From Microbacterium capsulatum (GTDB lineage Bacteria; Actinomycetota; Actinomycetes; Actinomycetales; Microbacteriaceae): a stretch of DNA of 64,000 nucleotides. The DNA lies in the NCBI RefSeq assembly GCF_030865425.1, contig NZ_JAVFCB010000008.1, forward strand, positions 158,465-222,464, in the 5' to 3' direction. This document shows positions 1 through 64,000 of the stretch, one piece after another. The translations under genes were made by a program, and so were the position numbers. The notes under the pieces were generated by a model. The model ran no database searches. It saw only the letters and a program-made list of their open reading frames with translations, and was not told where the DNA came from. Within the stretch, counting starts at the first letter, position 1. Every line of letters begins with the position of its first letter.

Positions 1-1301
1 CCCCCTCCAAGCTCGACGCGTTCCTCGCCGTCGTGAACAAGTGGGACGTCGAGACCTCCGTGCTCGGCGAGGTCACCGGCGACGGCCGCCTCATCATCGA
101 CTGGCAGGGCGAGCGGATCGTCGACGTCGACCCGTCCACCGTCGCCGTCGACGGCCCGGTCTACGACCGCCCGGTCGCCTACCCGTCGTGGATCGACGCA
201 CTGCAGGCCGACGCGGCCGAGCTGCTGCCGCGGCCGACGGATCCGGCCGAGATCAAGGACCAGTTCCTGAAGCTCGTCGCCTCCCCGAACCTCGCCGACA
301 CCCGCTGGATCACCAACCAGTACGACTACTACGTGCTCGGCAACACCGCCCTCGCCTTCCCCGACGACGCCGGCATGATCCGCGTCGACGAGGAGTCCGG
401 CCTCGGCTTCTCGATCGCCACCGACGCGAACGGCCGCTACTGCCAGCTCGACCCGTACGCGGGCGCGCAGCTGGCCCTCGCCGAGGCGTACCGCAACGTC
501 GCCGTCACCGGCGCGGTGCCCACCGCGATCACCGACTGCCTCAACTTCGGCTCCCCGGAGAACCCCGAGGTCATGTGGCAGTTCGGCCAGACCGTCGACG
601 GCCTCGCCGACGGCTGCTTCGAGCTCGGCACCCCGGTCACCGGCGGCAACGTCTCGTTCTACAACCAGACCGGCGACGTCCCGATCCACCCGACCCCTCT
701 CGTCGGCGTGATGGGCATCATCGACGACGTCTCCCGCCGGATCCCCTCGGGCTGGCAGGACGAGGGCCAGAACATCTACCTGCTCGGCACCACCTCGACG
801 GAGCTGAGCGGATCCGCCTGGGCCGACACGATCCACAGCCACCTCGGCGGACTGCCGCCGAAGGTCGACCTCGCCGCCGAGAAGCGCCTCGCCGGCCTGA
901 TCTCCGCGGCCCGGGACGAGTGGCTGATCTCCTCCGCGCACGACGTGTCGGAGGGCGGCCTCGGCCAGGCCCTCGCCGAGGGCGTCATGCGCTTCGGCGT
1001 CGGCGCACGGGTGTGGCTGACCGAGCTCATGGAGCGCGACGGAGTGGACGCCGCGACGGCTCTGTTCTCCGAGTCGACCGGCCGCGTGGTCGTGACCGTG
1101 CCGCGTGAGGACGACGTGAAGTTCCGCGGCCTGTGCGAGGGCCGGGGCTACCCGGTGCTGCGCATCGGCGTGACCGACAGCGCGCCGCAGCTCGAGGTGC
1201 AGGACCTGTTCACGGCCTCGGTCGACGAGCTCCGCGCCACCTCGCAGGCCACCCTGCCCGCGGTGTTCGGCCCGACCGTCGCGGAGCCCGTCGGCGCCTG
1301 A
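1..1301 (+). CDS. purL: Phosphoribosylformylglycinamidine synthase subunit PurL, C-terminal part (5' end outside window)
   Basis: This is the C-terminal part of the ATP-dependent amidotransferase synthase that converts FGAR to FGAM in de novo purine synthesis. The reading frame is open from base 3, so the start lies upstream of the window. Visible PurL hallmarks are the DCLNFGSPENPE stretch, the VTGGNVSFYNQT substrate/nucleotide-binding stretch and the SAHDVSEGGLG motif of the AIRS/PurM-like C-terminal domain. About 430 residues are present, compared with roughly 750 for the whole enzyme. The product is cytoplasmic and partners PurQ and PurS, which are not in the window. The small gene at 1316 follows 14 bases later and may be cotranscribed. 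Confidence 0.95.
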   Translation, partial: PSKLDAFLAVVNKWDVETSVLGEVTGDGRLIIDWQGERIVDVDPSTVAVDGPVYDRPVAYPSWIDALQADAAELLPRPTDPAEIKDQFLKLVASPNLADTRWITNQYDYYVLGNTALAFPDDAGMIRVDEESGLGFSIATDANGRYCQLDPYAGAQLALAEAYRNVAVTGAVPTAITDCLNFGSPENPEVMWQFGQTVDGLADGCFELGTPVTGGNVSFYNQTGDVPIHPTPLVGVMGIIDDVSRRIPSGWQDEGQNIYLLGTTSTELSGSAWADTIHSHLGGLPPKVDLAAEKRLAGLISAARDEWLISSAHDVSEGGLGQALAEGVMRFGVGARVWLTELMERDGVDAATALFSESTGRVVVTVPREDDVKFRGLCEGRGYPVLRIGVTDSAPQLEVQDLFTASVDELRATSQATLPAVFGPTVAEPVGA

Positions 1302-1315
1302 GCGCGAGGAGACGC

Positions 1316-1477
1316 ATGAACAGCACCGACCCTTCGACAGGCTCAGGGACCGCCGAGGACCTGTCGCTCTACACCGAGCGACGGCAGCGGCGGATCCGCA
1401 TCACGGCCTGGGTCGTGATCGTCGCGCTGATCCTCGTCGGCGGCGGATCCACCGTGCTCGCGGTGCTGTTCGGCTGA
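1316..1477 (+). CDS. Small single-pass membrane protein, 53 aa, function unknown
   Basis: A 53-residue protein. Residues 1-30 are hydrophilic and end in a basic cluster (ERRQRRIRIT). Residues 31-52 form one strongly hydrophobic membrane segment, suggesting an inside N-terminus. The ATG at 1316 follows a GAGGAGACGC ribosome-binding region and starts 14 bases after purL stops, so translation probably follows purL. Residues 5-11 (DPSTGSG) are encoded by a 19-bp palindromic repeat, so the N-terminus is partly repeat-derived. I recognise no family and assign no function. Its existence rests on the hydrophobic segment and the ribosome-binding site. Confidence 0.6.
   Translation: MNSTDPSTGSGTAEDLSLYTERRQRRIRITAWVVIVALILVGGGSTVLAVLFG
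1330..1348. repeat. Short palindromic REP-type element inside a coding sequence
   Basis: The 19 bases CCCTTCGACAGGCTCAGGG form an imperfect hairpin with CCCT and AGGG ends. The element resembles short REP-like sequences found scattered in many GC-rich bacterial genomes. Here it lies in frame in codons 5-11 of the small gene at 1316. Confidence 0.6.
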
Positions 1478-1523
1478 CCCTTCCGGCGGCGCCTCGGCGG
1501 CGCCTCGGCCCGGCCGCGCACGG

Positions 1524-1529
1524 TAGGTT
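1524..1529 (+). promoter_or_regulatory. Candidate -10 box, leaderless lacI-family gene
   Basis: TAGGTT ends exactly 6 bases before the ATG at 1536 and there is no Shine-Dalgarno sequence. Transcription is therefore expected to begin at or next to the start codon. Confidence 0.6.
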
Positions 1530-1535
1530 CGGTGC

Positions 1536-2558
1536 ATGCGATCCGACCGTGCGGCGACCCTCCAGGACATCGCCGATCGGCTCGGCGTCTCCCGCTCCAC
1601 CGCCTCGTTCGCGATCACGGGGCGCGGGCGGGTCTCGGAGGAGATGCGCCGCCGCGTGCAGGAGGTCGCCGCCGAGCTCGGCTACCGGCCGAACACGGTC
1701 GCCCGCAACCTGCGCGGCGCCCGCACCGGGATGATCGCCCTGCGCCTGCCTCCGGACAGCACCGCCATGTCGTACTACATGGAGGCCACGTTCGGCATCG
1801 TCGAGGAGGCGGACCGGGCGGGCATGATCGTGTTCATGCTGCCCACCGAGCAGCGCCCCGAAGGCGTCGACCAGCTGCCCGCCGACGCCGTCATCGCCCT
1901 CGACCCCGCCCTCGACGACCCGGTCGTGCACCTGCTGCTGTCCGGGCGCGTGCCGGTCATCACCGGGGAGCCGGTGCCCGAGGGCATGCCGTCGCCGCGG
2001 GGCGAGGTCACCAGCGACCATGAGCCCGCGGTGCGCGAGCTCATGGATCACCTGCACCAGCGCGGCATGGCGCATCCGGCGATCGTGCTCCCCGATCTGC
2101 AGAGCCACTGGGCGTTCACGGTCCGCGACGTGTTCGCGGCCTGGTGCGCCGAGCAGGGGATCCGCCCCCGGGTCGTGACGCTGCCGCATCCGGCCGCCCC
2201 GGAGGTGATCCACGGCGCCGTGGCGGACCTGCTGCGCGAGCAGGATCACCCGGTCGACGCGATCCTCTCGGTGTCCGACGGGACCGTGCTCAGCGTCGTG
2301 ACCAGCGCGCAGAGCCTGGGCCGGCGCGTCGGCGAGGATCTGCTCGTGGCCGCCTTCGTCGACTCCGAGGTGCTCGCGCTCGCACAGCCCTCGATCACGG
2401 CGATCGACCTGCACCCGCGGGAGTTCGGCCGTCGTTGCGTGCGCGCGGCTCTCGCCGCGATCGATGCCGCCGCAGCCGGCGACGACCGGGTCGTGCGCGA
2501 GCTGGTCCCCGTCGCCGTGCAGCGCCGCGACTCCACCCGCGGACCGGTCGCCCGGTAG
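1536..2558 (+). CDS. LacI-family transcriptional regulator
   Basis: A 340-residue DNA-binding regulator. Residues 8-56 are a typical LacI helix-turn-helix and hinge (LQDIADRLGVSRSTASFAIT, then the GYRPNTVARNLR hinge helix). The rest is a periplasmic-binding-protein-like effector domain. The effector is unknown, but LacI regulators usually bind sugars or sugar derivatives. It stands alone, leaderless from TAGGTT at 1524. The permease and amidohydrolase genes at 2742-5737 follow in the same direction behind their own promoter and are plausible targets. A 17-base C run follows the stop codon. Confidence 0.9.
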   Translation: MRSDRAATLQDIADRLGVSRSTASFAITGRGRVSEEMRRRVQEVAAELGYRPNTVARNLRGARTGMIALRLPPDSTAMSYYMEATFGIVEEADRAGMIVFMLPTEQRPEGVDQLPADAVIALDPALDDPVVHLLLSGRVPVITGEPVPEGMPSPRGEVTSDHEPAVRELMDHLHQRGMAHPAIVLPDLQSHWAFTVRDVFAAWCAEQGIRPRVVTLPHPAAPEVIHGAVADLLREQDHPVDAILSVSDGTVLSVVTSAQSLGRRVGEDLLVAAFVDSEVLALAQPSITAIDLHPREFGRRCVRAALAAIDAAAAGDDRVVRELVPVAVQRRDSTRGPVAR

Positions 2559-2562
2559 GGAT

Positions 2563-2579
2563 CCCCCCCCCCCCCCCCC
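2563..2579 (+). repeat. Homopolymer of 17 cytosines
   Basis: Seventeen consecutive C residues lie 4 bases after the lacI-family stop and about 70 bases upstream of the permease promoter. Such a run is prone to slippage. Its length in the genome or assembly may vary. Confidence 0.95.
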
Positions 2580-2649
2580 GCGCGGGTCTCGGCTACCGGC
2601 CCAGGGGCGGGCATTCAGGAGATCCACAACCGCGGGCGGCCCGATCCGT

Positions 2650-2679
2650 TTGCATCTGCTTTATCGATATTGCTAGCCT
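2650..2679 (+). promoter_or_regulatory. Candidate promoter of the permease/amidohydrolase pair
   Basis: TTGCAT at 2650-2655 and TAGCCT at 2674-2679 are 18 bases apart in a locally AT-richer patch. Transcription would start near 2686. This excludes the upstream in-frame ATG at 2670 as the start and supports the ATG at 2742. Confidence 0.5.
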
Positions 2680-2741
2680 GTCCACGCCCCCCGACGACGA
2701 CGTCGCCCCCCAGCCGCAACACACGCGGAACAGGAGCCCCC

Positions 2742-4121
2742 ATGACCCTTCCTGCCCACGGCGAGCCCCTCGCCCCGGCCACCGAGCTGACCGCTCGCGT
2801 CACCGAAGGCCGCTTCAAGCGCGTACTCGGCGTGCCCTCGCTCGTGCTGTTCGGCCTCGTCTACATGGTGCCGCTCACCGCGTTCACCACCTACGGGATC
2901 GTCACGCAGCTCACCGGCGGGCGCGTGCCGACGACCTACGTCATCACGCTCGTGGCGATGGTGTTCACCGCCCGCTCCTACGCGCGGATGTCGATCGCGT
3001 ACCCGTACTCCGGATCGGCCTACGTCTACACGCAGCAGAGCTTCGGCGGCGCCCTCGGCTTCCTCGCGGGGTGGGCGCTGCTGCTCGACTACCTGTTCCT
3101 CCCGATGATCAACTACCTCATCGTCGGGCTCTACATGAACCAGACGTTCCCGGCGATCCCGAACGCGGTGTGGATCATCTCCTCGGTCGCCATCGTCACG
3201 GTGCTGAACGTCATCGGGATCGTGTCGGTCGCGCGGGCGAACTTCGTCGTCATCGCCGTGCAGGCGGTCTTCATCGTCGCCTTCGTCGCCCTCACGATCG
3301 CGTCCGCGACCGGGCAGCACGTGAACCCGATGCTGCCGTTCACGGGCGACGGCACGGTCGCGGGCATCGGTCCGCTGTTCCAGGGCGCCGCGATCCTGTG
3401 CCTGTCGTTCCTCGGCTTCGACTCGGTCTCCACGCTCTCCGAGGAGGCCAAGGACTCCCGTCGCACGGTGCCGCGCGCCATCATGATCGTCACGATCGGC
3501 GCCGGCGTGCTCTTCATCGTGCTCACCTACCTCGCGCAGTGGGCGTACCCGTCGAACAAGTTCAGCTCCGCCGACACGGCGAGCATCGAGGTCGTCGCCT
3601 CGCTCGGCCAGCAGTGGCTGTCGGCGCTGTTCATCGCGGGCTTCGTGGCCGGCAGCATCGGATCCGCTCTGACCTCGCAGGCGTCCGTGGCGCGGATCCT
3701 GTTCGCGATGGGACGCGACGGCGTGCTGCCCCGCGCCGTGTTCGGCCGTCTCAGCACGCGGTTCGGCACGCCGGTGATCCCGATCCTCATCGTCTCGGTC
3801 GTCTCGCTGTACGCCCTGTTCGCCGACCTGCTCACGGTCTCGAACATGATCAGCTTCGGCGCCCTGATCGCCTTCTCCTGCGTGAACCTCTCGGTGATCA
3901 AGCACTACTTCGTCGACCGCGGCGAGCGCGGCGGCCGGCACGCGCTGAACAACCTCGTGCTGCCGGGCATCGGCTTCGGCCTGACCGTCTGGCTGTGGAC
4001 CAACCTCACCGGCATGACCTTCGCGGTCGGCCTGTCCTGGCTCGCGGTCGGCTTCGTCGTGCTGCTCGTCATCACGCGGTTCTTCCGCCGCCCGACCCCG
4101 ACCCTCGACCTCAAGGAGTGA
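2742..4121 (+). CDS. APC-superfamily amino acid/amine permease
   Basis: A 459-residue integral membrane protein with about 12 hydrophobic segments. It carries the APC-family early stretch GLVYMVPLTAF and the later region LCLSFLGFDSVSTLSEEA, a family signature around segments 6-7. It should import an amino acid, amine or related compound by proton or cation symport. The ATG at 2742 has AGGAG at 2732-2736; an earlier ATG at 2670 has no such site and lies at the promoter. The amidohydrolase starts 8 bases downstream, so the pair probably takes up a substrate and then hydrolyses it. The substrate cannot be named from sequence. Confidence 0.85.
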   Translation: MTLPAHGEPLAPATELTARVTEGRFKRVLGVPSLVLFGLVYMVPLTAFTTYGIVTQLTGGRVPTTYVITLVAMVFTARSYARMSIAYPYSGSAYVYTQQSFGGALGFLAGWALLLDYLFLPMINYLIVGLYMNQTFPAIPNAVWIISSVAIVTVLNVIGIVSVARANFVVIAVQAVFIVAFVALTIASATGQHVNPMLPFTGDGTVAGIGPLFQGAAILCLSFLGFDSVSTLSEEAKDSRRTVPRAIMIVTIGAGVLFIVLTYLAQWAYPSNKFSSADTASIEVVASLGQQWLSALFIAGFVAGSIGSALTSQASVARILFAMGRDGVLPRAVFGRLSTRFGTPVIPILIVSVVSLYALFADLLTVSNMISFGALIAFSCVNLSVIKHYFVDRGERGGRHALNNLVLPGIGFGLTVWLWTNLTGMTFAVGLSWLAVGFVVLLVITRFFRRPTPTLDLKE

Positions 4122-4129
4122 GCACCCGC

Positions 4130-5737
4130 ATGACCGTCGCAGACAGGATCATCCTGGGCGCCCGGGTGCGCACGATGACCGGGCCCGAGGCAGCAGAATC
4201 CCCGGAAGCCGTCGCCGTCGCCGACGGCCGCATCCTCGCCGTCGGCCCGCGCTCCGAGGTCCTCGCGCTCGCGGGACCCGGCACCGACGTGATCGAGCAC
4301 CCGTCCGCCACGATCCTGCCGGGGCTCGTCGACGCGCACAGCCACCCGATCTACAGTCTCGGGATCGTCCGCGGCCTGTCCCTCGCCGGGGTGCACACCC
4401 GCGCCGGGCTGCGCGCCGCCCTCGAGCGCGGCCGCGACGAGCAGGCAGGCGACGAGTGGTTCCTCGCCTGGGGGCTGGACCCCAGTGCGTTCGAGGGCGA
4501 GCCGATCGGCAACGCCGAACTGCACGTCGTGCTCGGAGCCGACCGGCCCGCCTACATCAAGATGTTCGACGCCCACTCCGGCATCGCCTCCGCGGCCGCG
4601 CTGGCGCGGGCCGGGGTCACCGCGCCGTTCGACAACCCTGACGGATCCGGCGCGGTGGGGGATACCGAAGGGCGCCTGACCGGTCACCTCCTGGAGTTCC
4701 CGACCATGGAGCTCGTGGAGCGGATCCTGCCGCCGCACGGCTTCGACGACCGGGTGCGCCAGCTGCGCGGGCTCCTCGGCGACATGGCCGCGGTCGGCAT
4801 CACGACGGCACACGTGATGGATCTCAAGGATCCGGACGCCCTGGAGCTGCTCGCCGCGATCGAGGCCGAGGGCGACCTGCCGGTGCGGCTGCGGATCTCG
4901 CCGTGGTGCGAGCCGACCACGACCGACGCCGAGGTCGCCGCGCTGGTGGCGATGCAGGGCCGTGGCGGCCGCCGCTACGGGATCGAAGGCATCAAGCTGT
5001 TCATCGACGGGACCGTCGAGGGCGGCACCGCCTGGCTCGCGACGCCCGACGCCGACGGCGAAGGCCTCGCGGCGACCTGGCCCGAGGCCGACGCGTATGC
5101 GGCGCGCATCCGGCTGTTCGACGAACAGGGGATCCCGACGGCGACGCATGCGATCGGCGAACGCGGCATCCGGTTCGTGGCGGAGACCCTGGCGTCGCTG
5201 CCCGCGGGCGGGGTGCCGCACCGCATCGAGCACATCGAGTCCGCGGAGGACGACGTGATCGCCCTCATCGGCGCGAGCGGCATCGTCGCGAGCATGCAGC
5301 CCACGCACTGCACGCACCACGTGCGCCCGGACGGCAGCGATGACTGGTCGCGCCGCCTCGGCGCCACCCGGGCCGGGCGCGCCTGGCGCACGGGAGACGT
5401 ACGGCGCAGCGGCGCGACCCTCGCGCTCGGCTCGGACTGGCCGGTCGCGCCGTTCGATCCGTGGGAGATCATGGCCGACGCGCAGACCCGCCGTCCGACC
5501 GCGCACCCCGGCACCCCTGCCGTCGGCGCCGACCAGGCGCTCACCGCGGTCGAGGCCCTCGAGGGGTACACGACGCATGCGCACCGTGCGATCGGATCCG
5601 CCGGCGGCGCACTCGTGCCGGGTGCGCCCGCCGACCTGATCGTGCTGGACACGGATCCGCTCACCGCGGCGCCCGAGGAGCTCCTCGACGCGCGGGTGCT
5701 GCTCACGCTCGTGGACGGGCGCCCGACGCACCGGTGA
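4130..5737 (+). CDS. YtcJ-type metal-dependent amidohydrolase
   Basis: A 535-residue amidohydrolase-3 family enzyme, a cytoplasmic TIM-barrel hydrolase of C-N bonds. Metal-site motifs are visible: DAHSHP (H70, H72), KLFIDGTVEGG with the barrel lysine, THAIGERG, HRIEHIE and LGSDWPV with the catalytic aspartate. The start follows an AAGGAG site that overlaps the end of the permease gene. Relatives include N-substituted formamide deformylases and exoenzyme-like YtcJ proteins of unknown substrate. Cotranscription with the APC permease suggests it cleaves the imported amide or amine derivative. Confidence 0.85.
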   Translation: MTVADRIILGARVRTMTGPEAAESPEAVAVADGRILAVGPRSEVLALAGPGTDVIEHPSATILPGLVDAHSHPIYSLGIVRGLSLAGVHTRAGLRAALERGRDEQAGDEWFLAWGLDPSAFEGEPIGNAELHVVLGADRPAYIKMFDAHSGIASAAALARAGVTAPFDNPDGSGAVGDTEGRLTGHLLEFPTMELVERILPPHGFDDRVRQLRGLLGDMAAVGITTAHVMDLKDPDALELLAAIEAEGDLPVRLRISPWCEPTTTDAEVAALVAMQGRGGRRYGIEGIKLFIDGTVEGGTAWLATPDADGEGLAATWPEADAYAARIRLFDEQGIPTATHAIGERGIRFVAETLASLPAGGVPHRIEHIESAEDDVIALIGASGIVASMQPTHCTHHVRPDGSDDWSRRLGATRAGRAWRTGDVRRSGATLALGSDWPVAPFDPWEIMADAQTRRPTAHPGTPAVGADQALTAVEALEGYTTHAHRAIGSAGGALVPGAPADLIVLDTDPLTAAPEELLDARVLLTLVDGRPTHR

Positions 5738-5820
5738 GGCGGGCGGGACCCTGGCGGCGGGTGGATCCCGAACCGTCGGGGTGCACGTGGCGTGTCCCGT
5801 GAGCACGTCCGCGCATCGGT

Positions 5821-5826
5821 GAGAAT
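5821..5826 (+). promoter_or_regulatory. Candidate -10 box, leaderless SGNH hydrolase
   Basis: GAGAAT ends 7 bases before the ATG at 5834 and no ribosome-binding site is present. It matches the leaderless layout seen repeatedly in this window. Confidence 0.45.
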
Positions 5827-5833
5827 GGACCCC

Positions 5834-6535
5834 ATGACCGCTGACGCCGACCTGCTCGCCCGCGCCCTCGCCGCCGACGCCCCGCTCACCTGGGTGCTCA
5901 CCGGCGACTCGATCACGCACGGCCTCGTGCACACCCAGGGCGGCCGCACCTACCCCGAGCACCTGCACGAGATCATCCGCGGCGAGCTGAGCCGGGTCCA
6001 CGACGCGGTGATCGACACCGCCATCAGCGGGTGGCGGATCGTGCAGCTGCTGGAGGACTTCGACCGCCGTGTCGCCACCTGGCGGCCGCAGGTGGTCACG
6101 CTCATGATCGGCACGAACGACTGCTCCGACGCGGGCGAGTTCCCGGTCATCACCCCGGCGGAGTTCGGCGTCTCGGTCGCCGCGTTCGTCCGGCGGGTGC
6201 GTGAGATCGACGCGATCCCCGTGCTGCAGACCCCGCCCGCCGTGGATGTGCCGAACGCGCCCGAGCGCGGCCGGATCGCCGCGTTCGCGCAGTCCGTCCG
6301 CGACGTGGCCGCCGCCGAGCGGACGATCCTCGTCGACCAGTACGCGCGCTTCGAGGAGCTCGGCGAGGGCGGGGTGCCGTGGGGGCTCATGAACGATCCG
6401 TTCCACCCGAACGCGACCGGTCATGCGGCCCTCGCGATCGAGCTCGCGACGTCTCTCGGTCTGACCCCCGAGCCCGCGCGCTCGCGGACACTGCCGAAGC
6501 TGCGCGCCGACGTCGCGGCGGGGCGCCTGAGCTGA
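5834..6535 (+). CDS. SGNH/GDSL-family hydrolase
   Basis: A 233-residue esterase-type hydrolase. The block motifs are clear: GDSITHG with the catalytic serine near the N-terminus, the IGTND block III, and DPFHPNATGH with the catalytic Asp/His dyad near the C-terminus. It has no signal peptide, so it is probably cytoplasmic, acting on an acyl ester such as an acetylated sugar. The ATG at 5834 is preferred over an in-frame GTG at 5792 because a -10-like box lies 7 bases before it and neither start has a ribosome-binding site. It stands alone downstream of the amidohydrolase. Confidence 0.85.
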   Translation: MTADADLLARALAADAPLTWVLTGDSITHGLVHTQGGRTYPEHLHEIIRGELSRVHDAVIDTAISGWRIVQLLEDFDRRVATWRPQVVTLMIGTNDCSDAGEFPVITPAEFGVSVAAFVRRVREIDAIPVLQTPPAVDVPNAPERGRIAAFAQSVRDVAAAERTILVDQYARFEELGEGGVPWGLMNDPFHPNATGHAALAIELATSLGLTPEPARSRTLPKLRADVAAGRLS

Positions 6536-6611
6536 CGCGCGGAGAAGGCCGGGCGCCGAGTCCGCTCGGATCCGGCTCCTCCGCGGGTCGAGGAACGCCT
6601 CTCTCTCCTCT

Positions 6612-6672
6612 GCTCGCTGGTCGCGACACGCCCTCATTCCGGCGGAATGGCGACGATTCGCGACCAGCGAGC
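6612..6672. repeat. Nested palindromic repeat between genes
   Basis: Perfect 15-base inverted arms (GCTCGCTGGTCGCGA at 6612-6626 and its complement at 6658-6672) enclose a second hairpin, CATTCC-GGC-GGAATG, at 6635-6649. The rest of the 6536-6816 gap is G-rich, with imperfect repeats of GGGACCGCGGCGGGG between about 6675 and 6770. I see no gene there. The element could form a strong cruciform or RNA hairpin after the SGNH gene. Confidence 0.8.
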
Positions 6673-6816
6673 GGATGGGGGACCGCGGCGGGGAGTATGG
6701 GGGCCGCCGCGGGGAGGATGAGGGACCGCGGCGAGGACGGACGGGACCGCGGCGGGATCCCCGTCGGGGAGCGCGGGTCTGGGCGGATCCATCGGCGCCC
6801 CACCGCCGGAGCGGCA

Positions 6817-6822
6817 TAGGCT
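6817..6822 (+). promoter_or_regulatory. Candidate -10 box for the coiled-coil protein gene
   Basis: TAGGCT ends 9 bases before the ATG at 6832. The identical hexamer and spacing occur upstream of the tetR-family gene on the other strand at 36029-36034. Confidence 0.55.
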
Positions 6823-6831
6823 GAGGGCATC

Positions 6832-7659
6832 ATGGATCCGCTCACTCAGATCCTCCAGTTCCTCGGTCACTTCTGGTGGATGATCTTCCCGATCATGGGT
6901 GTCGCCGGCGGCCTCGCACGGCGCTGGCAGGTGCTGTCGCGGCAGCACCACCTGCAGAAGCTCGAGACCCTGCGCCTGAAAGGCGAGATCAAGGCGGCGG
7001 AGCTCGCCGCGCGCGGCCAGGTCGCCCCGCGGATGTCGCCGCGGGCGATGGCGGAGCAGCAGGCGCAGTCCTCCAAGGAGCTGCTGGAGCGCCTGTTCGC
7101 CGAGCACGACGAGATCACCGCCCGCTGGCTGGACTACGAGCTCGACGTCGCGAAGGTCATCGCCTACCCCGCCATGAGCGACGGCCGCCAGCCGCTCACC
7201 GCCGCGTTCCTGCGCGCGAAAAAGGCCGCCGACGCCCTGCGCCCGCGCTCCGCCGACGCCAAGGTGAGCGAGCAGCAGGTGACCGAGTATCTCGACGCGG
7301 TCGGCAACTACTCCGTCGCGTTCGAGGTCGCGGAGAAGGACGCGCACCGGCTGCGCGACTCGGGCTTCAGCGAGGTCGAGCGCAAGCGGCTCGCCCGCGC
7401 CCAGCACATGCTGAAGGTCGCCGTGGACGAGTCGGCCACGTCCGCCGAGCGCCAGACCGCCTACCGCCGCGTGCGCGAGGAGCTCGACGGCCTGATCGAC
7501 CTGTCCGACGCCGCGGTGCAGAACCTGGAGAAGAAGGTCGCGCTGCAGCTGGGCCCGTCGGCCCCCACGACGCCGCCGTCCGCAGACCCGGATCCGGTCT
7601 CGGCGCCCGAGCAGACCCCCGCGCCGCGGCCGGATCCGCTGCCGCGTCCCGAGCGCTGA
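6832..7659 (+). CDS. Membrane-anchored coiled-coil protein, function unknown
   Basis: A 275-residue protein. Residues 7-27 (around FLGHFWWMIFPIMGVAGGLA) form one membrane segment. Residues 28-240 are charged and mostly helical, with coiled-coil character, including a LEKLRLKGEIKAAELAARG-like region. Residues 240-275 are a proline-rich tail. It has no catalytic motif I can recognise. It looks like a cytoplasmic helical protein tethered by its N-terminus. The stop overlaps the start of the SMP-30 gene by one base (TGATG), so the two are translationally coupled. No family name can be supported. Confidence 0.75.
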   Translation: MDPLTQILQFLGHFWWMIFPIMGVAGGLARRWQVLSRQHHLQKLETLRLKGEIKAAELAARGQVAPRMSPRAMAEQQAQSSKELLERLFAEHDEITARWLDYELDVAKVIAYPAMSDGRQPLTAAFLRAKKAADALRPRSADAKVSEQQVTEYLDAVGNYSVAFEVAEKDAHRLRDSGFSEVERKRLARAQHMLKVAVDESATSAERQTAYRRVREELDGLIDLSDAAVQNLEKKVALQLGPSAPTTPPSADPDPVSAPEQTPAPRPDPLPRPER

Positions 7660-8507
7660 TGCGCGTCGAGAACGTCACCGGCCCGATCGCCCATCACGCC
7701 GAAGGCCCCGTCTGGCACCCGGCCTGGGGAGGCCTGCGCTGGGTCGACGCGGAGGCCGGCGACCTGCTGACGCTCACCGACGACGGCGTGCGGCGGATGC
7801 ACATCGACGACGCCTACCTGGCGTTCGTGCGTCCCCGCACGGCCGGCGGGTTCGTGGCCGTCGGCGCGCACGACCTGTACCTCTCCGACGGATCCGACGA
7901 GCTCCCGCGCCGGGTCGCGACCCTGATCTCGGACCCCGCCGTGCGGATGAACGACGGCTGCTGCGACCCGGAGGGCCGCCTGCTCGCGGGATCCATGGCC
8001 TACGACGCAACGCCGGGCGCCGGATCGCTGCTGCGTATCGACCCCGATGGGACGATCGCGCCGCTGCTCGCCGCGGTGGGGGTCTCCAACGGCGTCGCCT
8101 TCTCGCCGAGCGGCGAACGGGCCTACTACGTGGACAGCCTGTCCCACCGGGTCGACGTGCTCGACTTCGCGGGCGGCGAGCTCGCCGGCCGTCGGAGCTT
8201 CGCCGCGATCCCCGACGCGGACGGCATCCCGGACGGTCTCGCCGTGGCCGCGGACGGAAGCGTCTGGGTCGCGGTCTGGGGCGGCTCGCAGGTGATCGGC
8301 TTCGACGAGTCGGGGGCCGAGATCGCCCGGATCCCCGTTCCGGTCCCGCAGGTCAGCGCCTGCGCCTTCGGCGGGGACGACCTCCGCACGCTCTACATCA
8401 CGACCTCGGCGCAGGGCCTCGGCCGGGCGCACGGCACCGAAGCCGGCAGCCTCTACGCCGCGCGACTCGACCTGCCGGGCCTGCCGGTGCTCCCGTTCGC
8501 GGGCTGA
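7659..8507 (+). CDS. SMP-30/gluconolactonase-family lactonase
   Basis: A 282-residue six-bladed beta-propeller enzyme that probably hydrolyses a sugar lactone to the sugar acid in the cytoplasm. Metal-site residues expected for the family are visible: the Glu of HHAEGPVW near residue 12, the Asn of RMNDGCCDPEG, the Asn of VSNGVAFS and the Asp of GIPDGLAV. It starts at an ATG overlapping the previous stop. It ends 15 bases from the convergent FAH gene. Beside that sugar-acid cluster it is a good candidate for the lactonase step between sugar dehydrogenase and dehydratase. Confidence 0.87.
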   Translation: MRVENVTGPIAHHAEGPVWHPAWGGLRWVDAEAGDLLTLTDDGVRRMHIDDAYLAFVRPRTAGGFVAVGAHDLYLSDGSDELPRRVATLISDPAVRMNDGCCDPEGRLLAGSMAYDATPGAGSLLRIDPDGTIAPLLAAVGVSNGVAFSPSGERAYYVDSLSHRVDVLDFAGGELAGRRSFAAIPDADGIPDGLAVAADGSVWVAVWGGSQVIGFDESGAEIARIPVPVPQVSACAFGGDDLRTLYITTSAQGLGRAHGTEAGSLYAARLDLPGLPVLPFAG

Positions 8508-8522
8508 GCGGGCGGCCGACGG

Positions 8523-9380
8523 TCAGTCCGCCCGCACCCGACGGACGCGCTGGCGCTGGGCACCGAGGCCCTCGATCTCGATCGTCATCTCGTCACCGTG
8601 CCGCAGATACGGGAACCGTCCCGACAGGGCGACGCCTTGCGGCGTGCCGGTGTTGATCACGTCACCCGGGTCGAGCACCATGAACCGGCTGATCTCCTGG
8701 ACCAGCTGCAGCACGGCGAAGACCATGTCGGCAGTGGACGAGTCCTGCCTCGGCGCGCCGTTCACGGACGAGCGGAGCCGGAGCGCCTGCGGATCGACCT
8801 CGTCGGCCGGCACGAGCACGGGCCCCAGCGGGTTGAAGGTCTCGGCGCATTTCCCCTTCGACCACTGCCCGCCGGAGACCTCGAGCTGATACGCCCGCTC
8901 CGAGATGTCGTTCGACACCGCGTACCCGGCGATCACCTCGCGCGCGGCCTCGGGCGACGGCAGATAGCGCGCCGTCCTGCTGATCACCACGGCGAGCTCG
9001 ACCTCCCAGTCGACCTTCTCCGCCCCGGGCGGCAGGAGGACGGTGTCGAACGGGCCGACCACCGTGTTCGGGTGCTTCAGGAACAGCACCGGCTGCTCGG
9101 GGGGCTCCGCTCCCGACTCCGCGGCGTGGGCGGCGTAGTTCTGCCCGACGCAGATCACCGCGCCGGGGCGGGCGACCGGTGCCCCGACGCGAAGCCCCTC
9201 GACATCGGCCTCGGGGAGGGCGCCGCGGCCGAGGGCGTCCCGGATCCGGGCGATCCCGTCGGATGCGAGGAAGGCGCCGTCGATCTCGGCGGTGAGGGCG
9301 GAGAGATCGCGGACGACGCCGGCGTCGTCGCGGACGAAGGGGCGCTCGGCGCCGGGCTCTCCCAGACGCATCAGCTCCAT
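8523..9380 (-). CDS. Fumarylacetoacetate hydrolase-family protein (probable 2,4-diketo-3-deoxy sugar-acid hydrolase)
   Basis: A 285-residue cytoplasmic FAH-superfamily enzyme that cleaves a carbon-carbon bond in a diketo acid. Family features are ICVGQNYAAHA, the metal-binding acidic residues in VDWEVELAVV and the NDISERAYQ segment, followed by NTGTPQGVAL. Its size matches the family. In non-phosphorylative fucose and rhamnose-type pathways, FAH enzymes split 2,4-diketo-3-deoxy acids to pyruvate and a hydroxyacid. The enolase-type dehydratase and SDRs nearby fit that role. It is the last gene of a two-gene operon behind the 2-hydroxyacid dehydrogenase, with a 34-base gap. The exact substrate is inferred. 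Confidence 0.85.
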   Translation of the reverse strand: MELMRLGEPGAERPFVRDDAGVVRDLSALTAEIDGAFLASDGIARIRDALGRGALPEADVEGLRVGAPVARPGAVICVGQNYAAHAAESGAEPPEQPVLFLKHPNTVVGPFDTVLLPPGAEKVDWEVELAVVISRTARYLPSPEAAREVIAGYAVSNDISERAYQLEVSGGQWSKGKCAETFNPLGPVLVPADEVDPQALRLRSSVNGAPRQDSSTADMVFAVLQLVQEISRFMVLDPGDVINTGTPQGVALSGRFPYLRHGDEMTIEIEGLGAQRQRVRRVRAD

Positions 9381-9414
9381 GGGACCTCCTTCGGGGCGGA
9401 TCGGGTGACGGCCG

Positions 9415-10389
9415 TCAGCGGATCGCGTACGCGCGGTTCACGATCGCGGGCACCTCGTCGCCGGCGAGGAACCGGATGACGTTGCCGGCCGCGTGCACCG
9501 GGAGATCCTCCAGCGCCTGCGGCGAGTACCACGCGGCGTGCGGGCTCATCAGCACGTTCGGGGCGGCGCGCAGCGGCGAGTCCGCGGGGAGCGGCTCGAC
9601 CTCGAAGACGTCCAGCGCGGCGGCCCCGATCCTGCCGTCGATCAGCGCCTCGGCGAGCGCTCCCTCGTCGACGAGCGGACCGCGGCAGGTGTTCACGATG
9701 ACCGCGCCGGGCTTCATCCGGCCGAGCGCGGAGGCGCCGATCAGATGCCGGGTCTCCTCGGTCAGCGGCACGTGCAGGGTGAGCAGGTCTGCCACGGCGA
9801 TCGCGTCGTCGATCGACGCGGGTTCGCAGCCGGCGTCCCGGACGGCCTGCTCCGGCGCGTACGGATCGGCGACCACCACTCGGAAGCCGAGACCGCGGAG
9901 TCCGCGGGCGACGAGCGAGCCGATCCGCCCGAATCCGAGCACGGAAACCGTGGTGCGGGAGGGTCGCACGGCGAACGGGCGGGCATCGACCGCCCGCCAC
10001 ACACCCTCTCTGACCGCCCGGTCGTACGCGGCCAGCCCGCGCCCCTGCGCCATGATCATCGCGACCGTGTGCGCCGCGACCTCTTCGATGCAGTACTCCG
10101 GCGTGTTCGCGACCGCGATGCCGCGCTCGGTGGCCGCGGCGACGTCGATCATGTCGTAGCCGATGCCGAGCCTGCTGATGATGCGCAGACGGGGCAGGCG
10201 GTCCATCAGGGCGCCGTCGATGCGGTGCCACTGCACGATCAGGGCCTCAGCGTCGGCGCCGAGGGTGGCCAGGGTGTCGGCCGAGGTCTCCGGGGCGCGG
10301 ACCGCGCGCAGGCCCGCCGCGCGCAGCGTCCCCTCGGCGGCGTCGCCGGGCAGGTCGCAGTCGGTGATGAGCGTCAGGGGCGTCGTCAT
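9415..10389 (-). CDS. D-2-hydroxyacid dehydrogenase family protein
   Basis: A 324-residue NAD(P)-dependent oxidoreductase interconverting a 2-hydroxyacid and a 2-keto acid. The Rossmann motif GFGRIGSLVARGL is followed by the acidic ADPY. The catalytic Arg is in NTCRGPLVDEG, the Glu in DVFEVEPLP and the His in SPHAAWYS. It is the first gene of the leftward operon ahead of the FAH gene. The promoter region between it and the divergent SDR holds two copies of the palindrome attributed to the GntR/FCD regulator. It may process the hydroxyacid released by the FAH hydrolase. Confidence 0.88.
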   Translation of the reverse strand: MTTPLTLITDCDLPGDAAEGTLRAAGLRAVRAPETSADTLATLGADAEALIVQWHRIDGALMDRLPRLRIISRLGIGYDMIDVAAATERGIAVANTPEYCIEEVAAHTVAMIMAQGRGLAAYDRAVREGVWRAVDARPFAVRPSRTTVSVLGFGRIGSLVARGLRGLGFRVVVADPYAPEQAVRDAGCEPASIDDAIAVADLLTLHVPLTEETRHLIGASALGRMKPGAVIVNTCRGPLVDEGALAEALIDGRIGAAALDVFEVEPLPADSPLRAAPNVLMSPHAAWYSPQALEDLPVHAAGNVIRFLAGDEVPAIVNRAYAIR

Positions 10390-10396
10390 GAACGAA

Positions 10397-10408
10397 ATGC
10401 TATAGCAT
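10397..10408. promoter_or_regulatory. Candidate GntR/FCD operator, copy 1
   Basis: ATGCTATAGCAT is a perfect 12-base palindrome just upstream of the leftward 2-hydroxyacid dehydrogenase gene. Near-identical copies lie at 10448 and 15710, all at divergent promoters of the same cluster. Confidence 0.65.
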
Positions 10409-10447
10409 CTAGCAGATTCGCTCCAAGGACTTCTTTCCGATCCTCAT

Positions 10448-10459
10448 TTGCTATAGCGT
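10448..10459. promoter_or_regulatory. Candidate GntR/FCD operator, copy 2
   Basis: TTGCTATAGCGT matches the perfect palindrome at 10 of 12 positions. It ends 6 bases before the SDR start at 10466 and its TATAGC could be the -10 box, so a bound repressor would block transcription directly. Confidence 0.6.
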
Positions 10460-10465
10460 TTTCAC

Positions 10466-11215
10466 ATGACTGCTCGCCGCGCCCTCGTCACCGGCGCGAG
10501 CTCCGGCATCGGAGCCGCCGCCGCGCTGGAACTCGCCCGTGCGGGCGGCGCCGTCTGGATCACGTACGCGGGGCGCGCCTCCGAGGCGGCCCGCGTCGCC
10601 GACGAATGCCGCGACGCCGGCTCCCCCGACGTGCGGGTCTCGCAGCTCGACCTGCGGGGCCCGGAGTCGATCGCACGGCTCGTCGCCGAGGTCACCGCCG
10701 CCTGGGGCGCGCTCGAGGTGCTCGTGAACAACGGCGGCGTGTGCCCGTACGTGCCGTTCGACGAGATCGGGATCGAGGACTGGGATCTGGTGCTCGAGAC
10801 CAACGCCCGCGGCACGTTCCTGCTCACCCGCGGAGTCCTCCCGCTGCTGCGGGCCGGGAACGGCGACCGCTCCGTCGTCAACATCTCCTCGATCGCCGGC
10901 CAGGTCGGCGCGCTGCAGACCGGCATGCACTATGCCGCGAGCAAGGGCGCCCTGCTCGCGATCACCCGCAGCTTCGCCCGGATCCTCGCGAACGAGGGGA
11001 TCCGCGTCAACGCGGTGACACCGGGGCCCGTCGCGAGCGCGATCACCGACCAGCTCCAGGGCGAGGGACGGGAGAGGCTCGCCGGATCCATCCCCCTCGG
11101 CGCGTTCGGCGAACCGCAGGACGTCGCGTGGATCATCGCCGCCCTGGCGTCCGAACGCGCCCGGTTCATCACCGGGGCCACCTACGACGTCAACGGAGGA
11201 GTCCGCATTGACTGA
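10466..11215 (+). CDS. Short-chain dehydrogenase/reductase
   Basis: A 249-residue classical SDR, using NAD(P)H to interconvert an alcohol and a ketone. The cofactor motif is TGASSGIG at residues 8-15. NNGG replaces the usual NNAG, and the active-site serine and YAASK follow. The C-terminus ends in the usual DVNGGV. It diverges from the 2-hydroxyacid dehydrogenase across an operator-bearing 76-base gap and overlaps the next gene by 8 bases. Within this cluster it could be the sugar dehydrogenase or the 3-deoxy-ketoacid 4-dehydrogenase; sequence alone does not decide. Confidence 0.88.
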   Translation: MTARRALVTGASSGIGAAAALELARAGGAVWITYAGRASEAARVADECRDAGSPDVRVSQLDLRGPESIARLVAEVTAAWGALEVLVNNGGVCPYVPFDEIGIEDWDLVLETNARGTFLLTRGVLPLLRAGNGDRSVVNISSIAGQVGALQTGMHYAASKGALLAITRSFARILANEGIRVNAVTPGPVASAITDQLQGEGRERLAGSIPLGAFGEPQDVAWIIAALASERARFITGATYDVNGGVRID

Positions 11216-11549
11216 CCGGATCCGCACCGCCCTCGACACCGTGCAGGCGCAGCTCGACGCGTTCAACGCGCACGACCTCGACGCCTTCGTCGCGACCTAC
11301 GCCGCCGACGCGGTCATCGTCGGAGTCGCTCCAAAGCCGATCGCAGGAGAGCAGGCGATCCGTGCGTTCTACGAGCCACGGCTGCAGAACCCCGACCTGT
11401 CCTGCATGATCGAGACCAGCGTGCTGTTCGGCAGCCGCTGGGTCGTGGCGCGGGAGCAGGTCGTCAACGCCGGGGTCGCGACCGAGACCATCGCGACGTT
11501 CGACGTCGTCGACGGCCTGATCGCCCGCGCCTCGATGCTGAAAGCCTGA
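11208..11549 (+). CDS. SnoaL/NTF2-like small protein
   Basis: A 113-residue protein with the cone-shaped NTF2-like pattern: an N-terminal helix (QAQLDAFNAHDLDAFVATYA), an acidic/hydrophobic core and ITV-type strands. The family includes small isomerases, cyclases and binding proteins. I cannot assign a reaction. The start is TTG at 11208, preceded by GGAGGAG around 11196, and it overlaps the SDR stop by 8 bases. It is cotranscribed with the SDR and so shares the predicted FCD-regulator control. Confidence 0.75.
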   Translation: MTDRIRTALDTVQAQLDAFNAHDLDAFVATYAADAVIVGVAPKPIAGEQAIRAFYEPRLQNPDLSCMIETSVLFGSRWVVAREQVVNAGVATETIATFDVVDGLIARASMLKA

Positions 11550-11555
11550 CCCCGG

Positions 11556-12357
11556 TCAGCCGGCCGAACGGAACCGTGCGCGCAGGGCGGGGTCGATCGA
11601 CACGTCGCCGAAGGAGGATGTCCATCCGCCATCGATCGCGATCGACTGCCCCGTGACGTACGGCGCCTCCTCCGACAGCAGGAACGCCGTCAGCGCGGCC
11701 ACCTCCTCCGCGCGCGCGATCCGCGCCATCGGCGGGCCCTCCGCGAGCGCCCGGTTCCGCGGCCGCGGGGTCGGGCGAGGACGCGATCTGCGCCTCGAGG
11801 TGCGGGGTGCGGACCCCGCCCGGCGCGACGGTGTTCGCCCGGATGCCGAGTCCGCCGTAGGTGACGGCGACACTGCGGGTGAGCGCGTCGATCCCGCCCT
11901 TCGTGAACTCGTACACGGCGTGGTCGGGATGGCTGGCCCTGCCGTGGATCGAGCCGACGTTCACGATCGCGCCCGCGATCCCCTGGTCGACGAACGCCGA
12001 CACGGCCGTGCTGCACCCCCACACGTACCCGAACCCGTTGACGCCGATGATCTCCCGCACCGTCTCCTCGTCGAGGTCGTGCAGCGGGGTGTGCTTCGTG
12101 ATTCCGGCGTTGTTGACCCAGCCGGCCAGCGGCGCGAGGGCCATCGCCGCATCCGCCGCCCTCCGGTGCGCCTCGCGGGAGGCCGCATCGCCCAGGACGA
12201 CCGCGGCGCAGGCGCCGGACTCGACGCTTCCCGATCCGGCCGAGCGTTCGAGGCCGATGACGACCCACCCGTCCGCCGTCAGCCTCTCGGCCACGGCCCG
12301 GCCGATGCCCTTGCCGCTGCCGGTCACCACGGCGCTGCGGATGGCGGAGTCCGTCAT
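11556..12357 (-). pseudogene. Short-chain dehydrogenase/reductase with a one-base frameshift
   Basis: Two overlapping frames together make a complete SDR. The N-terminal part from the ATG at 12357 carries TGSGKGIG, NNAGI and the catalytic YEFTK. The C-terminal part in the next frame carries EEVAALTAFLLSEEAP and IDGGW. Removing one C from the + strand near 11755-11762 restores one 266-residue protein reading PDPAAANRALAEG across the junction. It is the last gene of the 15638-11556 operon and overlaps the dehydratase by four bases (ATGA). Either the gene is freshly inactivated or there is a sequencing error. If intact, it would be another sugar or ketoacid dehydrogenase. Confidence 0.85.
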
Positions 12358-13436
12358 CGCGTGCTCCTCTCGAAGTCGAAGACCCCCGGATCGAGCTCGA
12401 ACCCGAGCCCCGGAGTCTGCGGCGGTACGACCCGCCCGTCGAAGTCCGGGCCGCCGCGGACGAACACGGGCGCCGGGTCGTAGGGGTTCCCGCCGCGCGC
12501 GAAGGTCTCCACGCCGATGCCGAGATGCGCGGTGACCTCGGGCGAGACGTGGCCCGAGACGGGCACGCCGCGCTCCGCCGCCCACGCGATCATCTCCCGC
12601 GCCGGGGTCACGCCGCCGATGGCGACCACGTCGAGGCGCAGCACATCGACGGCCGCATGGTCGACGAGCGCGCGCAGGACCTCGGGATCCGTCACCTCGT
12701 CGCCCGCCGACACCGGCAGACCGGATGCTCGGCGGATGCGCGCGCAGCCTGCGACGTCCTCGGGGAGCAGCGGATCCTCCAGCCAGGCCAGCCGCGGATC
12801 GCCCCACTGCGCGATCTCGGCGAGCGCCTCGTCGGCGTCGCGCCAGCCGAAGCCGGCATCGACCACGAGGCCCGTGGCGGCGGGTAGTTCGCGGTTCAGT
12901 ATCCCGATCAGCTCCCGCATGTATCCGGGATCGGGCAGCCGGGAGATCTTGACGTTCGTCCAGCCGCCCGCCTGTGCGAGCACCTCATCCGCGACGGCGC
13001 GCGGCGGACGCTCCGGCGTCGGGTAGGCCGCCACGAGCATCGAGGGACGCGGGCCGTCTCCGGCGCCCAGCATCCGCCACAGCGGACGGCCGGCGCGACG
13101 GGCCGCGATGTCCCACAGCGCGATGTCGACGAGGCCGATCGCGCGCCGCACCAGGCCGACCCGCCCGACGATCGCGCTGCCGCGGAGCATCCGCTCCCAG
13201 GTCGCCTCCGGGTCGTCGGCGTCGGCGCCGATCGCATGCCCGGCGACGAGCCGCCCCACGATCTCGGCCATCGGCGCCTCGCGCGACAGGCAGTACGCGA
13301 CGCCGCGGGTGCCGTCCGCGGCGGTCGCGCGCACGGCACTGTACTCCCGGCGGGTCACCGTCATGGCGCCGAGCCGCAGCGGCGCGGGCAGGGGCAGCAC
13401 GGCCGTGGCCGTGTCGATCACCGCGAGCCCGGTCAT
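12354..13436 (-). CDS. Enolase-superfamily (mandelate racemase-like) sugar-acid dehydratase
   Basis: A 360-residue enzyme of the mandelate racemase/muconate lactonizing superfamily, probably removing water from a sugar acid to give a 2-keto-3-deoxy acid. Metal ligands appear in order: Asp in VVDAGFGW, Glu in WLEDPLLPE, and the acidic pair in SAGDEVTD. The catalytic His is in VSGHVSPE. The barrel lysine motif is reduced to VKIS, with one Lys where many relatives have KxK. ATGA overlaps join it to the SDRs on both sides, so it sits centrally in the sugar-acid operon. Epimerase or lactonizing activity remains possible. Confidence 0.85.
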   Translation of the reverse strand: MTGLAVIDTATAVLPLPAPLRLGAMTVTRREYSAVRATAADGTRGVAYCLSREAPMAEIVGRLVAGHAIGADADDPEATWERMLRGSAIVGRVGLVRRAIGLVDIALWDIAARRAGRPLWRMLGAGDGPRPSMLVAAYPTPERPPRAVADEVLAQAGGWTNVKISRLPDPGYMRELIGILNRELPAATGLVVDAGFGWRDADEALAEIAQWGDPRLAWLEDPLLPEDVAGCARIRRASGLPVSAGDEVTDPEVLRALVDHAAVDVLRLDVVAIGGVTPAREMIAWAAERGVPVSGHVSPEVTAHLGIGVETFARGGNPYDPAPVFVRGGPDFDGRVVPPQTPGLGFELDPGVFDFERSTR

Positions 13437-14194
13437 GACGGCTTCTTCGCGAGCGGGACGCCGTAGTCGACCATGAAGCCCCCGTCGACGTAGAGCGTCT
13501 GGCCGTTCATGTAGGCCGCCTGATCCGACACCAGGAAGCTGACCGCCGCGGCGATCTCGGTCGCGTCGCCGAGCCGCTTCGCGGGGATCCGGGAGAGGAT
13601 CGTGCCGAGGTCGAGCGTGCCCGCCTCGACGCCGTGGCGGAAGACGCCCGTGTCGACGTAGCCCGGCGCGACGGCGTTGACGCGCACCCCGCGCGCCGCC
13701 CATTCCGCGCCCGCGGTGGCCGTGAGCCCGATCACGGCGGCCTTGGTGGTCGCGTACGGCGCCCGCCCGGCCGAGCCGCGCGAGGACACCGACGAGATGT
13801 TCACGATGCGGCCCCCGCCGTGCTCGAGCATCCGGCGTCCGGCGGCCTGGAGGCAGGCGAACACGCCGTGCAGGTTCACATCGACGACCGCGGTCCACTC
13901 CTCCCAGGAGAGGTCCTCGATGCCGCGATGCCGCTGGATGCCGGCGTTGTTGACGAGCACCGCGATCGGGCCGAACTCGGCCTCGATCCCGGAGAACACG
14001 CGGTCGACGGCCGCAGGGTCGGTGACGTCGAGCTCGCGCCAGAGGATCCCGGCGTCCTCGCCCGACCCGGTGAGCCCCGGCACGCGGTCCGCGGCGATCA
14101 CGAGGTGGCCGTCGGCGGCCAGGCGCCGGCCGATCTCCCAGCCGATTCCGGCGGCTCCTCCGGTCACGACGGCGACGGGCTTCTGAACGGTCAT
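13433..14194 (-). CDS. Short-chain dehydrogenase/reductase
   Basis: A 253-residue classical SDR with TGGAAGIG, NNAGIQ, ISSVSSRG and the catalytic YATTK, ending YVDGGF. The ATG at 14194 is chosen because AGGAG lies 6 bases upstream; an in-frame ATG at 14206 has none. It is translationally coupled (ATGA) to the dehydratase downstream. In oxidative fucose-type pathways a paired SDR oxidises either the free sugar or the 3-deoxy-2-keto acid, and either role fits. It probably uses NAD(P) in the cytoplasm. Confidence 0.88.
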   Translation of the reverse strand: MTVQKPVAVVTGGAAGIGWEIGRRLAADGHLVIAADRVPGLTGSGEDAGILWRELDVTDPAAVDRVFSGIEAEFGPIAVLVNNAGIQRHRGIEDLSWEEWTAVVDVNLHGVFACLQAAGRRMLEHGGGRIVNISSVSSRGSAGRAPYATTKAAVIGLTATAGAEWAARGVRVNAVAPGYVDTGVFRHGVEAGTLDLGTILSRIPAKRLGDATEIAAAVSFLVSDQAAYMNGQTLYVDGGFMVDYGVPLAKKPS

Positions 14195-14240
14195 GTTTCT
14201 CCTCATCTCACGGGATTCTGCGGCTGCACGGACGGACGCA

Positions 14241-15638
14241 TCAGCGGCCGAGGAGCCCGGCGACCACGCGGCACGCGTGATCCTCGAGCAGGTCGAGCGC
14301 CCCGGACGCCAGCGGCGTCTGCCACGCCTGGTACATGCCCCGCTCGTACGCCTCGCGGGTGGGCAGGTAGACGAAGCCCGGGCCGTTGGTCAGATTCATC
14401 ACGACGATCGGCACGCCGGGGAACCGCGCCCGGAGCGTGCGCTGCAGCCGCGAGTACGCCTCGCCCGGATGCCCGAGCAGCACCGCGTCGCCGAATCGCC
14501 ACGCCCAGACCGGGTGCTGCACGGTCGGTCCGTCGATGTAGCCGTCGCGCAGGTTGCGGGCACGACTCAGCCGCTCCTCGCGCGAGCGGGGGTCGATGTC
14601 CTTCCACTCCTCGGCGAGGTCGTCGAGGGTCGGCAGGTCGCGAAGGGGCAGTTCGACGCTCGTCAGCGCGCCCGCGGCGGATCCGTCCGCGGCGGCGGGA
14701 CGGCCGGCCCAGATCGCCAACGGGGCGCCCGATTCGATCACGTCGTCGAGCGCGATCTCCTCGCCGGGCACCGGCAGCGCATCGAGGGCGGCCAGGACCG
14801 CATGCCCGAGCGAGCGGCCGTGCCGGTCGGCGACCGTCACGTCGCCGGTGTACTGCTCGCGCGGCGCGAGCTCCCCCGACGCGCCCTGCAGGAACAGGCA
14901 CGGCGCACCGGTCGCGGCCTCCACGGTCTCGCGCAGGGCGCCGACGTAGTCCGGCGACACGTCGCGGTTCTGCCAGGCGAGCGTCGTGGGGTGGCAGGCG
15001 TAGTTGACCAGCGTCGCGCGGACCACGCCGGCTGCGGTGACCCGGCCGATGACGACCGTGTCGTCCGCCTCGCCCTCGGGGTTGAAGCCCACCAGCGCGC
15101 GCCCGTTCAGGACGAGTTCGCGGTCCGCGGCGAGCGCGCAGCGTCCCTGCGTCCACTCGATCAGCCCCGGTTCGGCGCCGTCGAGCGCCTCCCGCCCCGC
15201 GGCGACGCCCCCGGCAGCCAGAGCCTCCAGGTATCCCGGGATGAGCTCGCCTCCGGGCAGGTGCGCGTCGGCGGCGCAGAGCACCGCCCCGGCATGCGTG
15301 TGCGAGAGCGAGAGCATGAGCTGGTCGGGCGCGAGGCCGAGACCGTCCAGGATCGCCTGCCGGACGCCCTGCTCGTCGGCGACGCGCCGCCACCAGGTGC
15401 CGTCGACGGCGAGCAGCACGCGCGGGCGCTCGTCGTCCGCGAGCAGCGCGAGCGCGGTGAGCGTGAACGGACGGTGCGCGCCCTCCGAGCGCTCCCAGTC
15501 GGCGGGGCCCCAGTTCTTGGCGCGGATCCCGACCGGCGGCGTGATGTCGCGCCGCGCGACGCCGACGCGCACGCGGGTGCGCGGCACGCGGATCCGGTCG
15601 CCGATCCTGGTCGCCGTCGACCCGATGTCCTGGTTCAT
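14241..15638 (-). CDS. Neutral/alkaline non-lysosomal ceramidase-like hydrolase
   Basis: A 465-residue protein resembling the N-terminal catalytic domain of neutral ceramidases. The early RRDITPPVG, the SLSHTHAGA motif with zinc-ligand histidines and NYACHPTT, a second histidine motif, are visible. ASGELAPRE follows. It lacks the C-terminal Ig-like domain of true ceramidases and has no signal peptide. Relatives of this size occur in bacterial carbohydrate operons without known activity, so amide or ester hydrolysis of a sugar derivative is an inference. It is the first gene of the leftward operon and faces the FCD regulator across a 128-base gap holding one predicted operator. Confidence 0.75.
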   Translation of the reverse strand: MNQDIGSTATRIGDRIRVPRTRVRVGVARRDITPPVGIRAKNWGPADWERSEGAHRPFTLTALALLADDERPRVLLAVDGTWWRRVADEQGVRQAILDGLGLAPDQLMLSLSHTHAGAVLCAADAHLPGGELIPGYLEALAAGGVAAGREALDGAEPGLIEWTQGRCALAADRELVLNGRALVGFNPEGEADDTVVIGRVTAAGVVRATLVNYACHPTTLAWQNRDVSPDYVGALRETVEAATGAPCLFLQGASGELAPREQYTGDVTVADRHGRSLGHAVLAALDALPVPGEEIALDDVIESGAPLAIWAGRPAAADGSAAGALTSVELPLRDLPTLDDLAEEWKDIDPRSREERLSRARNLRDGYIDGPTVQHPVWAWRFGDAVLLGHPGEAYSRLQRTLRARFPGVPIVVMNLTNGPGFVYLPTREAYERGMYQAWQTPLASGALDLLEDHACRVVAGLLGR

Positions 15639-15709
15639 CCGCTCACCTTCCGTCGTCCTGCTTCCGCACGGGCCGTCTCCTCGCATCGGTCGATCGCCCC
15701 GCGGACCGG

Positions 15710-15721
15710 ATGCCATAGCAT
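15710..15721. promoter_or_regulatory. Candidate GntR/FCD operator, copy 3
   Basis: ATGCCATAGCAT differs from the perfect palindrome at 10397 by one base. It lies between the leftward hydrolase operon and the rightward FCD regulator, so it may serve both promoters and give autoregulation. Confidence 0.65.
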
Positions 15722-15766
15722 CGGGAGGACGGCTCGCCGGAGCCCGCCGAGCCGCGAGAGGGAGCC

Positions 15767-16447
15767 ATGCGCACGGTGTCGGACCAGAACATCGCCGAGC
15801 AGGTCGCCGACGAGCTGCGCGCTGCGATCCACTCGGGCGAGCTGATGCCGGGAGAGCGCCTGGTCGAGCGCACGCTCGCGAAGCAGCTCGGCGTCAGCCA
15901 CATCCCGGTGAGGGAGGCGCTCACCCGGCTCGCCGAGGAGCGGCTCGTCGTGCGGGAGCCGCGGCGCGGGGCGCGGGTCGCGGAGCTCACCGCGCAGGAT
16001 CTCGAGGAGATCTCGAGTCTGCGCATCGTGCTGGAGCAGTTCATGGCGATCCGCGTGCAGGAGCGCTGGGACGACGCGGCGGCGCAGCGGCTGCAGGGCA
16101 TCCTCACCGCGATGGACGCTGCCCCGATCGGCGACATGGCCGAGGTGCTGCGTCAGGACCGCGCCTTCCATGAGGCGCTCGCCGAGCTGTCCGGGCACCG
16201 CTTCGTCACCGAACTGAACGCGCAGCTGCGCGGACGCATCGCCGGGTTCATCCAGGCCGCGAACGCCGCCCTCCCCCCGGCAGGGCAGGCCGAGCACGTG
16301 CGCAGCCACCGCCTCATCTACGACGCGATCGCGAGCGGAGACCCCGACGCCGTGCGCGCGGTGATCGCGGCGCACGTCACCCAGGCCGCGGACCGGATCG
16401 CGCCGCTCGCCGGCGGACGTCCCGCGGGCGAGTCCGTGGAGGAGTGA
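15767..16447 (+). CDS. GntR-family regulator, FadR/FCD subfamily
   Basis: A 226-residue regulator. Residues 5-70 form the winged helix-turn-helix (SGELMPGERLVERTLAKQLG, then VSHIPVREALTRLAEE). The rest is the all-helical FCD ligand domain with metal-type histidines (FHEALAELSGH and RSHRLIYDAI). FCD regulators commonly sense sugar acids or other organic acids. The start follows GAGAGGGAG. Three ATGCTATAGCAT-like palindromes in this cluster fit the size and symmetry of FCD operators, so this gene probably controls the 10389, 10466 and 15638 transcription units and itself. Confidence 0.9.
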   Translation: MRTVSDQNIAEQVADELRAAIHSGELMPGERLVERTLAKQLGVSHIPVREALTRLAEERLVVREPRRGARVAELTAQDLEEISSLRIVLEQFMAIRVQERWDDAAAQRLQGILTAMDAAPIGDMAEVLRQDRAFHEALAELSGHRFVTELNAQLRGRIAGFIQAANAALPPAGQAEHVRSHRLIYDAIASGDPDAVRAVIAAHVTQAADRIAPLAGGRPAGESVEE

Positions 16448-16469
16448 CTCGCGGCGGGACGGGACCGGG

Positions 16470-17401
16470 TCAGAAGTAGTCGGCCGCATCGAAGTGCCGG
16501 ATCCCGGTCAGGCGTGGGTCGCGTCCGAGCGGGCGCGTCATGCCGGTGTCGTCGCGCACGCGCCGGGTGCGCGGTGCGAACGCGAGGACGGCGGCGGTGT
16601 CGGCGACCCGATCCGGCACGGCGAGATCGCAGCCCTCCACGGCCGCACTCCGCCAGTCGTCCGCGATCGCGGCCAGCAGCGCCTCGCGCACCCCGTCCGG
16701 AGCGGATCCGGGGACCGCCAGCTCGGCGAGCTCACCTCGCCCCGCGCGCGCCTCCGCGACCGCATAGCCGAGCACCCCGCCGTCGCGCTCGATGACGTAG
16801 CCGCGCTTGCCCGCCAACCGCACCTGGCCATCGTCCAGTCCAGCGATGATCGCACCGGGGCCAGCACCAGGCCCTCGCGGGAATCGTCGTACGCGCGAGC
16901 CCAGGAGGCGGTCGTGCCCGGGCCGATCGCCTCGCGCCGCACCTCCCACGACGTCCGCGTGCCCGACGGATCGTCTGCGCTCCACGGACCGGCGAGCGTG
17001 CGGCGCATCGCGAACGCCTCGAATCCGCTCGAGCGGTAGACCAGCGGGGTGCCGGTGAACAGCAGCGCCCAGTCGGCGCCCGACCGCCGCGCCGCATCGA
17101 GCGTCGCGGCCACCAGACGACGCGCGACTCCGCGGCCGCGGGCGCGGTCCGCGACCACGACGCTGCCGATCGCGTGCACCTGCGCGGTGCCGCCCTCGTC
17201 CTCCCGCAGGCGCTTGGGCAGTCCGTGGATCGAGCCGACCAGCCCTGCCTCGTCGACGGCGACGATCGTGTGGGCGAACCGCTCCGGATCCGTCTCCCAC
17301 TGATCGGGCGCGAGCGGCGGAGTGAACGCGCGCGCCCAGAGTGCTGCGAGTCCCGCCGCGTCCGAGGGCACCGCATTCCGGATGGTCGGCTCGCCGGTCA
17401 T
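16470..17401 (-). pseudogene. GNAT-family N-acetyltransferase with a one-base frameshift
   Basis: The first frame from the ATG at 17401 carries the GNAT core, including the acetyl-CoA motif region VVADRARGRGVARRL and the LLFTGTPLVYRSSGF segment. After about residue 190 the protein continues in another frame with DDGQVRLAGKRGYV to the stop at 16470. Adding one base near 16832-16837 restores a protein of about 310 residues. It is the last gene of the long operon and overlaps the beta-helix gene by four bases. Substrate unknown. Recent inactivation or a sequence error would both explain it. Confidence 0.8.
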
Positions 17402-19533
17402 ACGACGACGTTCCCCGACAGCACCACGTTCGCGGCCTCTGCGGGCACCGTGCGCTTGAGGCCGGTCTCTACGTTGCCCGAGTGCAGCAGCGTGCTCTTC
17501 GCGCCGAAGCCCTGCGCCGGAAGCTCGAGCGCGCCGCCGTCGAAACGGCAGCCGGTCGCCCGGTAGTGGTTGACGCCGGCACCGATCGACACGTACGTGC
17601 CACCGCCGGTGAAGGTGCTGTCGCCCAGGACCACCGTGAGGTCTCCCGCGCCGCTGCGCGACAACCCGGTGCCCTTCGTCGTAGCCAGCGCGGATCCGCC
17701 GAGGATCTCGACGGCCTGCGCGTCCTTCCCCGCCGCGTCGATCCGGACGCCGTCAAGATCGACGCCGTCGAGGCGGAGCCGCGCGGAGAGCGTTCCGAAC
17801 GCCGCGTCGCGGTCGCCGCCGGAGAGCCGGCCGCCGCGGAACGTGACCGGGCCCGCGCCGCCGATCCGCACACCGTTCACCCCGGACAGCACGGTGTCGA
17901 CGAACGTGACCGGTGCCGACACCGAGGCGTTGGTGAGATCCCCCGCTGCGGCGAACGCGAAGTCCGACGCCTCGATCACGGTCGGCCGCTTCGATGCGCT
18001 CGATGACTGCGTGATGATGAGCGTGTCTGTGGCGGAGCAGCCGCGCAGCTGCGCGCCGTCCGCGTTGATCCAGAGCATGCCGGATCCGTTCAGCCCCTTC
18101 TTGCCGATCACGCGGACGTCCTCGAGGGTCAGGTCGGTGACCTTGACCCGCGCCACGAACCAGGAGCAGACATGCTTGCGCACCGTGATGCGCTTCGCGG
18201 CGGATCCCCAGGGCGCGCCCGAGTTCGCGAAGGTCATCAGCCCCGAGTTGCCGACGTAGGTCAGGTCGTGCTCGTACTGGCCGTGTGTCACGAACGGCCC
18301 CTGATCGTCGCCGTCGCCGTGGCAGTTCTCGACGAGGCAGTACGCAGAGGCGGTGAAGTCGTTCAGATGCCGTGCGTTCGAGGTGCGGCTGTTCGCCACG
18401 TACCCGTACAGGCAGTAGATCTGCTGAGTCATGTACCCGGCGCCGCCCCAGGTGACCGATGTCGGATTCTTCAGCGAGCAGCTCTCCGTCGTGTACGAGG
18501 TGTTCCACCGGCGCATGATCAGCGGCCAGAACGTCGCGGTGCCGTCGATGTGATCGACGTCGCAGCGCACCGCATACTCGAACGCCAGCGGGTGGGATCC
18601 GGTGTACTCATCGGTGCCCTTGCCCTGGAACCGCAGGTTCGAGACGACCACGTTCTGCACCGGCTTGACGTGCCGCCAGGTGATGGAGCGGTCGGCGCCG
18701 AGCGGCCAGCCGATCTGGTAATTGATGCGGACGTGGGATCCGTCCACGATCTGGGTCACCTGCACGAGCTTCTGCAGCTCGCGCTCCCACCGCCCGGAGA
18801 GCGCATTCACCTCCGCCGCATACCACTCGCCGACGGCGAAGAAGGACGAGTCCCCCACCGGGAGCACGTCGGCGAGATCGGGAACGCCCTCGCCGAGCGC
18901 CGCAGTGTGCTCCTCCGCGGTCACCTCGCCGCAGAAGTACATGACCGCCGCGAACGGATCGTCCTTGCCGGCCTTCTCGATGCCCTCCGTCGTCATCAGA
19001 CGGCCGCCGAAGTCGAACGCGATGCCCGAGCGGCTGAACTTGTGCCGGCGCACGAAGTTGAGATCCGTGTGCGCCTCGATCCGCACAACGGCCTGGTCGG
19101 CGACCAGGGCGTCGAGCGCCTCGTCAGCGGGGGTCTCCGGGCCGAAGATCCCGAAGGCCCGGAAGTCGATCGTGCCGCTGTGCACCCGCGCCCAGACGGC
19201 TCCGCTCCGGCCTGGCACCACGGTGCCGCCGTTCACCGCGGGCTGATCCGCGGTGATGCAGCGGAACAGCCCTCCGCCGCCATCGCCGGGGTGGGCGTAG
19301 CCGGACACCGCGACCATGTCATCGGCCTTCGCGGTGAGCGAGGCCAGCGCAGAGACGGTCGCCACCGACGCCGCGTTCCGGGCGTCCGATCCGGTCGCGG
19401 CGTTCGCCGGAGCGGCCGTGGCGACGGCGGCCGCGAGGCCTCCCACGGCTGCGGCGCCGAATCCGGCCAGCACAAGGCGTCGGGACCGCCGTTCGGCGCG
19501 GTGCACGGTGTCCTGCGGAATGGTGTCGGTCAT
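17398..19533 (-). CDS. Tat-exported right-handed beta-helix protein, possible polysaccharide lyase or hydrolase
   Basis: A 711-residue secreted protein. Residues 13-45 form a Tat-type signal (RRSRRLVLAGF, then a long hydrophobic stretch ending APANA). Residues 75-130 hold the GYAHPGDGGGG and GGTVVPGRSGAVW pattern typical of pectate-lyase-3 and tailspike-like proteins. From about 290 to 700 short repeated strands (VRIGGAGPVTFRGG, LRLDGVDLDGVRI) indicate a beta-helix. It probably binds or cuts a polysaccharide outside the cell; the catalytic residues are not evident. It starts just after the Gfo/Idh gene in the importer operon. A phage tailspike origin is possible but the context is metabolic. 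Confidence 0.75.
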   Translation of the reverse strand: MTDTIPQDTVHRAERRSRRLVLAGFGAAAVGGLAAAVATAAPANAATGSDARNAASVATVSALASLTAKADDMVAVSGYAHPGDGGGGLFRCITADQPAVNGGTVVPGRSGAVWARVHSGTIDFRAFGIFGPETPADEALDALVADQAVVRIEAHTDLNFVRRHKFSRSGIAFDFGGRLMTTEGIEKAGKDDPFAAVMYFCGEVTAEEHTAALGEGVPDLADVLPVGDSSFFAVGEWYAAEVNALSGRWERELQKLVQVTQIVDGSHVRINYQIGWPLGADRSITWRHVKPVQNVVVSNLRFQGKGTDEYTGSHPLAFEYAVRCDVDHIDGTATFWPLIMRRWNTSYTTESCSLKNPTSVTWGGAGYMTQQIYCLYGYVANSRTSNARHLNDFTASAYCLVENCHGDGDDQGPFVTHGQYEHDLTYVGNSGLMTFANSGAPWGSAAKRITVRKHVCSWFVARVKVTDLTLEDVRVIGKKGLNGSGMLWINADGAQLRGCSATDTLIITQSSSASKRPTVIEASDFAFAAAGDLTNASVSAPVTFVDTVLSGVNGVRIGGAGPVTFRGGRLSGGDRDAAFGTLSARLRLDGVDLDGVRIDAAGKDAQAVEILGGSALATTKGTGLSRSGAGDLTVVLGDSTFTGGGTYVSIGAGVNHYRATGCRFDGGALELPAQGFGAKSTLLHSGNVETGLKRTVPAEAANVVLSGNVVV

Positions 19534-19534
19534 G

Positions 19535-20524
19535 TCATCTCACTTCCGGCGTCATCGCCATCGGTGCGGGCGGGCCCGCGTGGAGGGGGCTGTTCTCGCC
19601 CCTGTCTCTCCCCAGTGATCCGTCTCTCCCCAGAGCTTCGTCGCACCGGGCCTCCTCGGCGGCGGCGATCGCGTTGCGGTACACGGCCGCGGTCCGCTCG
19701 GGGTCGATCGGGACGATGCCGCGGGCGAGCGCCAGCACGGCGTCGGCGGTCGCTCCGTAGCCGAGGCCGTCGCCGTCCTGCGGCAGCACGAGCTCCTGCG
19801 CGCCGTGGTCGGTCCAGACCCGCACCGCGTAGCGGTCCGGTCCGGCGAGTCCGGCGATCGTGACGGTCACCGGGATCGTGCCCACAAGGGCGTGCACGGA
19901 CGCCAGCAGCTCCGACGAGGTCGCGGATCCGCCCGTCGTGCGCACGGCGGAGAGGATCTCGGCGCGCGCACCGGAGACGAGCACGTCGAGCATCTCCCAC
20001 GCGTGCAGGCCGATGTTCAGCATCGTGCCGCCGGCTCCGGACGGGTCGTCCTGCCAGCGCCGGACCGCCGTGAGGAACCCGGCGATGTCGTGCTGGGCGT
20101 GCACGTCGATCGCGTGGATCCGGCAACCGCGGAGCGCGGCGGCGAACGCGGCGAGCGCGGGCGCGAAGCGCAGCACCGACGAGGTGAACCGCGGCGCCGG
20201 AGGCAGCGCCCGCCAGCGTGCGAGCCCTGCGGCGTCCGCGGCGACCGTCTTGTTGACGAACGCCGGGATGCCGGCCTGCGCGCAGGCGAACGCGACCTCG
20301 GCGGCGCGGGGCGTGCGCGGCGTCGCCACCACGACATCGGGCCGCAGCGCGAGCAGGTCGCCCAACTCCGCGCGTGCGGGAACCGCGAAGCGCTCGGCGA
20401 AGTCGATCCGCCGGGCCGGGTCGTCCTCGTCCCAGACTCCGACGACCTCCGCCCCGCGCGCGACGAGTCCCGCCGCATCGGCGAAGGGGTGCGAGTGCGC
20501 GACCCCGGCGAAGGCGACCCGCAT
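19535..20524 (-). CDS. Gfo/Idh/MocA-family oxidoreductase
   Basis: A 329-residue NAD(P)-dependent sugar oxidoreductase by family. The N-terminal strand is followed by GVAHSHPFADA instead of the normal glycine-rich dinucleotide loop. The catalytic-lysine position reads FVNKTVAADA rather than EKP, and the C-terminal domain keeps the GLHAWEML histidine motif. The last 30 residues (from about EEARCDEALG) are polar and unusual, and the stop lies just before the beta-helix start. In a carbohydrate operon it would oxidise or reduce a sugar or sugar acid. Confidence 0.8.
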   Translation of the reverse strand: MRVAFAGVAHSHPFADAAGLVARGAEVVGVWDEDDPARRIDFAERFAVPARAELGDLLALRPDVVVATPRTPRAAEVAFACAQAGIPAFVNKTVAADAAGLARWRALPPAPRFTSSVLRFAPALAAFAAALRGCRIHAIDVHAQHDIAGFLTAVRRWQDDPSGAGGTMLNIGLHAWEMLDVLVSGARAEILSAVRTTGGSATSSELLASVHALVGTIPVTVTIAGLAGPDRYAVRVWTDHGAQELVLPQDGDGLGYGATADAVLALARGIVPIDPERTAAVYRNAIAAAEEARCDEALGRDGSLGRDRGENSPLHAGPPAPMAMTPEVR

Positions 20525-20527
20525 CGC

Positions 20528-21529
20528 TCAGCCCATCACGGCGAGCTGTTCGCGGGTGACTCCGTGCTGCAGCGGCCGTCCGGCGGCGAACGCTTCGACC
20601 TCGTCGGCCACGATCCGGCCCTGCGTCAGGCGACCCTCCACCGTGCCGGCCGCCCGGTGCGGGGTGAGGAGCACATTCGGGAGCGTCCGGAGCACGCTGT
20701 CCGAGCCCAGCGGCTCCTCGTCGAAGACGTCCAGAGCCGCCGAGATCCGGCCGCTGCGCAGCTCGGCCTCGAGCGCGACCGCGTCGACGAGCCACGACCG
20801 GGCGGTGTTCACCAGACCTGCGCCGTCGGGCATCAGCGCCAGCTCGCGCGCCCCGATCATGCGGTGTGTCGCGGGCAGGGTGGGAGCGTGCAGCGCGACG
20901 ATCCTGGCGCGGCGGAGCGCGTCGTCGAGTCCGGCCTTCTCGGCGCCGAGCGCGCTCGCCTCGGCAGCGTCGACCGTGGGATCCACCAGCAGCGGCCGGG
21001 CGCCGAGCGCACGGATCAGCGACAGATACGCTCGGCCGGTGCGGGAGGCCCCGATCACCGCGATCTCCGCCTCCAGAATCTGGTGCTGCGCCCCGACCGA
21101 GGGGTCGTACCAGCCGCCGCGGGCGCGCAGGGCGTCGTTCATCTCGGGCAGCCGGTGCAGCAGGGCGAGCGTGAACGCCAGCGAGACCTCGGCCACGGGG
21201 CGGGCCATCGCGAGTCCGGCCTGCGTGACGCGGATCCCGCGCGCGAACAGCTCGTCCGTGACGAACGGCTTCACGGTGGCGCCGGTGTGCGCGACGAGCT
21301 CGAGGCGCGGCATCCGATCCAACAGGGCTGCGTCGAACGGCACCGCGCCCCAGCTCGTGACGATGGCCCTCGTCGCACTCGGATCCGGCACGTCCGCGAG
21401 CCGGTCGACGCGCAGATACCCGCCGCCCAGTGCCGCGGCGGCCGCCCGCAGACGCTCCTCGTCGGCCTCCGAGAAGAACTCGGCCATCAGCTGCGCGCTG
21501 ACGACCGCGACCAGCACCGGGGAGCTCAT
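20528..21529 (-). CDS. D-2-hydroxyacid dehydrogenase family protein
   Basis: A 333-residue member of the phosphoglycerate/hydroxyacid dehydrogenase family. The nucleotide-binding loop reads VIGASRTGRAYL, with serine-arginine in place of part of the usual GxGxxG. Catalytic Arg, Glu and His sit in NTARSWLVD, DVFDEEPLG and LTPHRAAGT. The ATG at 21529 overlaps the upstream stop (ATGA) and the stop is 3 bases from the Gfo/Idh gene start. It should act on a 2-hydroxy or 2-keto acid arising from the imported sugar. Confidence 0.85.
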   Translation of the reverse strand: MSSPVLVAVVSAQLMAEFFSEADEERLRAAAAALGGGYLRVDRLADVPDPSATRAIVTSWGAVPFDAALLDRMPRLELVAHTGATVKPFVTDELFARGIRVTQAGLAMARPVAEVSLAFTLALLHRLPEMNDALRARGGWYDPSVGAQHQILEAEIAVIGASRTGRAYLSLIRALGARPLLVDPTVDAAEASALGAEKAGLDDALRRARIVALHAPTLPATHRMIGARELALMPDGAGLVNTARSWLVDAVALEAELRSGRISAALDVFDEEPLGSDSVLRTLPNVLLTPHRAAGTVEGRLTQGRIVADEVEAFAAGRPLQHGVTREQLAVMG

Positions 21530-22590
21530 CGGAGCCAGTCCTCGCGGTTCTCGGCGATGAACGCGTCGTCGCTGAGCTCGGGATAGGCCTGTCGCACACG
21601 CGCGATCTCGTCGGCCTGGCCGGGCGACAGCCCTTCGGCAGGGTCGAGGCACCACGTGCCCTCCATCAGGCCCTGCTGCCGCAGCATCTCGTGGACGCCG
21701 GCGATCACGCCGTGGAAGTCGTTCCCCGGATCGAACACGGCCTGGTTCACGTCGACCATGTCGGACGCCATCCGGCCCAGCGCGGAGTAGGCGTCGCGAT
21801 CCCCGGACGCGGCGCGATGCGACAGTTCGAGCACCGACACCGCGGCGCGCGTGCCGACCGCCCACTGCCCGAGCAGCCCCCCGACGAATCGCAGGGTGCG
21901 GGATCCGTCCGGCGACGCCACGTGGAACTCGGAGAGCAGGTCGGCGACGATCGCGTCGTCGTTGCCGGTGTACAGCGCGATCTCGTCCGCGCGTCCGGAT
22001 GCGGCGACCCCGCGCACGAGCTCGAGGGTGCGGTAGCGATCGAAGGGCGCCGCCTTGACCGCGACGACCGACGGGATCGACGCGAACTCGCGCCAGAACT
22101 CGCGGTCGAGCACCGGCCCGCCGATCGCCGTCTGCAGGTAGAACCCGACGACGGGGAGCACCTCGCCGACCGCCCGCGCCCGTTCGAGCAGCGCGCGTTC
22201 GTCGGCGCCGGCGACCCGCGGGCTGACCAGCACCGCGTCGTAGCCGAGGGACCGCGCCAGCTCCGCCTCCGCGACGGCCTGCCCGGTGCCCCCGGCGACG
22301 CCGGCGATCCTGACCACGTCGGGATCGCCGTGCGCGTCGAGCTCCTCCGCGGCGAGGGAGAGCACCGGCTCGAACAGGGCGTGCTCGGGATCCCGGATCT
22401 CGAACTGCGTGGTGTGCACGCCGACGGCGAGCCCGCCGGCGCCGGCCGCCAGGTAGTAGCGGGTGAGCGCGCGCTGGCGCCGTTCGTCGAGCCGGCGATC
22501 CGCCGTGAGCGCCAGCGGATGCGCCGGGATCACGGCGCCGCGCCGGAGCGTGCGCGCGGCCTCGGGCCGGAGCGTCGGGACGACCGCCAT
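21526..22590 (-). CDS. Dihydrodipicolinate synthase/N-acetylneuraminate lyase-family protein
   Basis: A 354-residue TIM-barrel Schiff-base aldolase by family. The barrel lysine is in SVVAVKAAPFDR, the tyrosine in VVGFYLQTAIGG, and the N-terminal RGAVIPAHPLAL corresponds to the substrate loop. It is longer than standard DHDPS (about 290) because of a C-terminal helical extension. In sugar operons this family cleaves or dehydrates 2-keto-3-deoxy acids. Its start shares one base with the stop of the epimerase gene (TGATG), and it is coupled to the hydroxyacid dehydrogenase downstream. The precise substrate is unknown. Confidence 0.82.
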   Translation of the reverse strand: MAVVPTLRPEAARTLRRGAVIPAHPLALTADRRLDERRQRALTRYYLAAGAGGLAVGVHTTQFEIRDPEHALFEPVLSLAAEELDAHGDPDVVRIAGVAGGTGQAVAEAELARSLGYDAVLVSPRVAGADERALLERARAVGEVLPVVGFYLQTAIGGPVLDREFWREFASIPSVVAVKAAPFDRYRTLELVRGVAASGRADEIALYTGNDDAIVADLLSEFHVASPDGSRTLRFVGGLLGQWAVGTRAAVSVLELSHRAASGDRDAYSALGRMASDMVDVNQAVFDPGNDFHGVIAGVHEMLRQQGLMEGTWCLDPAEGLSPGQADEIARVRQAYPELSDDAFIAENREDWLR

Positions 22591-23624
22591 CAGAACCGCC
22601 CGTCCCGGACGGCCCACTTGGTGGGCTTCGCCGAGATCGGGTGGCCCGCCTCGACCCAGGCGGCCTGCAGCGCGATGAGGGCGTCGGCGGAGAGGGACGG
22701 GTAGCCGAACAGGGCCATGCAGCGGCGCGAGTCGTTCAGTAGCGCCGTGGGCTGCGGCTCGTCCACCAGCTGCACATCACGCCCGAACAGGGTGCCGAAC
22801 CGATGCGCGACCGCGGCCACACTGAGTGTCTCGGGTCCGGTGAGGTTCACCGTGAACACGTCGGAGGTCGCATGGCCGATGCTGCGCAGCACCACTTCGT
22901 TCGCGTAGCCCTGCCACACGACGTTGACGTTCGCGGTCGCGACCGAGACCGGCTGATCGGCGTGCACCGCGCCGGCGATGTCGGCCAGCACGCCGTAGCG
23001 GAGGTCGATCGCGTAGTTGAGTCGGATGATCGACACCCTGGTCCCGCGCTCCTGCGCCCCGAACTCGAACACCCGCTCCCGCCCGAGGCACGACTGCGCG
23101 TACTCGCCGATCGGGGCCGGGGCCACGTCCTCGGTCGCGCCTCCGGAGGAGGCGGGCACGAACGGGTACACGTTGCCGGTCGACATCACGGCGATCGCGC
23201 TGTCGCGGTAGCGCCGCGCGACCCGATCCGGCAGGGCCGCGTTGACCTCCCACGCCCAGGACGGGCTGGTGGCGGCGCCGAACTTCGCCCCGACCATGAA
23301 CACCACGTTCGGAGCGTCCGGCAGGGTCGAGAAGTCGTCGTTCTCGATGAGGTCGAACGGCACGACACGCACCCCCGCGGCCTCGAGTCGCGCACGCACG
23401 GCCGCGTCTCCGAACCGTGAGACCGCGTGCACCCGGTCGCCGGAGCGGCCGGCGGCGTCCAGCCCGCGACGGGCCAGGATCGCGAGCGTCGGGCCCATCT
23501 TGCCGCCGGCGCCCAGGATCACGAGGTCGCCGGCGCCCTCGGCGAGATCGGCGACGAGGGCCGGGCTCGGCGTGGTGAGGGCGTCTTCGAGCGCCGCTTC
23601 CCCGGGGAAAGCCTGAAGTGTCAC
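22590..23624 (-). CDS. NAD-dependent epimerase/dehydratase-like protein, atypical active site
   Basis: A 344-residue extended-SDR protein starting at GTG 23624, with AAAGGA upstream. The cofactor loop is VILGAGGKMG and AVMSTGNVYPF holds the serine/threonine. The expected YxxxK reads YAQSC, so the catalytic lysine is missing at the usual place. It may therefore be a divergent enzyme or a binding protein. It stands 38 bases downstream of the importer permease and is coupled to the aldolase. Relatives occur in carbohydrate operons without firm assignment. Confidence 0.75.
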   Translation of the reverse strand: MTLQAFPGEAALEDALTTPSPALVADLAEGAGDLVILGAGGKMGPTLAILARRGLDAAGRSGDRVHAVSRFGDAAVRARLEAAGVRVVPFDLIENDDFSTLPDAPNVVFMVGAKFGAATSPSWAWEVNAALPDRVARRYRDSAIAVMSTGNVYPFVPASSGGATEDVAPAPIGEYAQSCLGRERVFEFGAQERGTRVSIIRLNYAIDLRYGVLADIAGAVHADQPVSVATANVNVVWQGYANEVVLRSIGHATSDVFTVNLTGPETLSVAAVAHRFGTLFGRDVQLVDEPQPTALLNDSRRCMALFGYPSLSADALIALQAAWVEAGHPISAKPTKWAVRDGRF

Positions 23625-23662
23625 GTGTGCGTCCTTTCTGAGGTGCGTGGGGACCGGGCCGG

Positions 23663-24565
23663 TCAGCCCTTGATGCCGGTGCCGGTGACGCCCTCCTGCA
23701 CGTACCGCTGAGCGATCAGGTACGCGAGGAAGATCGGGGCGAGGGCGACGACGCTGCCGGCCAGCATCGTGCTGAGCGGGACGCTCTGCTGCTGCAGGGA
23801 CGAGATCCCGACGGTCAGGGTGAACATCGCGGTGGACTTGCCGATGATGAGCGGCCAGAGGAAGTCGTTCCAGTGCCAGAGGAACACGAAGATGCCGAGC
23901 GTCGCCAGGATCGGCTTGCACAGCGGCAGCACGATCCGCAGGAAGATCCGGAACTCTCCCGCGCCGTCGATCCGCGCCGCCTCGAACAGGTCGTCCGGCA
24001 GTCCCTGGATGAACTGGCGCATCAGGAACACGGCCTGCGCGTTGGCGAGGGTCGGCAGGATGAGGCCCCAGTAGGTGTCCACGCCGCCGAGGGCGGCCAT
24101 GAGCAGGAAGGTGGGGATCAGGGTCACGTGGAAGGGGACCATGACCATCGCCAGGAACGACCAGAACATGGTCTCCTTGCCGGCGAACCGCTTCTTCGCG
24201 AACGCGTACCCGGCGAGCGCGGACAGGAACAGCACCGCGGCGACGGAGACGAGGGAGTAGACGAGGGTGTTGCCGAGCCAGACGAGGACGTTCTGCCCGG
24301 AGAGCACGTTCGCGTAGGCGTCGAACGAGATGTCCGTCCACGGCAGCAGGGATCCGGGCAGCTGGACGACCTTGCCCGGCTTCAGGCTCAGCACCACCAT
24401 CGCGTAGAACGGGAAGAAGCTGAGGATGCCGGCGATGGTCAGCCAGATCCAGCGGAGCACGACTCCGAGCCCGGTCGGCTGGAGGGCGCGGTACGAGCGG
24501 CCTCCGCGAGGCGGGATCGCCGCCGGCGGCAGCTGCTGCTGCCTGGGCTTCGTGAGGGTCGTCAT
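23663..24565 (-). CDS. Carbohydrate ABC transporter permease, MalG type
   Basis: A 300-residue inner-membrane permease with six hydrophobic segments. The EAA loop is visible as DDLFEAARIDGAGEFRIF, the contact site for the ATPase. It ends in QRYVQEGVTGTGIKG, a typical MalG-family C-terminus. It overlaps the MalF-type partner (ATGA at 24562-24565). No ATPase gene lies nearby, so a shared MsiK/MalK-type ATPase elsewhere is expected, as is usual for actinobacterial sugar importers. Confidence 0.93.
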   Translation of the reverse strand: MTTLTKPRQQQLPPAAIPPRGGRSYRALQPTGLGVVLRWIWLTIAGILSFFPFYAMVVLSLKPGKVVQLPGSLLPWTDISFDAYANVLSGQNVLVWLGNTLVYSLVSVAAVLFLSALAGYAFAKKRFAGKETMFWSFLAMVMVPFHVTLIPTFLLMAALGGVDTYWGLILPTLANAQAVFLMRQFIQGLPDDLFEAARIDGAGEFRIFLRIVLPLCKPILATLGIFVFLWHWNDFLWPLIIGKSTAMFTLTVGISSLQQQSVPLSTMLAGSVVALAPIFLAYLIAQRYVQEGVTGTGIKG

Positions 24566-25470
24566 CTCTGCCTTCCGATCACGAGACGCTGGATGAGGGC
24601 GACGGCGAGGGTCATCGCGAACAGCGCGACACCGACCGCCGCCGCATATCCGTAGTCGAAGTACTTGAAACCCTGGTCGTACAGCAGGTAGACGAGGGAG
24701 TAGCTGGCGTTGGCCGGCCCGCCCTGCGTCATCACGTAGATCACGTCGAAGACCTGGAACGCCGCGGTGGTCTCGATCACGGCGAGGAAGAACACGGTCG
24801 GCCGCAGGAACGGCAGCACGATCCAGCGGAACCGCTGCCAGGCGTTCGCCCCGTCCATCAGCGCCGCCTCTTCTAGCTCGCGAGGGATGTCCTGCATCGC
24901 CGCGATCATGATCATCATCCCGTAGCCGAACCGCGACCACACGCCGACCACGATGATCGCCGGGATCACGAGGATCGTGCTCCCCAGCCAGGACCCGCCC
25001 AGGCCCAGCGGCGCCATCAGGCGCGACCACGGCCCGTCGCCGGAGAAGATCCACACGAAGATCGAGCCGGCCAGCACGAGCGAGGTGATCACCGGGAGGA
25101 AGAAGATCGAGCGGAAGAACCGGGATCCGCGGAACGCCCGCCGCACGCCCAGCGCCATCACGGTCGACAGCACGAGCGAGATCGGCACCGCGAAGACGGT
25201 GTAGATCGCGGTGGTGCCCAGGGCCCGCCAGAACAGCGGATCGGCGACCAGCCGCTGGAAGTTGTCGAGTCCTCGCCACGACACCTCGCCCGAGATGTCG
25301 TACTGGAAGAAGCTCAGCGCGACGCCGACGATGCTCGGACCGAACCGGAAGGCGAGGAACAGCAGGAATGCGGGCAGCACGAAGAGAAGCGCCACTCTGG
25401 CCTCCCTCCGGGCCAGCACGCGGCCGGGAGAACGGCCGGGAGGCCGCCGGGTCTGGGTCGTGGTCGTCAT
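24562..25470 (-). CDS. Carbohydrate ABC transporter permease, MalF type
   Basis: A 302-residue permease with six hydrophobic segments after a basic N-terminus. The EAA loop is RELEEAALMDGANAWQRF. It forms the channel with the 23663 permease, and the binding protein at 25530 delivers the substrate. The gap from the binding-protein gene is 59 bases without a clear terminator, so all three are probably one transcript from the promoter near 26840. Confidence 0.93.
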   Translation of the reverse strand: MTTTTQTRRPPGRSPGRVLARREARVALLFVLPAFLLFLAFRFGPSIVGVALSFFQYDISGEVSWRGLDNFQRLVADPLFWRALGTTAIYTVFAVPISLVLSTVMALGVRRAFRGSRFFRSIFFLPVITSLVLAGSIFVWIFSGDGPWSRLMAPLGLGGSWLGSTILVIPAIIVVGVWSRFGYGMMIMIAAMQDIPRELEEAALMDGANAWQRFRWIVLPFLRPTVFFLAVIETTAAFQVFDVIYVMTQGGPANASYSLVYLLYDQGFKYFDYGYAAAVGVALFAMTLAVALIQRLVIGRQR

Positions 25471-25529
25471 CGCATCGCACCTCGGGTGAGCAGGGGTGCG
25501 CGGTCGGGCCCGCGCACCCCCCGTGTCCA

Positions 25530-26780
25530 CTACTTCTTCAGGAGGGGGGTCGCCGCGTCGGCGGCCGACTTGAGCGCGTCCGCCGGAGACTTCTGTCCGA
25601 GCAGGGATGCCTGGATCTCCGGGGCGAGCACACCCATGAGGGCGCGGGAGCTGGTCGCCAGCTGACCGACCGTCGTGTCGGGCACGTACTTCTCGACCTG
25701 GCCGAGCAGCGGGTCGTCGGCGTACAGCGAGCCGGTGCCGCTGAGAGCCGAGAAGTATCCCGCCTCCTTCAGATACGGCTTGACGACCTTCGCGCTGGTG
25801 GCGTACTCCGCGAACTCCGCGGCCGCCTGCTGCGCCTTCGAGCCCTTCAGCACGGACAGCGAACCGACCGTGCCGTACGCGACGGACTTCTTCCCCGTCA
25901 GCGGCGGCAGCACCTTCACGTTGTCCTTGCCCCAGAACGGCGCGACCTCGGTGACCGCGTTGTTCCACGTGCACGCGACCTTGCCCCGGGCGATGGCTGT
26001 CTGCTCGAGCGGCACGTTCGTGGTGAGCGCCTCCGGGTCGAGCGCCTTCTCCTTCGCGAGGTCGGAGATGAAGGTCAGCGCCTTGGTGCCCGCGGCGCTG
26101 TCGAAGCCGACGCCGCCGGACTTGTCGTAGACCGCCCCGCCCGCCTGCCAGAGCAGGGGGTAGAAGGTGAGATTGAGCGTGTTCTCCGCCGAGGCCGGGT
26201 AGTTCAGGACGTACATGCCCTTCGCCGTGAACTTCGGCGCCAGGGCCTTGATGTCGTCCCAGGTCTTCGGGTAATCGGTGACGCCGGCCGCCTTGAACGC
26301 GGCGGCGTTGCAGATCAGCGGCTGGGCGCTGGTCAGGATCGGCGCACCGAGGATGTGCCCGCCGAGCGTGACCGAGCTCTTGACGTTGGGGAGGATCTGC
26401 TTCTGCCGGTCCTTGCTGAGCAGGTTGTCCAGCGGCTGGATCGACTTCTGGTAGGCCGCGAGCTGGTCGGGGATGAGGTAGACGAGGTCGGGGCCCTTGC
26501 CCGCGGCGATCGCCGTCTGCAGGGACTGGTCTCGATTGGCCCACGGGAAGATCTCGTACGAGACCTTGATGTTCTTGTGGTCCTTCTCGAATGCGGCGAT
26601 GGTCGAGTCCCAGAACTGCTTGTGCTTGGCCTGGTCGGCGATGACCGGGTAGAGCCAGACCGTGACCTTCTGCTCACCGGTCGGGGTGGCGGCGGCGCCC
26701 CCCGACCCGGCGGAACAGCCCGCCAGTGCGGCGATCGCGGCGATCCCCGCTGCGATGCCGGTGAACTTGCTGACGCGCAT
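25530..26780 (-). CDS. Sugar ABC transporter substrate-binding lipoprotein
   Basis: A 416-residue family-1 extracellular solute-binding protein. A lipoprotein signal peptide ends in the lipobox LAGC with Cys22. The mature protein has the usual bilobed pattern (VTVWLYPVIADQ at the N-terminal lobe and the TWDDIKALAPKF helix). It probably captures the oligosaccharide released by the secreted beta-helix protein of the same operon. It is the first gene of the nine-gene leftward operon and has AAAGGAG before the ATG. The ligand is unknown. Confidence 0.92.
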   Translation of the reverse strand: MRVSKFTGIAAGIAAIAALAGCSAGSGGAAATPTGEQKVTVWLYPVIADQAKHKQFWDSTIAAFEKDHKNIKVSYEIFPWANRDQSLQTAIAAGKGPDLVYLIPDQLAAYQKSIQPLDNLLSKDRQKQILPNVKSSVTLGGHILGAPILTSAQPLICNAAAFKAAGVTDYPKTWDDIKALAPKFTAKGMYVLNYPASAENTLNLTFYPLLWQAGGAVYDKSGGVGFDSAAGTKALTFISDLAKEKALDPEALTTNVPLEQTAIARGKVACTWNNAVTEVAPFWGKDNVKVLPPLTGKKSVAYGTVGSLSVLKGSKAQQAAAEFAEYATSAKVVKPYLKEAGYFSALSGTGSLYADDPLLGQVEKYVPDTTVGQLATSSRALMGVLAPEIQASLLGQKSPADALKSAADAATPLLKK

Positions 26781-26817
26781 GGTGCTCCTTTGCTAGAACC
26801 GTGCAGGGTAGATGCCC

Positions 26818-26848
26818 ATTATGACATCACGGTGTGATAATTAGTCAA
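26818..26848 (-). promoter_or_regulatory. Promoter of the importer operon with an embedded operator
   Basis: On the minus strand TTGACT (26843-26848) and CATAAT (26818-26823) lie 19 bases apart. The space between them is filled by an inverted repeat, ATTATGACA-N6-TGTGATAAT (26818-26841), matching at 8 of 9 arm positions. The position fits repression by the ROK regulator encoded divergently at 26981. Confidence 0.6.
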
Positions 26849-26980
26849 GGGGCAATCTTCGATCGCGTCAGAACAGTTTCCGCACGGGATCTTGTGCGAT
26901 CGTGGATCTCGCCTGAATTCCGTGAGCACGCTGTGCTATTTTGATCGCTACCACCGGCGATGAGGACGAGAGGAGCCGCC

Positions 26981-28159
26981 GTGACCACCGCACCGTCGTC
27001 GATCGTCGCCCGATCGGCCCTCCAGCTGCGTGACAGCGGCCCGGCCACTGTCACCGACCTCACGGTCATGCTCGGCCTCTCCCGCACCTCCGTGGAGAAC
27101 GCGATGGCCGCGCTCAGCGACGCGGGCCTGATCTTCGAAGTGCCGGCGGCATCCGGCCGGGGGGCGGGCCGCCCCGCACGCCGGTTCGCCTTCCACGCGA
27201 CGGCCGGAGTCGTCGTCGGCGTCGACATCGGCGTCGCGAGCGTTCGCGTCCTCGTCGCGGATCTGGCCGGCGCCGTGATCGCCCAGCGCACCTTCCCCGG
27301 CGTGTCCGCCGAACAGGACGGCGCGTCCAAGCTCGCCGCCGTGATCGCCGATGCGAACCGAACGCTCTCCGCGGCCGGCATCCCCGTCTCCCGGGTGAAG
27401 GCGATCGGCGTCGCCCTGCCCGGCATCGTCGACGACCTGGGACGGGTGACCGCCTCGGTCGTGATCCCGGAGTGGTCGGGCATCGACATCGGATCCCACC
27501 TGCGCCAGGCGTTCGGCTGCCCGGTCGCGGTCGACAACGGCGTGCGCCTCGCCGCCGTCGCCGAGCACCATCTCGGTGTCGCGCAGCTCGTCGACGACGT
27601 CCTGTACCTCTCGGTCGGCAACCGTATCGCGATGGGACTGCTGCTGGGGGGCCGGCCGCGCCGTGGCATCCACAACGCGGCGGGCGACATCGGCCGGCAC
27701 GCGTTCCGCGGCCTCGGCTCGGAGACCGGGCAGATCCGCTGGCGCACGGGTGAGACGGCGGCCGAGGTGTTCGAACGCGCGCGCGGCGGAGACGCCGAGG
27801 CGATCGACGAGCTCGACCGGTTCGTGACCGAGCTCGCTCACGGCATCGCGACCCTCGTGATGACGGTCGACCCGGCGATGATCGTGATCGGCGGAGGACT
27901 CTCCGCCGCGCACGGCCAGCTCCTGGATCCGCTCCGCGAGCGTCTCGCCGAGCACATCGCGCTGCCCTTCACCGTCCCGATCGCCGAGGCCAGGATGGGC
28001 GCCGAGGCCGCCGCCCACGGCGCCCTCGTGCACGCGTTCCGCCGGCACGCGTCCGCGGTGTACGGCATCGAGGGGCTCCCAGTGCCCTCGATCACCCCTC
28101 TGCCGCACGACGGACCGGGCCTTCCGGCCGATCCCCTACTTCTCGAGGAGAGACAGTGA
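26981..28159 (+). CDS. ROK-family transcriptional regulator
   Basis: A 392-residue regulator with an N-terminal winged helix (TDLTVMLGLSRTSVENAMAAL, then GRGAGRPARRF) and a ROK sugar-binding domain (VGVDIGVASVRVLVADL; AVDNGVRLAAVAEH; IVIGGGLS). The usual ROK zinc motif CxCGxxGC is absent. GTG at 26981 is preferred because AGAGGAG lies 5 bases upstream; an ATG at 26960 has no such site. Its stop overlaps the first Gfo/Idh gene (GTGA). It probably senses a sugar and controls the divergent importer operon through the inverted repeat at 26818. Confidence 0.88.
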   Translation: MTTAPSSIVARSALQLRDSGPATVTDLTVMLGLSRTSVENAMAALSDAGLIFEVPAASGRGAGRPARRFAFHATAGVVVGVDIGVASVRVLVADLAGAVIAQRTFPGVSAEQDGASKLAAVIADANRTLSAAGIPVSRVKAIGVALPGIVDDLGRVTASVVIPEWSGIDIGSHLRQAFGCPVAVDNGVRLAAVAEHHLGVAQLVDDVLYLSVGNRIAMGLLLGGRPRRGIHNAAGDIGRHAFRGLGSETGQIRWRTGETAAEVFERARGGDAEAIDELDRFVTELAHGIATLVMTVDPAMIVIGGGLSAAHGQLLDPLRERLAEHIALPFTVPIAEARMGAEAAAHGALVHAFRRHASAVYGIEGLPVPSITPLPHDGPGLPADPLLLEERQ

Positions 28160-29151
28160 CCAGGCTACGTGTGGGACTCATCGGCGCCGGCGGGATCTCG
28201 CGCGTGCACGCGGATGCCTGGCGCGCTCTCGGCGTCGAGGGCGGTGTGACCTCCCTGCAGGGTGCCGCGGCGATCGCCGAGGAGTACGGGTTCCAGGAGT
28301 TCGCGGACGTCGACGAGCTGATCGACGCGGTCGATCTGGTCGACATCGTGACCCCCAGCAGCACGCACGCCGATCTGGCCCTGCGCGCGATCGCCCGCGG
28401 CCGCCATGTGGTCTGCGAGAAGCCGCTCGCACCGACGGCCGCGCAGGCCCGTGAGGTGGCCGAGGCCGCGGAGGCGGCGGGAGTGCGACTGTTCCCCGCG
28501 CACGTGGTGCGCTACTTCGGCGAGTACGCGCGGATCAAGCAGGCCATCGAGTCCGGCCGGCTCGGGGAGATCGCGGTGCAGCGCTTCAGCCGCGCCGGAT
28601 CCGCCCCCCAGGCGCCGTGGTTCTTCCGCGAGAGCGCCGGCGGCGGCGTCATCCGCGATCTGATGATCCACGACATCGATCAGGCCATCTGGTTCGCCGG
28701 CCCCGTGGCGTCGGTCTATGCGGTGCAGAACCCGCCGACCGTCGATGACGTCGTCCCGACGCCCGTCACCGCGCACGTCGTGCTCACCCACCGCAGCGGC
28801 GTGATCAGCCAGCTGCACGCCAGCTGGGTCGCCTCCGGCATCCCGTTCCGGACCAGCGTCGAGGTCTCCGGCACCGCCGGCCGGATGCGCCACGACAGTG
28901 CGGAGGACAGGGTCAGCAGGACCGATGCGGTGCTCGCCGATGCCGTCACCGACTACCTCCCGCCGATGTCGCCGCAGGAGAGTCCGTACTTCACCGAGAT
29001 CGCCGACTTCGTCGACGCCCTCGCCCGCGGTGCCGAAAGCAGGATCTCGCCCGCCGACGGCATCGAGGCGGTCGCCGTCGCCGAGGCCGCATACGCATCG
29101 ATCGCGTCCGGCGCCCCGGTCGCCCTCGCCGCCCTGGAGGTCTCCCGATGA
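28156..29151 (+). CDS. Gfo/Idh/MocA-family oxidoreductase
   Basis: A 331-residue NAD(P)-dependent oxidoreductase of sugars or inositols. It has the complete family pattern: GLIGAGGISRVHADA loop, VVCEKPLAPT with the catalytic lysine, and MIHDIDQAIWF in the substrate domain. The start is GTG at 28156, overlapping the ROK stop. It is coupled to the following Gfo/Idh gene (ATGA). Its C-terminal VAEAAYASIASGAPVAL is echoed by a remnant at 30227-30283, which suggests there was once another copy nearby. Confidence 0.88.
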   Translation: MTRLRVGLIGAGGISRVHADAWRALGVEGGVTSLQGAAAIAEEYGFQEFADVDELIDAVDLVDIVTPSSTHADLALRAIARGRHVVCEKPLAPTAAQAREVAEAAEAAGVRLFPAHVVRYFGEYARIKQAIESGRLGEIAVQRFSRAGSAPQAPWFFRESAGGGVIRDLMIHDIDQAIWFAGPVASVYAVQNPPTVDDVVPTPVTAHVVLTHRSGVISQLHASWVASGIPFRTSVEVSGTAGRMRHDSAEDRVSRTDAVLADAVTDYLPPMSPQESPYFTEIADFVDALARGAESRISPADGIEAVAVAEAAYASIASGAPVALAALEVSR

Positions 29152-30173
29152 CCGGACCCGCCCCGCTCCGCATCGCGGTGCTGTCCTTCGCGCACACCCA
29201 CGCGATCAGCTACGTGCACGCGCTGCGCGCCATGCCGGGCATCGAGCTCATCGCCGCGGATCCCGACGGAGCGTCGGCGCCGGACGACGCGCCCCGGGGC
29301 GCCGAGCTCGCCGCCGAGCTGGGCGTCGCCTACGTGGACGATTACGAGCAGGCCTTCGCCTGGCGCCCGGACGCCGTCGTCGTCGCCGCCGAGAACTCCC
29401 GCCATCGGGCGCTCGTCGAGCGTGCCGCGGCCGCCGGAGTGCATGTGCTCTGCGAGAAGCCCCTGGCCACCTCGGTCGAAGATGCGGTCGCGATGCGAGC
29501 GGCCTGCGACGCCGCCGGCGTCACGCTGATGGTCGCCTATCCCGTGCGGTTCGCACCGGCGTTCCGCGACGCGCTCGCCCTGGTGCGCAGCGGACGCCTC
29601 GGCGCCGTGCTCGGCGTGGTCGGCGCCAACAACGGCAAGCTGCCGCAGGACCGCGCCTGGTTCACCGATCCCGCTCTCGCCGGCGGCGGCGCGCTCGTCG
29701 ACCACGTCGTGCACTGCGCCGATCTCCTGGACGAGCTGCTCGGCGAGCGTCCGCGCTCGGTCCGCGCCGTCGCGAACGGAACCCTCTACGCCGACAGGGA
29801 TCTGCAGGTCGAGACCGGCGGGATGGTGACACTGCAGTATCCCGGCGGCACGGTCGCGAGCATCGACTGCTCGTGGAGCTGGCCGACCTCGTCCCCGACC
29901 TGGGGCGGGCTGACCCTGCAGATCGTCGCCGAGCGCGGCACGATCACCGTCAGCCCGTTCGCGCAGGGCGTCGCCGGGCACGATGCGCACGGCGAGACGT
30001 GGGATCCGGTCGGAGCCGACCTCGACGGCCTGCTCCTGGCCGAGTTCGTCGCCGCGATCCGGGAGGGACGCCGGCCCCAGCCCGACGGGGACGTCGGCGT
30101 GCGCACCGTCGAGATCGTGAAGGCAGCTCAGGCGTCGGCCGCGCGCGGCGGCGAGGTCGTCGCACTGCGATGA
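29148..30173 (+). CDS. Gfo/Idh/MocA-family oxidoreductase, variant nucleotide loop
   Basis: A 341-residue family member with VLCEKPLATS and the ALVDHVVHCADLL histidine motif. The first loop reads AVLSFAHTHAISYVHA, so the normal GxGxxG is replaced by an AHTH sequence. The Gfo/Idh protein at 19535 has AHSH at the same place. The two share this oddity but lie on opposite strands of the locus. Partner of the preceding oxidoreductase; a linked oxidation-reduction of a sugar is a possible role. Confidence 0.85.
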   Translation: MTGPAPLRIAVLSFAHTHAISYVHALRAMPGIELIAADPDGASAPDDAPRGAELAAELGVAYVDDYEQAFAWRPDAVVVAAENSRHRALVERAAAAGVHVLCEKPLATSVEDAVAMRAACDAAGVTLMVAYPVRFAPAFRDALALVRSGRLGAVLGVVGANNGKLPQDRAWFTDPALAGGGALVDHVVHCADLLDELLGERPRSVRAVANGTLYADRDLQVETGGMVTLQYPGGTVASIDCSWSWPTSSPTWGGLTLQIVAERGTITVSPFAQGVAGHDAHGETWDPVGADLDGLLLAEFVAAIREGRRPQPDGDVGVRTVEIVKAAQASAARGGEVVALR

Positions 30174-30283
30174 CACCCCTCGGCCGCCCGGCCCCGGCCT
30201 GCGGCGGCGGACGGCGCGTCACGGTCGTGGATGCGGCCTATGCGTCGATCGCCGCGGACGGGGTGCCGGTCGCGGTGCGCTGA
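30170..30283 (+). pseudogene. Remnant of a Gfo/Idh oxidoreductase C-terminus
   Basis: A 37-codon frame that ends VVDAAYASIAADGVPVAVR, closely matching the C-terminal VAEAAYASIASGAPVAL of the oxidoreductase at 28156. It begins at an ATG overlapping the stop of the 29148 gene, but only the tail after the GGGRRV segment looks homologous. It appears to be the end of a deleted or recombined third oxidoreductase gene. The last 15 codons of the convergent GH3 gene read through it on the opposite strand. Confidence 0.6.
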
Positions 30284-32931
30284 GGATCCTCGGGCTCGCC
30301 CACCACGAGCACGCCCGCCGCGCGGATGTCACGGCTCGAGGCGCCCACGCGCACCTCGACCTCGCCGGCCGGGGTGACCCAGCCGTGCGTGGTGACGTCG
30401 AAGTACGAGGCGGCGCGACGGGGGATCCGCACCCGCACCCGCTGCGACTCCCCCGGCTCCAGGCGCACCTTGGCGAAGCCGGCGAGCTGATGCGGCGGCA
30501 TCGGCACGGGAGCCTCCACCCCGCCGACGTAGACCTGCACCACCGTGGATCCGGCCCGGGATCCGGTGTTCTGCACCGTCACGTCCGCGACGCCGACCGC
30601 ATCCTCCGATTCCAGGCCCGACACGGTCAACCCGGAGAACGCCCACGCGGTGTAGCCGAGCCCGTGCCCGAACGGGTAGGCGGGTTCGAGATCGCGGGCG
30701 TCGAAGCCGCGGTAGCCGACGAACACGCCCTCGTCGTAGAACACCTGCCCGCCCACGCCGGGATAGGTCCGGGCGGACGCCGCCGGGGTCTGCCCGAGCG
30801 AGACCGGCAGCGTCAGCGGCAGCCGGCCGCCCGGCTCGGCCGCACCCGTGAGCACCCGGGCCAGGGCGCCCCCCTGCGCCTGGCCCGGGTACCACGCCTG
30901 GATCAGCGCCGCCGGATCAGCACCCCACCCCGTGACGTCCACAGGCCCTCCGGTCATCAGGACGACGACGGTGCGGGGGTTGGCGGCGAGCACGGCGCGG
31001 ACCAGGTCGTTCTGCCCGTTGGGCAGCTGCATGTCGGGGCGGTCGTCGGCCTCGGCCTCGTAACTGCGCACCACGACGACCGCGACGTCCGCTGCGGCGG
31101 CCGCCGCAGCGGCCTCGGCGACCGCCGGCGAGAAGACGCCGGCCGGCGGCACCCAGCCCAGGCGCAGCTTGGCGCCGAGCAGGTGCCCCTGCGACGGGTC
31201 GTCGGCGCGGTACTCCATCCGGATCGCGTACTCGCGGCCGGCCTCGAGCCGCATCGGGATCTCGTCGATCGCGACGTCCGGCTGACCGCCGTCCCCGCCC
31301 CAGCCGTACGGGTGCGGTCCGGCGTCGGTCGGCTCGGCCGGAGCGAGCTCGGCCGGAGCGAGGTCGAGGACGTCCGCGGTCGCCCCGCGGCCCGACCGCG
31401 CGACGTCCGCCCCGTCGATCTCGAACGCGTATGTGCCGAGCGAGGTGATGACGAACCGGTAGGTGCCGGTCACGGGCACGGTGAGAGTGCCGGTGTACCG
31501 CACCGACATCCGGCCGTTCAGCTCGGTCGGCAGCTTCTCGTACCGGTGCGAGGAGGCGTTGAAGCCGGGGAAGTTGTGGAAGCCGAGCAGCAGCTCGATC
31601 TGCCCGTCGGTGCGGCGCACGAGCGGTTCGCCCTCGAAGGAGGCGTTCGTCCAGTACTCGGCGTGCAGGCCGACCTCGCCGTCCGGCGTGCGGAAGAAGC
31701 CGGATCCCACCGCGTCGGCGCCCGGGAGCAGGGCGCCCGGGGTGACCGGATCCGCCCCGTGCACGACCGCGATCCCCACGTCCTCGCCGAGGGCCGCACG
31801 CAGCCCGTCCAGGGGCGAGACGCCGCGGGTCGGGCGGACCTGCGAGCTGCCGCCGCCCTGCGCGCCGAAGCCGTCGACGTCGGGCCCGATCAGGGCGACG
31901 GTGCGGACGGGGGCGAGCGGCAGGATGCCGTCGTTGCGGAGCAGCACCATCGCGTCCTCGGCGATGCTCTGCGCGAGCGCATGGTGCCCGCCGACCGCGA
32001 ACTCCGCGACGCCGGCCGGGTTCTCCGGCTGGCCGAGCCCGACCATCGGGCGCAGGATGTTGCGCACCTTCTCGTCGATCACGGCCTCCGCCACCTCGCC
32101 GTCCTGCACCGCGGCGAGCAGCCGACCGCCCCAGAAGCCCTCGTTCGGCTGCTCCTGGTCCAGGCCCGCGTTCGCGGCCCGGGCGGTCGAGTGGTTGGCG
32201 CCGTAGTCGCTCATGATCCAGCCGCGGAAACCGAACTCGTCGCGCAGGATCCCGCGCAGCAGCGGCGCGTTCTCGCACGCGTACTCACCGTTCACGCGGT
32301 TGAACGCGCCCATCATGCTGGCCACGCCGCCCTCGCGGACGAGCGCCTCGAACGGCGGCAGGTACAGCTCGCGCATCGTCCGTTCGTCGATCACGGCGTC
32401 GACGCTCGAACGGTGGTCCTCCTGGTTGTTGATGGCGTAGTGCTTGGCGCACGCCTGCACGCCCTGGGCCTGGATGCCGCGCACCACCCCGACGCCGATC
32501 GCGGACTGCAGCGCCGGATCCTCGCCGAACGACTCGAAGGTGCGGCCACCGATCGGCACGCGCGCGATGTCGACCGCGGGTCCGAGCGACACGGTGTGGT
32601 CGGTCGCCCGGCACTCGACGCCGATCACGGCGCCGTACTCGATCGCGCGATCCGGATCCCACGTCGCCGCGAGCGCGATCGGCGCGGGCAGCGACGTGGC
32701 CCTCCCCCCGTGCACGTCGCCCTTGTTGATCCGCACGCCCGCGGGGCCGTCGGCCATCCGGATGCTCGGAACGTCCGCGCTCTCGACGCCGTCGGCGTAG
32801 AAGCCGAAGTCCCCGTTCAGGTCTCCGGTCACGAAGGCGACCTTCTCGTCGAGGGACATGCGCCCCAGCAGCTCCTCGACGCGCTCGTCGGTCGCCGCGG
32901 AATCCCAGTCCGCACCGGTCTGCTCAGACAT
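30238..32931 (-). CDS. GH3 beta-glucosidase-type glycosidase with inserted PA14 domain
   Basis: An 897-residue glycoside hydrolase family 3 enzyme. The N-terminal barrel has RMADGPAG, the KHYAINNQE substrate site and the nucleophile D242 in IMSDYG. The second domain carries ILPLAPVRTVALIGP and, between about 400 and 550, a PA14 carbohydrate-binding insertion (GTLTVPVTGTYRFVI, FEIDGADV). A C-terminal fibronectin-III-like domain follows YPFGHGLGYT. There is no signal peptide, so it is probably cytoplasmic. The last residues, EDPQRTATGTPSAAIDA, are encoded antisense to the Gfo/Idh remnant and are probably not ancestral. Likely substrate: a short beta-glucoside or xyloside. Confidence 0.92.
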   Translation of the reverse strand: MSEQTGADWDSAATDERVEELLGRMSLDEKVAFVTGDLNGDFGFYADGVESADVPSIRMADGPAGVRINKGDVHGGRATSLPAPIALAATWDPDRAIEYGAVIGVECRATDHTVSLGPAVDIARVPIGGRTFESFGEDPALQSAIGVGVVRGIQAQGVQACAKHYAINNQEDHRSSVDAVIDERTMRELYLPPFEALVREGGVASMMGAFNRVNGEYACENAPLLRGILRDEFGFRGWIMSDYGANHSTARAANAGLDQEQPNEGFWGGRLLAAVQDGEVAEAVIDEKVRNILRPMVGLGQPENPAGVAEFAVGGHHALAQSIAEDAMVLLRNDGILPLAPVRTVALIGPDVDGFGAQGGGSSQVRPTRGVSPLDGLRAALGEDVGIAVVHGADPVTPGALLPGADAVGSGFFRTPDGEVGLHAEYWTNASFEGEPLVRRTDGQIELLLGFHNFPGFNASSHRYEKLPTELNGRMSVRYTGTLTVPVTGTYRFVITSLGTYAFEIDGADVARSGRGATADVLDLAPAELAPAEPTDAGPHPYGWGGDGGQPDVAIDEIPMRLEAGREYAIRMEYRADDPSQGHLLGAKLRLGWVPPAGVFSPAVAEAAAAAAAADVAVVVVRSYEAEADDRPDMQLPNGQNDLVRAVLAANPRTVVVLMTGGPVDVTGWGADPAALIQAWYPGQAQGGALARVLTGAAEPGGRLPLTLPVSLGQTPAASARTYPGVGGQVFYDEGVFVGYRGFDARDLEPAYPFGHGLGYTAWAFSGLTVSGLESEDAVGVADVTVQNTGSRAGSTVVQVYVGGVEAPVPMPPHQLAGFAKVRLEPGESQRVRVRIPRRAASYFDVTTHGWVTPAGEVEVRVGASSRDIRAAGVLVVGEPEDPQRTATGTPSAAIDA

Positions 32932-32984
32932 GCATGCCCTCCATCGGGTGCCACGAGGCCTCGTCGCATCGCGGATCGGCTCCG

Positions 32985-33013
32985 AGTCTCGCCCGAATCC
33001 CGTAACGAGTCAA
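32985..33013 (-). promoter_or_regulatory. Candidate promoter of the PA14-type GH3 gene
   Basis: On the minus strand TTGACT (33008-33013), a 17-base spacer and GAGACT (32985-32990) give a good sigma-70-type promoter. The ATG at 32931 has GGAGGG upstream, so this gene has a leader, unlike the divergent GH3. Confidence 0.6.
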
Positions 33014-33087
33014 GTATTCATCGGAGGCGTCGGATCCGGCCCTGCCGCGAAACCCGTATGTGCTTCAGGTTTCGATGCGGTGTGTGC

Positions 33088-33093
33088 CAGGAT
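33088..33093 (+). promoter_or_regulatory. Candidate -10 box, leaderless GH3 gene
   Basis: CAGGAT ends 6 bases before the ATG at 33100. It fits the leaderless pattern, with the first T of TANNNT replaced by C. Confidence 0.4.
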
Positions 33094-33099
33094 GAGCGG

Positions 33100-35385
33100 A
33101 TGAGCGAGCGGATGCCGTATCAGGACCCGTCCCTGCCCACTCCCGACCGCGTCGCCGATCTGCTCGGCCGCATGCGCGTCGAGGAGAAGATCGGCCAGAT
33201 GCTCCAGCTCGACGCCCGCGACGACCTCGACGACCAGGTGCTGCGCATGCACGTCGGCTCGATCCTGCACACCTCGCCCGAGCGGATCGTGCGGGCGCAG
33301 GAGCTCACCGCCGAGACCCGGCTGCGGATCCCGCTGCTCGTCGGCGAGGACTGCATCCACGGGCACTCCTTCTGGGAGGGCGCGACGATCTTCCCGACAC
33401 AGCTCGGGCTCGCGGCGTCGTGGGACCCGGAACTGCTCGAGCGGGTCGCCCGGGCCACCGCGATCGAGGTCGCGGCGACCGGCGTGCACTGGACCTTCTC
33501 CCCCGTGCTGTGCATCGCGCGGGACCTGCGCTGGGGGCGCGTCGGCGAGACGTTCGGCGAGGATCCGTTCCTCATCGGCGAACTCGCCGCGGCGATGGTG
33601 CGCGGCTACCAGGGCACCGGGCTCGCGGATCCGACCGCGATCCTCGCCACCGCGAAGCACTTCGCCGGGTACTCCGAGACGCAGGGCGGCCGCGACGCGA
33701 GCGAGGCCGACATCTCCCGGCGGAAGCTGCGCAGCTGGTTCCTGCCGCCGTTCGAGCGGGTCGCGCGGGCCGGCTGCCGCACGTTCATGCTCGGCTACCA
33801 GACCATGGACGGCGTGCCGATCACGATCAACGACTGGCTGCTCACCGACGTGCTGCGCGGCGAGTGGGGGTACACCGGCACGCTCATCACCGACTGGGAC
33901 AACGTCGGCCGGATGGTGTGGGAGCAGAAGGTCCAGCCGGACTATGCGCACGCCGCGGCGGCCGCGGTCCGAGCCGGCAACGACATGGTCATGACGACGC
34001 CCGGGTTCTTCGACGGGGCGTTGCAGGCGGTCGCCGACGGCCTCCTCGACGACACCGCGTTCGACGCCGCCGTCGGCCGGATCCTCACCCTGAAGTTCGA
34101 CCTCGGACTCTTCGAGGATCCGCGCACGATCGACGAGGAGCGGATCCGCACCGCGATCGGCACCGCCGCGCACGCCGCGCTGAACCTCGAGGCGGCCCGC
34201 CGTTCGCTCGTGCTGCTGCGCAACGAGGAGAGCATGCTGCCGCTCGCCGGCGGGTATGCCGCCGACGCATCGGGAAGGGCGTCCGGCGGCGACGCGACGC
34301 CCCGCCGGATCGCCGTGGTCGGCCCGCTCGCGGACGACGCCCAGACGCAGCTCGGCGACTGGGCGGGCGGCTCCGGGCAGGCCGGCTGGCTGGACGGCCA
34401 GCCGCGCGCCATGATCACGACCGTGCTCGACGGGATCCGCCGGCACGTGCCGGAGAACTGGAGCGTCACGCACGCGCCGGGCGCGGAGATCCTCACGCTC
34501 ACGCCCGACCCGGAGGGCGCCTTCTTCCCGGACGGGCAGCCCCGACCGCCGCTCGTCGTGCCGGCCGACCCGGACGAGTGGCTGATCGAGGACGCCGTCG
34601 CCGACGCGGTCCGCGCGGACTACGTGGTCGCGGTCGTGGGGGATCGGATCGAGCTCGTCGGCGAGGGCCGCTCCACGGCGACGCTCGACCTCGTCGGCGG
34701 GCAGATCGCGCTGCTCGACGCCCTCGCCCGGACCGGCACCCCGGTGATCGTCGTCGTGCTGGCCTCCAAGCCCCTCGTGCTGCCGGAGTCGGCGATGAAC
34801 GCCGCCGCGATCCTGTGGGTCGCGAACCCCGGCATGCAGGGCGGCCGGGCGATCGCCGAGCTGCTGCTCGGGCTCATCGAACCCCAGGGGCGGCTGCCGA
34901 TCTCGTTCGCCGCGCACGCCGGCCAGCAGCCGACGTACTACAACCAGATCCGCGGACAGCACGGCGACCGCTACGCCGACCTCACCCAGCGGCAGCCGTT
35001 CGCGTTCGGCGAGGGGCTGTCGTACACCTGGGTCGAATACGAGGGGCTCGCGCTCGACGCCGACACGGTGCCCGTCGACGGGGTCGTCGGGGCGGAGATC
35101 ACGCTGCGCAACATCGGCGAGCGCCCCGTGCGCGAGACCGTGCAGGTGTACGTGAGCGACCTCGTCACCTCGGCGAGCTGGACGGATCAGGAGCTCAAGG
35201 CCTACCGCCAGGTCGACCTCGAACCCGGCGAGGCCCGGCGGATCCGGATCGTGCTGCCCGTCGCCGACCTCACGATCGTCGACGCCGCGGGCGTGCGCGT
35301 CGTCGAACCCGGCGCGTTCGAGCTGCGGGTCGGCCGGTCGAGCCGCGACGAGTGGGCGCAGCGGGCGACGTTCACCGTCGCGTGA
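33100..35385 (+). CDS. GH3 glycosidase, BglX-like
   Basis: A 761-residue family 3 hydrolase. Residues 15-350 form the barrel, with AKHFAGYSETQGGRD at the substrate site and the nucleophile D265 in LITDWDN. The second alpha/beta domain carries GDRIELVGEGRS, where the acid/base Glu is expected. A fibronectin-III-like domain ends the protein after FAFGEGLSYTW. There is no signal peptide. It is divergent from the PA14-type GH3 across 168 bases and ends 4 bases from the convergent tetR-type gene. Like BglX it should release terminal beta-linked glucose or xylose. Confidence 0.92.
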   Translation: MSERMPYQDPSLPTPDRVADLLGRMRVEEKIGQMLQLDARDDLDDQVLRMHVGSILHTSPERIVRAQELTAETRLRIPLLVGEDCIHGHSFWEGATIFPTQLGLAASWDPELLERVARATAIEVAATGVHWTFSPVLCIARDLRWGRVGETFGEDPFLIGELAAAMVRGYQGTGLADPTAILATAKHFAGYSETQGGRDASEADISRRKLRSWFLPPFERVARAGCRTFMLGYQTMDGVPITINDWLLTDVLRGEWGYTGTLITDWDNVGRMVWEQKVQPDYAHAAAAAVRAGNDMVMTTPGFFDGALQAVADGLLDDTAFDAAVGRILTLKFDLGLFEDPRTIDEERIRTAIGTAAHAALNLEAARRSLVLLRNEESMLPLAGGYAADASGRASGGDATPRRIAVVGPLADDAQTQLGDWAGGSGQAGWLDGQPRAMITTVLDGIRRHVPENWSVTHAPGAEILTLTPDPEGAFFPDGQPRPPLVVPADPDEWLIEDAVADAVRADYVVAVVGDRIELVGEGRSTATLDLVGGQIALLDALARTGTPVIVVVLASKPLVLPESAMNAAAILWVANPGMQGGRAIAELLLGLIEPQGRLPISFAAHAGQQPTYYNQIRGQHGDRYADLTQRQPFAFGEGLSYTWVEYEGLALDADTVPVDGVVGAEITLRNIGERPVRETVQVYVSDLVTSASWTDQELKAYRQVDLEPGEARRIRIVLPVADLTIVDAAGVRVVEPGAFELRVGRSSRDEWAQRATFTVA

Positions 35386-35389
35386 CGCG

Positions 35390-36019
35390 TCACTCCGTGG
35401 GGGTCGCTTCGGCCGTCACGGGGTCGATCTCGGCGTCGAGGCGGGACAGGGTCGCCATGCCGGCCCACATCGCCTGGAGCCGCGCGACCATGTCGATGGA
35501 GCGGTCCAGCAGCCACTGCTGCTGGAGCCCGTCGGCCGCGGCGATGAGGACGTCGGCGACCAGGTCGGCGTCGATGTGCGGCCCGAACTCGCCGCTGGCC
35601 TGCGCGGCCCGCACGGACTCGACGGAGCGCTGGTGCACCCATTCGTAGCGCTCGCGGAAGAACTCGTGCGCGGGGTGCTTGCCGAGACTCGCCTCGGCCG
35701 AGAACTCCACGTAGAGCTGCACGAGCCCGGGCACCCGGGTGTTGTTCTCGATGACGCGGAGGAACCCGGCGAAGGAGGGGTCCGGCTCCCAGTAGGCGGC
35801 GCTGTCGCGCTCGTCGCGGGCCCGCAGGACCGCCATGTAGAGCTCTTCGCGGGACCCGAAGTAGTGCATGAGCCCCGCCTGGCTGAGCCCGACGCGCTCC
35901 GCGATCTCGCGGTTCGAGGCGTTGTGGCACCCCTTCTCAGCCACGACCTCGAGCGCGACGGAGAGGATCTCCGCGCGCTTCGCCGTGCCCTTCGCGTAGG
36001 GCCCGCGCCTGCTCGTCAT
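35390..36019 (-). CDS. TetR-family transcriptional regulator
   Basis: A 209-residue repressor-type regulator. The N-terminal helix-turn-helix spans residues 12-60 (AEILSVALEVVAEKG, then SNREIAERVGLSQAGLMHYFG). The C-terminal helical domain binds an unknown ligand (QLYVEFSAEAS region). TetR-family members often regulate GH3/transporter clusters in related actinobacteria. The obvious targets are the divergent MFS and GH3 genes at 37.4-37.6 kb, which share an AAACCT-N9-AGGTTT repeat. It is read from its own TAGGCT promoter. Confidence 0.9.
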   Translation of the reverse strand: MTSRRGPYAKGTAKRAEILSVALEVVAEKGCHNASNREIAERVGLSQAGLMHYFGSREELYMAVLRARDERDSAAYWEPDPSFAGFLRVIENNTRVPGLVQLYVEFSAEASLGKHPAHEFFRERYEWVHQRSVESVRAAQASGEFGPHIDADLVADVLIAAADGLQQQWLLDRSIDMVARLQAMWAGMATLSRLDAEIDPVTAEATPTE

Positions 36020-36028
36020 GATCCCCCC

Positions 36029-36034
36029 AGCCTA
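36029..36034 (-). promoter_or_regulatory. Candidate -10 box for the tetR-family gene
   Basis: TAGGCT on the minus strand ends 9 bases before the ATG at 36019. Hexamer and spacing are identical to those upstream of 6832. Confidence 0.55.
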
Positions 36035-36109
36035 GCGACGGACGGATCCCCGGCCCGCAGCGCGTGGAAGGCGTCTCTGCGGACCGGGGATGCGGGTCGG
36101 GATCGGGGC

Positions 36110-37444
36110 CTATCTGACCGACTTGATCGGGAAGATCACGAGGGCCCCGATCAATGCCAGCACGCCGCAGATCGAGAACCACAGCCCGAAGTTGCTGCCG
36201 TTCTGGCTTCCGACGTAGACCAGGATGCCGCCGATCATCGGCGCGAAGGTCTGCGGCAGGGCGTTGGCGATGTTGAAGACACCCAGGTCCTTGCCGGAGT
36301 CGTCGGGGTTGGGGAGCACGTCGACCACGAGGGCGAGATCGACGCCGACGTAGATGCCGTACGCGATGCCCATCAAGACCTCGAGTACGTAGAACGAGGG
36401 CACGTCCTTGATGAAGATCAGCACCACGGTGCCGACCGCGAACAGCGCGGTCGAGCTCCACACGAACACCTTGCGCCTGCCGATCCTGTCCGAGATCCAG
36501 CCGGCGATGATGCTGGTCGGGACGATGGCGACCGTGTACAGCAGGACGCTGAACGAGATGACCGCGGGGACGTCCGCCTCCTTCACGCCCACGTGATTGA
36601 GCAGGTAGTAGAAGCGGAAGGCCGTGAAGCCGAAGCTGGCGAAGGTGATCAGGAAACGGGACCACCATGCGAGTGCGTAGTCGGGGTGCTTCACAGGGCT
36701 CACCCAGAACGTGCTCCACCACTCGTAGAACGTGGCGCGCGCCGGCTTGACGGGCAGCACCTGGTCCGGAAGCACGAAGGCGAAGACGATCATCACCACG
36801 ATCGCGAGGATCGACGGCGCGACGAACATGATCAGCAGCTGCGTGGCGAACCACTGGGCCACGTACACGCCGCCCAGGACGCCGACGTTCTGCGCGATGC
36901 CGAGCGCTGCGGTGATCTTGCCACGCTGGAACTTCGGGACCTGGTCGGCGATCGTCGCGATGAACGGGGCCAGGGTCATGTTCGCGCCGAGCTGCGCGAG
37001 GGCCCAGCCGATCGTGGCCATCGCGAGGTCGGGTGCCAGCGCCATGATCGCGAAGGCGACGGTCATGATGACCGTGCCCAGCACGATCCAGATCCGCCGA
37101 CGGCCCCACCTGCTGGTGGTGCGGTCCGAGACCCGTCCGAAGATGACGTTGGCGAGGGTGGCGAAGACGGCTCCCACGCCGCCGAGGACCGCGCTGGCGC
37201 CGATGGCACCGTCCGCGGTGAGCGCACCCGCGTGCACCAGCGCCTGGGTCTTGATGCCGATGCCGACGATCGCGGGACCGAGGAGAGCGATGAAGAAGAT
37301 CAGCTGCGCGATGAACAGCCAGACCACGTAGCCGGGCTTCGCCGGCTCGGTCGGTTCCGGGAACCAGTGGTGTTCGCGAGGACTCGCGCTGGCCACGGTC
37401 ATTCCGGATGGCATGCCCGCGGCGGAACCGCTGACAGAACTCAT
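36110..37444 (-). CDS. MFS transporter, probable sugar/glycoside symporter
   Basis: A 444-residue membrane protein with about 12 hydrophobic segments. The loop-2 signature GRVSDRTTSRWGRRRIW and a second copy, GWISDRIGRRK, mark it as MFS, closest in style to sucrose/glycoside-proton symporters. The start has AAGGAG upstream. It diverges from a GH3 gene across 150 bases containing a shared promoter/operator. It probably imports the glycoside that the neighbouring cytoplasmic GH3 enzymes cut. Confidence 0.88.
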   Translation of the reverse strand: MSSVSGSAAGMPSGMTVASASPREHHWFPEPTEPAKPGYVVWLFIAQLIFFIALLGPAIVGIGIKTQALVHAGALTADGAIGASAVLGGVGAVFATLANVIFGRVSDRTTSRWGRRRIWIVLGTVIMTVAFAIMALAPDLAMATIGWALAQLGANMTLAPFIATIADQVPKFQRGKITAALGIAQNVGVLGGVYVAQWFATQLLIMFVAPSILAIVVMIVFAFVLPDQVLPVKPARATFYEWWSTFWVSPVKHPDYALAWWSRFLITFASFGFTAFRFYYLLNHVGVKEADVPAVISFSVLLYTVAIVPTSIIAGWISDRIGRRKVFVWSSTALFAVGTVVLIFIKDVPSFYVLEVLMGIAYGIYVGVDLALVVDVLPNPDDSGKDLGVFNIANALPQTFAPMIGGILVYVGSQNGSNFGLWFSICGVLALIGALVIFPIKSVR

Positions 37445-37506
37445 ATCTGACTCCTTCGACGATATGGCGCAAGTCCCGTCGATCATCCTTGATCGGCAGT
37501 CGGCCC

Positions 37507-37538
37507 TTGCCGGATGAAAACCTATACGGCTAAGGTTT
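37507..37538 (+). promoter_or_regulatory. Promoter and candidate TetR operator of the GH3 operon
   Basis: TTGCCG (37507-37512), an 18-base spacer and TAAGGT (37531-37536) form a promoter toward the GH3 gene. An inverted repeat, AAACCT-N9-AGGTTT (37518-37538), overlaps the -10 box. The same stretch lies upstream of the divergent MFS gene, so one bound repressor could control both. Confidence 0.5.
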
Positions 37539-37594
37539 CCAGCACAAGGCCGACTTTCCGGGCTTCTCCCGCACGTCCGATCACGGAGGTTCCC

Positions 37595-39871
37595 ATGACC
37601 GTTTCCGACGACCTGCGCGCCGCGGATCTCACCCTCGAGGAGAAGGCCGCGCTCACCAGCGGCGCCGACTTCTGGACCACCAAGGCGCTCGAACGCGTCG
37701 GGATCCCTCCGCTCCTGCTCACGGACGGGCCGCACGGCCTGCGCAAGCAGACCGGCGGGAACGACCACCTCGGCCTCGGCGCGAGCGTGCCGGCGACCTG
37801 CTTCCCGCCCGCGGTCGGGCTCAGCGCGAGCTTCGACCCCGAGCTCGCCGAGCGGGTCGGCGTCGCCCTCGGCGTCGAGTCGGCCATCGAGGACGTCGCC
37901 GTCATCCTCGGCCCCGGCATCAACATCAAGCGCTCCCCGCTGTGCGGCCGCAACTTCGAGTACATGTCCGAGGATCCGATCGTCTCGGGTGCGATGGGCG
38001 CGGGACTCGTGAAGGGGATCCAGTCGCAGGGCGTCGGCTCCTCGCTCAAGCACTTCGCCGCGAACAACCAGGAGACCGATCGCCTGCGCATCTCGGCCGA
38101 TGTGGATCCGCGGCCGCTCCGGGAGATCTACCTGCGCGGGTTCCAGCGCGTGATCGAGGACGCGCAGCCCTGGACCGTGATGTGCTCGTACAACCGGATC
38201 AACGGCGTCTACGCCTCCGAGGACCCGTGGCTGCTGACCCGGGTGCTCCGCGACGAGTGGGGCTTCTCGGGGCTCGTCGTCTCCGACTGGGGCGCCGTGA
38301 ACCATCGGGTCGCCGGGATCCTCGCCGGCATGGACCTGGAGATGCCGTCGTCGAACGGCCGGACCGACGCCGAGCTCGTCGACGCCGTGCGCGAGGAGCG
38401 CCTGGACGAGCTGTGCCTCGACGTGGTCGCGGACCGGCTCATCGAGCTGGCCCGCAAGGCGCAGGCCCGCCCGGCGATCGCCGGCCCGCTCGACGTCGAC
38501 GCCCACCACGCGCTCGCCCGCGAGGTCGCCGGACGCTCGATCGTGCTGCTCAAGAACGACGGCGTGCTCCCGCTCACCCGGGGCGCGGACCTCGCCGTGA
38601 TCGGCGAGTTCGCCCGCACCCCGCGATTCCAGGGCGCCGGGTCCTCGCAGATCACCCCGACCCGCGTCGACACCGCGCTCGACGCGATCCGCGCGGCCGC
38701 CGGGTCCGCCGACGTGCCGTTCGCCGCCGGGTTCGACATCACCGAGGCCGGCGTGACGGAGGCCGAGACCGAGCGCCTGCGGGCCGAGGCGGTCGGCGTC
38801 GCGCAGACCGCCGACACGGTGCTGCTGTTCCTCGGCATCCCGGCGCACGAGGAGTCGGAGGGCTACGACCGCACGCACATCGACCTGCCGGCCGCGCAGC
38901 TCGCGCTGCTCGACGCCGTACTCGAGGTCAACCCGAACGTCGTGGTGGTGCTGTCGAACGGCGGGGTCGTGTCGATCCCGTTCGCGCGCAGGGTCCCCGC
39001 GATCGTCGAGGCGTGGCTGCTCGGCCAGGCCGGCGGATCCGCCACCGCCGACGTCCTGTTCGGCGACGTGAACCCCTCCGGCCGGCTCGCCGAGACGATC
39101 CCGCAGCGGCTCGAGGACACCCCGGCGCACGGATCCTTCCCCGGCGAGCACGGGCACGTCCGCTACGGCGAGGGCCTGCTCGTCGGCTACCGCTGGTACG
39201 ACGAGAAGCAGCTCGCGGTGCGCTACCCGTTCGGGCACGGCCTGTCGTACACGACGTTCTCGTACGGCGACGCAGCCGCCGCGGTGCGCGAGGACGGCGA
39301 CATCGTCGTCATGGTGCCGGTCACCAACACCGGCGCCGTGGCCGGGCGCGAGGTGGTGCAGGCGTACACGTCGCTGCCCGGATCCGCCGTGCAGCGCCCG
39401 CCGCGCGAGCTCAAGGCCTTCGCGTCGGTGCACCTCGAGCCGGGCGAGACCGCATCGGTCGCGCTGCGGATCCGGCGCTCCGAGCTCGCCTACTGGGACG
39501 TGCGCATCGACCGCTGGATCGTCGAGGGCGGCGACTACGTCATCGAGGTGGGCGCGTCGAGCCGGGATCTGCGCACCTCGACCGCCGTCGCCGTCGGCGG
39601 CGACGAGGTGGTGCTGCCGGTCTCGCTCGCGTCCTCCTTCGACGAGCTGCTGCACGACCCTGTCGTCGGTCCCGACCTGCACGCGCTCATCGACGAGCGC
39701 TACGGCACCGCAGACGAGCACCTGCTGAAGATGATGGGCAACTTCCCCGTCGGACGCCTCGACGGATTCCCTCTGCCGCGGCGTGAGATGGTCGCCGTGG
39801 TGGAGAAAGCCCGGTCCGGGGCGGGATCGCCCTCGCGGACGGGCGCCCGGGCGCAGCAGGCGCGCGCATGA
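37595..39871 (+). CDS. GH3 beta-glucosidase
   Basis: A 758-residue family 3 enzyme with all standard parts: LLTDGPHGLR, LKHFAANNQE and the nucleophile D231 in VVSDWG. The acid/base loop reads HEESEGYDR, a clear match to bacterial beta-glucosidases, and a fibronectin-III domain follows YPFGHGLSYT. There is no signal peptide. The ATG at 37595 has GGAGGT; an earlier ATG at 37514 lies at the promoter and is rejected. It overlaps the next GH3 gene by four bases. The last 25 residues are low-complexity. It probably hydrolyses glucosides brought in by the MFS protein. Confidence 0.95.
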   Translation: MTVSDDLRAADLTLEEKAALTSGADFWTTKALERVGIPPLLLTDGPHGLRKQTGGNDHLGLGASVPATCFPPAVGLSASFDPELAERVGVALGVESAIEDVAVILGPGINIKRSPLCGRNFEYMSEDPIVSGAMGAGLVKGIQSQGVGSSLKHFAANNQETDRLRISADVDPRPLREIYLRGFQRVIEDAQPWTVMCSYNRINGVYASEDPWLLTRVLRDEWGFSGLVVSDWGAVNHRVAGILAGMDLEMPSSNGRTDAELVDAVREERLDELCLDVVADRLIELARKAQARPAIAGPLDVDAHHALAREVAGRSIVLLKNDGVLPLTRGADLAVIGEFARTPRFQGAGSSQITPTRVDTALDAIRAAAGSADVPFAAGFDITEAGVTEAETERLRAEAVGVAQTADTVLLFLGIPAHEESEGYDRTHIDLPAAQLALLDAVLEVNPNVVVVLSNGGVVSIPFARRVPAIVEAWLLGQAGGSATADVLFGDVNPSGRLAETIPQRLEDTPAHGSFPGEHGHVRYGEGLLVGYRWYDEKQLAVRYPFGHGLSYTTFSYGDAAAAVREDGDIVVMVPVTNTGAVAGREVVQAYTSLPGSAVQRPPRELKAFASVHLEPGETASVALRIRRSELAYWDVRIDRWIVEGGDYVIEVGASSRDLRTSTAVAVGGDEVVLPVSLASSFDELLHDPVVGPDLHALIDERYGTADEHLLKMMGNFPVGRLDGFPLPRREMVAVVEKARSGAGSPSRTGARAQQARA

Positions 39872-41673
39872 CGCCGCCGACCGATCGGCCGTGGCTGAAC
39901 CCCGACCTGGCCGTCGATGAGCGCGTGGAACTGCTGCTGCACGCGATGACCCTGGAGGAGAAGGCCGGGCTGTTCTTCCACACCATGATCAGCATGGGCG
40001 AGGGCGGGGAGCTGTCCGAGGGCGACCCGGACTTCGGCCTGCCGTCGACCGACGAGTACGTCAACGGCCGGCACATGACCCACTTCAACGTGCTCAGCGT
40101 CGCGCCGACCGCGGGCGAGATGGCCCGCTGGTACAACCGGCTGCAGGCGTTCGCCGCCCGGAGCCGGCTGGGGATCCCGGTCACGATCTCCACGGATCCG
40201 CGGCACGCGTTCAGCGAGAACCCGGGCGCCGCGCTGCTCTCCGGCCCGTTCTCGCAGTGGCCCGAGCCGCTGGGGCTGGCCGCCACCGCGGATCCGGCGC
40301 TCGTCGAGCGGTTCGGCGACATCGCCCGCCAGGAGTACCTCGCCGTCGGGATCCGCGTCGCGCTGCACCCGCAGGTCGACCTCGCCACCGAGCCGCGCTG
40401 GGCGCGCCAGCTGCAGACCTTCGGCGAGGACGCGGAGCTGTCCGGGGCCCTCGGCGCCGCCTACGTGCGCGGCTTCCAGGGCGAGGCGTTCGGGCCCGGA
40501 TCCGTCTCGACCATGACCAAGCACTTCCCCGGCGGCGGGCCGCAGAAGGACGGGGAGGATCCGCACTTCGCGTACGGCCGCGAACAGGTCTACCCCGGCG
40601 ACAACTTCGAACACCACCTGCTGCCGTTCGCGGAGGTCTTCGCGGCAGGCGGGCGGCAGATCATGCCGTACTACGGGATGCCCGTCGGCACGGAGTACGA
40701 GGAGGTCGGCTTCGGCCTGAACAAGTCCGTGCTCACCGGGTTGCTGCGCGAGCGGTTCGCGTTCGACGGCATCGTGTGCACCGACTGGGGCCTCGTCACG
40801 GACCAGGAGATCCTCGGCACGATGTTCCCGGCGCGCGCCTGGGGCGTCGAGCACCTCAGCCCCGAGGAGCGGATGGCGAAGATCCTCGACGCGGGCGCCG
40901 ACCAGTTCGGGGGCGAGGCGTGCCCCGAGATGCTCGTGCGGATCGTGAACGACGGCGTCGTCTCGGAGGAGCGCCTCGACGTCTCGGCACGGCGGCTGCT
41001 GCGCGAGAAGTTCCTGCTCGGCCTGTTCGAGGACCCGTACGTCGACGCCGAAGCCGCGGACGCGATCGTCGGATCCGCCGAGTTCCGGGCGGCGGGCGTC
41101 GACGCGCAGCGCGCGTCGATCACGATCCTGTCCAACGACGGGGCGTTGCCGTTCGCCCCGGGCGCGAAGCTGTACGTCGAGGGGATCGACGCCGGCGTCG
41201 CCGCGCGGTTCGGCCAGGTCGTGGGTTCGCCCGCGGAGGCGGATCTCGCGATCCTGCGCCTGCAGGCGCCGTTCGAGGTGCGCGACTCGGCCTTCGAGAA
41301 CTTCTTCCACGCCGGCCCGCTCGATTTCGCCGACGAGGTGCTCGCGCACGTGCGCGAGATCGCCGCCGTCGTGCCGACCGTGGTCGACGTGTTCCTCGAC
41401 CGGCCCGCGATCCTGGCCCCGATCGACGAGGTCGCGAGCGCCCTCGTGGCGAACTGGGGCGTGAGCCCGGTCGCGCTGCTCGAGGTGCTCAGCGGCGCGG
41501 TGCCGGCGCGCGGGAAGCTGCCGTTCGACGTGCCGCGCTCGACCGCCGCCGTCCTGGCGTCGCGCCCGGACGTGCCGTTCGACACCGAGGATCCGCTGTT
41601 CCGCTTCGGGCACGGGCTCACGCTGCAGCGCCCGGATCGATCCGCTGTGGCCGCCGCCGAACCCCCCGCGTAG
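39868..41673 (+). CDS. GH3 glycosidase, short form without fibronectin domain
   Basis: A 601-residue family 3 protein with a complete barrel (STDPRHAF, TKHFPGGGPQKDG, nucleophile D306 in VCTDWG) and a reduced second domain ending FRFGHGLTL. The fibronectin-III domain is missing. The GGGPQKDGEDPH loop is characteristic of a divergent GH3 subgroup. It is coupled to the preceding beta-glucosidase (ATGA) and may remove a different terminal sugar from the same compound. No signal peptide. Confidence 0.9.
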   Translation: MTPPTDRPWLNPDLAVDERVELLLHAMTLEEKAGLFFHTMISMGEGGELSEGDPDFGLPSTDEYVNGRHMTHFNVLSVAPTAGEMARWYNRLQAFAARSRLGIPVTISTDPRHAFSENPGAALLSGPFSQWPEPLGLAATADPALVERFGDIARQEYLAVGIRVALHPQVDLATEPRWARQLQTFGEDAELSGALGAAYVRGFQGEAFGPGSVSTMTKHFPGGGPQKDGEDPHFAYGREQVYPGDNFEHHLLPFAEVFAAGGRQIMPYYGMPVGTEYEEVGFGLNKSVLTGLLRERFAFDGIVCTDWGLVTDQEILGTMFPARAWGVEHLSPEERMAKILDAGADQFGGEACPEMLVRIVNDGVVSEERLDVSARRLLREKFLLGLFEDPYVDAEAADAIVGSAEFRAAGVDAQRASITILSNDGALPFAPGAKLYVEGIDAGVAARFGQVVGSPAEADLAILRLQAPFEVRDSAFENFFHAGPLDFADEVLAHVREIAAVVPTVVDVFLDRPAILAPIDEVASALVANWGVSPVALLEVLSGAVPARGKLPFDVPRSTAAVLASRPDVPFDTEDPLFRFGHGLTLQRPDRSAVAAAEPPA

Positions 41674-41702
41674 AGTCGAGGGCACCGACGAAGGGGACCG
41701 AC

Positions 41703-42497
41703 ATGCGCATCGACCTCGGCGGCAGGACCGCCCTCGTGACCGGATCCACCCAGGGCATCGGGCGCGCGATCGCCGCGACGCTCGCCGATGCGGGAGCCCG
41801 CGTCGCGATCAACGGACGCAGCGCTGCGACGGTCGAGACGGTGATCGCGGAGCTGCGCGCCGCGACCCCCGAACGCGACCTCGTCGCCGCGGCCGGAGAC
41901 GTCACCACCGCCGACGGCGCCCTCAGGGTGCTCTCCGCGACCGGGCACGTCGACGTGCTCGTGAACAACCTCGGCATCTTCGGGGCGGAGCCGGCGCTCG
42001 ACATCACCGGCGACGAGTGGCGGCGCTACTTCGAGGTGAACGTTCTCGCCGCGGTCCGGCTCATCCGCGCGACCCTGCCCGGCATGGCCCGCCGCGGATG
42101 GGGACGGATCCTGAACATCGCGAGCGACTCGGCGATCGTGATCCCGGCCGAGATGATCCACTACGGCATGTCGAAGACCGCGCTGCTCGCCGTCTCGCGC
42201 GGCTTCGCGAAGGAGGCCGCGGGCACGGGCGTGACGGTCAATTCGGTGCTGGCCGGGCCGACGCACACCGGCGGGATCGAGGACTTCGTCTACCAGCTCG
42301 TCGATTCCGCGCTGCCGTGGGACGAGGCGCAGCGCGAGTTCATGCGCCTGCACCGCCCGCAGTCGCTGCTGCAGCGGCTCATCGAGCCCGAGGAGATCGC
42401 GAACATGGTCGCCTATCTGGCGTCGCCGCTCGCCTCCGCGACGACGGGAGCCGCGGTGCGCGTGGACGGCGGGTACGTGGACTCGATCGTGCCCTGA
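41703..42497 (+). CDS. Short-chain dehydrogenase/reductase
   Basis: A 264-residue SDR with TGSTQGIG, NNLG in place of NNAG, and the catalytic YGMSK. It has an insertion of about 20 residues before the C-terminus (ALPWDEAQREFMRLH). A TAGAGT box overlaps the preceding GH3 stop and GAAGGGG precedes the ATG, so it may have its own promoter as well as reading from the GH3 operon. It may act on the aglycone or sugar released by the GH3 enzymes; this is inference from position. Confidence 0.85.
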   Translation: MRIDLGGRTALVTGSTQGIGRAIAATLADAGARVAINGRSAATVETVIAELRAATPERDLVAAAGDVTTADGALRVLSATGHVDVLVNNLGIFGAEPALDITGDEWRRYFEVNVLAAVRLIRATLPGMARRGWGRILNIASDSAIVIPAEMIHYGMSKTALLAVSRGFAKEAAGTGVTVNSVLAGPTHTGGIEDFVYQLVDSALPWDEAQREFMRLHRPQSLLQRLIEPEEIANMVAYLASPLASATTGAAVRVDGGYVDSIVP

Positions 42498-42509
42498 TCC
42501 GGGACCCGC

Positions 42510-44006
42510 TCAGGTCCGGTCCGACAGGGAGATCGGGCGGACGACGATCCGGCGGCGGTCGCGGATCCACACGTCCCCGGTCTCGCGGTGCTGGGCGCGG
42601 GTCGTGAACCGATAGCGGTAGGCGACCGCGCGCACCCGCACCGGCCGCTCCCCGGCGAACGGATCGTGCCGGAGCAGCCGCAGCGTCGGCGGATCCGCCT
42701 CGAGCAGCCGGACGAGGAATCGCGCGAACCACTCCTGGTACAGCCGGCCGAGCGGCAGGAACCACATCAGCCAGTCCAGGCGCAGGTGGTACGGCGCGAA
42801 CTGCCGGGGGATCCGGTGCAGGTCACCCGGCTTGCCCTTGAAGCCGTACTCCCGCCAGTCCTCGGTCTCCGGACCCGGATCCCCGCCCCCCGGATCCATC
42901 GTGCCCTCGACGACGATCTCGATCCGCTCCTTCGTGACGGTGCCGAACGCGCCGTACGCGTTCGCGAGCTCCCACCGGTTGAACGACGCGTTCATCAGCT
43001 GGTCGCGGGCGGACAGGTTGCGCACCGCGGGCACGGAGATCACGACGTAGAGCAGGCCGACCAGGCAGGTCACCACGAACCACGGCAGGGGGAGGCCGTC
43101 GATCACCCACGGCAGGGCGGTGACCGCGCGATGCGGGCCGGTCGGAACGCCGATCGCGGAGCAGGCGAGCACGATCGTCGCCCAGTTCAGCCAGGCGAAG
43201 TTGCCGGTGATGACGAGCCACAGCTGGGTGGCGATCACGACGCCCGCACCGACGGCTCCGACGATCGCCGGCACCGGCCCGGGGATCCACAGCCCGAGGA
43301 TCGGCGCGACGACGAGCCACACCAGGCCGAGCTGGGCGACGTGGTTGCCGATCACCTCGAGCCGGTGGATCCCGGCCGGCAGCAGATGCGCCTGCCGGCT
43401 GAGCGGGCCCGGCATCGGCTGCGTCTCGTGGTGGTACATGAGCGCGGTGAGGTCGCGCCATTCCCGCCCGCCGCGGATCTTGATCATCCCGGCGCCGAAC
43501 TCGAGCCGGATCACCAGCCACCAGAACAGCACGATCACCACGGTCGGCGGCGGCTGATCCGCACACCCGAGGAAGGCGGCGAGGAACCCCGCCTCGAGCA
43601 GCAGCATCTCCCAGCCGAAGGCGTAGAACGTCTGCCCGACCGCGACGATCGACATGTAGCCGAGCCAGAGCAGCAGGAAGCAGACCATCGGCAGCCAGGG
43701 CGAGCCGAGCTGGGGGATCCCGGCGACGAGCAGCGCGGCGATCACGATCCCCACGACGCACAGCGCGACGAGGCGGCGATCCGTGTACCGGATCCAGCGG
43801 AACAGCGTCGGGCGCAGCGGCCAGCGCCCCGGTCCGGAGCGCCGGACGCGGGCGAGCAGCTCCGGCACGGGGAGCAGGCCGTGCTCGCCGAGCAGCGCGC
43901 GGAACTGGTTCAGCGAGCTGACGAACGCGACGAGGTACAGGGCCGCGACGCCCCGCTGGAGCACCTCCCGCGCGAAGCCGAAGTCGACCGCCGCGAAGCC
44001 GTCCAT
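42510..44006 (-). CDS. Lipase maturation factor family membrane protein
   Basis: A 498-residue protein with about eight hydrophobic segments and the LMF1-like sequence blocks: an N-terminal FVSSLNQFRALLGE, the RLEFGAGMIKIRGGREWRDLTALMYHHETQPMP region (written here only to locate residues 165-200), ASFNRWELANAYGAFG and a C-terminal DWLMWFLPL. In animals LMF1 helps lipases fold in the ER; the bacterial role is unknown. It is leaderless from TAGCCT and convergent with the SDR. Confidence 0.85.
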   Translation of the reverse strand: MDGFAAVDFGFAREVLQRGVAALYLVAFVSSLNQFRALLGEHGLLPVPELLARVRRSGPGRWPLRPTLFRWIRYTDRRLVALCVVGIVIAALLVAGIPQLGSPWLPMVCFLLLWLGYMSIVAVGQTFYAFGWEMLLLEAGFLAAFLGCADQPPPTVVIVLFWWLVIRLEFGAGMIKIRGGREWRDLTALMYHHETQPMPGPLSRQAHLLPAGIHRLEVIGNHVAQLGLVWLVVAPILGLWIPGPVPAIVGAVGAGVVIATQLWLVITGNFAWLNWATIVLACSAIGVPTGPHRAVTALPWVIDGLPLPWFVVTCLVGLLYVVISVPAVRNLSARDQLMNASFNRWELANAYGAFGTVTKERIEIVVEGTMDPGGGDPGPETEDWREYGFKGKPGDLHRIPRQFAPYHLRLDWLMWFLPLGRLYQEWFARFLVRLLEADPPTLRLLRHDPFAGERPVRVRAVAYRYRFTTRAQHRETGDVWIRDRRRIVVRPISLSDRT

Positions 44007-44012
44007 ACCCGA

Positions 44013-44018
44013 AGGCTA
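44013..44018 (-). promoter_or_regulatory. Candidate -10 box, leaderless lipase-maturation-factor-like gene
   Basis: TAGCCT on the minus strand ends 6 bases before the ATG at 44006. No ribosome-binding site is present. Confidence 0.6.
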
Positions 44019-44061
44019 CGCCGGTCCGGGCCGGCGGTCATCGCCGCCCCGGCCGGGTACC

Positions 44062-44147
44062 TGCGACGCCTGCACGACGATGCGACGCCTGCACGATCCG
44101 ATCGCGGATCCGGTCGTGCATCCGTGTCCGAGTCGTGCAGGCGTCGC
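44062..44147. repeat. Palindromic repeat with a duplicated left arm
   Basis: TGCGACGCCTGCACGA occurs twice in direct orientation (44062-44077 and 44081-44096). The complement of its last 15 bases follows at 44133-44147. Either left copy can pair with the right arm. It is the first of several elements in the 493-base gap between 44007 and 44499, which holds no gene. Confidence 0.8.
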
Positions 44148-44206
44148 GCGCTGCGGAGGGATCGGCACAGGTGGTCGAAAGAACGGTGACCGCACCCGGG
44201 GTGGCT

Positions 44207-44340
44207 GAGCGAGGACGCCGCCAGGCGACCCCACCCGGGGTCGTCGAGCGAGGACGCCGCCAGGCGACCCCACCCGGGGTCGTTGAGCGAGGACGCCGCC
44301 AGGCGACCCCACCCGGGGTCGTCGAGCGAGGACGCCCCCA
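44207..44340. repeat. Tandem array of a 39-bp unit
   Basis: The GAGCGAGGACG motif recurs at 44207, 44246, 44285 and 44324, a strict 39-base period. Units differ by one or two bases and contain GACCCCACCCGGGGTC, itself a palindrome. They abut without spacers. The unit contains the end sequence (GTCGTTGAGCGAG) of the palindromic family also found in the PfkB gene. Confidence 0.85.
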
Positions 44341-44344
44341 GGCG

Positions 44345-44504
44345 ACCGAGACGAAACGCGGCGCACTCGCGGGAACCGCGTTTCGTCTCGGTCGGCCGCT
44401 GCACGTCCGTCCTCGCTCAACGTCCGAGAGGCCTACCGGGAACCGCGTGTCGTCTCGGTCGGCCGCTGCACGTCCGTCCTCGCTCAACGTCCCAGAGGCC
44501 TACT
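44345..44504. repeat. Inverted repeat plus 67-bp direct duplication ending in a gene's stop codon
   Basis: Perfect 17-base arms, ACCGAGACGAAACGCGG (44345-44361) and its complement (44376-44392), form a hairpin. A 67-base unit from 44371 is repeated from 44438 to 44504 with few changes. The second copy's GGCCTAC tail supplies the TAG stop (44500-44502) of the betaine-binding-protein gene. The hairpin may act as a terminator or mRNA end-stabiliser for that operon. Confidence 0.8.
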
Positions 44505-45429
44505 TCTTTACCCAGTCGAACCCGGCGCCGTGCTCGGTGATCCACGCGTCGATCGCCTGGGGCTCCTTGCCCTTGCCGAACCTGTTCACGACCGTGTCCT
44601 CGAGCGAGCCGTACTGGGCGTCGTCGAGTCTGATCCTCGAGATCAGGGCGGCGGCGTCGGGGTGCTTCTTCGCGAAGCCCTTCGCACCGAGGAAGTGCAG
44701 GCCCTCGGGCTTGCCCATCGCTCCCTTCGGATCCTTGAGGTCCTTGACCGGGAATGCGTTGTTCGCCCAGAACGGACGCCACAGCGTCACGGCGATGTCC
44801 TGCTTCTTCTCGGTCGCCGACTTCAGCTCGGTGAGCATCGCGGCGGTCGACGAGGTGACCAGCTGGAACTCGCCGGCCAGCCCGTACTCCGGCATCATCT
44901 TCTGGGTCTGGGCGGTGAGACCGGCGCCGGGCTCGATGCCGATGAGCTTGCCGTCGAACCTCGATCCCTGGCCCTTGAGCTGGTCGATCGAGTCGATGTC
45001 CGTGTAGGTCGGCACCGCGATCGTGAGGCGCGCGTCGTCGTAGTACGTTCCGAGGTCGTCGATCCTGCCCTTGTACTTGTCCATGTACGCCTTCTGGGTG
45101 ACCTCCGGCCACGCCGACGGGAAGACGTCCACGTCGCCCTGCGACAGCCCGGCGTACAGCGGGCCGGCGTCGGAGAGCGTCTGCATCCTCACGTCGTAGC
45201 CGAGCTTGCCGAGCTGATCCTTCAGCAGGTACGCGGTGCTCAGTCCGTCGGACCAGCTGGGCAGGAACCCGAGCGTGATCGTGCCCTTGGTTCCCGCACC
45301 GGCGCCGTTCGAGGGAGCCTTGCCCGCCATCTCGAGCGTGCCGCCGGCGCCGTCGCTCGCGCATCCGGCGAGGGCGAGGACGGCCGCGACGCCGAGCGCC
45401 GCGAGAGTGATGATCCTGCTCCTACGCAT
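44500..45429 (-). CDS. proX: Glycine betaine/proline-type ABC substrate-binding lipoprotein
   Basis: A 309-residue OpuAC-domain binding protein. The lipoprotein signal ends LALAGC with Cys23. The mature part begins TITLGFLPSWSDGLST and has the DVFPSAWPEVTQKAYM and ADLTLWRPFWANN-like tryptophan-bearing segments that form the ligand box. It captures betaine, proline or a similar quaternary amine at the cell surface. It is the last gene of the ABC operon, overlapping the permease by eight bases. Its stop codon falls in a 67-bp repeat. Confidence 0.9.
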   Translation of the reverse strand: MRRSRIITLAALGVAAVLALAGCASDGAGGTLEMAGKAPSNGAGAGTKGTITLGFLPSWSDGLSTAYLLKDQLGKLGYDVRMQTLSDAGPLYAGLSQGDVDVFPSAWPEVTQKAYMDKYKGRIDDLGTYYDDARLTIAVPTYTDIDSIDQLKGQGSRFDGKLIGIEPGAGLTAQTQKMMPEYGLAGEFQLVTSSTAAMLTELKSATEKKQDIAVTLWRPFWANNAFPVKDLKDPKGAMGKPEGLHFLGAKGFAKKHPDAAALISRIRLDDAQYGSLEDTVVNRFGKGKEPQAIDAWITEHGAGFDWVKK

Positions 45430-46365
45430 TCTGCAGCTCCTTCTTCTCGACGGATCCTTCGGACGTACGGTCGGCGACGGCGGACACCGCCGCGAGGCGC
45501 CGCGCGGTGCGACGGCGTCGCAGGATCCCGAGCAGCGACGCGGGCTGCGCGCCCAGCGACCCCAGCGACGCGGTGACGCGGTCGAGGAACACCGCGATCA
45601 GCACGACGCCGAGACCGGCCTCCACGCCCTTGGCGATGTCGACGGTCGAGATCGCCTCGACCACGAGCTTGCCCAGCCCATCGGCGCCGGCCATGCCGGC
45701 GATGACGGCCATCGACAGCGCGAGCATGATCACCTGGTTGACGCCGGCGAGGATCGTCGGCATCGCGAGCGGCAGCTGGATCCCGCGCAGGATCTGCCCC
45801 GGAGTCGCACCGAACGACTGCCCGGCCTCGACCGTCTCGGAGTCCACGCCGCGGATGCCGAGCTCGGTGAAGCGCACCCCGGGGGGCAGGGCGAAGATGA
45901 CCGTCGCCACGAGACCCGGCACGACGCCGATGCTGAAGAACACGATCGCGGGGATGAGGTAGACGAAGGCGGGCATCGTCTGCATGAAGTCGAGCACGGG
46001 CTTGAGCACCGCGCGCACGGTGGCGTTGCGGGCCGACCAGATGCCGAGCGGGATCGCGATCAGCACGGCGACCGCTCCGGCGACGAGCACCAGCGCGAGG
46101 GTCTGCATCGCGGCGACCCAGAGGCCCATCGCGACGATCAGGCCGAACGAGATCACGGTGCCGATCGCGAGCCGCCACGAGCGCACGAGCCAGGCGATGA
46201 GCGCGGCGATGACGATCACCACGAAGAACCACGGCATGAGCAGCACGAAGCCCAGACCGTCGACGAGGAACGACACCGCGGCCGAGACGACGTGCAGCGG
46301 ACCGTCGAGGTTGGTCTTGATCCAGTCGACGGCGGCCGCGACCCAGGATCCGAGGGGCAGGAGGT

Positions 46366-46369
<4 letters not shown>
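45422..46369 (-). CDS. proW: Glycine betaine/proline-type ABC transporter permease
   Basis: A 315-residue permease with about seven hydrophobic segments. It has the ProW/OpuAB-family sequence LDFMQTMPAFVYLIPAIVFF and the ATPase-contact loop VEAGQSFGATPGQIL. The ATG at 46369 overlaps the ATPase stop. The basic C-terminal tail (RRRRTARRLA) is longer than usual. With the ATPase and binding protein it imports compatible solutes under osmotic stress. Confidence 0.92.
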
Positions 46370-47688
<1,319 letters not shown>

Positions 47689-47900
47689 GTTTCCCCCGCG
47701 GCCTCACCGGTCGGGGAGGCCTGCATCGGTCACGCCCGGGTGACGATCACGAGGCCGCTTCGAAAAGCCATGCGGGCGGCGCAGGCGGAGTTTTTCGGAT
47801 CCTCCGCAGAGATCATCGACCGTACGCCCACGCCTCTTCGTGCACAGCAGAATCGAAAGAAGGACGTAGCCGCGGACTGGTCTAGGGGCCGCAAGGCCCG
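47689..47900 (-). other. Long 5' leader of the betaine transporter operon
   Basis: From the predicted transcription start near 47900 to the GTG at 47688 there are about 210 untranslated bases with no ORF I can support. On the minus strand two hairpins lie near the start codon: GTCAC-N6-GTGAC (about 47738-47753) and GGCCTC-N10-GAGGCC (about 47701-47722). This could be a structured regulatory leader; it matches no riboswitch class I can name. Confidence 0.4.
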
Positions 47901-47906
47901 CGTTCC

Positions 47907-47935
47907 AACGTAACAAGGCGCTGATCCGGTGGCAA
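47907..47935 (-). promoter_or_regulatory. Promoter of the betaine transporter operon
   Basis: On the minus strand TTGCCA (47930-47935), a 17-base spacer and TACGTT (47907-47912) give a good sigma-70-type promoter. Transcription would start near 47900. Confidence 0.6.
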
Positions 47936-47983
47936 ATCGGGGTCGAGCCCCGATCGAGGGCTCTGAGGATCTCGCGGAGCTGT

Positions 47984-49309
47984 TCAGGCCCGCACCGACC
48001 GGGTCACGGTGAACTTCGGGGTGCGGCGGAGCTGCTCCGTCTCCCCGACCGCCGAGACCAGCGCGCGCCGGTGGTCGAGGTGGGAGTTGAACACGGTCCA
48101 GACCTCGCCGCCCGGGCGGAGCAGGCGCGCAGCGGCGTCGATGAGCCGGCGGCCCGCTCCCTCGTGCACGCTCACGCCGAGATGGAACGGCGGGTTGAGC
48201 AGGACGAGGTCGACGGAGCCGGCCGGAAGCTCGGAGCCGGCGTCGTCGAGGGACACCGCGGCCCGGCCGGCCACGCCGTTCGCGGCCATGGTCGCGCGAG
48301 CCGAGCGCACGGCGGCGGCGGAGCGGTCCGTGGCGAGGATCCGGGCGTCCGGGTGGGCCAGGGCGAAGGCGGCGGCGAGCGCGCCCGTGCCGCAGCCGAG
48401 ATCGAGCGCGGTGAACGGCCCGGGGTGCTCCCGCCGCATCCGCTCGCTCAGGACCGCGAGATCGGCGGCGCGATCCGACAGCTCCTCGAGCAGCACGCGC
48501 GTGCCGATGTCGATCCGGTCCCCCGCGAAGGCGGCGCCGTGCGCGCACAGGGTGAGCGCGGGCCAGGCTCGCGCGATGTCCGCGTGCGTCGAGCACACCG
48601 GGAACGGCGGATGCGACGGCACCGGACGCGGATCGGCGGCGAGGATGACACGCGACTTCCGCTCGGCGCGCTGCGGCTGCACCCGCCCGAAGTACCGCCC
48701 GAGCACCTCGTTCTGCGCGAGGGTCATGTGCTTGACCCGGCCGCCCGCGGCGACGACCACGCCCGGCGTCGCCCAGCGCGCGACCGCGTCGGCGATCTCC
48801 TCCAGCTCGGCGAGGCCCTTCGGCAGCTGCAGCACGACGAGCCGGGCGCCGTCGAGCAGGGTGCGGTCGAGCTCGTGGCCGGCGAAGGGCGCGGGCTCCG
48901 TCGGAAAACGGAGAGCGTCCGGATCCGTGTCGGCGTGTCCGGGCGGCGGGGAGACCGACACGCCGCGAGGCTCTCCGTTTTCCCAGGAGGGGGCGGAGCC
49001 GGGAGCGGAGCCGGGGGCCGGCCCGAACCCGTCCAGGCCCAGGGCTGCCGCGTTGTGCGCGAGCGCGCGGCGGCCCGTCACGAGGTCCTGATGCACGCGC
49101 ACCCCGGACAGGCCCGCCGCGGTCAGGGCGAGGGTGAGCGCGCCGAAGCCGTCGCCGATGACCGCGATGTCGGATCCGGGCACCCCGCGCTCCGTGGCGT
49201 GGGTGATCGCGTGCGCGGCGAGGATCTCGTCGGTGGCGTCCCAGGCCTGCAGGTTCGGCGCCTCCACGTCGGGGAATCGGCGCAGCCGCGCGTAGGGGAA
49301 GTCGGGCAC
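47984..49309 (-). CDS. RsmC/RlmG-like methyltransferase
   Basis: A 441-residue class I methyltransferase with an N-terminal pseudo-domain (IAVIGDGFGALTLALT) and a C-terminal catalytic domain. The SAM motif is DLGCGTGALAAAFA and the base-binding motif is LVLLNPPFHLG, the NPPF/Y signature of rRNA guanine-N2 methylases. Such enzymes modify 16S or 23S rRNA. Start GTG at 49309, leaderless from TACGCT. Residues about 109-136, between the two domains, are encoded by a palindromic repeat at 48902-48983, so this part is a foreign linker. Confidence 0.88.
   Translation of the reverse strand: MPDFPYARLRRFPDVEAPNLQAWDATDEILAAHAITHATERGVPGSDIAVIGDGFGALTLALTAAGLSGVRVHQDLVTGRRALAHNAAALGLDGFGPAPGSAPGSAPSWENGEPRGVSVSPPPGHADTDPDALRFPTEPAPFAGHELDRTLLDGARLVVLQLPKGLAELEEIADAVARWATPGVVVAAGGRVKHMTLAQNEVLGRYFGRVQPQRAERKSRVILAADPRPVPSHPPFPVCSTHADIARAWPALTLCAHGAAFAGDRIDIGTRVLLEELSDRAADLAVLSERMRREHPGPFTALDLGCGTGALAAAFALAHPDARILATDRSAAAVRSARATMAANGVAGRAAVSLDDAGSELPAGSVDLVLLNPPFHLGVSVHEGAGRRLIDAAARLLRPGGEVWTVFNSHLDHRRALVSAVGETEQLRRTPKFTVTRSVRA
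48902..48983. repeat. Palindromic repeat (CGGAAAACGGAGAG family) inside the methyltransferase gene
   Basis: Outer arms CGGAAAACGGAGAG (48902-48915) and CTCTCCGTTTTCC (48971-48983) surround inner arms CGGCGTGTC (48931-48939) and GACACGCCG (48957-48965). The same nested plan occurs between genes at 51434-51507. Here it adds about 28 codons without breaking the frame. Confidence 0.85.
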
Positions 49310-49315
49310 CCGTTC

Positions 49316-49321
49316 AGCGTA
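49316..49321 (-). promoter_or_regulatory. Candidate -10 box, leaderless methyltransferase gene
   Basis: TACGCT on the minus strand ends 6 bases before the GTG at 49309. It shares a short intergenic region with the divergent gene at 49397. Confidence 0.6.
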
Positions 49322-49383
49322 CGCGGGGTTCGGATCCCTGCCCCCGGTCGTCCTGCGGTCTGTTCACGCCGCGCGCGCCCGGG

Positions 49384-49389
49384 GATACT
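49384..49389 (+). promoter_or_regulatory. Candidate -10 box, leaderless DUF5107 gene
   Basis: GATACT ends 7 bases before the ATG at 49397 and no ribosome-binding site is visible. Confidence 0.45.
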
Positions 49390-49396
49390 GGAACCG

Positions 49397-51346
49397 ATGA
49401 GCGCAACGCTGACCGTCACCGACGTCGTCCTCCCGTCCGCCCCCGTGGGGGCGCCGAATCCGCTCCCCGCCGTCGCCGCCATGCCGCAGGCGCCGTACGA
49501 GGCCTCCACCGACGGGCTGCCCGCCGAGCTCGCGGCGAACATCCGCTACGGCCAGGTGTCCTCGATCCACCCCTACCTGCTCCAGGACGGATACAGCCGC
49601 GAACGCACCCCGGCGCCGATGCGCGTCGCCGTGCTGGAGAACGAGCACCTGCGCGCCGAGTTCGCGCTCGACCTCGGCGGCCGGCTCGTGCGGCTCCTCG
49701 ACAAGGCGACCGGGCGCGACCTCGTCTACCGCAACGCGATCCTGCAGCCCGCGAACCTCGCCCTCCGCAACGCCTGGTTCTCCGGCGGCGCCGAGTGGAA
49801 CATCGGCATGCGCGGGCACTGGCCGCTCACCTGCGACCCGCTGTACGCCGCCGAGATCACCGGCGACGACGGCGAGCCGATCCTGCGGATGTGGGAGTAT
49901 GAACGCGTGCGCGGGCTGATCCTGCAGATCGACGCGACCCTCGACGCCGACTCCCCCGCGCTGCACGTGCGGGTGCGGGTGCGCAACCCACGGGCGCTCG
50001 AGACCGGGATGTACTGGTGGACCAACATCGCCGTCGCCCAGGACGAGGGCAGCCGCGTGTTCGCCCCCGCGACGCACGCCTACATGACCGGCTACGACGG
50101 CCGGCTGGTGCGCGCGGACCTGTCCGAGGCGGATCCGCGACACCCGGCGACCGCGCCGGCCGCGGCCGACTGGTTCTTCGACCTCGAGGCGCGGCGGGAT
50201 CCGTCGTTGCGCCCCTGGATCGCGGCGATCGGATCCGACGGCTCCGGCCTCGCGCACATCTCCACCGCACCGCTCCTCGGCCGCAAGCTCTTCGTCTGGG
50301 GCGCCACCACGGGCGGCCGACGCTGGTGCGACTGGCTCGGCGGCGAGACCGGCGCGTACTTCGAGATCCAGGCCGGGCTCGCCACGACCCAGTACGAGCA
50401 TCTGCGCATGCCGGGTGGGGCGACGTGGGAGTGGACGGAGACGTTCCTCCCGCTGCAGGTCACGGATCCCCGGGTCGACGCGCCGTGGAGCGAGGCGACC
50501 GCAGCCGTGGGCGAACACGTGGCGCGGGCCGCCGATGCGATCGGATCCGCCGGGATCGCCCGGCTGGAGGCTGCGGCCGAGGTGGAGCCGGGCGAGCTGC
50601 TGTCGGAGGGGTCGCCGTGGGGTGCGCTGGAGCAGGAGCTCGCCGAACGCTCCGGGGCGCCGTTCACGACCCTGCCCGGGGTGCGGTTCTCCCGCACCGG
50701 CGCGGAAGGCGCATACTGGGCGGCTCTGCTGGACGGTGAGCCGGCCGCCCAAGGCGCGGATCCGAACGCCGCGCCGGCCTCGTACGTCGTCGGCGGCGAC
50801 TGGGAGCGGGTCCTCGCCGAAGCCCCCGCGTCCTGGCTCACCCACTACCACCGCGCCGTCGCGGCGCACGCACACGGCGACCACGGCACCGCGATCTCGC
50901 ACTACGAGGCGTCGCTGCGGCAGGCGCGCAGCCCGTGGGCCCTGCGCGGACTCGGGCTCGCTCTGCGCGCCTCGGACGGCGGCACCGCCGCCCAGGCGGA
51001 GGGCATCGTCCGGCTCGCCGAGGCACGCGAGCTCGCCTCCGGACTCGCGCCGCTCGCGCTCGAACTGGCCGAGGCGCTGCTCGCCGACGGCCGGGCCGGC
51101 GAGGCCCGCACGCTCGTCGAGACTCTGCCGGCCGCGTTGAGCGCGCACGGACGGTTCCGCCTCGTCGCGATCCGCGCCGCCCTCGCCGACGGCGATCCGG
51201 CCACGGCAGGACGGATCCTCGAGGAGCGCTTCGACGTGCCCGACCTCCGCGAGGGCGAGCTGAGCATGTCGGCGCTGTGGCACGAGGCGTTCCCGGATCG
51301 CCCGGTCCCGGCCTGGTACGACTTCGAGATGGGCATGGAGGTCTGA
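49397..51346 (+). CDS. DUF5107 domain protein with C-terminal TPR-like repeats
   Basis: A 649-residue protein. Residues 60-370 resemble the DUF5107/galactose-mutarotase-like beta-sandwich (LDLGGRLVRLLDKATGRDL; MYWWTNIAV; YFEIQAGLATTQYEHLRM). Residues 470-620 are alanine-rich helical pairs of TPR type (YHRAVAAHAHGDHGTAISHY and later pairs). Proteins of this type occur in carbohydrate-using bacteria and are thought to act on or bind glycans, but no activity is established. No signal peptide. It stands alone, divergent from the methyltransferase. Confidence 0.78.
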   Translation: MSATLTVTDVVLPSAPVGAPNPLPAVAAMPQAPYEASTDGLPAELAANIRYGQVSSIHPYLLQDGYSRERTPAPMRVAVLENEHLRAEFALDLGGRLVRLLDKATGRDLVYRNAILQPANLALRNAWFSGGAEWNIGMRGHWPLTCDPLYAAEITGDDGEPILRMWEYERVRGLILQIDATLDADSPALHVRVRVRNPRALETGMYWWTNIAVAQDEGSRVFAPATHAYMTGYDGRLVRADLSEADPRHPATAPAAADWFFDLEARRDPSLRPWIAAIGSDGSGLAHISTAPLLGRKLFVWGATTGGRRWCDWLGGETGAYFEIQAGLATTQYEHLRMPGGATWEWTETFLPLQVTDPRVDAPWSEATAAVGEHVARAADAIGSAGIARLEAAAEVEPGELLSEGSPWGALEQELAERSGAPFTTLPGVRFSRTGAEGAYWAALLDGEPAAQGADPNAAPASYVVGGDWERVLAEAPASWLTHYHRAVAAHAHGDHGTAISHYEASLRQARSPWALRGLGLALRASDGGTAAQAEGIVRLAEARELASGLAPLALELAEALLADGRAGEARTLVETLPAALSAHGRFRLVAIRAALADGDPATAGRILEERFDVPDLREGELSMSALWHEAFPDRPVPAWYDFEMGMEV

Positions 51347-51433
51347 GGCCACCGCCCTTGGTCCGCCCTCCCTCCGCCCTTCTCCCTCCGCCCCGTCCCC
51401 CTCCGCTCCGCCCGTCCTCCCCCCTCCCTCCCT

Positions 51434-51507
51434 CGGAAAACGGAGAGGGACTCGGCGTGTCGGAGCGCCCGCCGGGTGGGACACGCCGTGGGCCTCTCCG
51501 TTTTCCG
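51434..51507. repeat. Palindromic repeat (CGGAAAACGGAGAG family) between genes
   Basis: Perfect outer arms CGGAAAACGGAGAGG (51434-51448) and its complement (51493-51507) enclose inner arms GGCGTGTC (51454-51461) and GACACGCC (51480-51487). It is the same element as at 48902. Upstream, 51360-51430 is a C- and T-rich low-complexity stretch. Confidence 0.9.
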
Positions 51508-51636
51508 GCGCGGGTGTGAGGCCCGCGCTCGGGTGGAAAGCCGGCGCGATCCGTTTTCCGACGCAGGTGTGAGGCCCGCGCTCGGGTGGAAAGCCGGCGC
51601 GATCGGAGTTCCGGCGCGGGTGCTGAGGCCCGCGCG
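51498..51636. repeat. Tandem 53-bp repeat, about 2.6 copies
   Basis: A 53-base unit beginning CCGTTTTCCGGCGCGGGTG runs 51498-51550 and again 51551-51603 with two changes, then partly 51604-51636. It starts inside the right arm of the preceding palindrome, so the array probably grew from that arm. The array ends against the arsR-family stop codon. No gene lies in 51347-51638. Confidence 0.85.
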
Positions 51637-51638
51637 TC

Positions 51639-51962
51639 TCAGCCGCGGTCGAGGTCGTCGAGCAGCTGCACCGCCGCGCGGGCGTACTCGCCGATCCAGC
51701 GGTCGTGGATGCGCTTGATCGGCAGCGGCGCGAGGGTGAGGTGGCGCTCGCGGCCCTCGCGGCGGCCGATGACGAGCACGGCGCGTTCGAGCACCTTGAG
51801 GTGCTGCAGCACGGTCGTGCGATCGAGCTCGGGGAAGCACGCGCACAGCTCGCCGGTCGTCCGCGGTGCCTCGCGCAGCGCGTCCAGCATCCGGCGGCGG
51901 ATCGGCGCGGCGAGCGCCTTGAAGACGAGATCGTCGTCTTCGGTTCCGTCCGCGGATGACAT
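51639..51962 (-). CDS. ArsR-family transcriptional regulator
   Basis: A 107-residue winged-helix repressor (FKALAAPIRRRMLDALRE; ELDRTTVLQHLKVLERA). It has cysteines in ELCACFPE near the recognition helix, but the classical metal motif ELCVCDL is not complete, so the signal is uncertain. The divergent SRPBCC gene is the typical partner of this ArsR subgroup. Its start codon lies inside the shared palindrome and no leader is present, so it is predicted to be leaderless and autoregulated. Confidence 0.9.
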   Translation of the reverse strand: MSSADGTEDDDLVFKALAAPIRRRMLDALREAPRTTGELCACFPELDRTTVLQHLKVLERAVLVIGRREGRERHLTLAPLPIKRIHDRWIGEYARAAVQLLDDLDRG

Positions 51963-51980
51963 GTTGTAATCTTACAACAT
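51961..51980. promoter_or_regulatory. Shared palindromic operator with overlapping divergent promoters
   Basis: ATGTTGTAA-TC-TTACAACAT has perfect 9-base arms. Rightward, TAATCT (51967-51972) ends 6 bases before the ATG at 51979. Leftward, TAAGAT (51974-51969) ends 6 bases before the ATG at 51962. Both -10 boxes overlap each other in the palindrome centre and both start codons lie at its edges. Confidence 0.8.
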
Positions 51981-52473
51981 GTCTCAGAACGAAATCGCTG
52001 CGGACATGACTCCGCTCACCGAATTGTCCTTCTCCGTCTCGGGCTACGTGTCGCGTCCGCCCGCGGAGGTGTACGAGGCCGTCGCCGATCCGGCGCAGCT
52101 CTCGCGCTACTTCACGACCGGCGGCGCCCGGGGACGCCTCGACGCCGGCAGCGAGGTCTCCTGGGACTTCGCCGACTTCCCCGGCCGCTTCCCCGTCACC
52201 GTGGTCGAGGCCGCAGCCCCCGAGCGCATCGTGATCGAGTGGGCCGCCGCACCGGGCAGCAACGACAGCGGATCCACCCGCACGGTCTTCGAGTTCGCGC
52301 CCGTCGACGACGGCGCCCGCACCCTCGTCACGATCACGGAGTCGTCGTGGAGCGCCACGTCCGGCGGATCGAAGGCCGCGTTCGGGAACTGCATGGGCTG
52401 GACGGGCATGCTCGCGGCGCTCAAGGCGTGGGTCGAGCACGGGATCAACCTGCGCGAGGGCTTCTACAAGTAG
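51979..52473 (+). CDS. SRPBCC/AHSA1-family protein
   Basis: A 164-residue START/Bet-v1-like protein (GYVSRPPAEVYEAVADPAQL; VSWDFADFPGRF; RTLVTITESSW; TGMLAALKAWVEHGINL). The family has a deep hydrophobic pocket and binds or modifies small hydrophobic compounds. Genes of this kind often sit opposite an ArsR regulator, as here, but their substrates are mostly unknown. Start at the edge of the palindrome. It ends about 160 bases before the deoR-family gene. Confidence 0.88.
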   Translation: MSQNEIAADMTPLTELSFSVSGYVSRPPAEVYEAVADPAQLSRYFTTGGARGRLDAGSEVSWDFADFPGRFPVTVVEAAAPERIVIEWAAAPGSNDSGSTRTVFEFAPVDDGARTLVTITESSWSATSGGSKAAFGNCMGWTGMLAALKAWVEHGINLREGFYK

Positions 52474-52584
52474 GTTCCCCGGTGGCGGAGCGGAGGTGCG
52501 GATCAGCGCCGGAACCGCTCGGCGAGCGTCGCCGATGCCCTGTGGATGACATGATCCGGTCGGACCACTCGGTCTGGTTGCAGC

Positions 52585-52614
52585 GTGTCGTCTCGCTTCG
52601 CTCGCTCAACGACC
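52585..52614. repeat. Half-copy of the CTCGCTCAACGACC palindromic family
   Basis: GTGTCGTCTCGCTTCGCTCG followed by CTCAACGACC is one side of the element seen complete at 55000-55110 and in the 44-kb gap. It lies in the 160-base convergent gap between 52474 and 52633, where I see no gene. Confidence 0.7.
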
Positions 52615-52633
52615 AGGGCGCACTCGGTCCGCG

Positions 52634-53410
52634 TCAGTCAGCGAGCACCACGTCGTAGCCGGCGTCGCGGAGCGCGATCCGGTCCGGCTCGGCGATGCCC
52701 GCGTCGGTGAGGATCGTCGGGAACAGGTCGGATCCGCCGACCGTCGCGAAGGCCGAGGCGCCGACCTTGCCGGAGTCGGCGACGATCACCGCGCGGCGGG
52801 CGCGGCCCGCCATCATCCGGTTCACCGCCGCCTCGCGCTCGTCGTGCGTGGCCGCGCCCGACTCGGCGTCGACCGCGCTCACCCCGATGAAGGCGATGTC
52901 GAGCTTGACCCCGCGCAGCAGCTGCTCGGCGAACGGACCGACCAGCTCGTAGCTGCGCGAATGGATCACGCCCCCGGTCACGACGACCTTGATGTCGGGC
53001 CGGGTGGCGAGCTGCGCGGCGATGTTCACCGCGTTCGTGACGACCGTGAGCCCGTGCTCGGCGAGATCCTCGCGGGCGGCCAGGGCGGCCGCGATCGCGG
53101 TCGTGGTGGTGCCGCCGGAGAGGCCGACGACGGATCCCGGGGCGACGAGGGCGGAGGCGGCGCGCGCGATCCGCTCCTTCTCCTCGGTGCGCTGGTGGCT
53201 CTTGTACCGGATCGGCAGCTCGTAGGCGACGGACTGCGCGACCGCGCCGCCGTGCGTGCGGGTGAGCAGGCGACGCTCGCTGAGGCTGTCCAGGTCGCGG
53301 CGGATCGTCGCGGCCGAGGCGTCGAAGCGCTCCACGAGCTGCTCGACCGAGACGTCGCCCTGCGCGGCCAGCAGGTCCAGGATCGCGGCCAGTCGCTGGG
53401 CGCGGTTCAT
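52634..53410 (-). CDS. DeoR/GlpR-family transcriptional regulator
   Basis: A 258-residue sugar-phosphate-responsive repressor. The N-terminal HTH is RLAAILDLLAAQGDVSVEQL, then FDASAATIRRDLDSL. The effector domain has the family VGLSGGTTTTAIA, VTGGVI, and SAVDAESGAATHDERE motifs. The ATG at 53410 is chosen because GGGAGGG precedes it; the frame stays open to 53479. It is the last gene of the SIS/ROK/PfkB/aldolase operon region but has its own operator-bearing gap. In aga-type systems the AgaR repressor has this role. Confidence 0.9.
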   Translation of the reverse strand: MNRAQRLAAILDLLAAQGDVSVEQLVERFDASAATIRRDLDSLSERRLLTRTHGGAVAQSVAYELPIRYKSHQRTEEKERIARAASALVAPGSVVGLSGGTTTTAIAAALAAREDLAEHGLTVVTNAVNIAAQLATRPDIKVVVTGGVIHSRSYELVGPFAEQLLRGVKLDIAFIGVSAVDAESGAATHDEREAAVNRMMAGRARRAVIVADSGKVGASAFATVGGSDLFPTILTDAGIAEPDRIALRDAGYDVVLAD

Positions 53411-53436
53411 GCGGCTGCCCTCCCTGCCGGCTTCGG

Positions 53437-53485
53437 GGAGCGATGTTCGCTCCGAATTGGGGGGAACGACGACGAACATCGCTCC
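53437..53485. promoter_or_regulatory. Candidate DeoR operator upstream of the deoR-family gene
   Basis: Perfect 13-base arms, GGAGCGATGTTCG (53437-53449) and CGAACATCGCTCC (53473-53485), are 23 bases apart. A third half-site, CGAACACAT, follows at 53487. The core CGAACAT recurs near the start of the operon at 57570. Confidence 0.65.
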
Positions 53486-53522
53486 TCGAACACATAGGGA
53501 ACGGCCGCGGACCTGGAGCGGG

Positions 53523-54392
53523 TCACGACGCGTCCTGCAGGGCGAACAGGCGCAGCAGCCGCGCCGCCTCCCCGGCCACCGCGTCGCGGGCGGGGGCGAG
53601 GTACTTGCGAGAGTCGACGAGGCGCTGATCCTCGTCGAGGCGCTCGCGGATCGCGCGGGTGAAGAACCCGTTCAGGTGCGTCGACACGTTGATCTTCGTC
53701 ATGCCCGAGCGCACCGCGGCGGCGATCGTGTCGTCGGGGACGCCGGAGGATCCGTGCAGCACGAGCGGCACGTCGGATCCGTCGCGACCGGCGCCGCGCA
53801 GCCCGTCGCGGAGGCGGGCGATGAGGTCGAGGTCGAGCGCGGCCGAGCGGTCGAGCATCGCGTGCGAGGAACCGACGGCGACGGCGAGCGCGTCGACCCC
53901 GGTCTCCGCGACGAAGGAGCGCGCCTCGGCCGGATCCGTGCGGACGCCGGGGGCGTGCGCGCCGTCCTTGCCGCCGACCTCGCCGAGCTCGCCCTCGACG
54001 TAGACGTCGGCGGCGTGCGCCCGCTCGACGACCTGCGCGGTGAGCGCGACGTTCTCGGCGTACTCGAGCGTGCCGCCGTCGAACATGACCGAGCCGAAGC
54101 CGAGCGCGATCGCCTCGTCGACGAGCTCGGGCCGCTCGGCGTGGTCGAGGTGCACGGCGACCGGGGTCGCGGCGCGCCGGGCGACCGCGAGGGTCGCGAG
54201 TGCGATCGGCTCGAGACCGCCATGGTAGTCGGCGCAGTTCTGCGAGATCTGCAGGATGACCGGGAGCTCTGCGAGCGCCGACGCGGCGACGAGCGCCTCC
54301 GCGGTCTCCAGATGGATCACGTTGAACGCGCCGATCCCGGTGCCGCGGCGGGCGGCGTCGTGCACGAGGTCGCGGGCGGAGACGAGGGTCAT
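53523..54392 (-). CDS. Class II fructose/tagatose-bisphosphate aldolase
   Basis: A 289-residue zinc-dependent aldolase of the GatY/KbaY/FbaA family. Visible motifs are GAFNVIHLETAEAL, the HLDHAERPE zinc-ligand histidines, VMFDGG, VEGELGEVGGKDG and the LHGSSGVPD phosphate-binding loop. It cleaves tagatose- or fructose-1,6-bisphosphate to triose phosphates. The AAAGGA site and overlap with the PfkB gene show coupling. Beside SIS, ROK and PfkB genes, tagatose-1,6-bisphosphate from galactosamine is the best guess. Confidence 0.9.
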   Translation of the reverse strand: MTLVSARDLVHDAARRGTGIGAFNVIHLETAEALVAASALAELPVILQISQNCADYHGGLEPIALATLAVARRAATPVAVHLDHAERPELVDEAIALGFGSVMFDGGTLEYAENVALTAQVVERAHAADVYVEGELGEVGGKDGAHAPGVRTDPAEARSFVAETGVDALAVAVGSSHAMLDRSAALDLDLIARLRDGLRGAGRDGSDVPLVLHGSSGVPDDTIAAAVRSGMTKINVSTHLNGFFTRAIRERLDEDQRLVDSRKYLAPARDAVAGEAARLLRLFALQDAS

Positions 54393-55519
54393 CGGGGGTC
54401 CTTTCCCTGGACGGGCGGGTTGGACGGACGGAGGTCGTGCGGGGTGGGGCGGTCGAGGATCAGCGCGGCCTCGAGCTCGGGCCAGGAGGGGTGGATCTCG
54501 CCGGCGAGCGGCATGAGCACGGCGGCGGCGGACCAGGCGGTCGCGCGGCGCAGGATCTTCTCGGGATCGGTCTCGCCCTCCGCGAGCAGGACGGCGCACG
54601 CCGCGACGCCGGCGTCGCCCGCGCCGGTGGGGTTGCCCGCGAGCCGGGTCGCGAGTCGCGCGCGCACGATCTCGTCGGCGGTGACCGCGAGCATCCCGTC
54701 GGCGCCGAGCGAGAGCAGGATCAGGGACGCGCCGCGGTGCAGCAGCTCGCACGCGCCGGCAAGTGGATCCGCGATCCCCGTCGCCTCGGCCAGCTCCTGC
54801 GCGTTCGGCTTCAGGACCGTCGCGCCCGCATCGGCCGCGGCGAGCAGCGCAGGTCCGGACGTGTCGGCGATGACGATCGCACCCGCGTCCCGGCCGAGGC
54901 GGATGAGGGACGGGAGAAGGTCGTCCGGGGCGCCGGGAGGGAGGGATCCGGAGACCACGAGGACGGGGCGAGCACCGACGGATCCGGCACCCTTCCCCGG
55001 GGTCGTTGAGCGAGCACCGACGGAGTCGGAGCGAGACGAAACGCGGTCGTCTTCGGAGACGCCGCGTTTCGTCTCGGTCTCGCTGCGCTCGTCCTCGCTC
55101 AACGACCCCGAAACAGAACCGCTGCGCTCGTCCTCGCTCAACGACCGCAGGACCGCAGCCCGCAGCGCGTCCCACTCCGCGTCCGTCGGGTTCACGCCGC
55201 GCTCGTTCACGACCGTGGTGTCGCCGAGGTGCTCGTCGACGAGGGCGACGCTGCGGCGGGTGGCGGCGTGCACGGGCACGAGCTCGTGCGGCACGCCGGC
55301 CGCGGCCAGCTCCGCGGCGAACTCGGTGCCGGTCGCGCCGCCGGCGGTCGCGAGCGCGACCACGGCGGCGCCCTGGGCGTGCGCGACCCGGGCGACGTTC
55401 AGGCCCTTGCCGCCCGCACGGGCGGCTCCCATGTCGGCGCGGTGCGTGCCGCCGGGCACGATCCGCTCGACGTGCCAGGTGAGGTCGAGGGCGGGGTTCG
55501 GGGTGACGGTGACGATCAT
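54389..55519 (-). CDS. PfkB-family 1-phosphofructokinase/tagatose-6-phosphate kinase with repeat-derived insertion
   Basis: A 376-residue ribokinase-fold kinase. The N-terminal TVTPNPALDLTW and GGKGLNVARVA motifs and the C-terminal GNPTGAGDAG anion-hole/catalytic-base motif are intact. Family members are near 310 residues. The extra length lies at about residues 124-184, just before VSGSLPPGAP, and is encoded by a palindromic repeat at 55000-55147. The inserted peptide is polar (SEDERS, ETETKRG, DDRVSSRS). It probably phosphorylates tagatose-6-phosphate or fructose-1-phosphate. It is coupled to the ROK kinase and aldolase genes. Confidence 0.9.
   Translation of the reverse strand: MIVTVTPNPALDLTWHVERIVPGGTHRADMGAARAGGKGLNVARVAHAQGAAVVALATAGGATGTEFAAELAAAGVPHELVPVHAATRRSVALVDEHLGDTTVVNERGVNPTDAEWDALRAAVLRSLSEDERSGSVSGSLSEDERSETETKRGVSEDDRVSSRSDSVGARSTTPGKGAGSVGARPVLVVSGSLPPGAPDDLLPSLIRLGRDAGAIVIADTSGPALLAAADAGATVLKPNAQELAEATGIADPLAGACELLHRGASLILLSLGADGMLAVTADEIVRARLATRLAGNPTGAGDAGVAACAVLLAEGETDPEKILRRATAWSAAAVLMPLAGEIHPSWPELEAALILDRPTPHDLRPSNPPVQGKDPR
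55000..55147. repeat. Nested palindromic repeat inside the PfkB gene
   Basis: Outer arms GGGGTCGTTGAGCGAG (55000-55015) and complement (55095-55110) enclose inner arms CGAGACGAAACGCGG (55033-55047) and complement (55063-55077). The right end is duplicated: a 27-base unit at 55082-55108 recurs at 55121-55147. The kinase frame stays open throughout. Confidence 0.9.
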
Positions 55520-56580
55520 GCGATCTCCCTCGCGCGCAGGGCGGCGCCGAGTATCCCGGCGTTGCCCCGCAGCTGTGCCGGGACCAGGTCGGGGATCCGG
55601 TGGAAGCTGAGGCGTGCCGCGAGCCGGGCGCGCAGCTCGTCGAACAGGGCGCCGCCCGCGCGGGAGAGCCCGCCGGCGATCACGATGGCCTGCGGGGCGA
55701 CGACGGCGGTGAGCTGCGCGAGCGACAGGGCGAGCGCGTCGAGCGCCTCGTTCCACACTCGCGCGGCGATCTCGTCGCCGGCCGCGGCCCGCTCGATGAC
55801 CTCCTTGGCGCCGTCCACCCGCTCGCCGGACTGCTCGGCGTAGCGGCGGGCGATCGCGCCGGCCGAGGCGATCGCCTCGAGGCAGCCACGTGCGCCGCAC
55901 GCGCAGACCGGCTCGTCGGCGACCGGCGAGTGACCGACCTCGCCGGCGTAGCCGCCCGCAGTGAACGGCTTGCCGCCGAGCAGCAGTGCCCCGGCGATCC
56001 CCGTGCCGATGATGAGCACGATCGAGTCCGGATAAGGACGCGCCCCGCCGAGCACGTGCTCGGCCCAGCCGCCCGTGCGGACGTCGTGGTCGAACGCGAC
56101 GGGCAGCCCGAACGCCTCCTCCGCGAGCGCGCGGATCGGGGCGTCCCGCCAGCCCATGTTGCTCGCGAACACGCCGATCCCGGCGACCTCGTCGACGATC
56201 CCCGGCACGACGAGCCCGACCGCGGCGGGCACGACGTCGGGGTGCTCCTCGCGCAGCTGTGCCGCGAGCTCGAGGAGCCGCGCGATCAGCCGCTCGGGCA
56301 GGTCGGCGCCGGGCTCGGGCGTGGGCGTGCGGCGCAGCCCGAGCGCGGTGCCGTCGACGTCGAACAGCGCCGACTTGATGTCGGTGCCGCCCACGTCGAA
56401 CGCGAGCACGGCGGAGCCGGATCCGAGCTCCGCGGGCTCCACGACCCGCGAGACATCACTTTCGACATGAGACACCGCGACAGGCCTGATGTCTCGTGCC
56501 GAATGTGGTTTCTCGCGGGAAGGATCGCCCTCGCGGGAAGAATCGCCCTCGCGGGAAGGGTCGCCCTCAGAGGAGGTCAT
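55516..56580 (-). CDS. ROK-family sugar kinase with repeat-derived N-terminal extension
   Basis: A 354-residue kinase. The ATP/phosphate motif AFDVGGTDIKSALFD begins at residue 60, not the usual 5-10. The zinc-type ROK motif CACGARGCLE is complete, and the sugar-binding DHDVRTGGWAEHV and GTGIAGALL are present. It should phosphorylate a hexose or N-acetylhexosamine such as GalNAc. Residues 1-24 derive from three 18-bp repeats encoding SREGD, and residues 29-44 from a palindrome. The start at 56580 is supported by a nearby AGAGGAGG only weakly, and a later start cannot be ruled out. Confidence 0.87.
   Translation of the reverse strand: MTSSEGDPSREGDSSREGDPSREKPHSARDIRPVAVSHVESDVSRVVEPAELGSGSAVLAFDVGGTDIKSALFDVDGTALGLRRTPTPEPGADLPERLIARLLELAAQLREEHPDVVPAAVGLVVPGIVDEVAGIGVFASNMGWRDAPIRALAEEAFGLPVAFDHDVRTGGWAEHVLGGARPYPDSIVLIIGTGIAGALLLGGKPFTAGGYAGEVGHSPVADEPVCACGARGCLEAIASAGAIARRYAEQSGERVDGAKEVIERAAAGDEIAARVWNEALDALALSLAQLTAVVAPQAIVIAGGLSRAGGALFDELRARLAARLSFHRIPDLVPAQLRGNAGILGAALRAREIA
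56450..56566. repeat. Palindrome and 18-bp tandem repeats in the ROK kinase N-terminus
   Basis: GAGACATCA (56450-56458) and its complement TGATGTCTC (56487-56495) form a hairpin. Next to it, TCGCGGGAAGGATCGCCC and two close variants repeat at 56513, 56531 and 56549 (18-base period). All lie in frame. Confidence 0.85.
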
Positions 56581-56591
56581 GGCGGATCCGG

Positions 56592-57509
56592 TCAGGCGTC
56601 GAGGATGACCGAGCGGGTGAGATTGCGCGGCTCGTCGGGGTTGAGGCCCTTCGCGAGCGCGCGGTCGAGGGCGACGCGGTGCAGCCGGGCGAGGTCGGCC
56701 ATCGGATCGATCGGGTGCTGCACGAAGCGGCCGCCGGTCGCGGCGACCTGGGCGTCGAGGCCCTCGGGCGCGACGCCGAACTGCCAGGTGATGCGGCCGG
56801 GCGCGGCGATCGCGATCGGACCGTGCCGGTAGTCCATCGAGGGGTAGGACTCGGTCCAGGACTGCGAGGACTCCCGCATCTTCAGCGCGGCCTCGTGCGC
56901 GAGGCCGATCGTCCAGCCGCGGCCGAGGAACGTGTACTGCTCGGCGCCGGCGAGGGTCTCGTCGACGTCCGACAGGGCGAGGCGGGCATCGCCGATCGCA
57001 CCGGTGAGGTCCTCCCCGAGGGAGGCGCGGAACAGCGCGAGGGCGGTCGTCGCGAAGCGGGTCTGCACGACCGACTGCTCGTCGGCGAACGGCAGCAGGA
57101 TCGCGTCGTCGACCATGCTCACGAGCGGGGAGGTCACGTCGCCGATGACACCGACCACGCGCGGAGCGGATCCGCCCCTCTTCCTCAGCTCGGAGACGAG
57201 CTCGAGCACCTCGGTGGTCGTGCCGGACCGGGTGAGCGCCACGACGGAGTCGTAGCCGCGGTCCATGAACGCCTCGCTCGCGGCGTAGGCGTCGGTGATG
57301 CCGAAGCCGGCGGTCTCGCGCAGGGCGGCGTAGGACTGCGCCATGAACCACGAGGTGCCGCAGCCGATCACGGCGACGCGCTCGCCCTTCGCGGGCAGCA
57401 GCCTCTGCTCGGCGCGCATGGCGGCTGCGCGCTCCCAGGTGTCGGGCTGCGAGTCGAGCTCGGCGCGCATGTGGGCGCCCGGTGCGAGGCTCTGGTTCGG
57501 ATCGGTCAT
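56592..57509 (-). CDS. agaS: SIS-domain sugar isomerase/deaminase, AgaS-like
   Basis: A 305-residue double-SIS protein. Phosphosugar-binding stretches are GCGTSWFMAQSYAALRE and ALTRSGTTTEVLELV in the first domain and FLGRGWTIGLAHEAALK with SYPSMDYRHGPI in the second. The family comprises isomerases/deaminases of amino-sugar phosphates and FrlB-type deglycases. With a ROK kinase, PfkB kinase, aldolase and DeoR regulator, an AgaS-like galactosamine-6-phosphate to tagatose-6-phosphate step is likely. First gene of the operon; 11 bases ahead of the kinase. Confidence 0.82.
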   Translation of the reverse strand: MTDPNQSLAPGAHMRAELDSQPDTWERAAAMRAEQRLLPAKGERVAVIGCGTSWFMAQSYAALRETAGFGITDAYAASEAFMDRGYDSVVALTRSGTTTEVLELVSELRKRGGSAPRVVGVIGDVTSPLVSMVDDAILLPFADEQSVVQTRFATTALALFRASLGEDLTGAIGDARLALSDVDETLAGAEQYTFLGRGWTIGLAHEAALKMRESSQSWTESYPSMDYRHGPIAIAAPGRITWQFGVAPEGLDAQVAATGGRFVQHPIDPMADLARLHRVALDRALAKGLNPDEPRNLTRSVILDA

Positions 57510-57569
57510 GGCGTTCGTCCTCCTCGGGGAGCGGGCGTGGTGCGAGCAGTCAGGATCCGCGTGGATGCG

Positions 57570-57587
57570 CGAACATGCAAGATCTTA
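57570..57587 (-). promoter_or_regulatory. Promoter region and DeoR half-site of the amino-sugar operon
   Basis: On the minus strand TAAGAT (57582-57587) is a likely -10 box. Just downstream, CGAACAT (57570-57576, as read on the + strand) matches the core of the DeoR operator at 53473. A repressor there would block the operon. I see no strong -35 box. Confidence 0.45.
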
Positions 57588-57711
57588 CGCCAAAACAATC
57601 ACTTTCCGTCACCCCGAGTTTTGGATCCGGGCAGGATCGAGCGACGCGGCGTCCTCGACGAGCCTCGTCACCTCCGTCGCACGCGCCGGCACGTCCCGAA
57701 TCCGACTGCGT

Positions 57712-58278
57712 TCAGTCGCCGTCCCGCGAGACGGGCCGCACGCGGGCGATGGCGATCCGCCCGATCCCCTCGACCTCGATCGTCTCCGACCCGTCGCTCA
57801 GCACGGCATCCTCGCTGTCGAAGCGCTCGCCGTTCACGCGAAGGTCGCCATCGAGCGCGATCACCGCGGTCACCTCGCCGGTGAGGCTGCTGACGAGACG
57901 GCTGCGCTCCACGACCTCGCACACGAGAGAGGCCGCCCCGAACTCCCGGCGCACCATGACGTTGAGATCCTGACTCGGCGCCGTGACACCCACCGCACTC
58001 ACGTCCGTCTCACCGGCGAAGGGAATCGTCTCGAAGCGCGGGATGCTCTGCCGCACACCGTCCACGAGCAGTTCCAGGCCGCCCGCGCTCAGCGGCATCA
58101 GCAGCCGGTCCACACCCGGGTACGCCGAGAAGTCGCCGTCCCCGTCGATGCGCGCGATGCTGAGTCGCCAGTCGAAGTCGGCGTTCGCGGATGCCGGGGC
58201 CACCGCGATCTCACTGGTCTGTCCGCCGCCGTTGCGCCAGGGCGTGACGAGGCGCTCCGATCGAGTGAGAAGTCTCAT
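57712..58278 (-). CDS. hutD: HutD family protein
   Basis: A 188-residue cupin-like protein of the HutD family (LVTPWRNGGGQTSEIAV; DWRLSIARIDGDGDFSAYPG; SRLVSSLTGEV). HutD lies in histidine-utilisation operons and has been proposed to limit their expression; its biochemical role is unclear. It is coupled to hutF (ATGA) and is the last gene of the three-gene operon. Confidence 0.92.
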   Translation of the reverse strand: MRLLTRSERLVTPWRNGGGQTSEIAVAPASANADFDWRLSIARIDGDGDFSAYPGVDRLLMPLSAGGLELLVDGVRQSIPRFETIPFAGETDVSAVGVTAPSQDLNVMVRREFGAASLVCEVVERSRLVSSLTGEVTAVIALDGDLRVNGERFDSEDAVLSDGSETIEVEGIGRIAIARVRPVSRDGD

Positions 58279-59576
58279 CGTGAGAACGCCCCCAGACCGC
58301 GGGCGAGGAGCTGCGCGGGTTCTTCGCCGGAAGCCAGCACACCGTCAGTGACCACGACGCGGCCCCCGACGAACACGCGCGTCAGGTCGGAGGCGGTGGC
58401 GGCGAAGATCAGCTGCTCCGGGTCGGCGCCGACGGTGCGCAGCGAGTCGGTCCGCACCTCGATGAGATCAGCGGGGCCGCCCGGCTCCAACGGGCCCTGC
58501 GCCCAGCCGAGCGAGCGATAGCCGCCGCTGCCTGCCGCATGGAGCGCCTCGGCCGGGCTGAACCGCCCACGCGCACCCGAAGCGAGTCGGTCCTGCATCT
58601 CCAACGCACGCATCTCCAGCATCGCATCCACCACGGCGTTCTGATCCGAGCCGAGCGCGAGCGTCGCTCCGGCGTCCTTCAGCGCCCTCGCCGGACCGAT
58701 GCCGTCACCGAGATCCGCCTCGGTCGTCGGGCACATCACGACCGAGACCCCCGCCCCGCCGAGCAGCTCGATGTCACGATCGGTGAGATGCGTCGCGTGC
58801 ACAGCGCTGAGCCGCGGAGACAGCACCCCGCGCTCCGCCAGCAGTTCGGTGGGTGTCGCTCCGTAGGTCGCGAGGCTCGCCTCGTTCTCCGCCGGCTGCT
58901 CGGAAAGATGGATGTGCACCGGCACATCCCCGGGAAGCCCGGCGACGATCCGCGAGATCTCATCCGGGGTGAGAGCGCGCACCGAGTGAAGAGCGGCACC
59001 GAGTCGAGGGATCCGGCCACGCAGCTCCGACCAGCGCTCGAGGTACCGTTCGGCGCTGTCGTCCCCGAACCTCTGCTGCTCGGGGCTCAACGGCTGTCCG
59101 ATCCCGCCCTGAAGATAGGCGGTGTCCAGAAGGGTGAGCCGGATGCCGACATCGGCTGCGGCAGCGGAGATCGCCTCTTCCATGTCGTGAGCCGCATACC
59201 GCGATCCATCGGGCCGATGGTGCGCGTAGTGGAACTCCCCCACGGCCGTGTAGCCCGCGGTGAGCATCTCTGCGAAGACGGCCCTGGCCAGCTCGTGGTA
59301 GTTCTCGGGGTCGAGTCGGCCGGCTGCTTCGTACATCTGCCGCCGCCAGACCCAGAAGTCACCCCCATCGGCGTGCGTGCGCCCGCGCAGCACCCGATGG
59401 AAGGCGTGGGAATGGGCATTGCCCACCCCGGGCAGCACCGTGCCCAGACTGATGTCGTCCGGCCGGACATCGGTGTCCGCCGTGATCGACGCCACCATCC
59501 CCTCGGCGTCGACCTCGATGCGCACCCGCTCACGCGTGCCGGATGCGGTGACCAGCCGCTCGCACCACAGGCTCAC
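58275..59576 (-). CDS. hutF: Formimidoylglutamate deiminase HutF
   Basis: A 433-residue amidohydrolase that deiminates N-formimidoyl-L-glutamate to N-formyl-L-glutamate in histidine breakdown. Zinc and catalytic motifs are GNAHSHAFHRVLRG, VHIHLSEQ, VHATHLTD and GSDQNAVVD. Length matches HutF. Coupled to the M20 gene upstream and hutD downstream. HutH, HutU and HutI are absent from the window, so the pathway is split or continues elsewhere. Confidence 0.93.
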   Translation of the reverse strand: MSLWCERLVTASGTRERVRIEVDAEGMVASITADTDVRPDDISLGTVLPGVGNAHSHAFHRVLRGRTHADGGDFWVWRRQMYEAAGRLDPENYHELARAVFAEMLTAGYTAVGEFHYAHHRPDGSRYAAHDMEEAISAAAADVGIRLTLLDTAYLQGGIGQPLSPEQQRFGDDSAERYLERWSELRGRIPRLGAALHSVRALTPDEISRIVAGLPGDVPVHIHLSEQPAENEASLATYGATPTELLAERGVLSPRLSAVHATHLTDRDIELLGGAGVSVVMCPTTEADLGDGIGPARALKDAGATLALGSDQNAVVDAMLEMRALEMQDRLASGARGRFSPAEALHAAGSGGYRSLGWAQGPLEPGGPADLIEVRTDSLRTVGADPEQLIFAATASDLTRVFVGGRVVVTDGVLASGEEPAQLLARGLGAFSR

Positions 59577-60763
59577 AGCAGGCCCTTCAAGACGGTGACG
59601 AGGGCCTCGATCCCCTCGAGGCAGTCATCGAGCTCGGCGAACTCCTGGGGAGCGTGCGAGATGCCGGTGGGGTTGCGCACGAAGATCATCCCGGTGGGTA
59701 CGGCCGCCGCCAGGACGCCCGCGTCGTGCCCGGCCCCCGAGGGAAGCGCGGGCACACCGCCGAGGGCCGCCTGGAGTCTCGCCGCGAGGTCTGCGTCGAA
59801 GGCGACCTCGGGCGACCAGGAGTTCTCCTCGAACTCGGAGGCCCCGACCCGCTGGGCGATGTCGGCCACCAGGTCGCGCGTCTCGTCGTCGCTGCCCGCC
59901 CGGGCGTCCAGCGTCATCGTCACGGTCGAGGCGATCACGTTCGATCCCCCCGGGACGGCGGAGATGCGTCCGACGGTCGCCCGCGCCCCCGGCGCCGCGA
60001 GCGCCGCCTCCCGGATCTCGAGCACGGCACGCGCCGCGGTCACCATCGGATCATCACGGTCGGTCATGAGCGTCGCCCCGGCGTGGTTGCCCTGACCGCG
60101 GAACGTCAGGGTCCATCGTCCATGGGCGAGGATGCTGCTGGCGATCGCCGTGGCCGAACCGAGTTCGATCAGACCCCGGCCCTGCTCGACGTGAAGCTCG
60201 AGGAACAGGCCGATCCGGCGTAGGGACTCCTCATCGCGACCGATGTGCGCGGCGTCGAAGCCCACCCGCCGGGCGGCATCGGCGTAGCTCTGCCCCTCGG
60301 CGTCCACCAGCGCCCGCACACGATCCGGCGAGATCGCACCGGCCATGAGCGCGGAGCCGAGACAGGCGACGCCGAAGCGCGAGCCTTCCTCCTCGGCGAA
60401 GACGAGGATCGCGAAGGGGCGAGAGGGAGCGAATCCGTCCCGCTTCAGCGCGGCCACCGCTTCCAGTGCGCTGACGACTCCCAGCGGTCCGTCGAAGGCA
60501 CCGCCACCAGGAACGCTGTCCAGGTGGCTCCCGGTGACGATCGCGTCATCGCCGGGAGCGCCCCACCATGCCCAGATGTTCGCGTTGCGGTCGTACTCGA
60601 TCGCGAGCCCGAGCTGCTCGGCGCGCTCGACGAACCAGCTGCGCAGCTGCATGTCGGAGTCGTTCCACAGGTGGCGGGAGTAGCCGCCGCGGACTCCGTC
60701 CCGACCGACGCCGTCGATCTGATCGAGTCCGGCGAGCTGGCCGTGGGCAACACCTTCTGTCAT
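59573..60763 (-). CDS. M20-family allantoate/N-carbamoyl amino acid amidohydrolase-like enzyme
   Basis: A 396-residue binuclear zinc peptidase-family hydrolase (VTGSHLDSVPGGGAFDG; FAEEEGSRFG; LHVEQGRGLIE; PSGAGHDAGVLA). By family it would cleave allantoate or N-carbamoyl amino acids. First in an operon with hutF and hutD, it more likely hydrolyses N-formylglutamate, taking the place of HutG. ATG 60763 has GAGGGAGAG upstream. The substrate is inferred from context. Confidence 0.85.
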   Translation of the reverse strand: MTEGVAHGQLAGLDQIDGVGRDGVRGGYSRHLWNDSDMQLRSWFVERAEQLGLAIEYDRNANIWAWWGAPGDDAIVTGSHLDSVPGGGAFDGPLGVVSALEAVAALKRDGFAPSRPFAILVFAEEEGSRFGVACLGSALMAGAISPDRVRALVDAEGQSYADAARRVGFDAAHIGRDEESLRRIGLFLELHVEQGRGLIELGSATAIASSILAHGRWTLTFRGQGNHAGATLMTDRDDPMVTAARAVLEIREAALAAPGARATVGRISAVPGGSNVIASTVTMTLDARAGSDDETRDLVADIAQRVGASEFEENSWSPEVAFDADLAARLQAALGGVPALPSGAGHDAGVLAAAVPTGMIFVRNPTGISHAPQEFAELDDCLEGIEALVTVLKGLL

Positions 60764-60931
60764 TGGTCGATCTCTCCCTCTTGATGTCCGTTGATAAACC
60801 CCGGTTCGCACGAGAACGCCGGCGCTGCAGGGCCCCGGACCAACGTGGATCCGGCCTGACGCATCGTCGGTCGATTCGTCGTTCGAACGTCATCGCGAAG
60901 GTGTTCGGTGCGGGCTTCCACCTCGTCACCC

Positions 60932-60960
60932 AGCGTGCCCGACCCCGCTCGGCCGGTCAA
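60932..60960 (-). promoter_or_regulatory. Candidate promoter of the hut operon
   Basis: On the minus strand TTGACC (60955-60960), a 17-base spacer and CACGCT (60932-60937) form a possible promoter, giving a leader of about 160 bases. The 60764-61037 gap holds no gene I can support. Confidence 0.4.
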
Positions 60961-61037
60961 GCAAACGCGTCCGGGGAGAGCGCACGTCCGCGCCGCAGCG
61001 CCGGGTCGCCGAAGACCCGCCCCTCGAACCCGCGGGA

Positions 61038-61334
61038 TCAGCGGGACTCGGCGGCCTCGGTGTGGTGGCGGATGACCTCGGCGACGACGAAGTTGAACCA
61101 CTTCTCCGCGAACTCGGGGTCGAGGTGCGCCTCCTCGGCGAGCGCGCGCAGCCGGGCGGTCTGCTGCTCCTCGCGGTTCGGGTCCGAGGGCGGCATCGCG
61201 TGCTCGGCCTTCAGCACGCCGACCTGCTGGGTGCAGCGGAAACGCTCCGCCAGCATGAAGATCAGGGCCGCGTCGATGTTGTCGATGCTCGCGCGCAGGC
61301 GCGCCAGCTCGGCCTGGGGATCGATTGCGGTCAT
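61038..61334 (-). CDS. Chorismate mutase, AroQ type
   Basis: A 98-residue all-helical enzyme converting chorismate to prephenate for phenylalanine and tyrosine synthesis. Key features are LRASIDNIDAALIFMLAERF, the arginine/lysine pair in QQVGVLKAEH, and a DPNREEQQ loop before the C-terminal helices. The ATG at 61334 has GAGGAG; an in-frame ATG at 61391 does not. It stands alone with the AI-2E transporter diverging 166 bases away. Confidence 0.9.
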   Translation of the reverse strand: MTAIDPQAELARLRASIDNIDAALIFMLAERFRCTQQVGVLKAEHAMPPSDPNREEQQTARLRALAEEAHLDPEFAEKWFNFVVAEVIRHHTEAAESR

Positions 61335-61488
61335 GGGAGGCTCCTCACCGAGCGGCGGACGTGCGATCCCTCCGACGATAACGCCTCCCACCCTCGTATT
61401 GCGTTTGTGTTCCGATCGTCACGAAGTCCTCGTTTTCCGCACTCCGGGAAACCCCCGATCAGGCCACGCAGCGGCGCACCCCCTCCCC

Positions 61489-61494
61489 TACAGT
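61489..61494 (+). promoter_or_regulatory. Candidate -10 box, leaderless AI-2E-family transporter gene
   Basis: TACAGT ends exactly 6 bases before the ATG at 61501 and no ribosome-binding site is visible. Confidence 0.6.
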
Positions 61495-61500
61495 GAAGCC

Positions 61501-62715
61501 ATGACCGACGAAGACCGCACGCCCGACAAGGCCTCCGCCGAGGACGCGGCGCTCACGACCACCGCCGTGCAGGCCGAGACCCCGGCGGACGAGACCCCGG
61601 TCACGCGCTCGCGGTACGTCGAGGCGACCCCGCCGCGGGCATCCTTCTGGACCAGGATCGACAAGCCGTTCGCGTTCGGGTTCCTCATGACGCTCGGTGC
61701 GCTCGGCGCGATCCTGCTCGGCCTCGCCCTGTCGAGCCTGTCGACCGTCCTCATCTACATCGCCTTCGCCCTTTTCGCCGCGCTCGGGCTCGACCCGGCT
61801 GTGCGCTGGCTCGAGCGGCGCGGACTGTCCCGTGCCTGGTCGGTGGTCTGCGTGATCGTGGCTCTCGCGATCGTCCTGGCGATCATCATCCTGGCGATCC
61901 TGCCGACCGTGATCGACCAGATCGCGTCGTTCATCTCGTCGATCCCCGGCACGATCAGGGCGTTCCTGAAGAGCGACTTCTACCACGGCCTCGAGCAGCA
62001 GTTCGGCGTCGGTCTGACCGACGTCGTGAGCGAGATCCAGAAGTATCTGAGCGACCCCAGCAAGCTCGCCCAGCTCGGCGGCGGAGCGCTGCAGCTCGGC
62101 GGCGCGGCCCTGCAGATCGGTGCCGCGATCGCGACCGGGCTCTCCGGCGCGCTGATCGTGCTCGTGCTGACCCTGTACTTCCTCGCGACGCTGCCGACGA
62201 TGAAGGCCGGGCTGATCCGCCTCGCCGCCGCCCGCGACCGCGAGGGCATCGGCGCGATCACGGATCAGATCACCGAGTCGGTCGGCGGATACGTCATGGG
62301 CATGGTGTCGCTCGCGTTCATCAACGCGGTGATCGTGTTCATCCTCTACCTCGTGCTGGGGCTGCCGTTCCCGCCCCTGATGGCGACGGTCGCGTTCCTG
62401 ATCACGCTCATCCCGCTCGTCGGATCCGTGCTGTTCTGGATCATCGGCAGCGGCATCGCCCTGTTCACCTCGCCGGTGCTGGCACTGATCTTCGCGCTCG
62501 TCTACCTCGTGTACATGCAGTTGGAGGCGTACGTCATCACGCCGCGGGTGATGAACAAGGCGATCTCGATCCCCGGATCGCTCGTCGTGATCGGCGCGCT
62601 CGTCGGCGGCACCCTGCTGGGCCTGCTCGGCGCGCTCATCGCCGTGCCGGTGACGGCGTCGATCCTGATCATCATCAAGCAGGTGTGGATCCCGCGGCAG
62701 GACGCGCGGGTCTGA
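61501..62715 (+). CDS. AI-2E family (PerM-like) transporter
   Basis: A 404-residue membrane protein with about eight hydrophobic segments. After a 50-residue polar N-terminus come the family blocks: YIAFALFAALGLDPAVRWLE, LVLTLYFLATLPTMK, and PPLMATVAFLITLIPLVGS plus VTPRVMNK-like ITPRVMNKAISI. The family includes AI-2 exporters and Na+/H+ antiporters of the TqsA/PerM group; the substrate here is unknown. It is leaderless from TACAGT. Confidence 0.9.
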   Translation: MTDEDRTPDKASAEDAALTTTAVQAETPADETPVTRSRYVEATPPRASFWTRIDKPFAFGFLMTLGALGAILLGLALSSLSTVLIYIAFALFAALGLDPAVRWLERRGLSRAWSVVCVIVALAIVLAIIILAILPTVIDQIASFISSIPGTIRAFLKSDFYHGLEQQFGVGLTDVVSEIQKYLSDPSKLAQLGGGALQLGGAALQIGAAIATGLSGALIVLVLTLYFLATLPTMKAGLIRLAAARDREGIGAITDQITESVGGYVMGMVSLAFINAVIVFILYLVLGLPFPPLMATVAFLITLIPLVGSVLFWIIGSGIALFTSPVLALIFALVYLVYMQLEAYVITPRVMNKAISIPGSLVVIGALVGGTLLGLLGALIAVPVTASILIIIKQVWIPRQDARV

Positions 62716-62836
62716 GAGCACGGCCGCGGTGCGACGTATTCGGATCGCGGCATGCGGGCGGGCGTAGCGTGACACCCAGCGATCGGCATCCGCCCTTGGC
62801 TTCCACAGCTCAAGGGCTCCGATCGAGGAGAACATC

Positions 62837-63946
62837 ATCTCCCTTCTCACCCATACCCCGGCCGCGTCGCTCGGTCCGGTGCGGCAGACCTATGCCGGCA
62901 CCGCTGAGTTCCCGCCCATGGCGCGGGCGTACACCGAGGTGTCGCGCGTCGTCCGCGAGACGGGTCTGCTGCGGCGGGCACCCGTGTTCTACGGCCTCGT
63001 CGCCGCGGCGCTGACGCTCTGCTTCGCCGGCTGCGTCGCCGGCTTCGTGCTGCTCGGCGACAGCTGGTTCCAGCTGCTCATCGCCGCCGCGCTCGGCATC
63101 CTCTTCACCCAGGTCGCCTTTCTGGCCCATGAGGCGGCGCATCGGCAGATCCTCGCCAGCGGACCCGCCAACCTGCGCCTCGCCCGGATCCTCGGCGGCG
63201 TCGTGGGCATGAGCTACTCCTGGTGGGACTCGAAGCACACCCGCCACCACGGCAATCCGAACCGGGTGGGCAAGGACCCCGACATCGACGTCGACACGAT
63301 CTCCTTCCTCGACGAGGACGCGGCCCGATCCCGCGGGCTCGTCCGGCTGATCACCCGGAAGCAGGGCTGGCTCTTCTTCCCGCTGCTGACCCTGGAAGGG
63401 CTCAACCTGCATGCCCTCAGCGTGCGGCATCTGCTCTCCTCCCGCGATGTCCCCGGCCGGTGGCAGGAGCTCGGGCTGCTCGCCGTCCGCTTCGCGGTGG
63501 TCCTGGTGCCGGTGTTCCTCCTGCTCCCGCTGGGCATGGCCTTCGCCTTCCTCGGGGTCCAGCTCGCCGTGTTCGGCGTGTACATGGGCTCCTCCTTCGC
63601 GCCGAACCACAAGGGGATGCCGATCATCGCGGCCGACGCGCGGCTGGACTTCTTCAGCAAGCAGGTGCGCACGTCGCGCAACATCACCGGCGGATGGTGG
63701 GCGACCTGGCTGATGGGCGGGTTGAACTACCAGGTCGAGCATCACCTCTTCCCGAACATGCCGCGGATCCACCTCTCCCGCGCCCGCGAGATCGTGCGCG
63801 AGCACTGCGCCACGAACGACGTGCCCTACACCGAGACGTCGCTGCTGCGCTCCTACGCGATCGTCATCGCCTACCTCAACCGGGTCGGCCTCGCGGCGCG
63901 GGATCCGTTCGACTGTCCGGTCACCGCGACGTACCGCCGGGCGTGA
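62837..63946 (+). CDS. Membrane fatty-acid desaturase, start codon unusual
   Basis: A di-iron acyl desaturase of about 369 residues. Three histidine boxes are visible: HEAAHRQ, HTRHHG and QVEHHLF, with about four membrane segments. It introduces a double bond into membrane fatty acids. No ATG, GTG or TTG lies in frame between the upstream stop at 62765 and the GTG at 62879, which has no ribosome-binding site. GAGGAG at 62825-62830 sits 6 bases before an ATC at 62837. The residues thus added (through GPVRQT) read as part of the family's N-terminus. The start is therefore tentatively AUC. Confidence 0.88.
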   Translation: MSLLTHTPAASLGPVRQTYAGTAEFPPMARAYTEVSRVVRETGLLRRAPVFYGLVAAALTLCFAGCVAGFVLLGDSWFQLLIAAALGILFTQVAFLAHEAAHRQILASGPANLRLARILGGVVGMSYSWWDSKHTRHHGNPNRVGKDPDIDVDTISFLDEDAARSRGLVRLITRKQGWLFFPLLTLEGLNLHALSVRHLLSSRDVPGRWQELGLLAVRFAVVLVPVFLLLPLGMAFAFLGVQLAVFGVYMGSSFAPNHKGMPIIAADARLDFFSKQVRTSRNITGGWWATWLMGGLNYQVEHHLFPNMPRIHLSRAREIVREHCATNDVPYTETSLLRSYAIVIAYLNRVGLAARDPFDCPVTATYRRA

Positions 63947-63975
63947 TGCCGGCCTCCTGCGCGGCACCGCACGCC

Positions 63976-63981
63976 TAGGCT
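63976..63981 (+). promoter_or_regulatory. Candidate -10 box of the gene at the window end
   Basis: TAGGCT ends 6 bases before the ATG at 63988, again the leaderless layout. Confidence 0.55.
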
Positions 63982-63987
63982 GAGCCC

Positions 63988-64000
63988 ATGACGCGGATCT
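63988..64000 (+). CDS. Start of a gene running out of the window
   Basis: Only the first four codons (MTRI) are present. The start is supported by a TAGGCT box 6 bases upstream. Nothing can be said of its function. Confidence 0.5.

What the first reader, a model, noticed from the sequence alone, without database searches (positions are those of the whole stretch)
51961..51980. Two divergent leaderless genes start from one palindrome with overlapping -10 boxes
The ArsR-type and SRPBCC genes begin at opposite edges of a perfect 9+2+9 palindrome. Each has a TANNNT box exactly 6 bases before its ATG, and the two boxes overlap at its centre. Promoter pair, operator and both start codons thus fit into about 22 bp. 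RNA polymerase could serve only one direction at a time and a bound repressor would block both. ArsR/SRPBCC pairs are known; this degree of compaction is unusual.
Basis: partly seen in the sequence, partly recalled or inferred. Interest (0 to 1): 0.68.

Follow-up and report, generated by a model that had tools for sequence, protein, structure and literature searches.

The report
Two-way promoter with built-in start codons
Two back-to-back bacterial genes share one 22-letter stretch of DNA that appears to serve as promoter for both, switch for both and start codon of both, and this arrangement recurs almost unchanged in many actinobacteria.

Summary
Window 51960-51981 (CATGTTGTAATCTTACAACATG) holds the start codons of a divergent ArsR-type regulator and an AHSA1/SRPBCC protein, a perfect palindrome (12+2+12 here) and two TANNNT boxes, each 6 nt from its ATG, overlapping by 4 bp. 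Of 90 loci examined (own included; two found by the pattern itself), 89 keep the 22-bp layout: 85 non-duplicate sites, 29 distinct sequences. Both edge codons stay in frame although both N-termini vary in length. In a class-wide sample picked by protein, not by site, 8 of 10 carriers (own included) have it exactly, one has the SRPBCC ATG 2 nt further on, one has an SD leader. Ten alphaproteobacterial relatives keep the palindrome, nine with arsR starting on it, but SRPBCC starts 29-53 nt downstream behind an SD. Not in the finding: many sites carry a -35 (TTG, 18-bp spacer, 46 of 85) for SRPBCC inside arsR codons 6-7; it is weak in this window. Best reading: a bidirectional promoter/operator, leaderless on both sides, autorepressed by ArsR. 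Each ingredient is known; the full, deeply conserved fusion is a new variant. Start sites and ArsR binding are untested.

The parts
51639..51962 (-). ArsR-type repressor gene (107 aa); start codon is the left edge of the palindrome
   Evidence: PF12840 43 bits over cut-off 27, PF01022 30.7 bits over cut-off 22; NF033788 55.2 bits against cut-off 55; divergent ArsR partner at 80 of 80 loci
51979..52473 (+). SRPBCC/AHSA1-type protein gene (164 aa); start codon is the right edge of the palindrome
   Evidence: PF08327 AHSA1 51.5 bits over cut-off 22.1
51960..51981 (.). Conserved 22-bp unit CATGTTGTAATCTTACAACATG: presumed ArsR operator, both -10 boxes and both start codons
   Evidence: 89 of 90 loci fit the pattern CA[TC]-N4-TA-N4-TA-N4-[AG]TG. 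Among the 85 non-duplicate sites the columns not fixed by that pattern are also invariant at 4-5 (GT) and 18-19 (AC), and column 20 is always A
51961..51980 (.). 20-bp core palindrome ATGTTGTAA-TC-TTACAACAT (9+2+9), presumed operator
   Evidence: its counterpart ATGTTAT-N5-TATAACAT is found at 10 of 10 alphaproteobacterial loci read, where the right edge is no start codon; unique in own genome with up to 3 mismatches
51958..51983 (.). Full extent of the perfect palindrome in this genome (12+2+12); the outermost 2 bp each side are coding and differ in a relative
   Evidence: flanks differ in L010
51967..51972 (+). -10 box TAATCT for SRPBCC, 6 nt before its ATG
   Evidence: TANNNT here in 33 of 85 sites
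51969..51974 (-). -10 box TAAGAT for arsR, 6 nt before its ATG; overlaps the other box by 4 bp
   Evidence: TANNNT here in 71 of 85 sites
51979..51979 (+). Predicted transcription start = A of the SRPBCC AUG (inferred)
   Evidence: geometry only; not measured
51962..51962 (-). Predicted transcription start = A of the arsR AUG (inferred); 17 bp from the other start
   Evidence: geometry only; not measured
51943..51948 (+). Position of the SRPBCC -35 element inside arsR codons 6-7; here GTTCCG, weak
   Evidence: TTG at this place (18-bp spacer) in 46 of 85 sites, at any other column of the upstream 30 nt in at most 3 of 85; no consensus promoter found in the window region

Best explanation
This is a self-contained autorepressed divergon. 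The 20-bp palindrome is the operator of the ArsR-type dimer. Inside it two overlapping -10 elements form one bidirectional promoter, so RNA polymerase can sit in only one orientation at a time. Transcription in each direction starts on the A of the start codon at the palindrome's edge, giving two leaderless mRNAs. When ArsR is bound it covers both -10 elements and both start points and shuts off its own gene and SRPBCC; an unknown signal releases it. In many relatives a -35 written in arsR codons 6-7 favours the SRPBCC direction; arsR relies on the -10 alone. In alphaproteobacterial relatives and one actinobacterial relative the operator and the arsR start on it are kept (one alphaproteobacterial exception), while SRPBCC starts further downstream behind a Shine-Dalgarno leader. 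Shown by sequence: anatomy, conservation, reading frames, lack of SD, -35 position. Inferred: ArsR binding, start sites, repression, exclusivity, ligand.
For: Conservation: 80 of 80 named loci have a divergent ArsR (these are the best 80 of 181 confirmed relatives). 89 of 90 examined loci fit the 22-bp pattern; edge codons in frame (arsR 89 of 89, SRPBCC 88 of 89) while N-termini differ from the window's by -2 to +43 aa (arsR) and -9 to +19 aa (SRPBCC). Frame was not part of the pattern. Per-column information falls sharply outside the site. SD-like tetramer within 20 nt upstream: arsR 1 of 85, SRPBCC 0 of 85; in-frame stop exactly 12 nt upstream of the ATG: SRPBCC 79, arsR 46 of 85; no alternative ATG/GTG/TTG before the conserved domain: arsR 57, SRPBCC 68, both 48 of 85 (in one arsR the domain motif was not found and it counts as a miss). 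ANNNT (the M. smegmatis motif, PMC6448022, passages) 5 or 6 nt before the ATG is available in each direction in 82 of 85 (derived: all but the 3 'neither' sites). Carriers picked by protein: 8 of 10 among 295 class genomes, own included, have the site exactly. RefSeq annotates the same two starts in a Tsukamurella plasmid. Operator unique in own genome. -35: TTG at the 18-bp spacer in 46 of 85, elsewhere at most 3. In L017 most of SRPBCC and the site are missing together.
Against: No transcript 5' ends and no binding data. Strict TANNNT for SRPBCC in only 33 of 85, both directions in 22, neither in 3, so in many relatives the SRPBCC start could be weak or placed differently. The window region has no consensus promoter in either direction. 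L168 has an SD-leadered SRPBCC, L167 has its ATG 2 nt further on; in L077 the arsR edge codon is ATA with ATG one codon inside. The predicted starts are 17 bp apart, not the 18 bp most common at E. coli bidirectional promoters. The palindrome alone is only mildly improbable. Part of the invariance (columns 1-2, 8-9, 14-15, 21-22, and the choice of ATG/GTG at the edges) is required by my search pattern, so only the 1-in-90 failure rate and the other columns speak for it.
Confidence: 0.8

Rival explanations
1. The palindrome is only an ArsR operator whose half-site happens to read CATG; transcription starts further upstream inside the opposite genes and the mRNAs have SD-less leaders.
For: The right half-site ACAT is kept in alphaproteobacteria where it is no start codon, so part of the edge is operator. 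Many M. smegmatis leadered transcripts lack an SD (53%, PMC6448022, passages). Strict TANNNT for SRPBCC in only 33 of 85.
Against: Edge codons in frame at essentially all sites despite variable N-termini, and no other start before the domain on either side in 48 of 85; the -10 to ATG distance is fixed; the base after the right half-site, needed only for an ATG, is G at 2 of 10 alphaproteobacterial loci but G at the actinobacterial sites (89 of 90 loci fit a pattern that needs it).
Confidence: 0.13
2. Only arsR is transcribed leaderlessly from the palindrome; SRPBCC is made mainly from its -35 plus a shifted -10 or by another route, so the site is not a true bidirectional promoter.
For: arsR TANNNT 71 of 85 against SRPBCC 33 of 85; alphaproteobacteria and L168 use an SD leader for SRPBCC.
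Against: A -35 exactly 18 bp from the shared TA (46 of 85) argues that SRPBCC transcription uses this same -10; the SRPBCC start codon sits at the edge at 89 of the 90 loci by the pattern, and also in L077. In the window itself both boxes are full TANNNT.
Confidence: 0.2
3. Chance compaction in one genome without functional meaning.
For: Perfect palindromes of this arm length occur about 0.15 times per simulated window.
Against: 29 distinct versions of the site at 85 non-duplicate loci in many genera.
Confidence: 0.01

Closest known systems
Bidirectional promoters with shared -10 elements (E. coli, Salmonella: PMC12825309 and PMC10268837, passages seen; the founding 2021 paper is not held)
   Same: Divergent transcription from one pseudo-symmetrical -10; polymerase binding in one direction prevents the other; a divergent auto-repressor represses both RNAs (AcrR at PacrA/acrR).
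   Different: Here the predicted starts are 17 bp rather than 18 bp apart, the start codons themselves lie in the element so both mRNAs should be leaderless, and the site is a near-perfect palindrome kept across many genera. 'Leaderless' has 0 hits in PMC12825309.
Divergent regulator/target pairs with leaderless genes in actinobacteria (prpD and Rv1129c in PMC3898074; crtR and the crt operon in PMC5401885; passages seen)
   Same: Divergent regulator and target; both leaderless for prpD/Rv1129c; [quoted passage not shown] PMC3898074 calls closely juxtaposed divergent promoters common.
   Different: crtR lies 200 bp from crtE and CrtR binds over the crt operon promoter. In the passages seen no fusion of both start codons, both -10 boxes and the operator in 22 bp is described; the prpD/Rv1129c spacing was not in them.
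ArsR/SmtB-type regulators with an SRPBCC gene
   Same: Gene pair and presumed local autoregulation. Other family members (L022, L027, L028) have a palindrome between TTGACA and a TATTTT/TAATTT box followed by 6 nt and GTG.
   Different: In L022 and L028 SRPBCC is co-directional with arsR and the palindrome lies in the promoter spacer, not over two start codons.
Alphaproteobacterial version of the same pair (Paracoccus, Sulfitobacter, Roseibium, Tritonibacter, Sinorhizobium, Shinella)
   Same: Same 20-bp palindrome (10 of 10); arsR reads in frame from its left edge in 9 of 10; strict TANNNT 6 nt before that codon in 6 of 10.
   Different: SRPBCC ATG 29-53 nt beyond the palindrome with an SD; TTGACA (9 of 10) overlaps the arsR start codon, with only a possible -10 beyond the palindrome (4-5 of 6 matches, best of five spacers).

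Membership tests
Bidirectional promoter (shared -10) | Overlapping or shared -10 elements on opposite strands | tested here: met
   Boxes overlap at 51969-51972; 89 of 90 loci fit a pattern with TA-N4-TA; both boxes strict TANNNT in 22 of 85
Bidirectional promoter (shared -10) | Divergent transcription start sites 7-25 bp apart (definition seen in PMC10268837) | not testable with these tools
   Predicted 17 bp apart; no 5' end data
Leaderless gene pair | -10 element about 6 nt before the start codon and no SD | tested here: met
   for the window; SD-like tetramers within 20 nt: arsR 1 of 85, SRPBCC 0 of 85
Leaderless gene pair | mRNA 5' end at or within 5 nt of the start codon | not testable with these tools
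   needs mapping of 5' ends
ArsR/SmtB regulator family | ArsR-type winged helix-turn-helix | tested here: met
   PF01022 30.7 bits against 22; PF12840 43 against 27
ArsR metalloregulators (arsenic type) | Cys-rich metal site (CxC before the recognition helix; motif recalled, from no call) | tested here: inconclusive
   This protein itself has C40-A-C42, but the second Cys is kept in only 8 of 85, the first in 82 of 85; NF033788 is just reached (55.2 against 55)
SRPBCC / AHSA1 family | AHSA1 domain | tested here: met
   PF08327 51.5 bits against 22.1; solved relative 8es5 'Activator of HSP90 ATPase' E 2.5e-14
Autorepressed divergon | Regulator binds the palindrome and represses both genes | not tested
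   inferred from position, symmetry and uniqueness of the site

The most novel reading that the evidence does not exclude
A doubly leaderless bidirectional promoter in which the same 20-22 bp are at once repressor operator, -10 element in both directions, both transcription start points and both start codons, with (in many relatives) the -35 of one gene written into codons 6-7 of the other, so that transcription start, translation start and repression cannot be separated by mutation. On the SRPBCC tree the SD-leadered and the other sequences are separated by one branch (11 against 90, support 0.996), consistent with a single switch between the two forms on a conserved operator.
Probability: 0.6. 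Interest if true: 0.65.

Novelty: new variant of a known kind. Interest (0 to 1): 0.56.

Why it matters
It is a compact natural control element with a large natural mutant series (29 distinct sequences) and a ready contrast (the SD-leadered relatives with the same operator). It makes testable how RNA polymerase chooses direction at a shared -10 when the start codons are part of the promoter, and whether leaderless translation is what allows such compaction. It also suggests that a regulator's N-terminal codons can be fixed by its neighbour's -35.

Tried and rejected
Rejected: (1) chance palindrome. (2) A regulon with several operators of this type: no second site in the genome with up to 3 mismatches. 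(3) That sites lacking -7T for SRPBCC are compensated by a -35: no association (Fisher p = 0.26). (4) A -35 for arsR: no comparable signal (TTG in at most 6 of 85 at any spacer from 8 to 26). (5) A conserved CxC metal site across the group (second Cys 8 of 85); this protein itself does have C40-x-C42, so metal or thiol sensing is not excluded for it. (6) A phage origin: no phage record matches the SRPBCC protein. Plasmid records with a match are mostly alphaproteobacterial. The patchy distribution (9 of 398 family genomes with the exact pattern; 10 of 295 class genomes with SRPBCC at E 1e-25; 3 of 296 phylum genomes with the alignment at E 1e-20, at most 12 candidates scored per genome in the rows shown) stays unexplained.

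Led nowhere or limited: one search used too narrow a protein motif and was replaced; the alphaproteobacterial regex was wrong and was corrected. The loose geometry CAT-N4-TA-N4-TA-N4-ATG gave hits in 17 of 58 relatives, many GC-rich, and the reversed control pattern also hit many genomes, so it was not used as evidence. Literature: ten full-text searches were made. 'ArsR' with 'SRPBCC' gave two papers, seen only as listing and abstract start, on other topics; no description of this site was seen, but the library omits most subscription journals.

Rows dropped or chosen: the 80 named loci are the best 80 of 181. The 90 loci include the window's own, two found by the site pattern itself (L041, L047) and some loci of the same genome from two collections. 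L017 (most of SRPBCC missing, site lost) was left out of the 90. L077 fails the pattern and is not among the 85. Four loci identical in site and both 30-nt flanks were dropped. L016 (frameshifted SRPBCC) was left out of the tree. Of the 46 non-Tsukamurella plasmid records I read 10; the weaker matches were not examined.

Full report
WHAT IS THERE. Window 51960-51981 reads CATGTTGTAATCTTACAACATG. On the minus strand an ArsR-type gene (51639-51962, 107 aa; PF12840, PF01022) starts at the left edge; on the plus strand an AHSA1/SRPBCC gene (51979-52473, 164 aa; PF08327) starts at the right edge. The palindrome is 9+2+9 as reported, and in fact 12+2+12 in this genome. TAATCT (51967-51972, +) and TAAGAT (51974-51969, -) each lie 6 nt before their ATG and overlap by 4 bp. 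If transcription starts on the A of each ATG, the two starts are 17 bp apart. The 20-bp operator is unique in the genome even with 3 mismatches.

CONSERVATION. In 249 genomes of the family, nine including this one have a close ArsR relative (67% identity or more). Eight of the nine hold the 22-bp site; the ninth (L017) has lost most of SRPBCC and the site with it. A scan of one genome for each of 84,980 species with the SRPBCC alignment found 181 relatives and kept the best 80, in Microbacterium, Agromyces, Leucobacter, Brevibacterium, Tsukamurella, Rhodococcus, Nocardia, Streptomyces, Micromonospora, Isoptericola and others; all 80 have a divergent ArsR. Of 90 loci examined (these 80, eight from the family set including the window, and two found by the site pattern), 89 fit CA[TC]-N4-TA-N4-TA-N4-[AG]TG at the junction. 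arsR is in frame from the edge codon in 89 of 89 and SRPBCC in 88 of 89, the exception (L016) being in frame at the N-terminus and frameshifted later. Frame was not part of the pattern, and the N-termini vary in length. After removing four duplicates, 85 sites carry 29 distinct sequences. Beyond the columns that the pattern fixes, GT at 4-5, AC at 18-19 and A at 20 are invariant; column 3 is T in 82 and C (a GTG start) in 3; information content falls sharply outside the site.

A SAMPLE PICKED BY PROTEIN. Among 295 class genomes, 10 including this one carry a close SRPBCC (E 1e-25 or better). Eight have the exact site, L167 has the SRPBCC ATG 2 nt further on, and L168 (57% identity) has an SD (GAGGAGG) and a short leader before SRPBCC; in both exceptions arsR still reads in frame from the left edge. 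In L077 the arsR edge codon is ATA, followed at once by an in-frame ATG.

WHY LEADERLESS. The 20 nt before the start hold an SD-like tetramer in 1 of 85 (arsR) and 0 of 85 (SRPBCC). An in-frame stop lies exactly 12 nt upstream of the SRPBCC ATG in 79 of 85 and of the arsR ATG in 46 of 85, so upstream starts are excluded there. Between the edge codon and the conserved domain there is no other ATG/GTG/TTG in 57 (arsR), 68 (SRPBCC) and 48 (both) of 85. In mycobacteria TANNNT, or the looser ANNNT, just upstream of the start point is the commonest promoter motif, and 24% of M. smegmatis transcripts are leaderless (PMC3898074 and PMC6448022, passages). Strict TANNNT at 6 nt is present for arsR in 71, for SRPBCC in 33, for both in 22 and for neither in 3 of 85. 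Because the core is TA-N4-TA, ANNNT at 5 or 6 nt is available in both directions in all but those 3.

A -35 INSIDE THE NEIGHBOUR. For SRPBCC, TTG stands exactly 18 bp upstream of the -10 box in 46 of 85 sites and at any other column of the upstream 30 nt in at most 3; for arsR, TTG reaches at most 6 of 85 at any spacer. It is encoded by arsR codons 6-7 (codon 7 is AAG in 36 of 85, and its first base is A in 80 of 85), although the ArsR N-terminus is otherwise variable. In the window itself the hexamer is GTTCCG, weak, and a consensus scan finds no promoter. So the statement that everything lies in 22 bp may hold for this genome but not for many relatives.

THE ALPHAPROTEOBACTERIAL CONTRAST. 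Ten plasmid loci (ArsR 50-63% identical) keep the palindrome as ATGTTAT-N5-TATAACAT (10 of 10). arsR reads in frame from the left edge in 9 of 10 (L159 runs into a stop), with strict TANNNT 6 nt before that codon in 6 of 10. SRPBCC starts 29-53 nt beyond the right edge; each leader, read by eye, holds an SD-like sequence. TTGACA (9 of 10) overlaps the arsR start codon, with only a possible -10 beyond the palindrome. Here the right half-site ACAT is kept without being a start codon, so these letters belong to the operator itself. On a tree of 101 SRPBCC proteins the 11 SD-leadered sequences separate from the 90 others on one branch (support 0.996); the root, and so the direction of change, is not known.

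MECHANISM. ArsR presumably binds the palindrome as a dimer and covers both -10 elements and both start points, repressing both genes; polymerase can load in one direction at a time. E. coli bidirectional promoters show both behaviours: AcrR represses both RNAs from PacrA/acrR, strong activation of one direction represses the other, while basal activity is too low for competition (PMC12825309, passages). By that precedent, competition here would matter only when one direction is strong. The signal is unknown: one Cys (C40) is kept in 82 of 85, the second of a CxC pair in 8 of 85, though this protein has both.

NOVELTY. Leaderless genes, a divergent leaderless pair (prpD/Rv1129c, PMC3898074), shared -10 elements (PMC12825309, PMC10268837) and divergent autorepressors (CrtR, PMC5401885) are known from passages I saw. 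I saw no description of a site that fuses all of them with both start codons, or of this gene pair, in ten searches of an incomplete library. I rate it a new variant of a known kind.

Noticed in passing
window 51430-51515: Long hairpin between the convergent DUF5107-protein gene and arsR: -58.7 kcal/mol, z -5.8 against shuffles; perhaps a two-way terminator without a T run, or a structured intergenic element.
   Followed up: partly
window 51497-51635: 53-bp tandem repeat, 2.6 copies, 90% matches, reaching to just before the 3' end of arsR.
   Followed up: no
L139:1019-1040: A similar AT-rich symmetric site (CATGATGTAAAATTACATCATG) at the start of a short ORF that looks like a ribbon-helix-helix protein (by eye); the other side opens only 4 codons.
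   Followed up: no
L022, L027, L028: Related ArsR genes with a palindrome (GGTGACT..AGTCACC type) between TTGACA and a TATTTT/TAATTT box, then 6 nt and a GTG start: probably leaderless with the operator in the promoter spacer.
   Followed up: no
L016, L017: Two family members with a damaged SRPBCC gene: L016 frameshifted with the site kept, L017 with most of the gene and the site missing.
   Followed up: partly
L112, L077: Copies in MAGs labelled Deinococcota and Solirubrobacterales sit among actinobacterial sequences on the tree: transfer or binning error.
   Followed up: no
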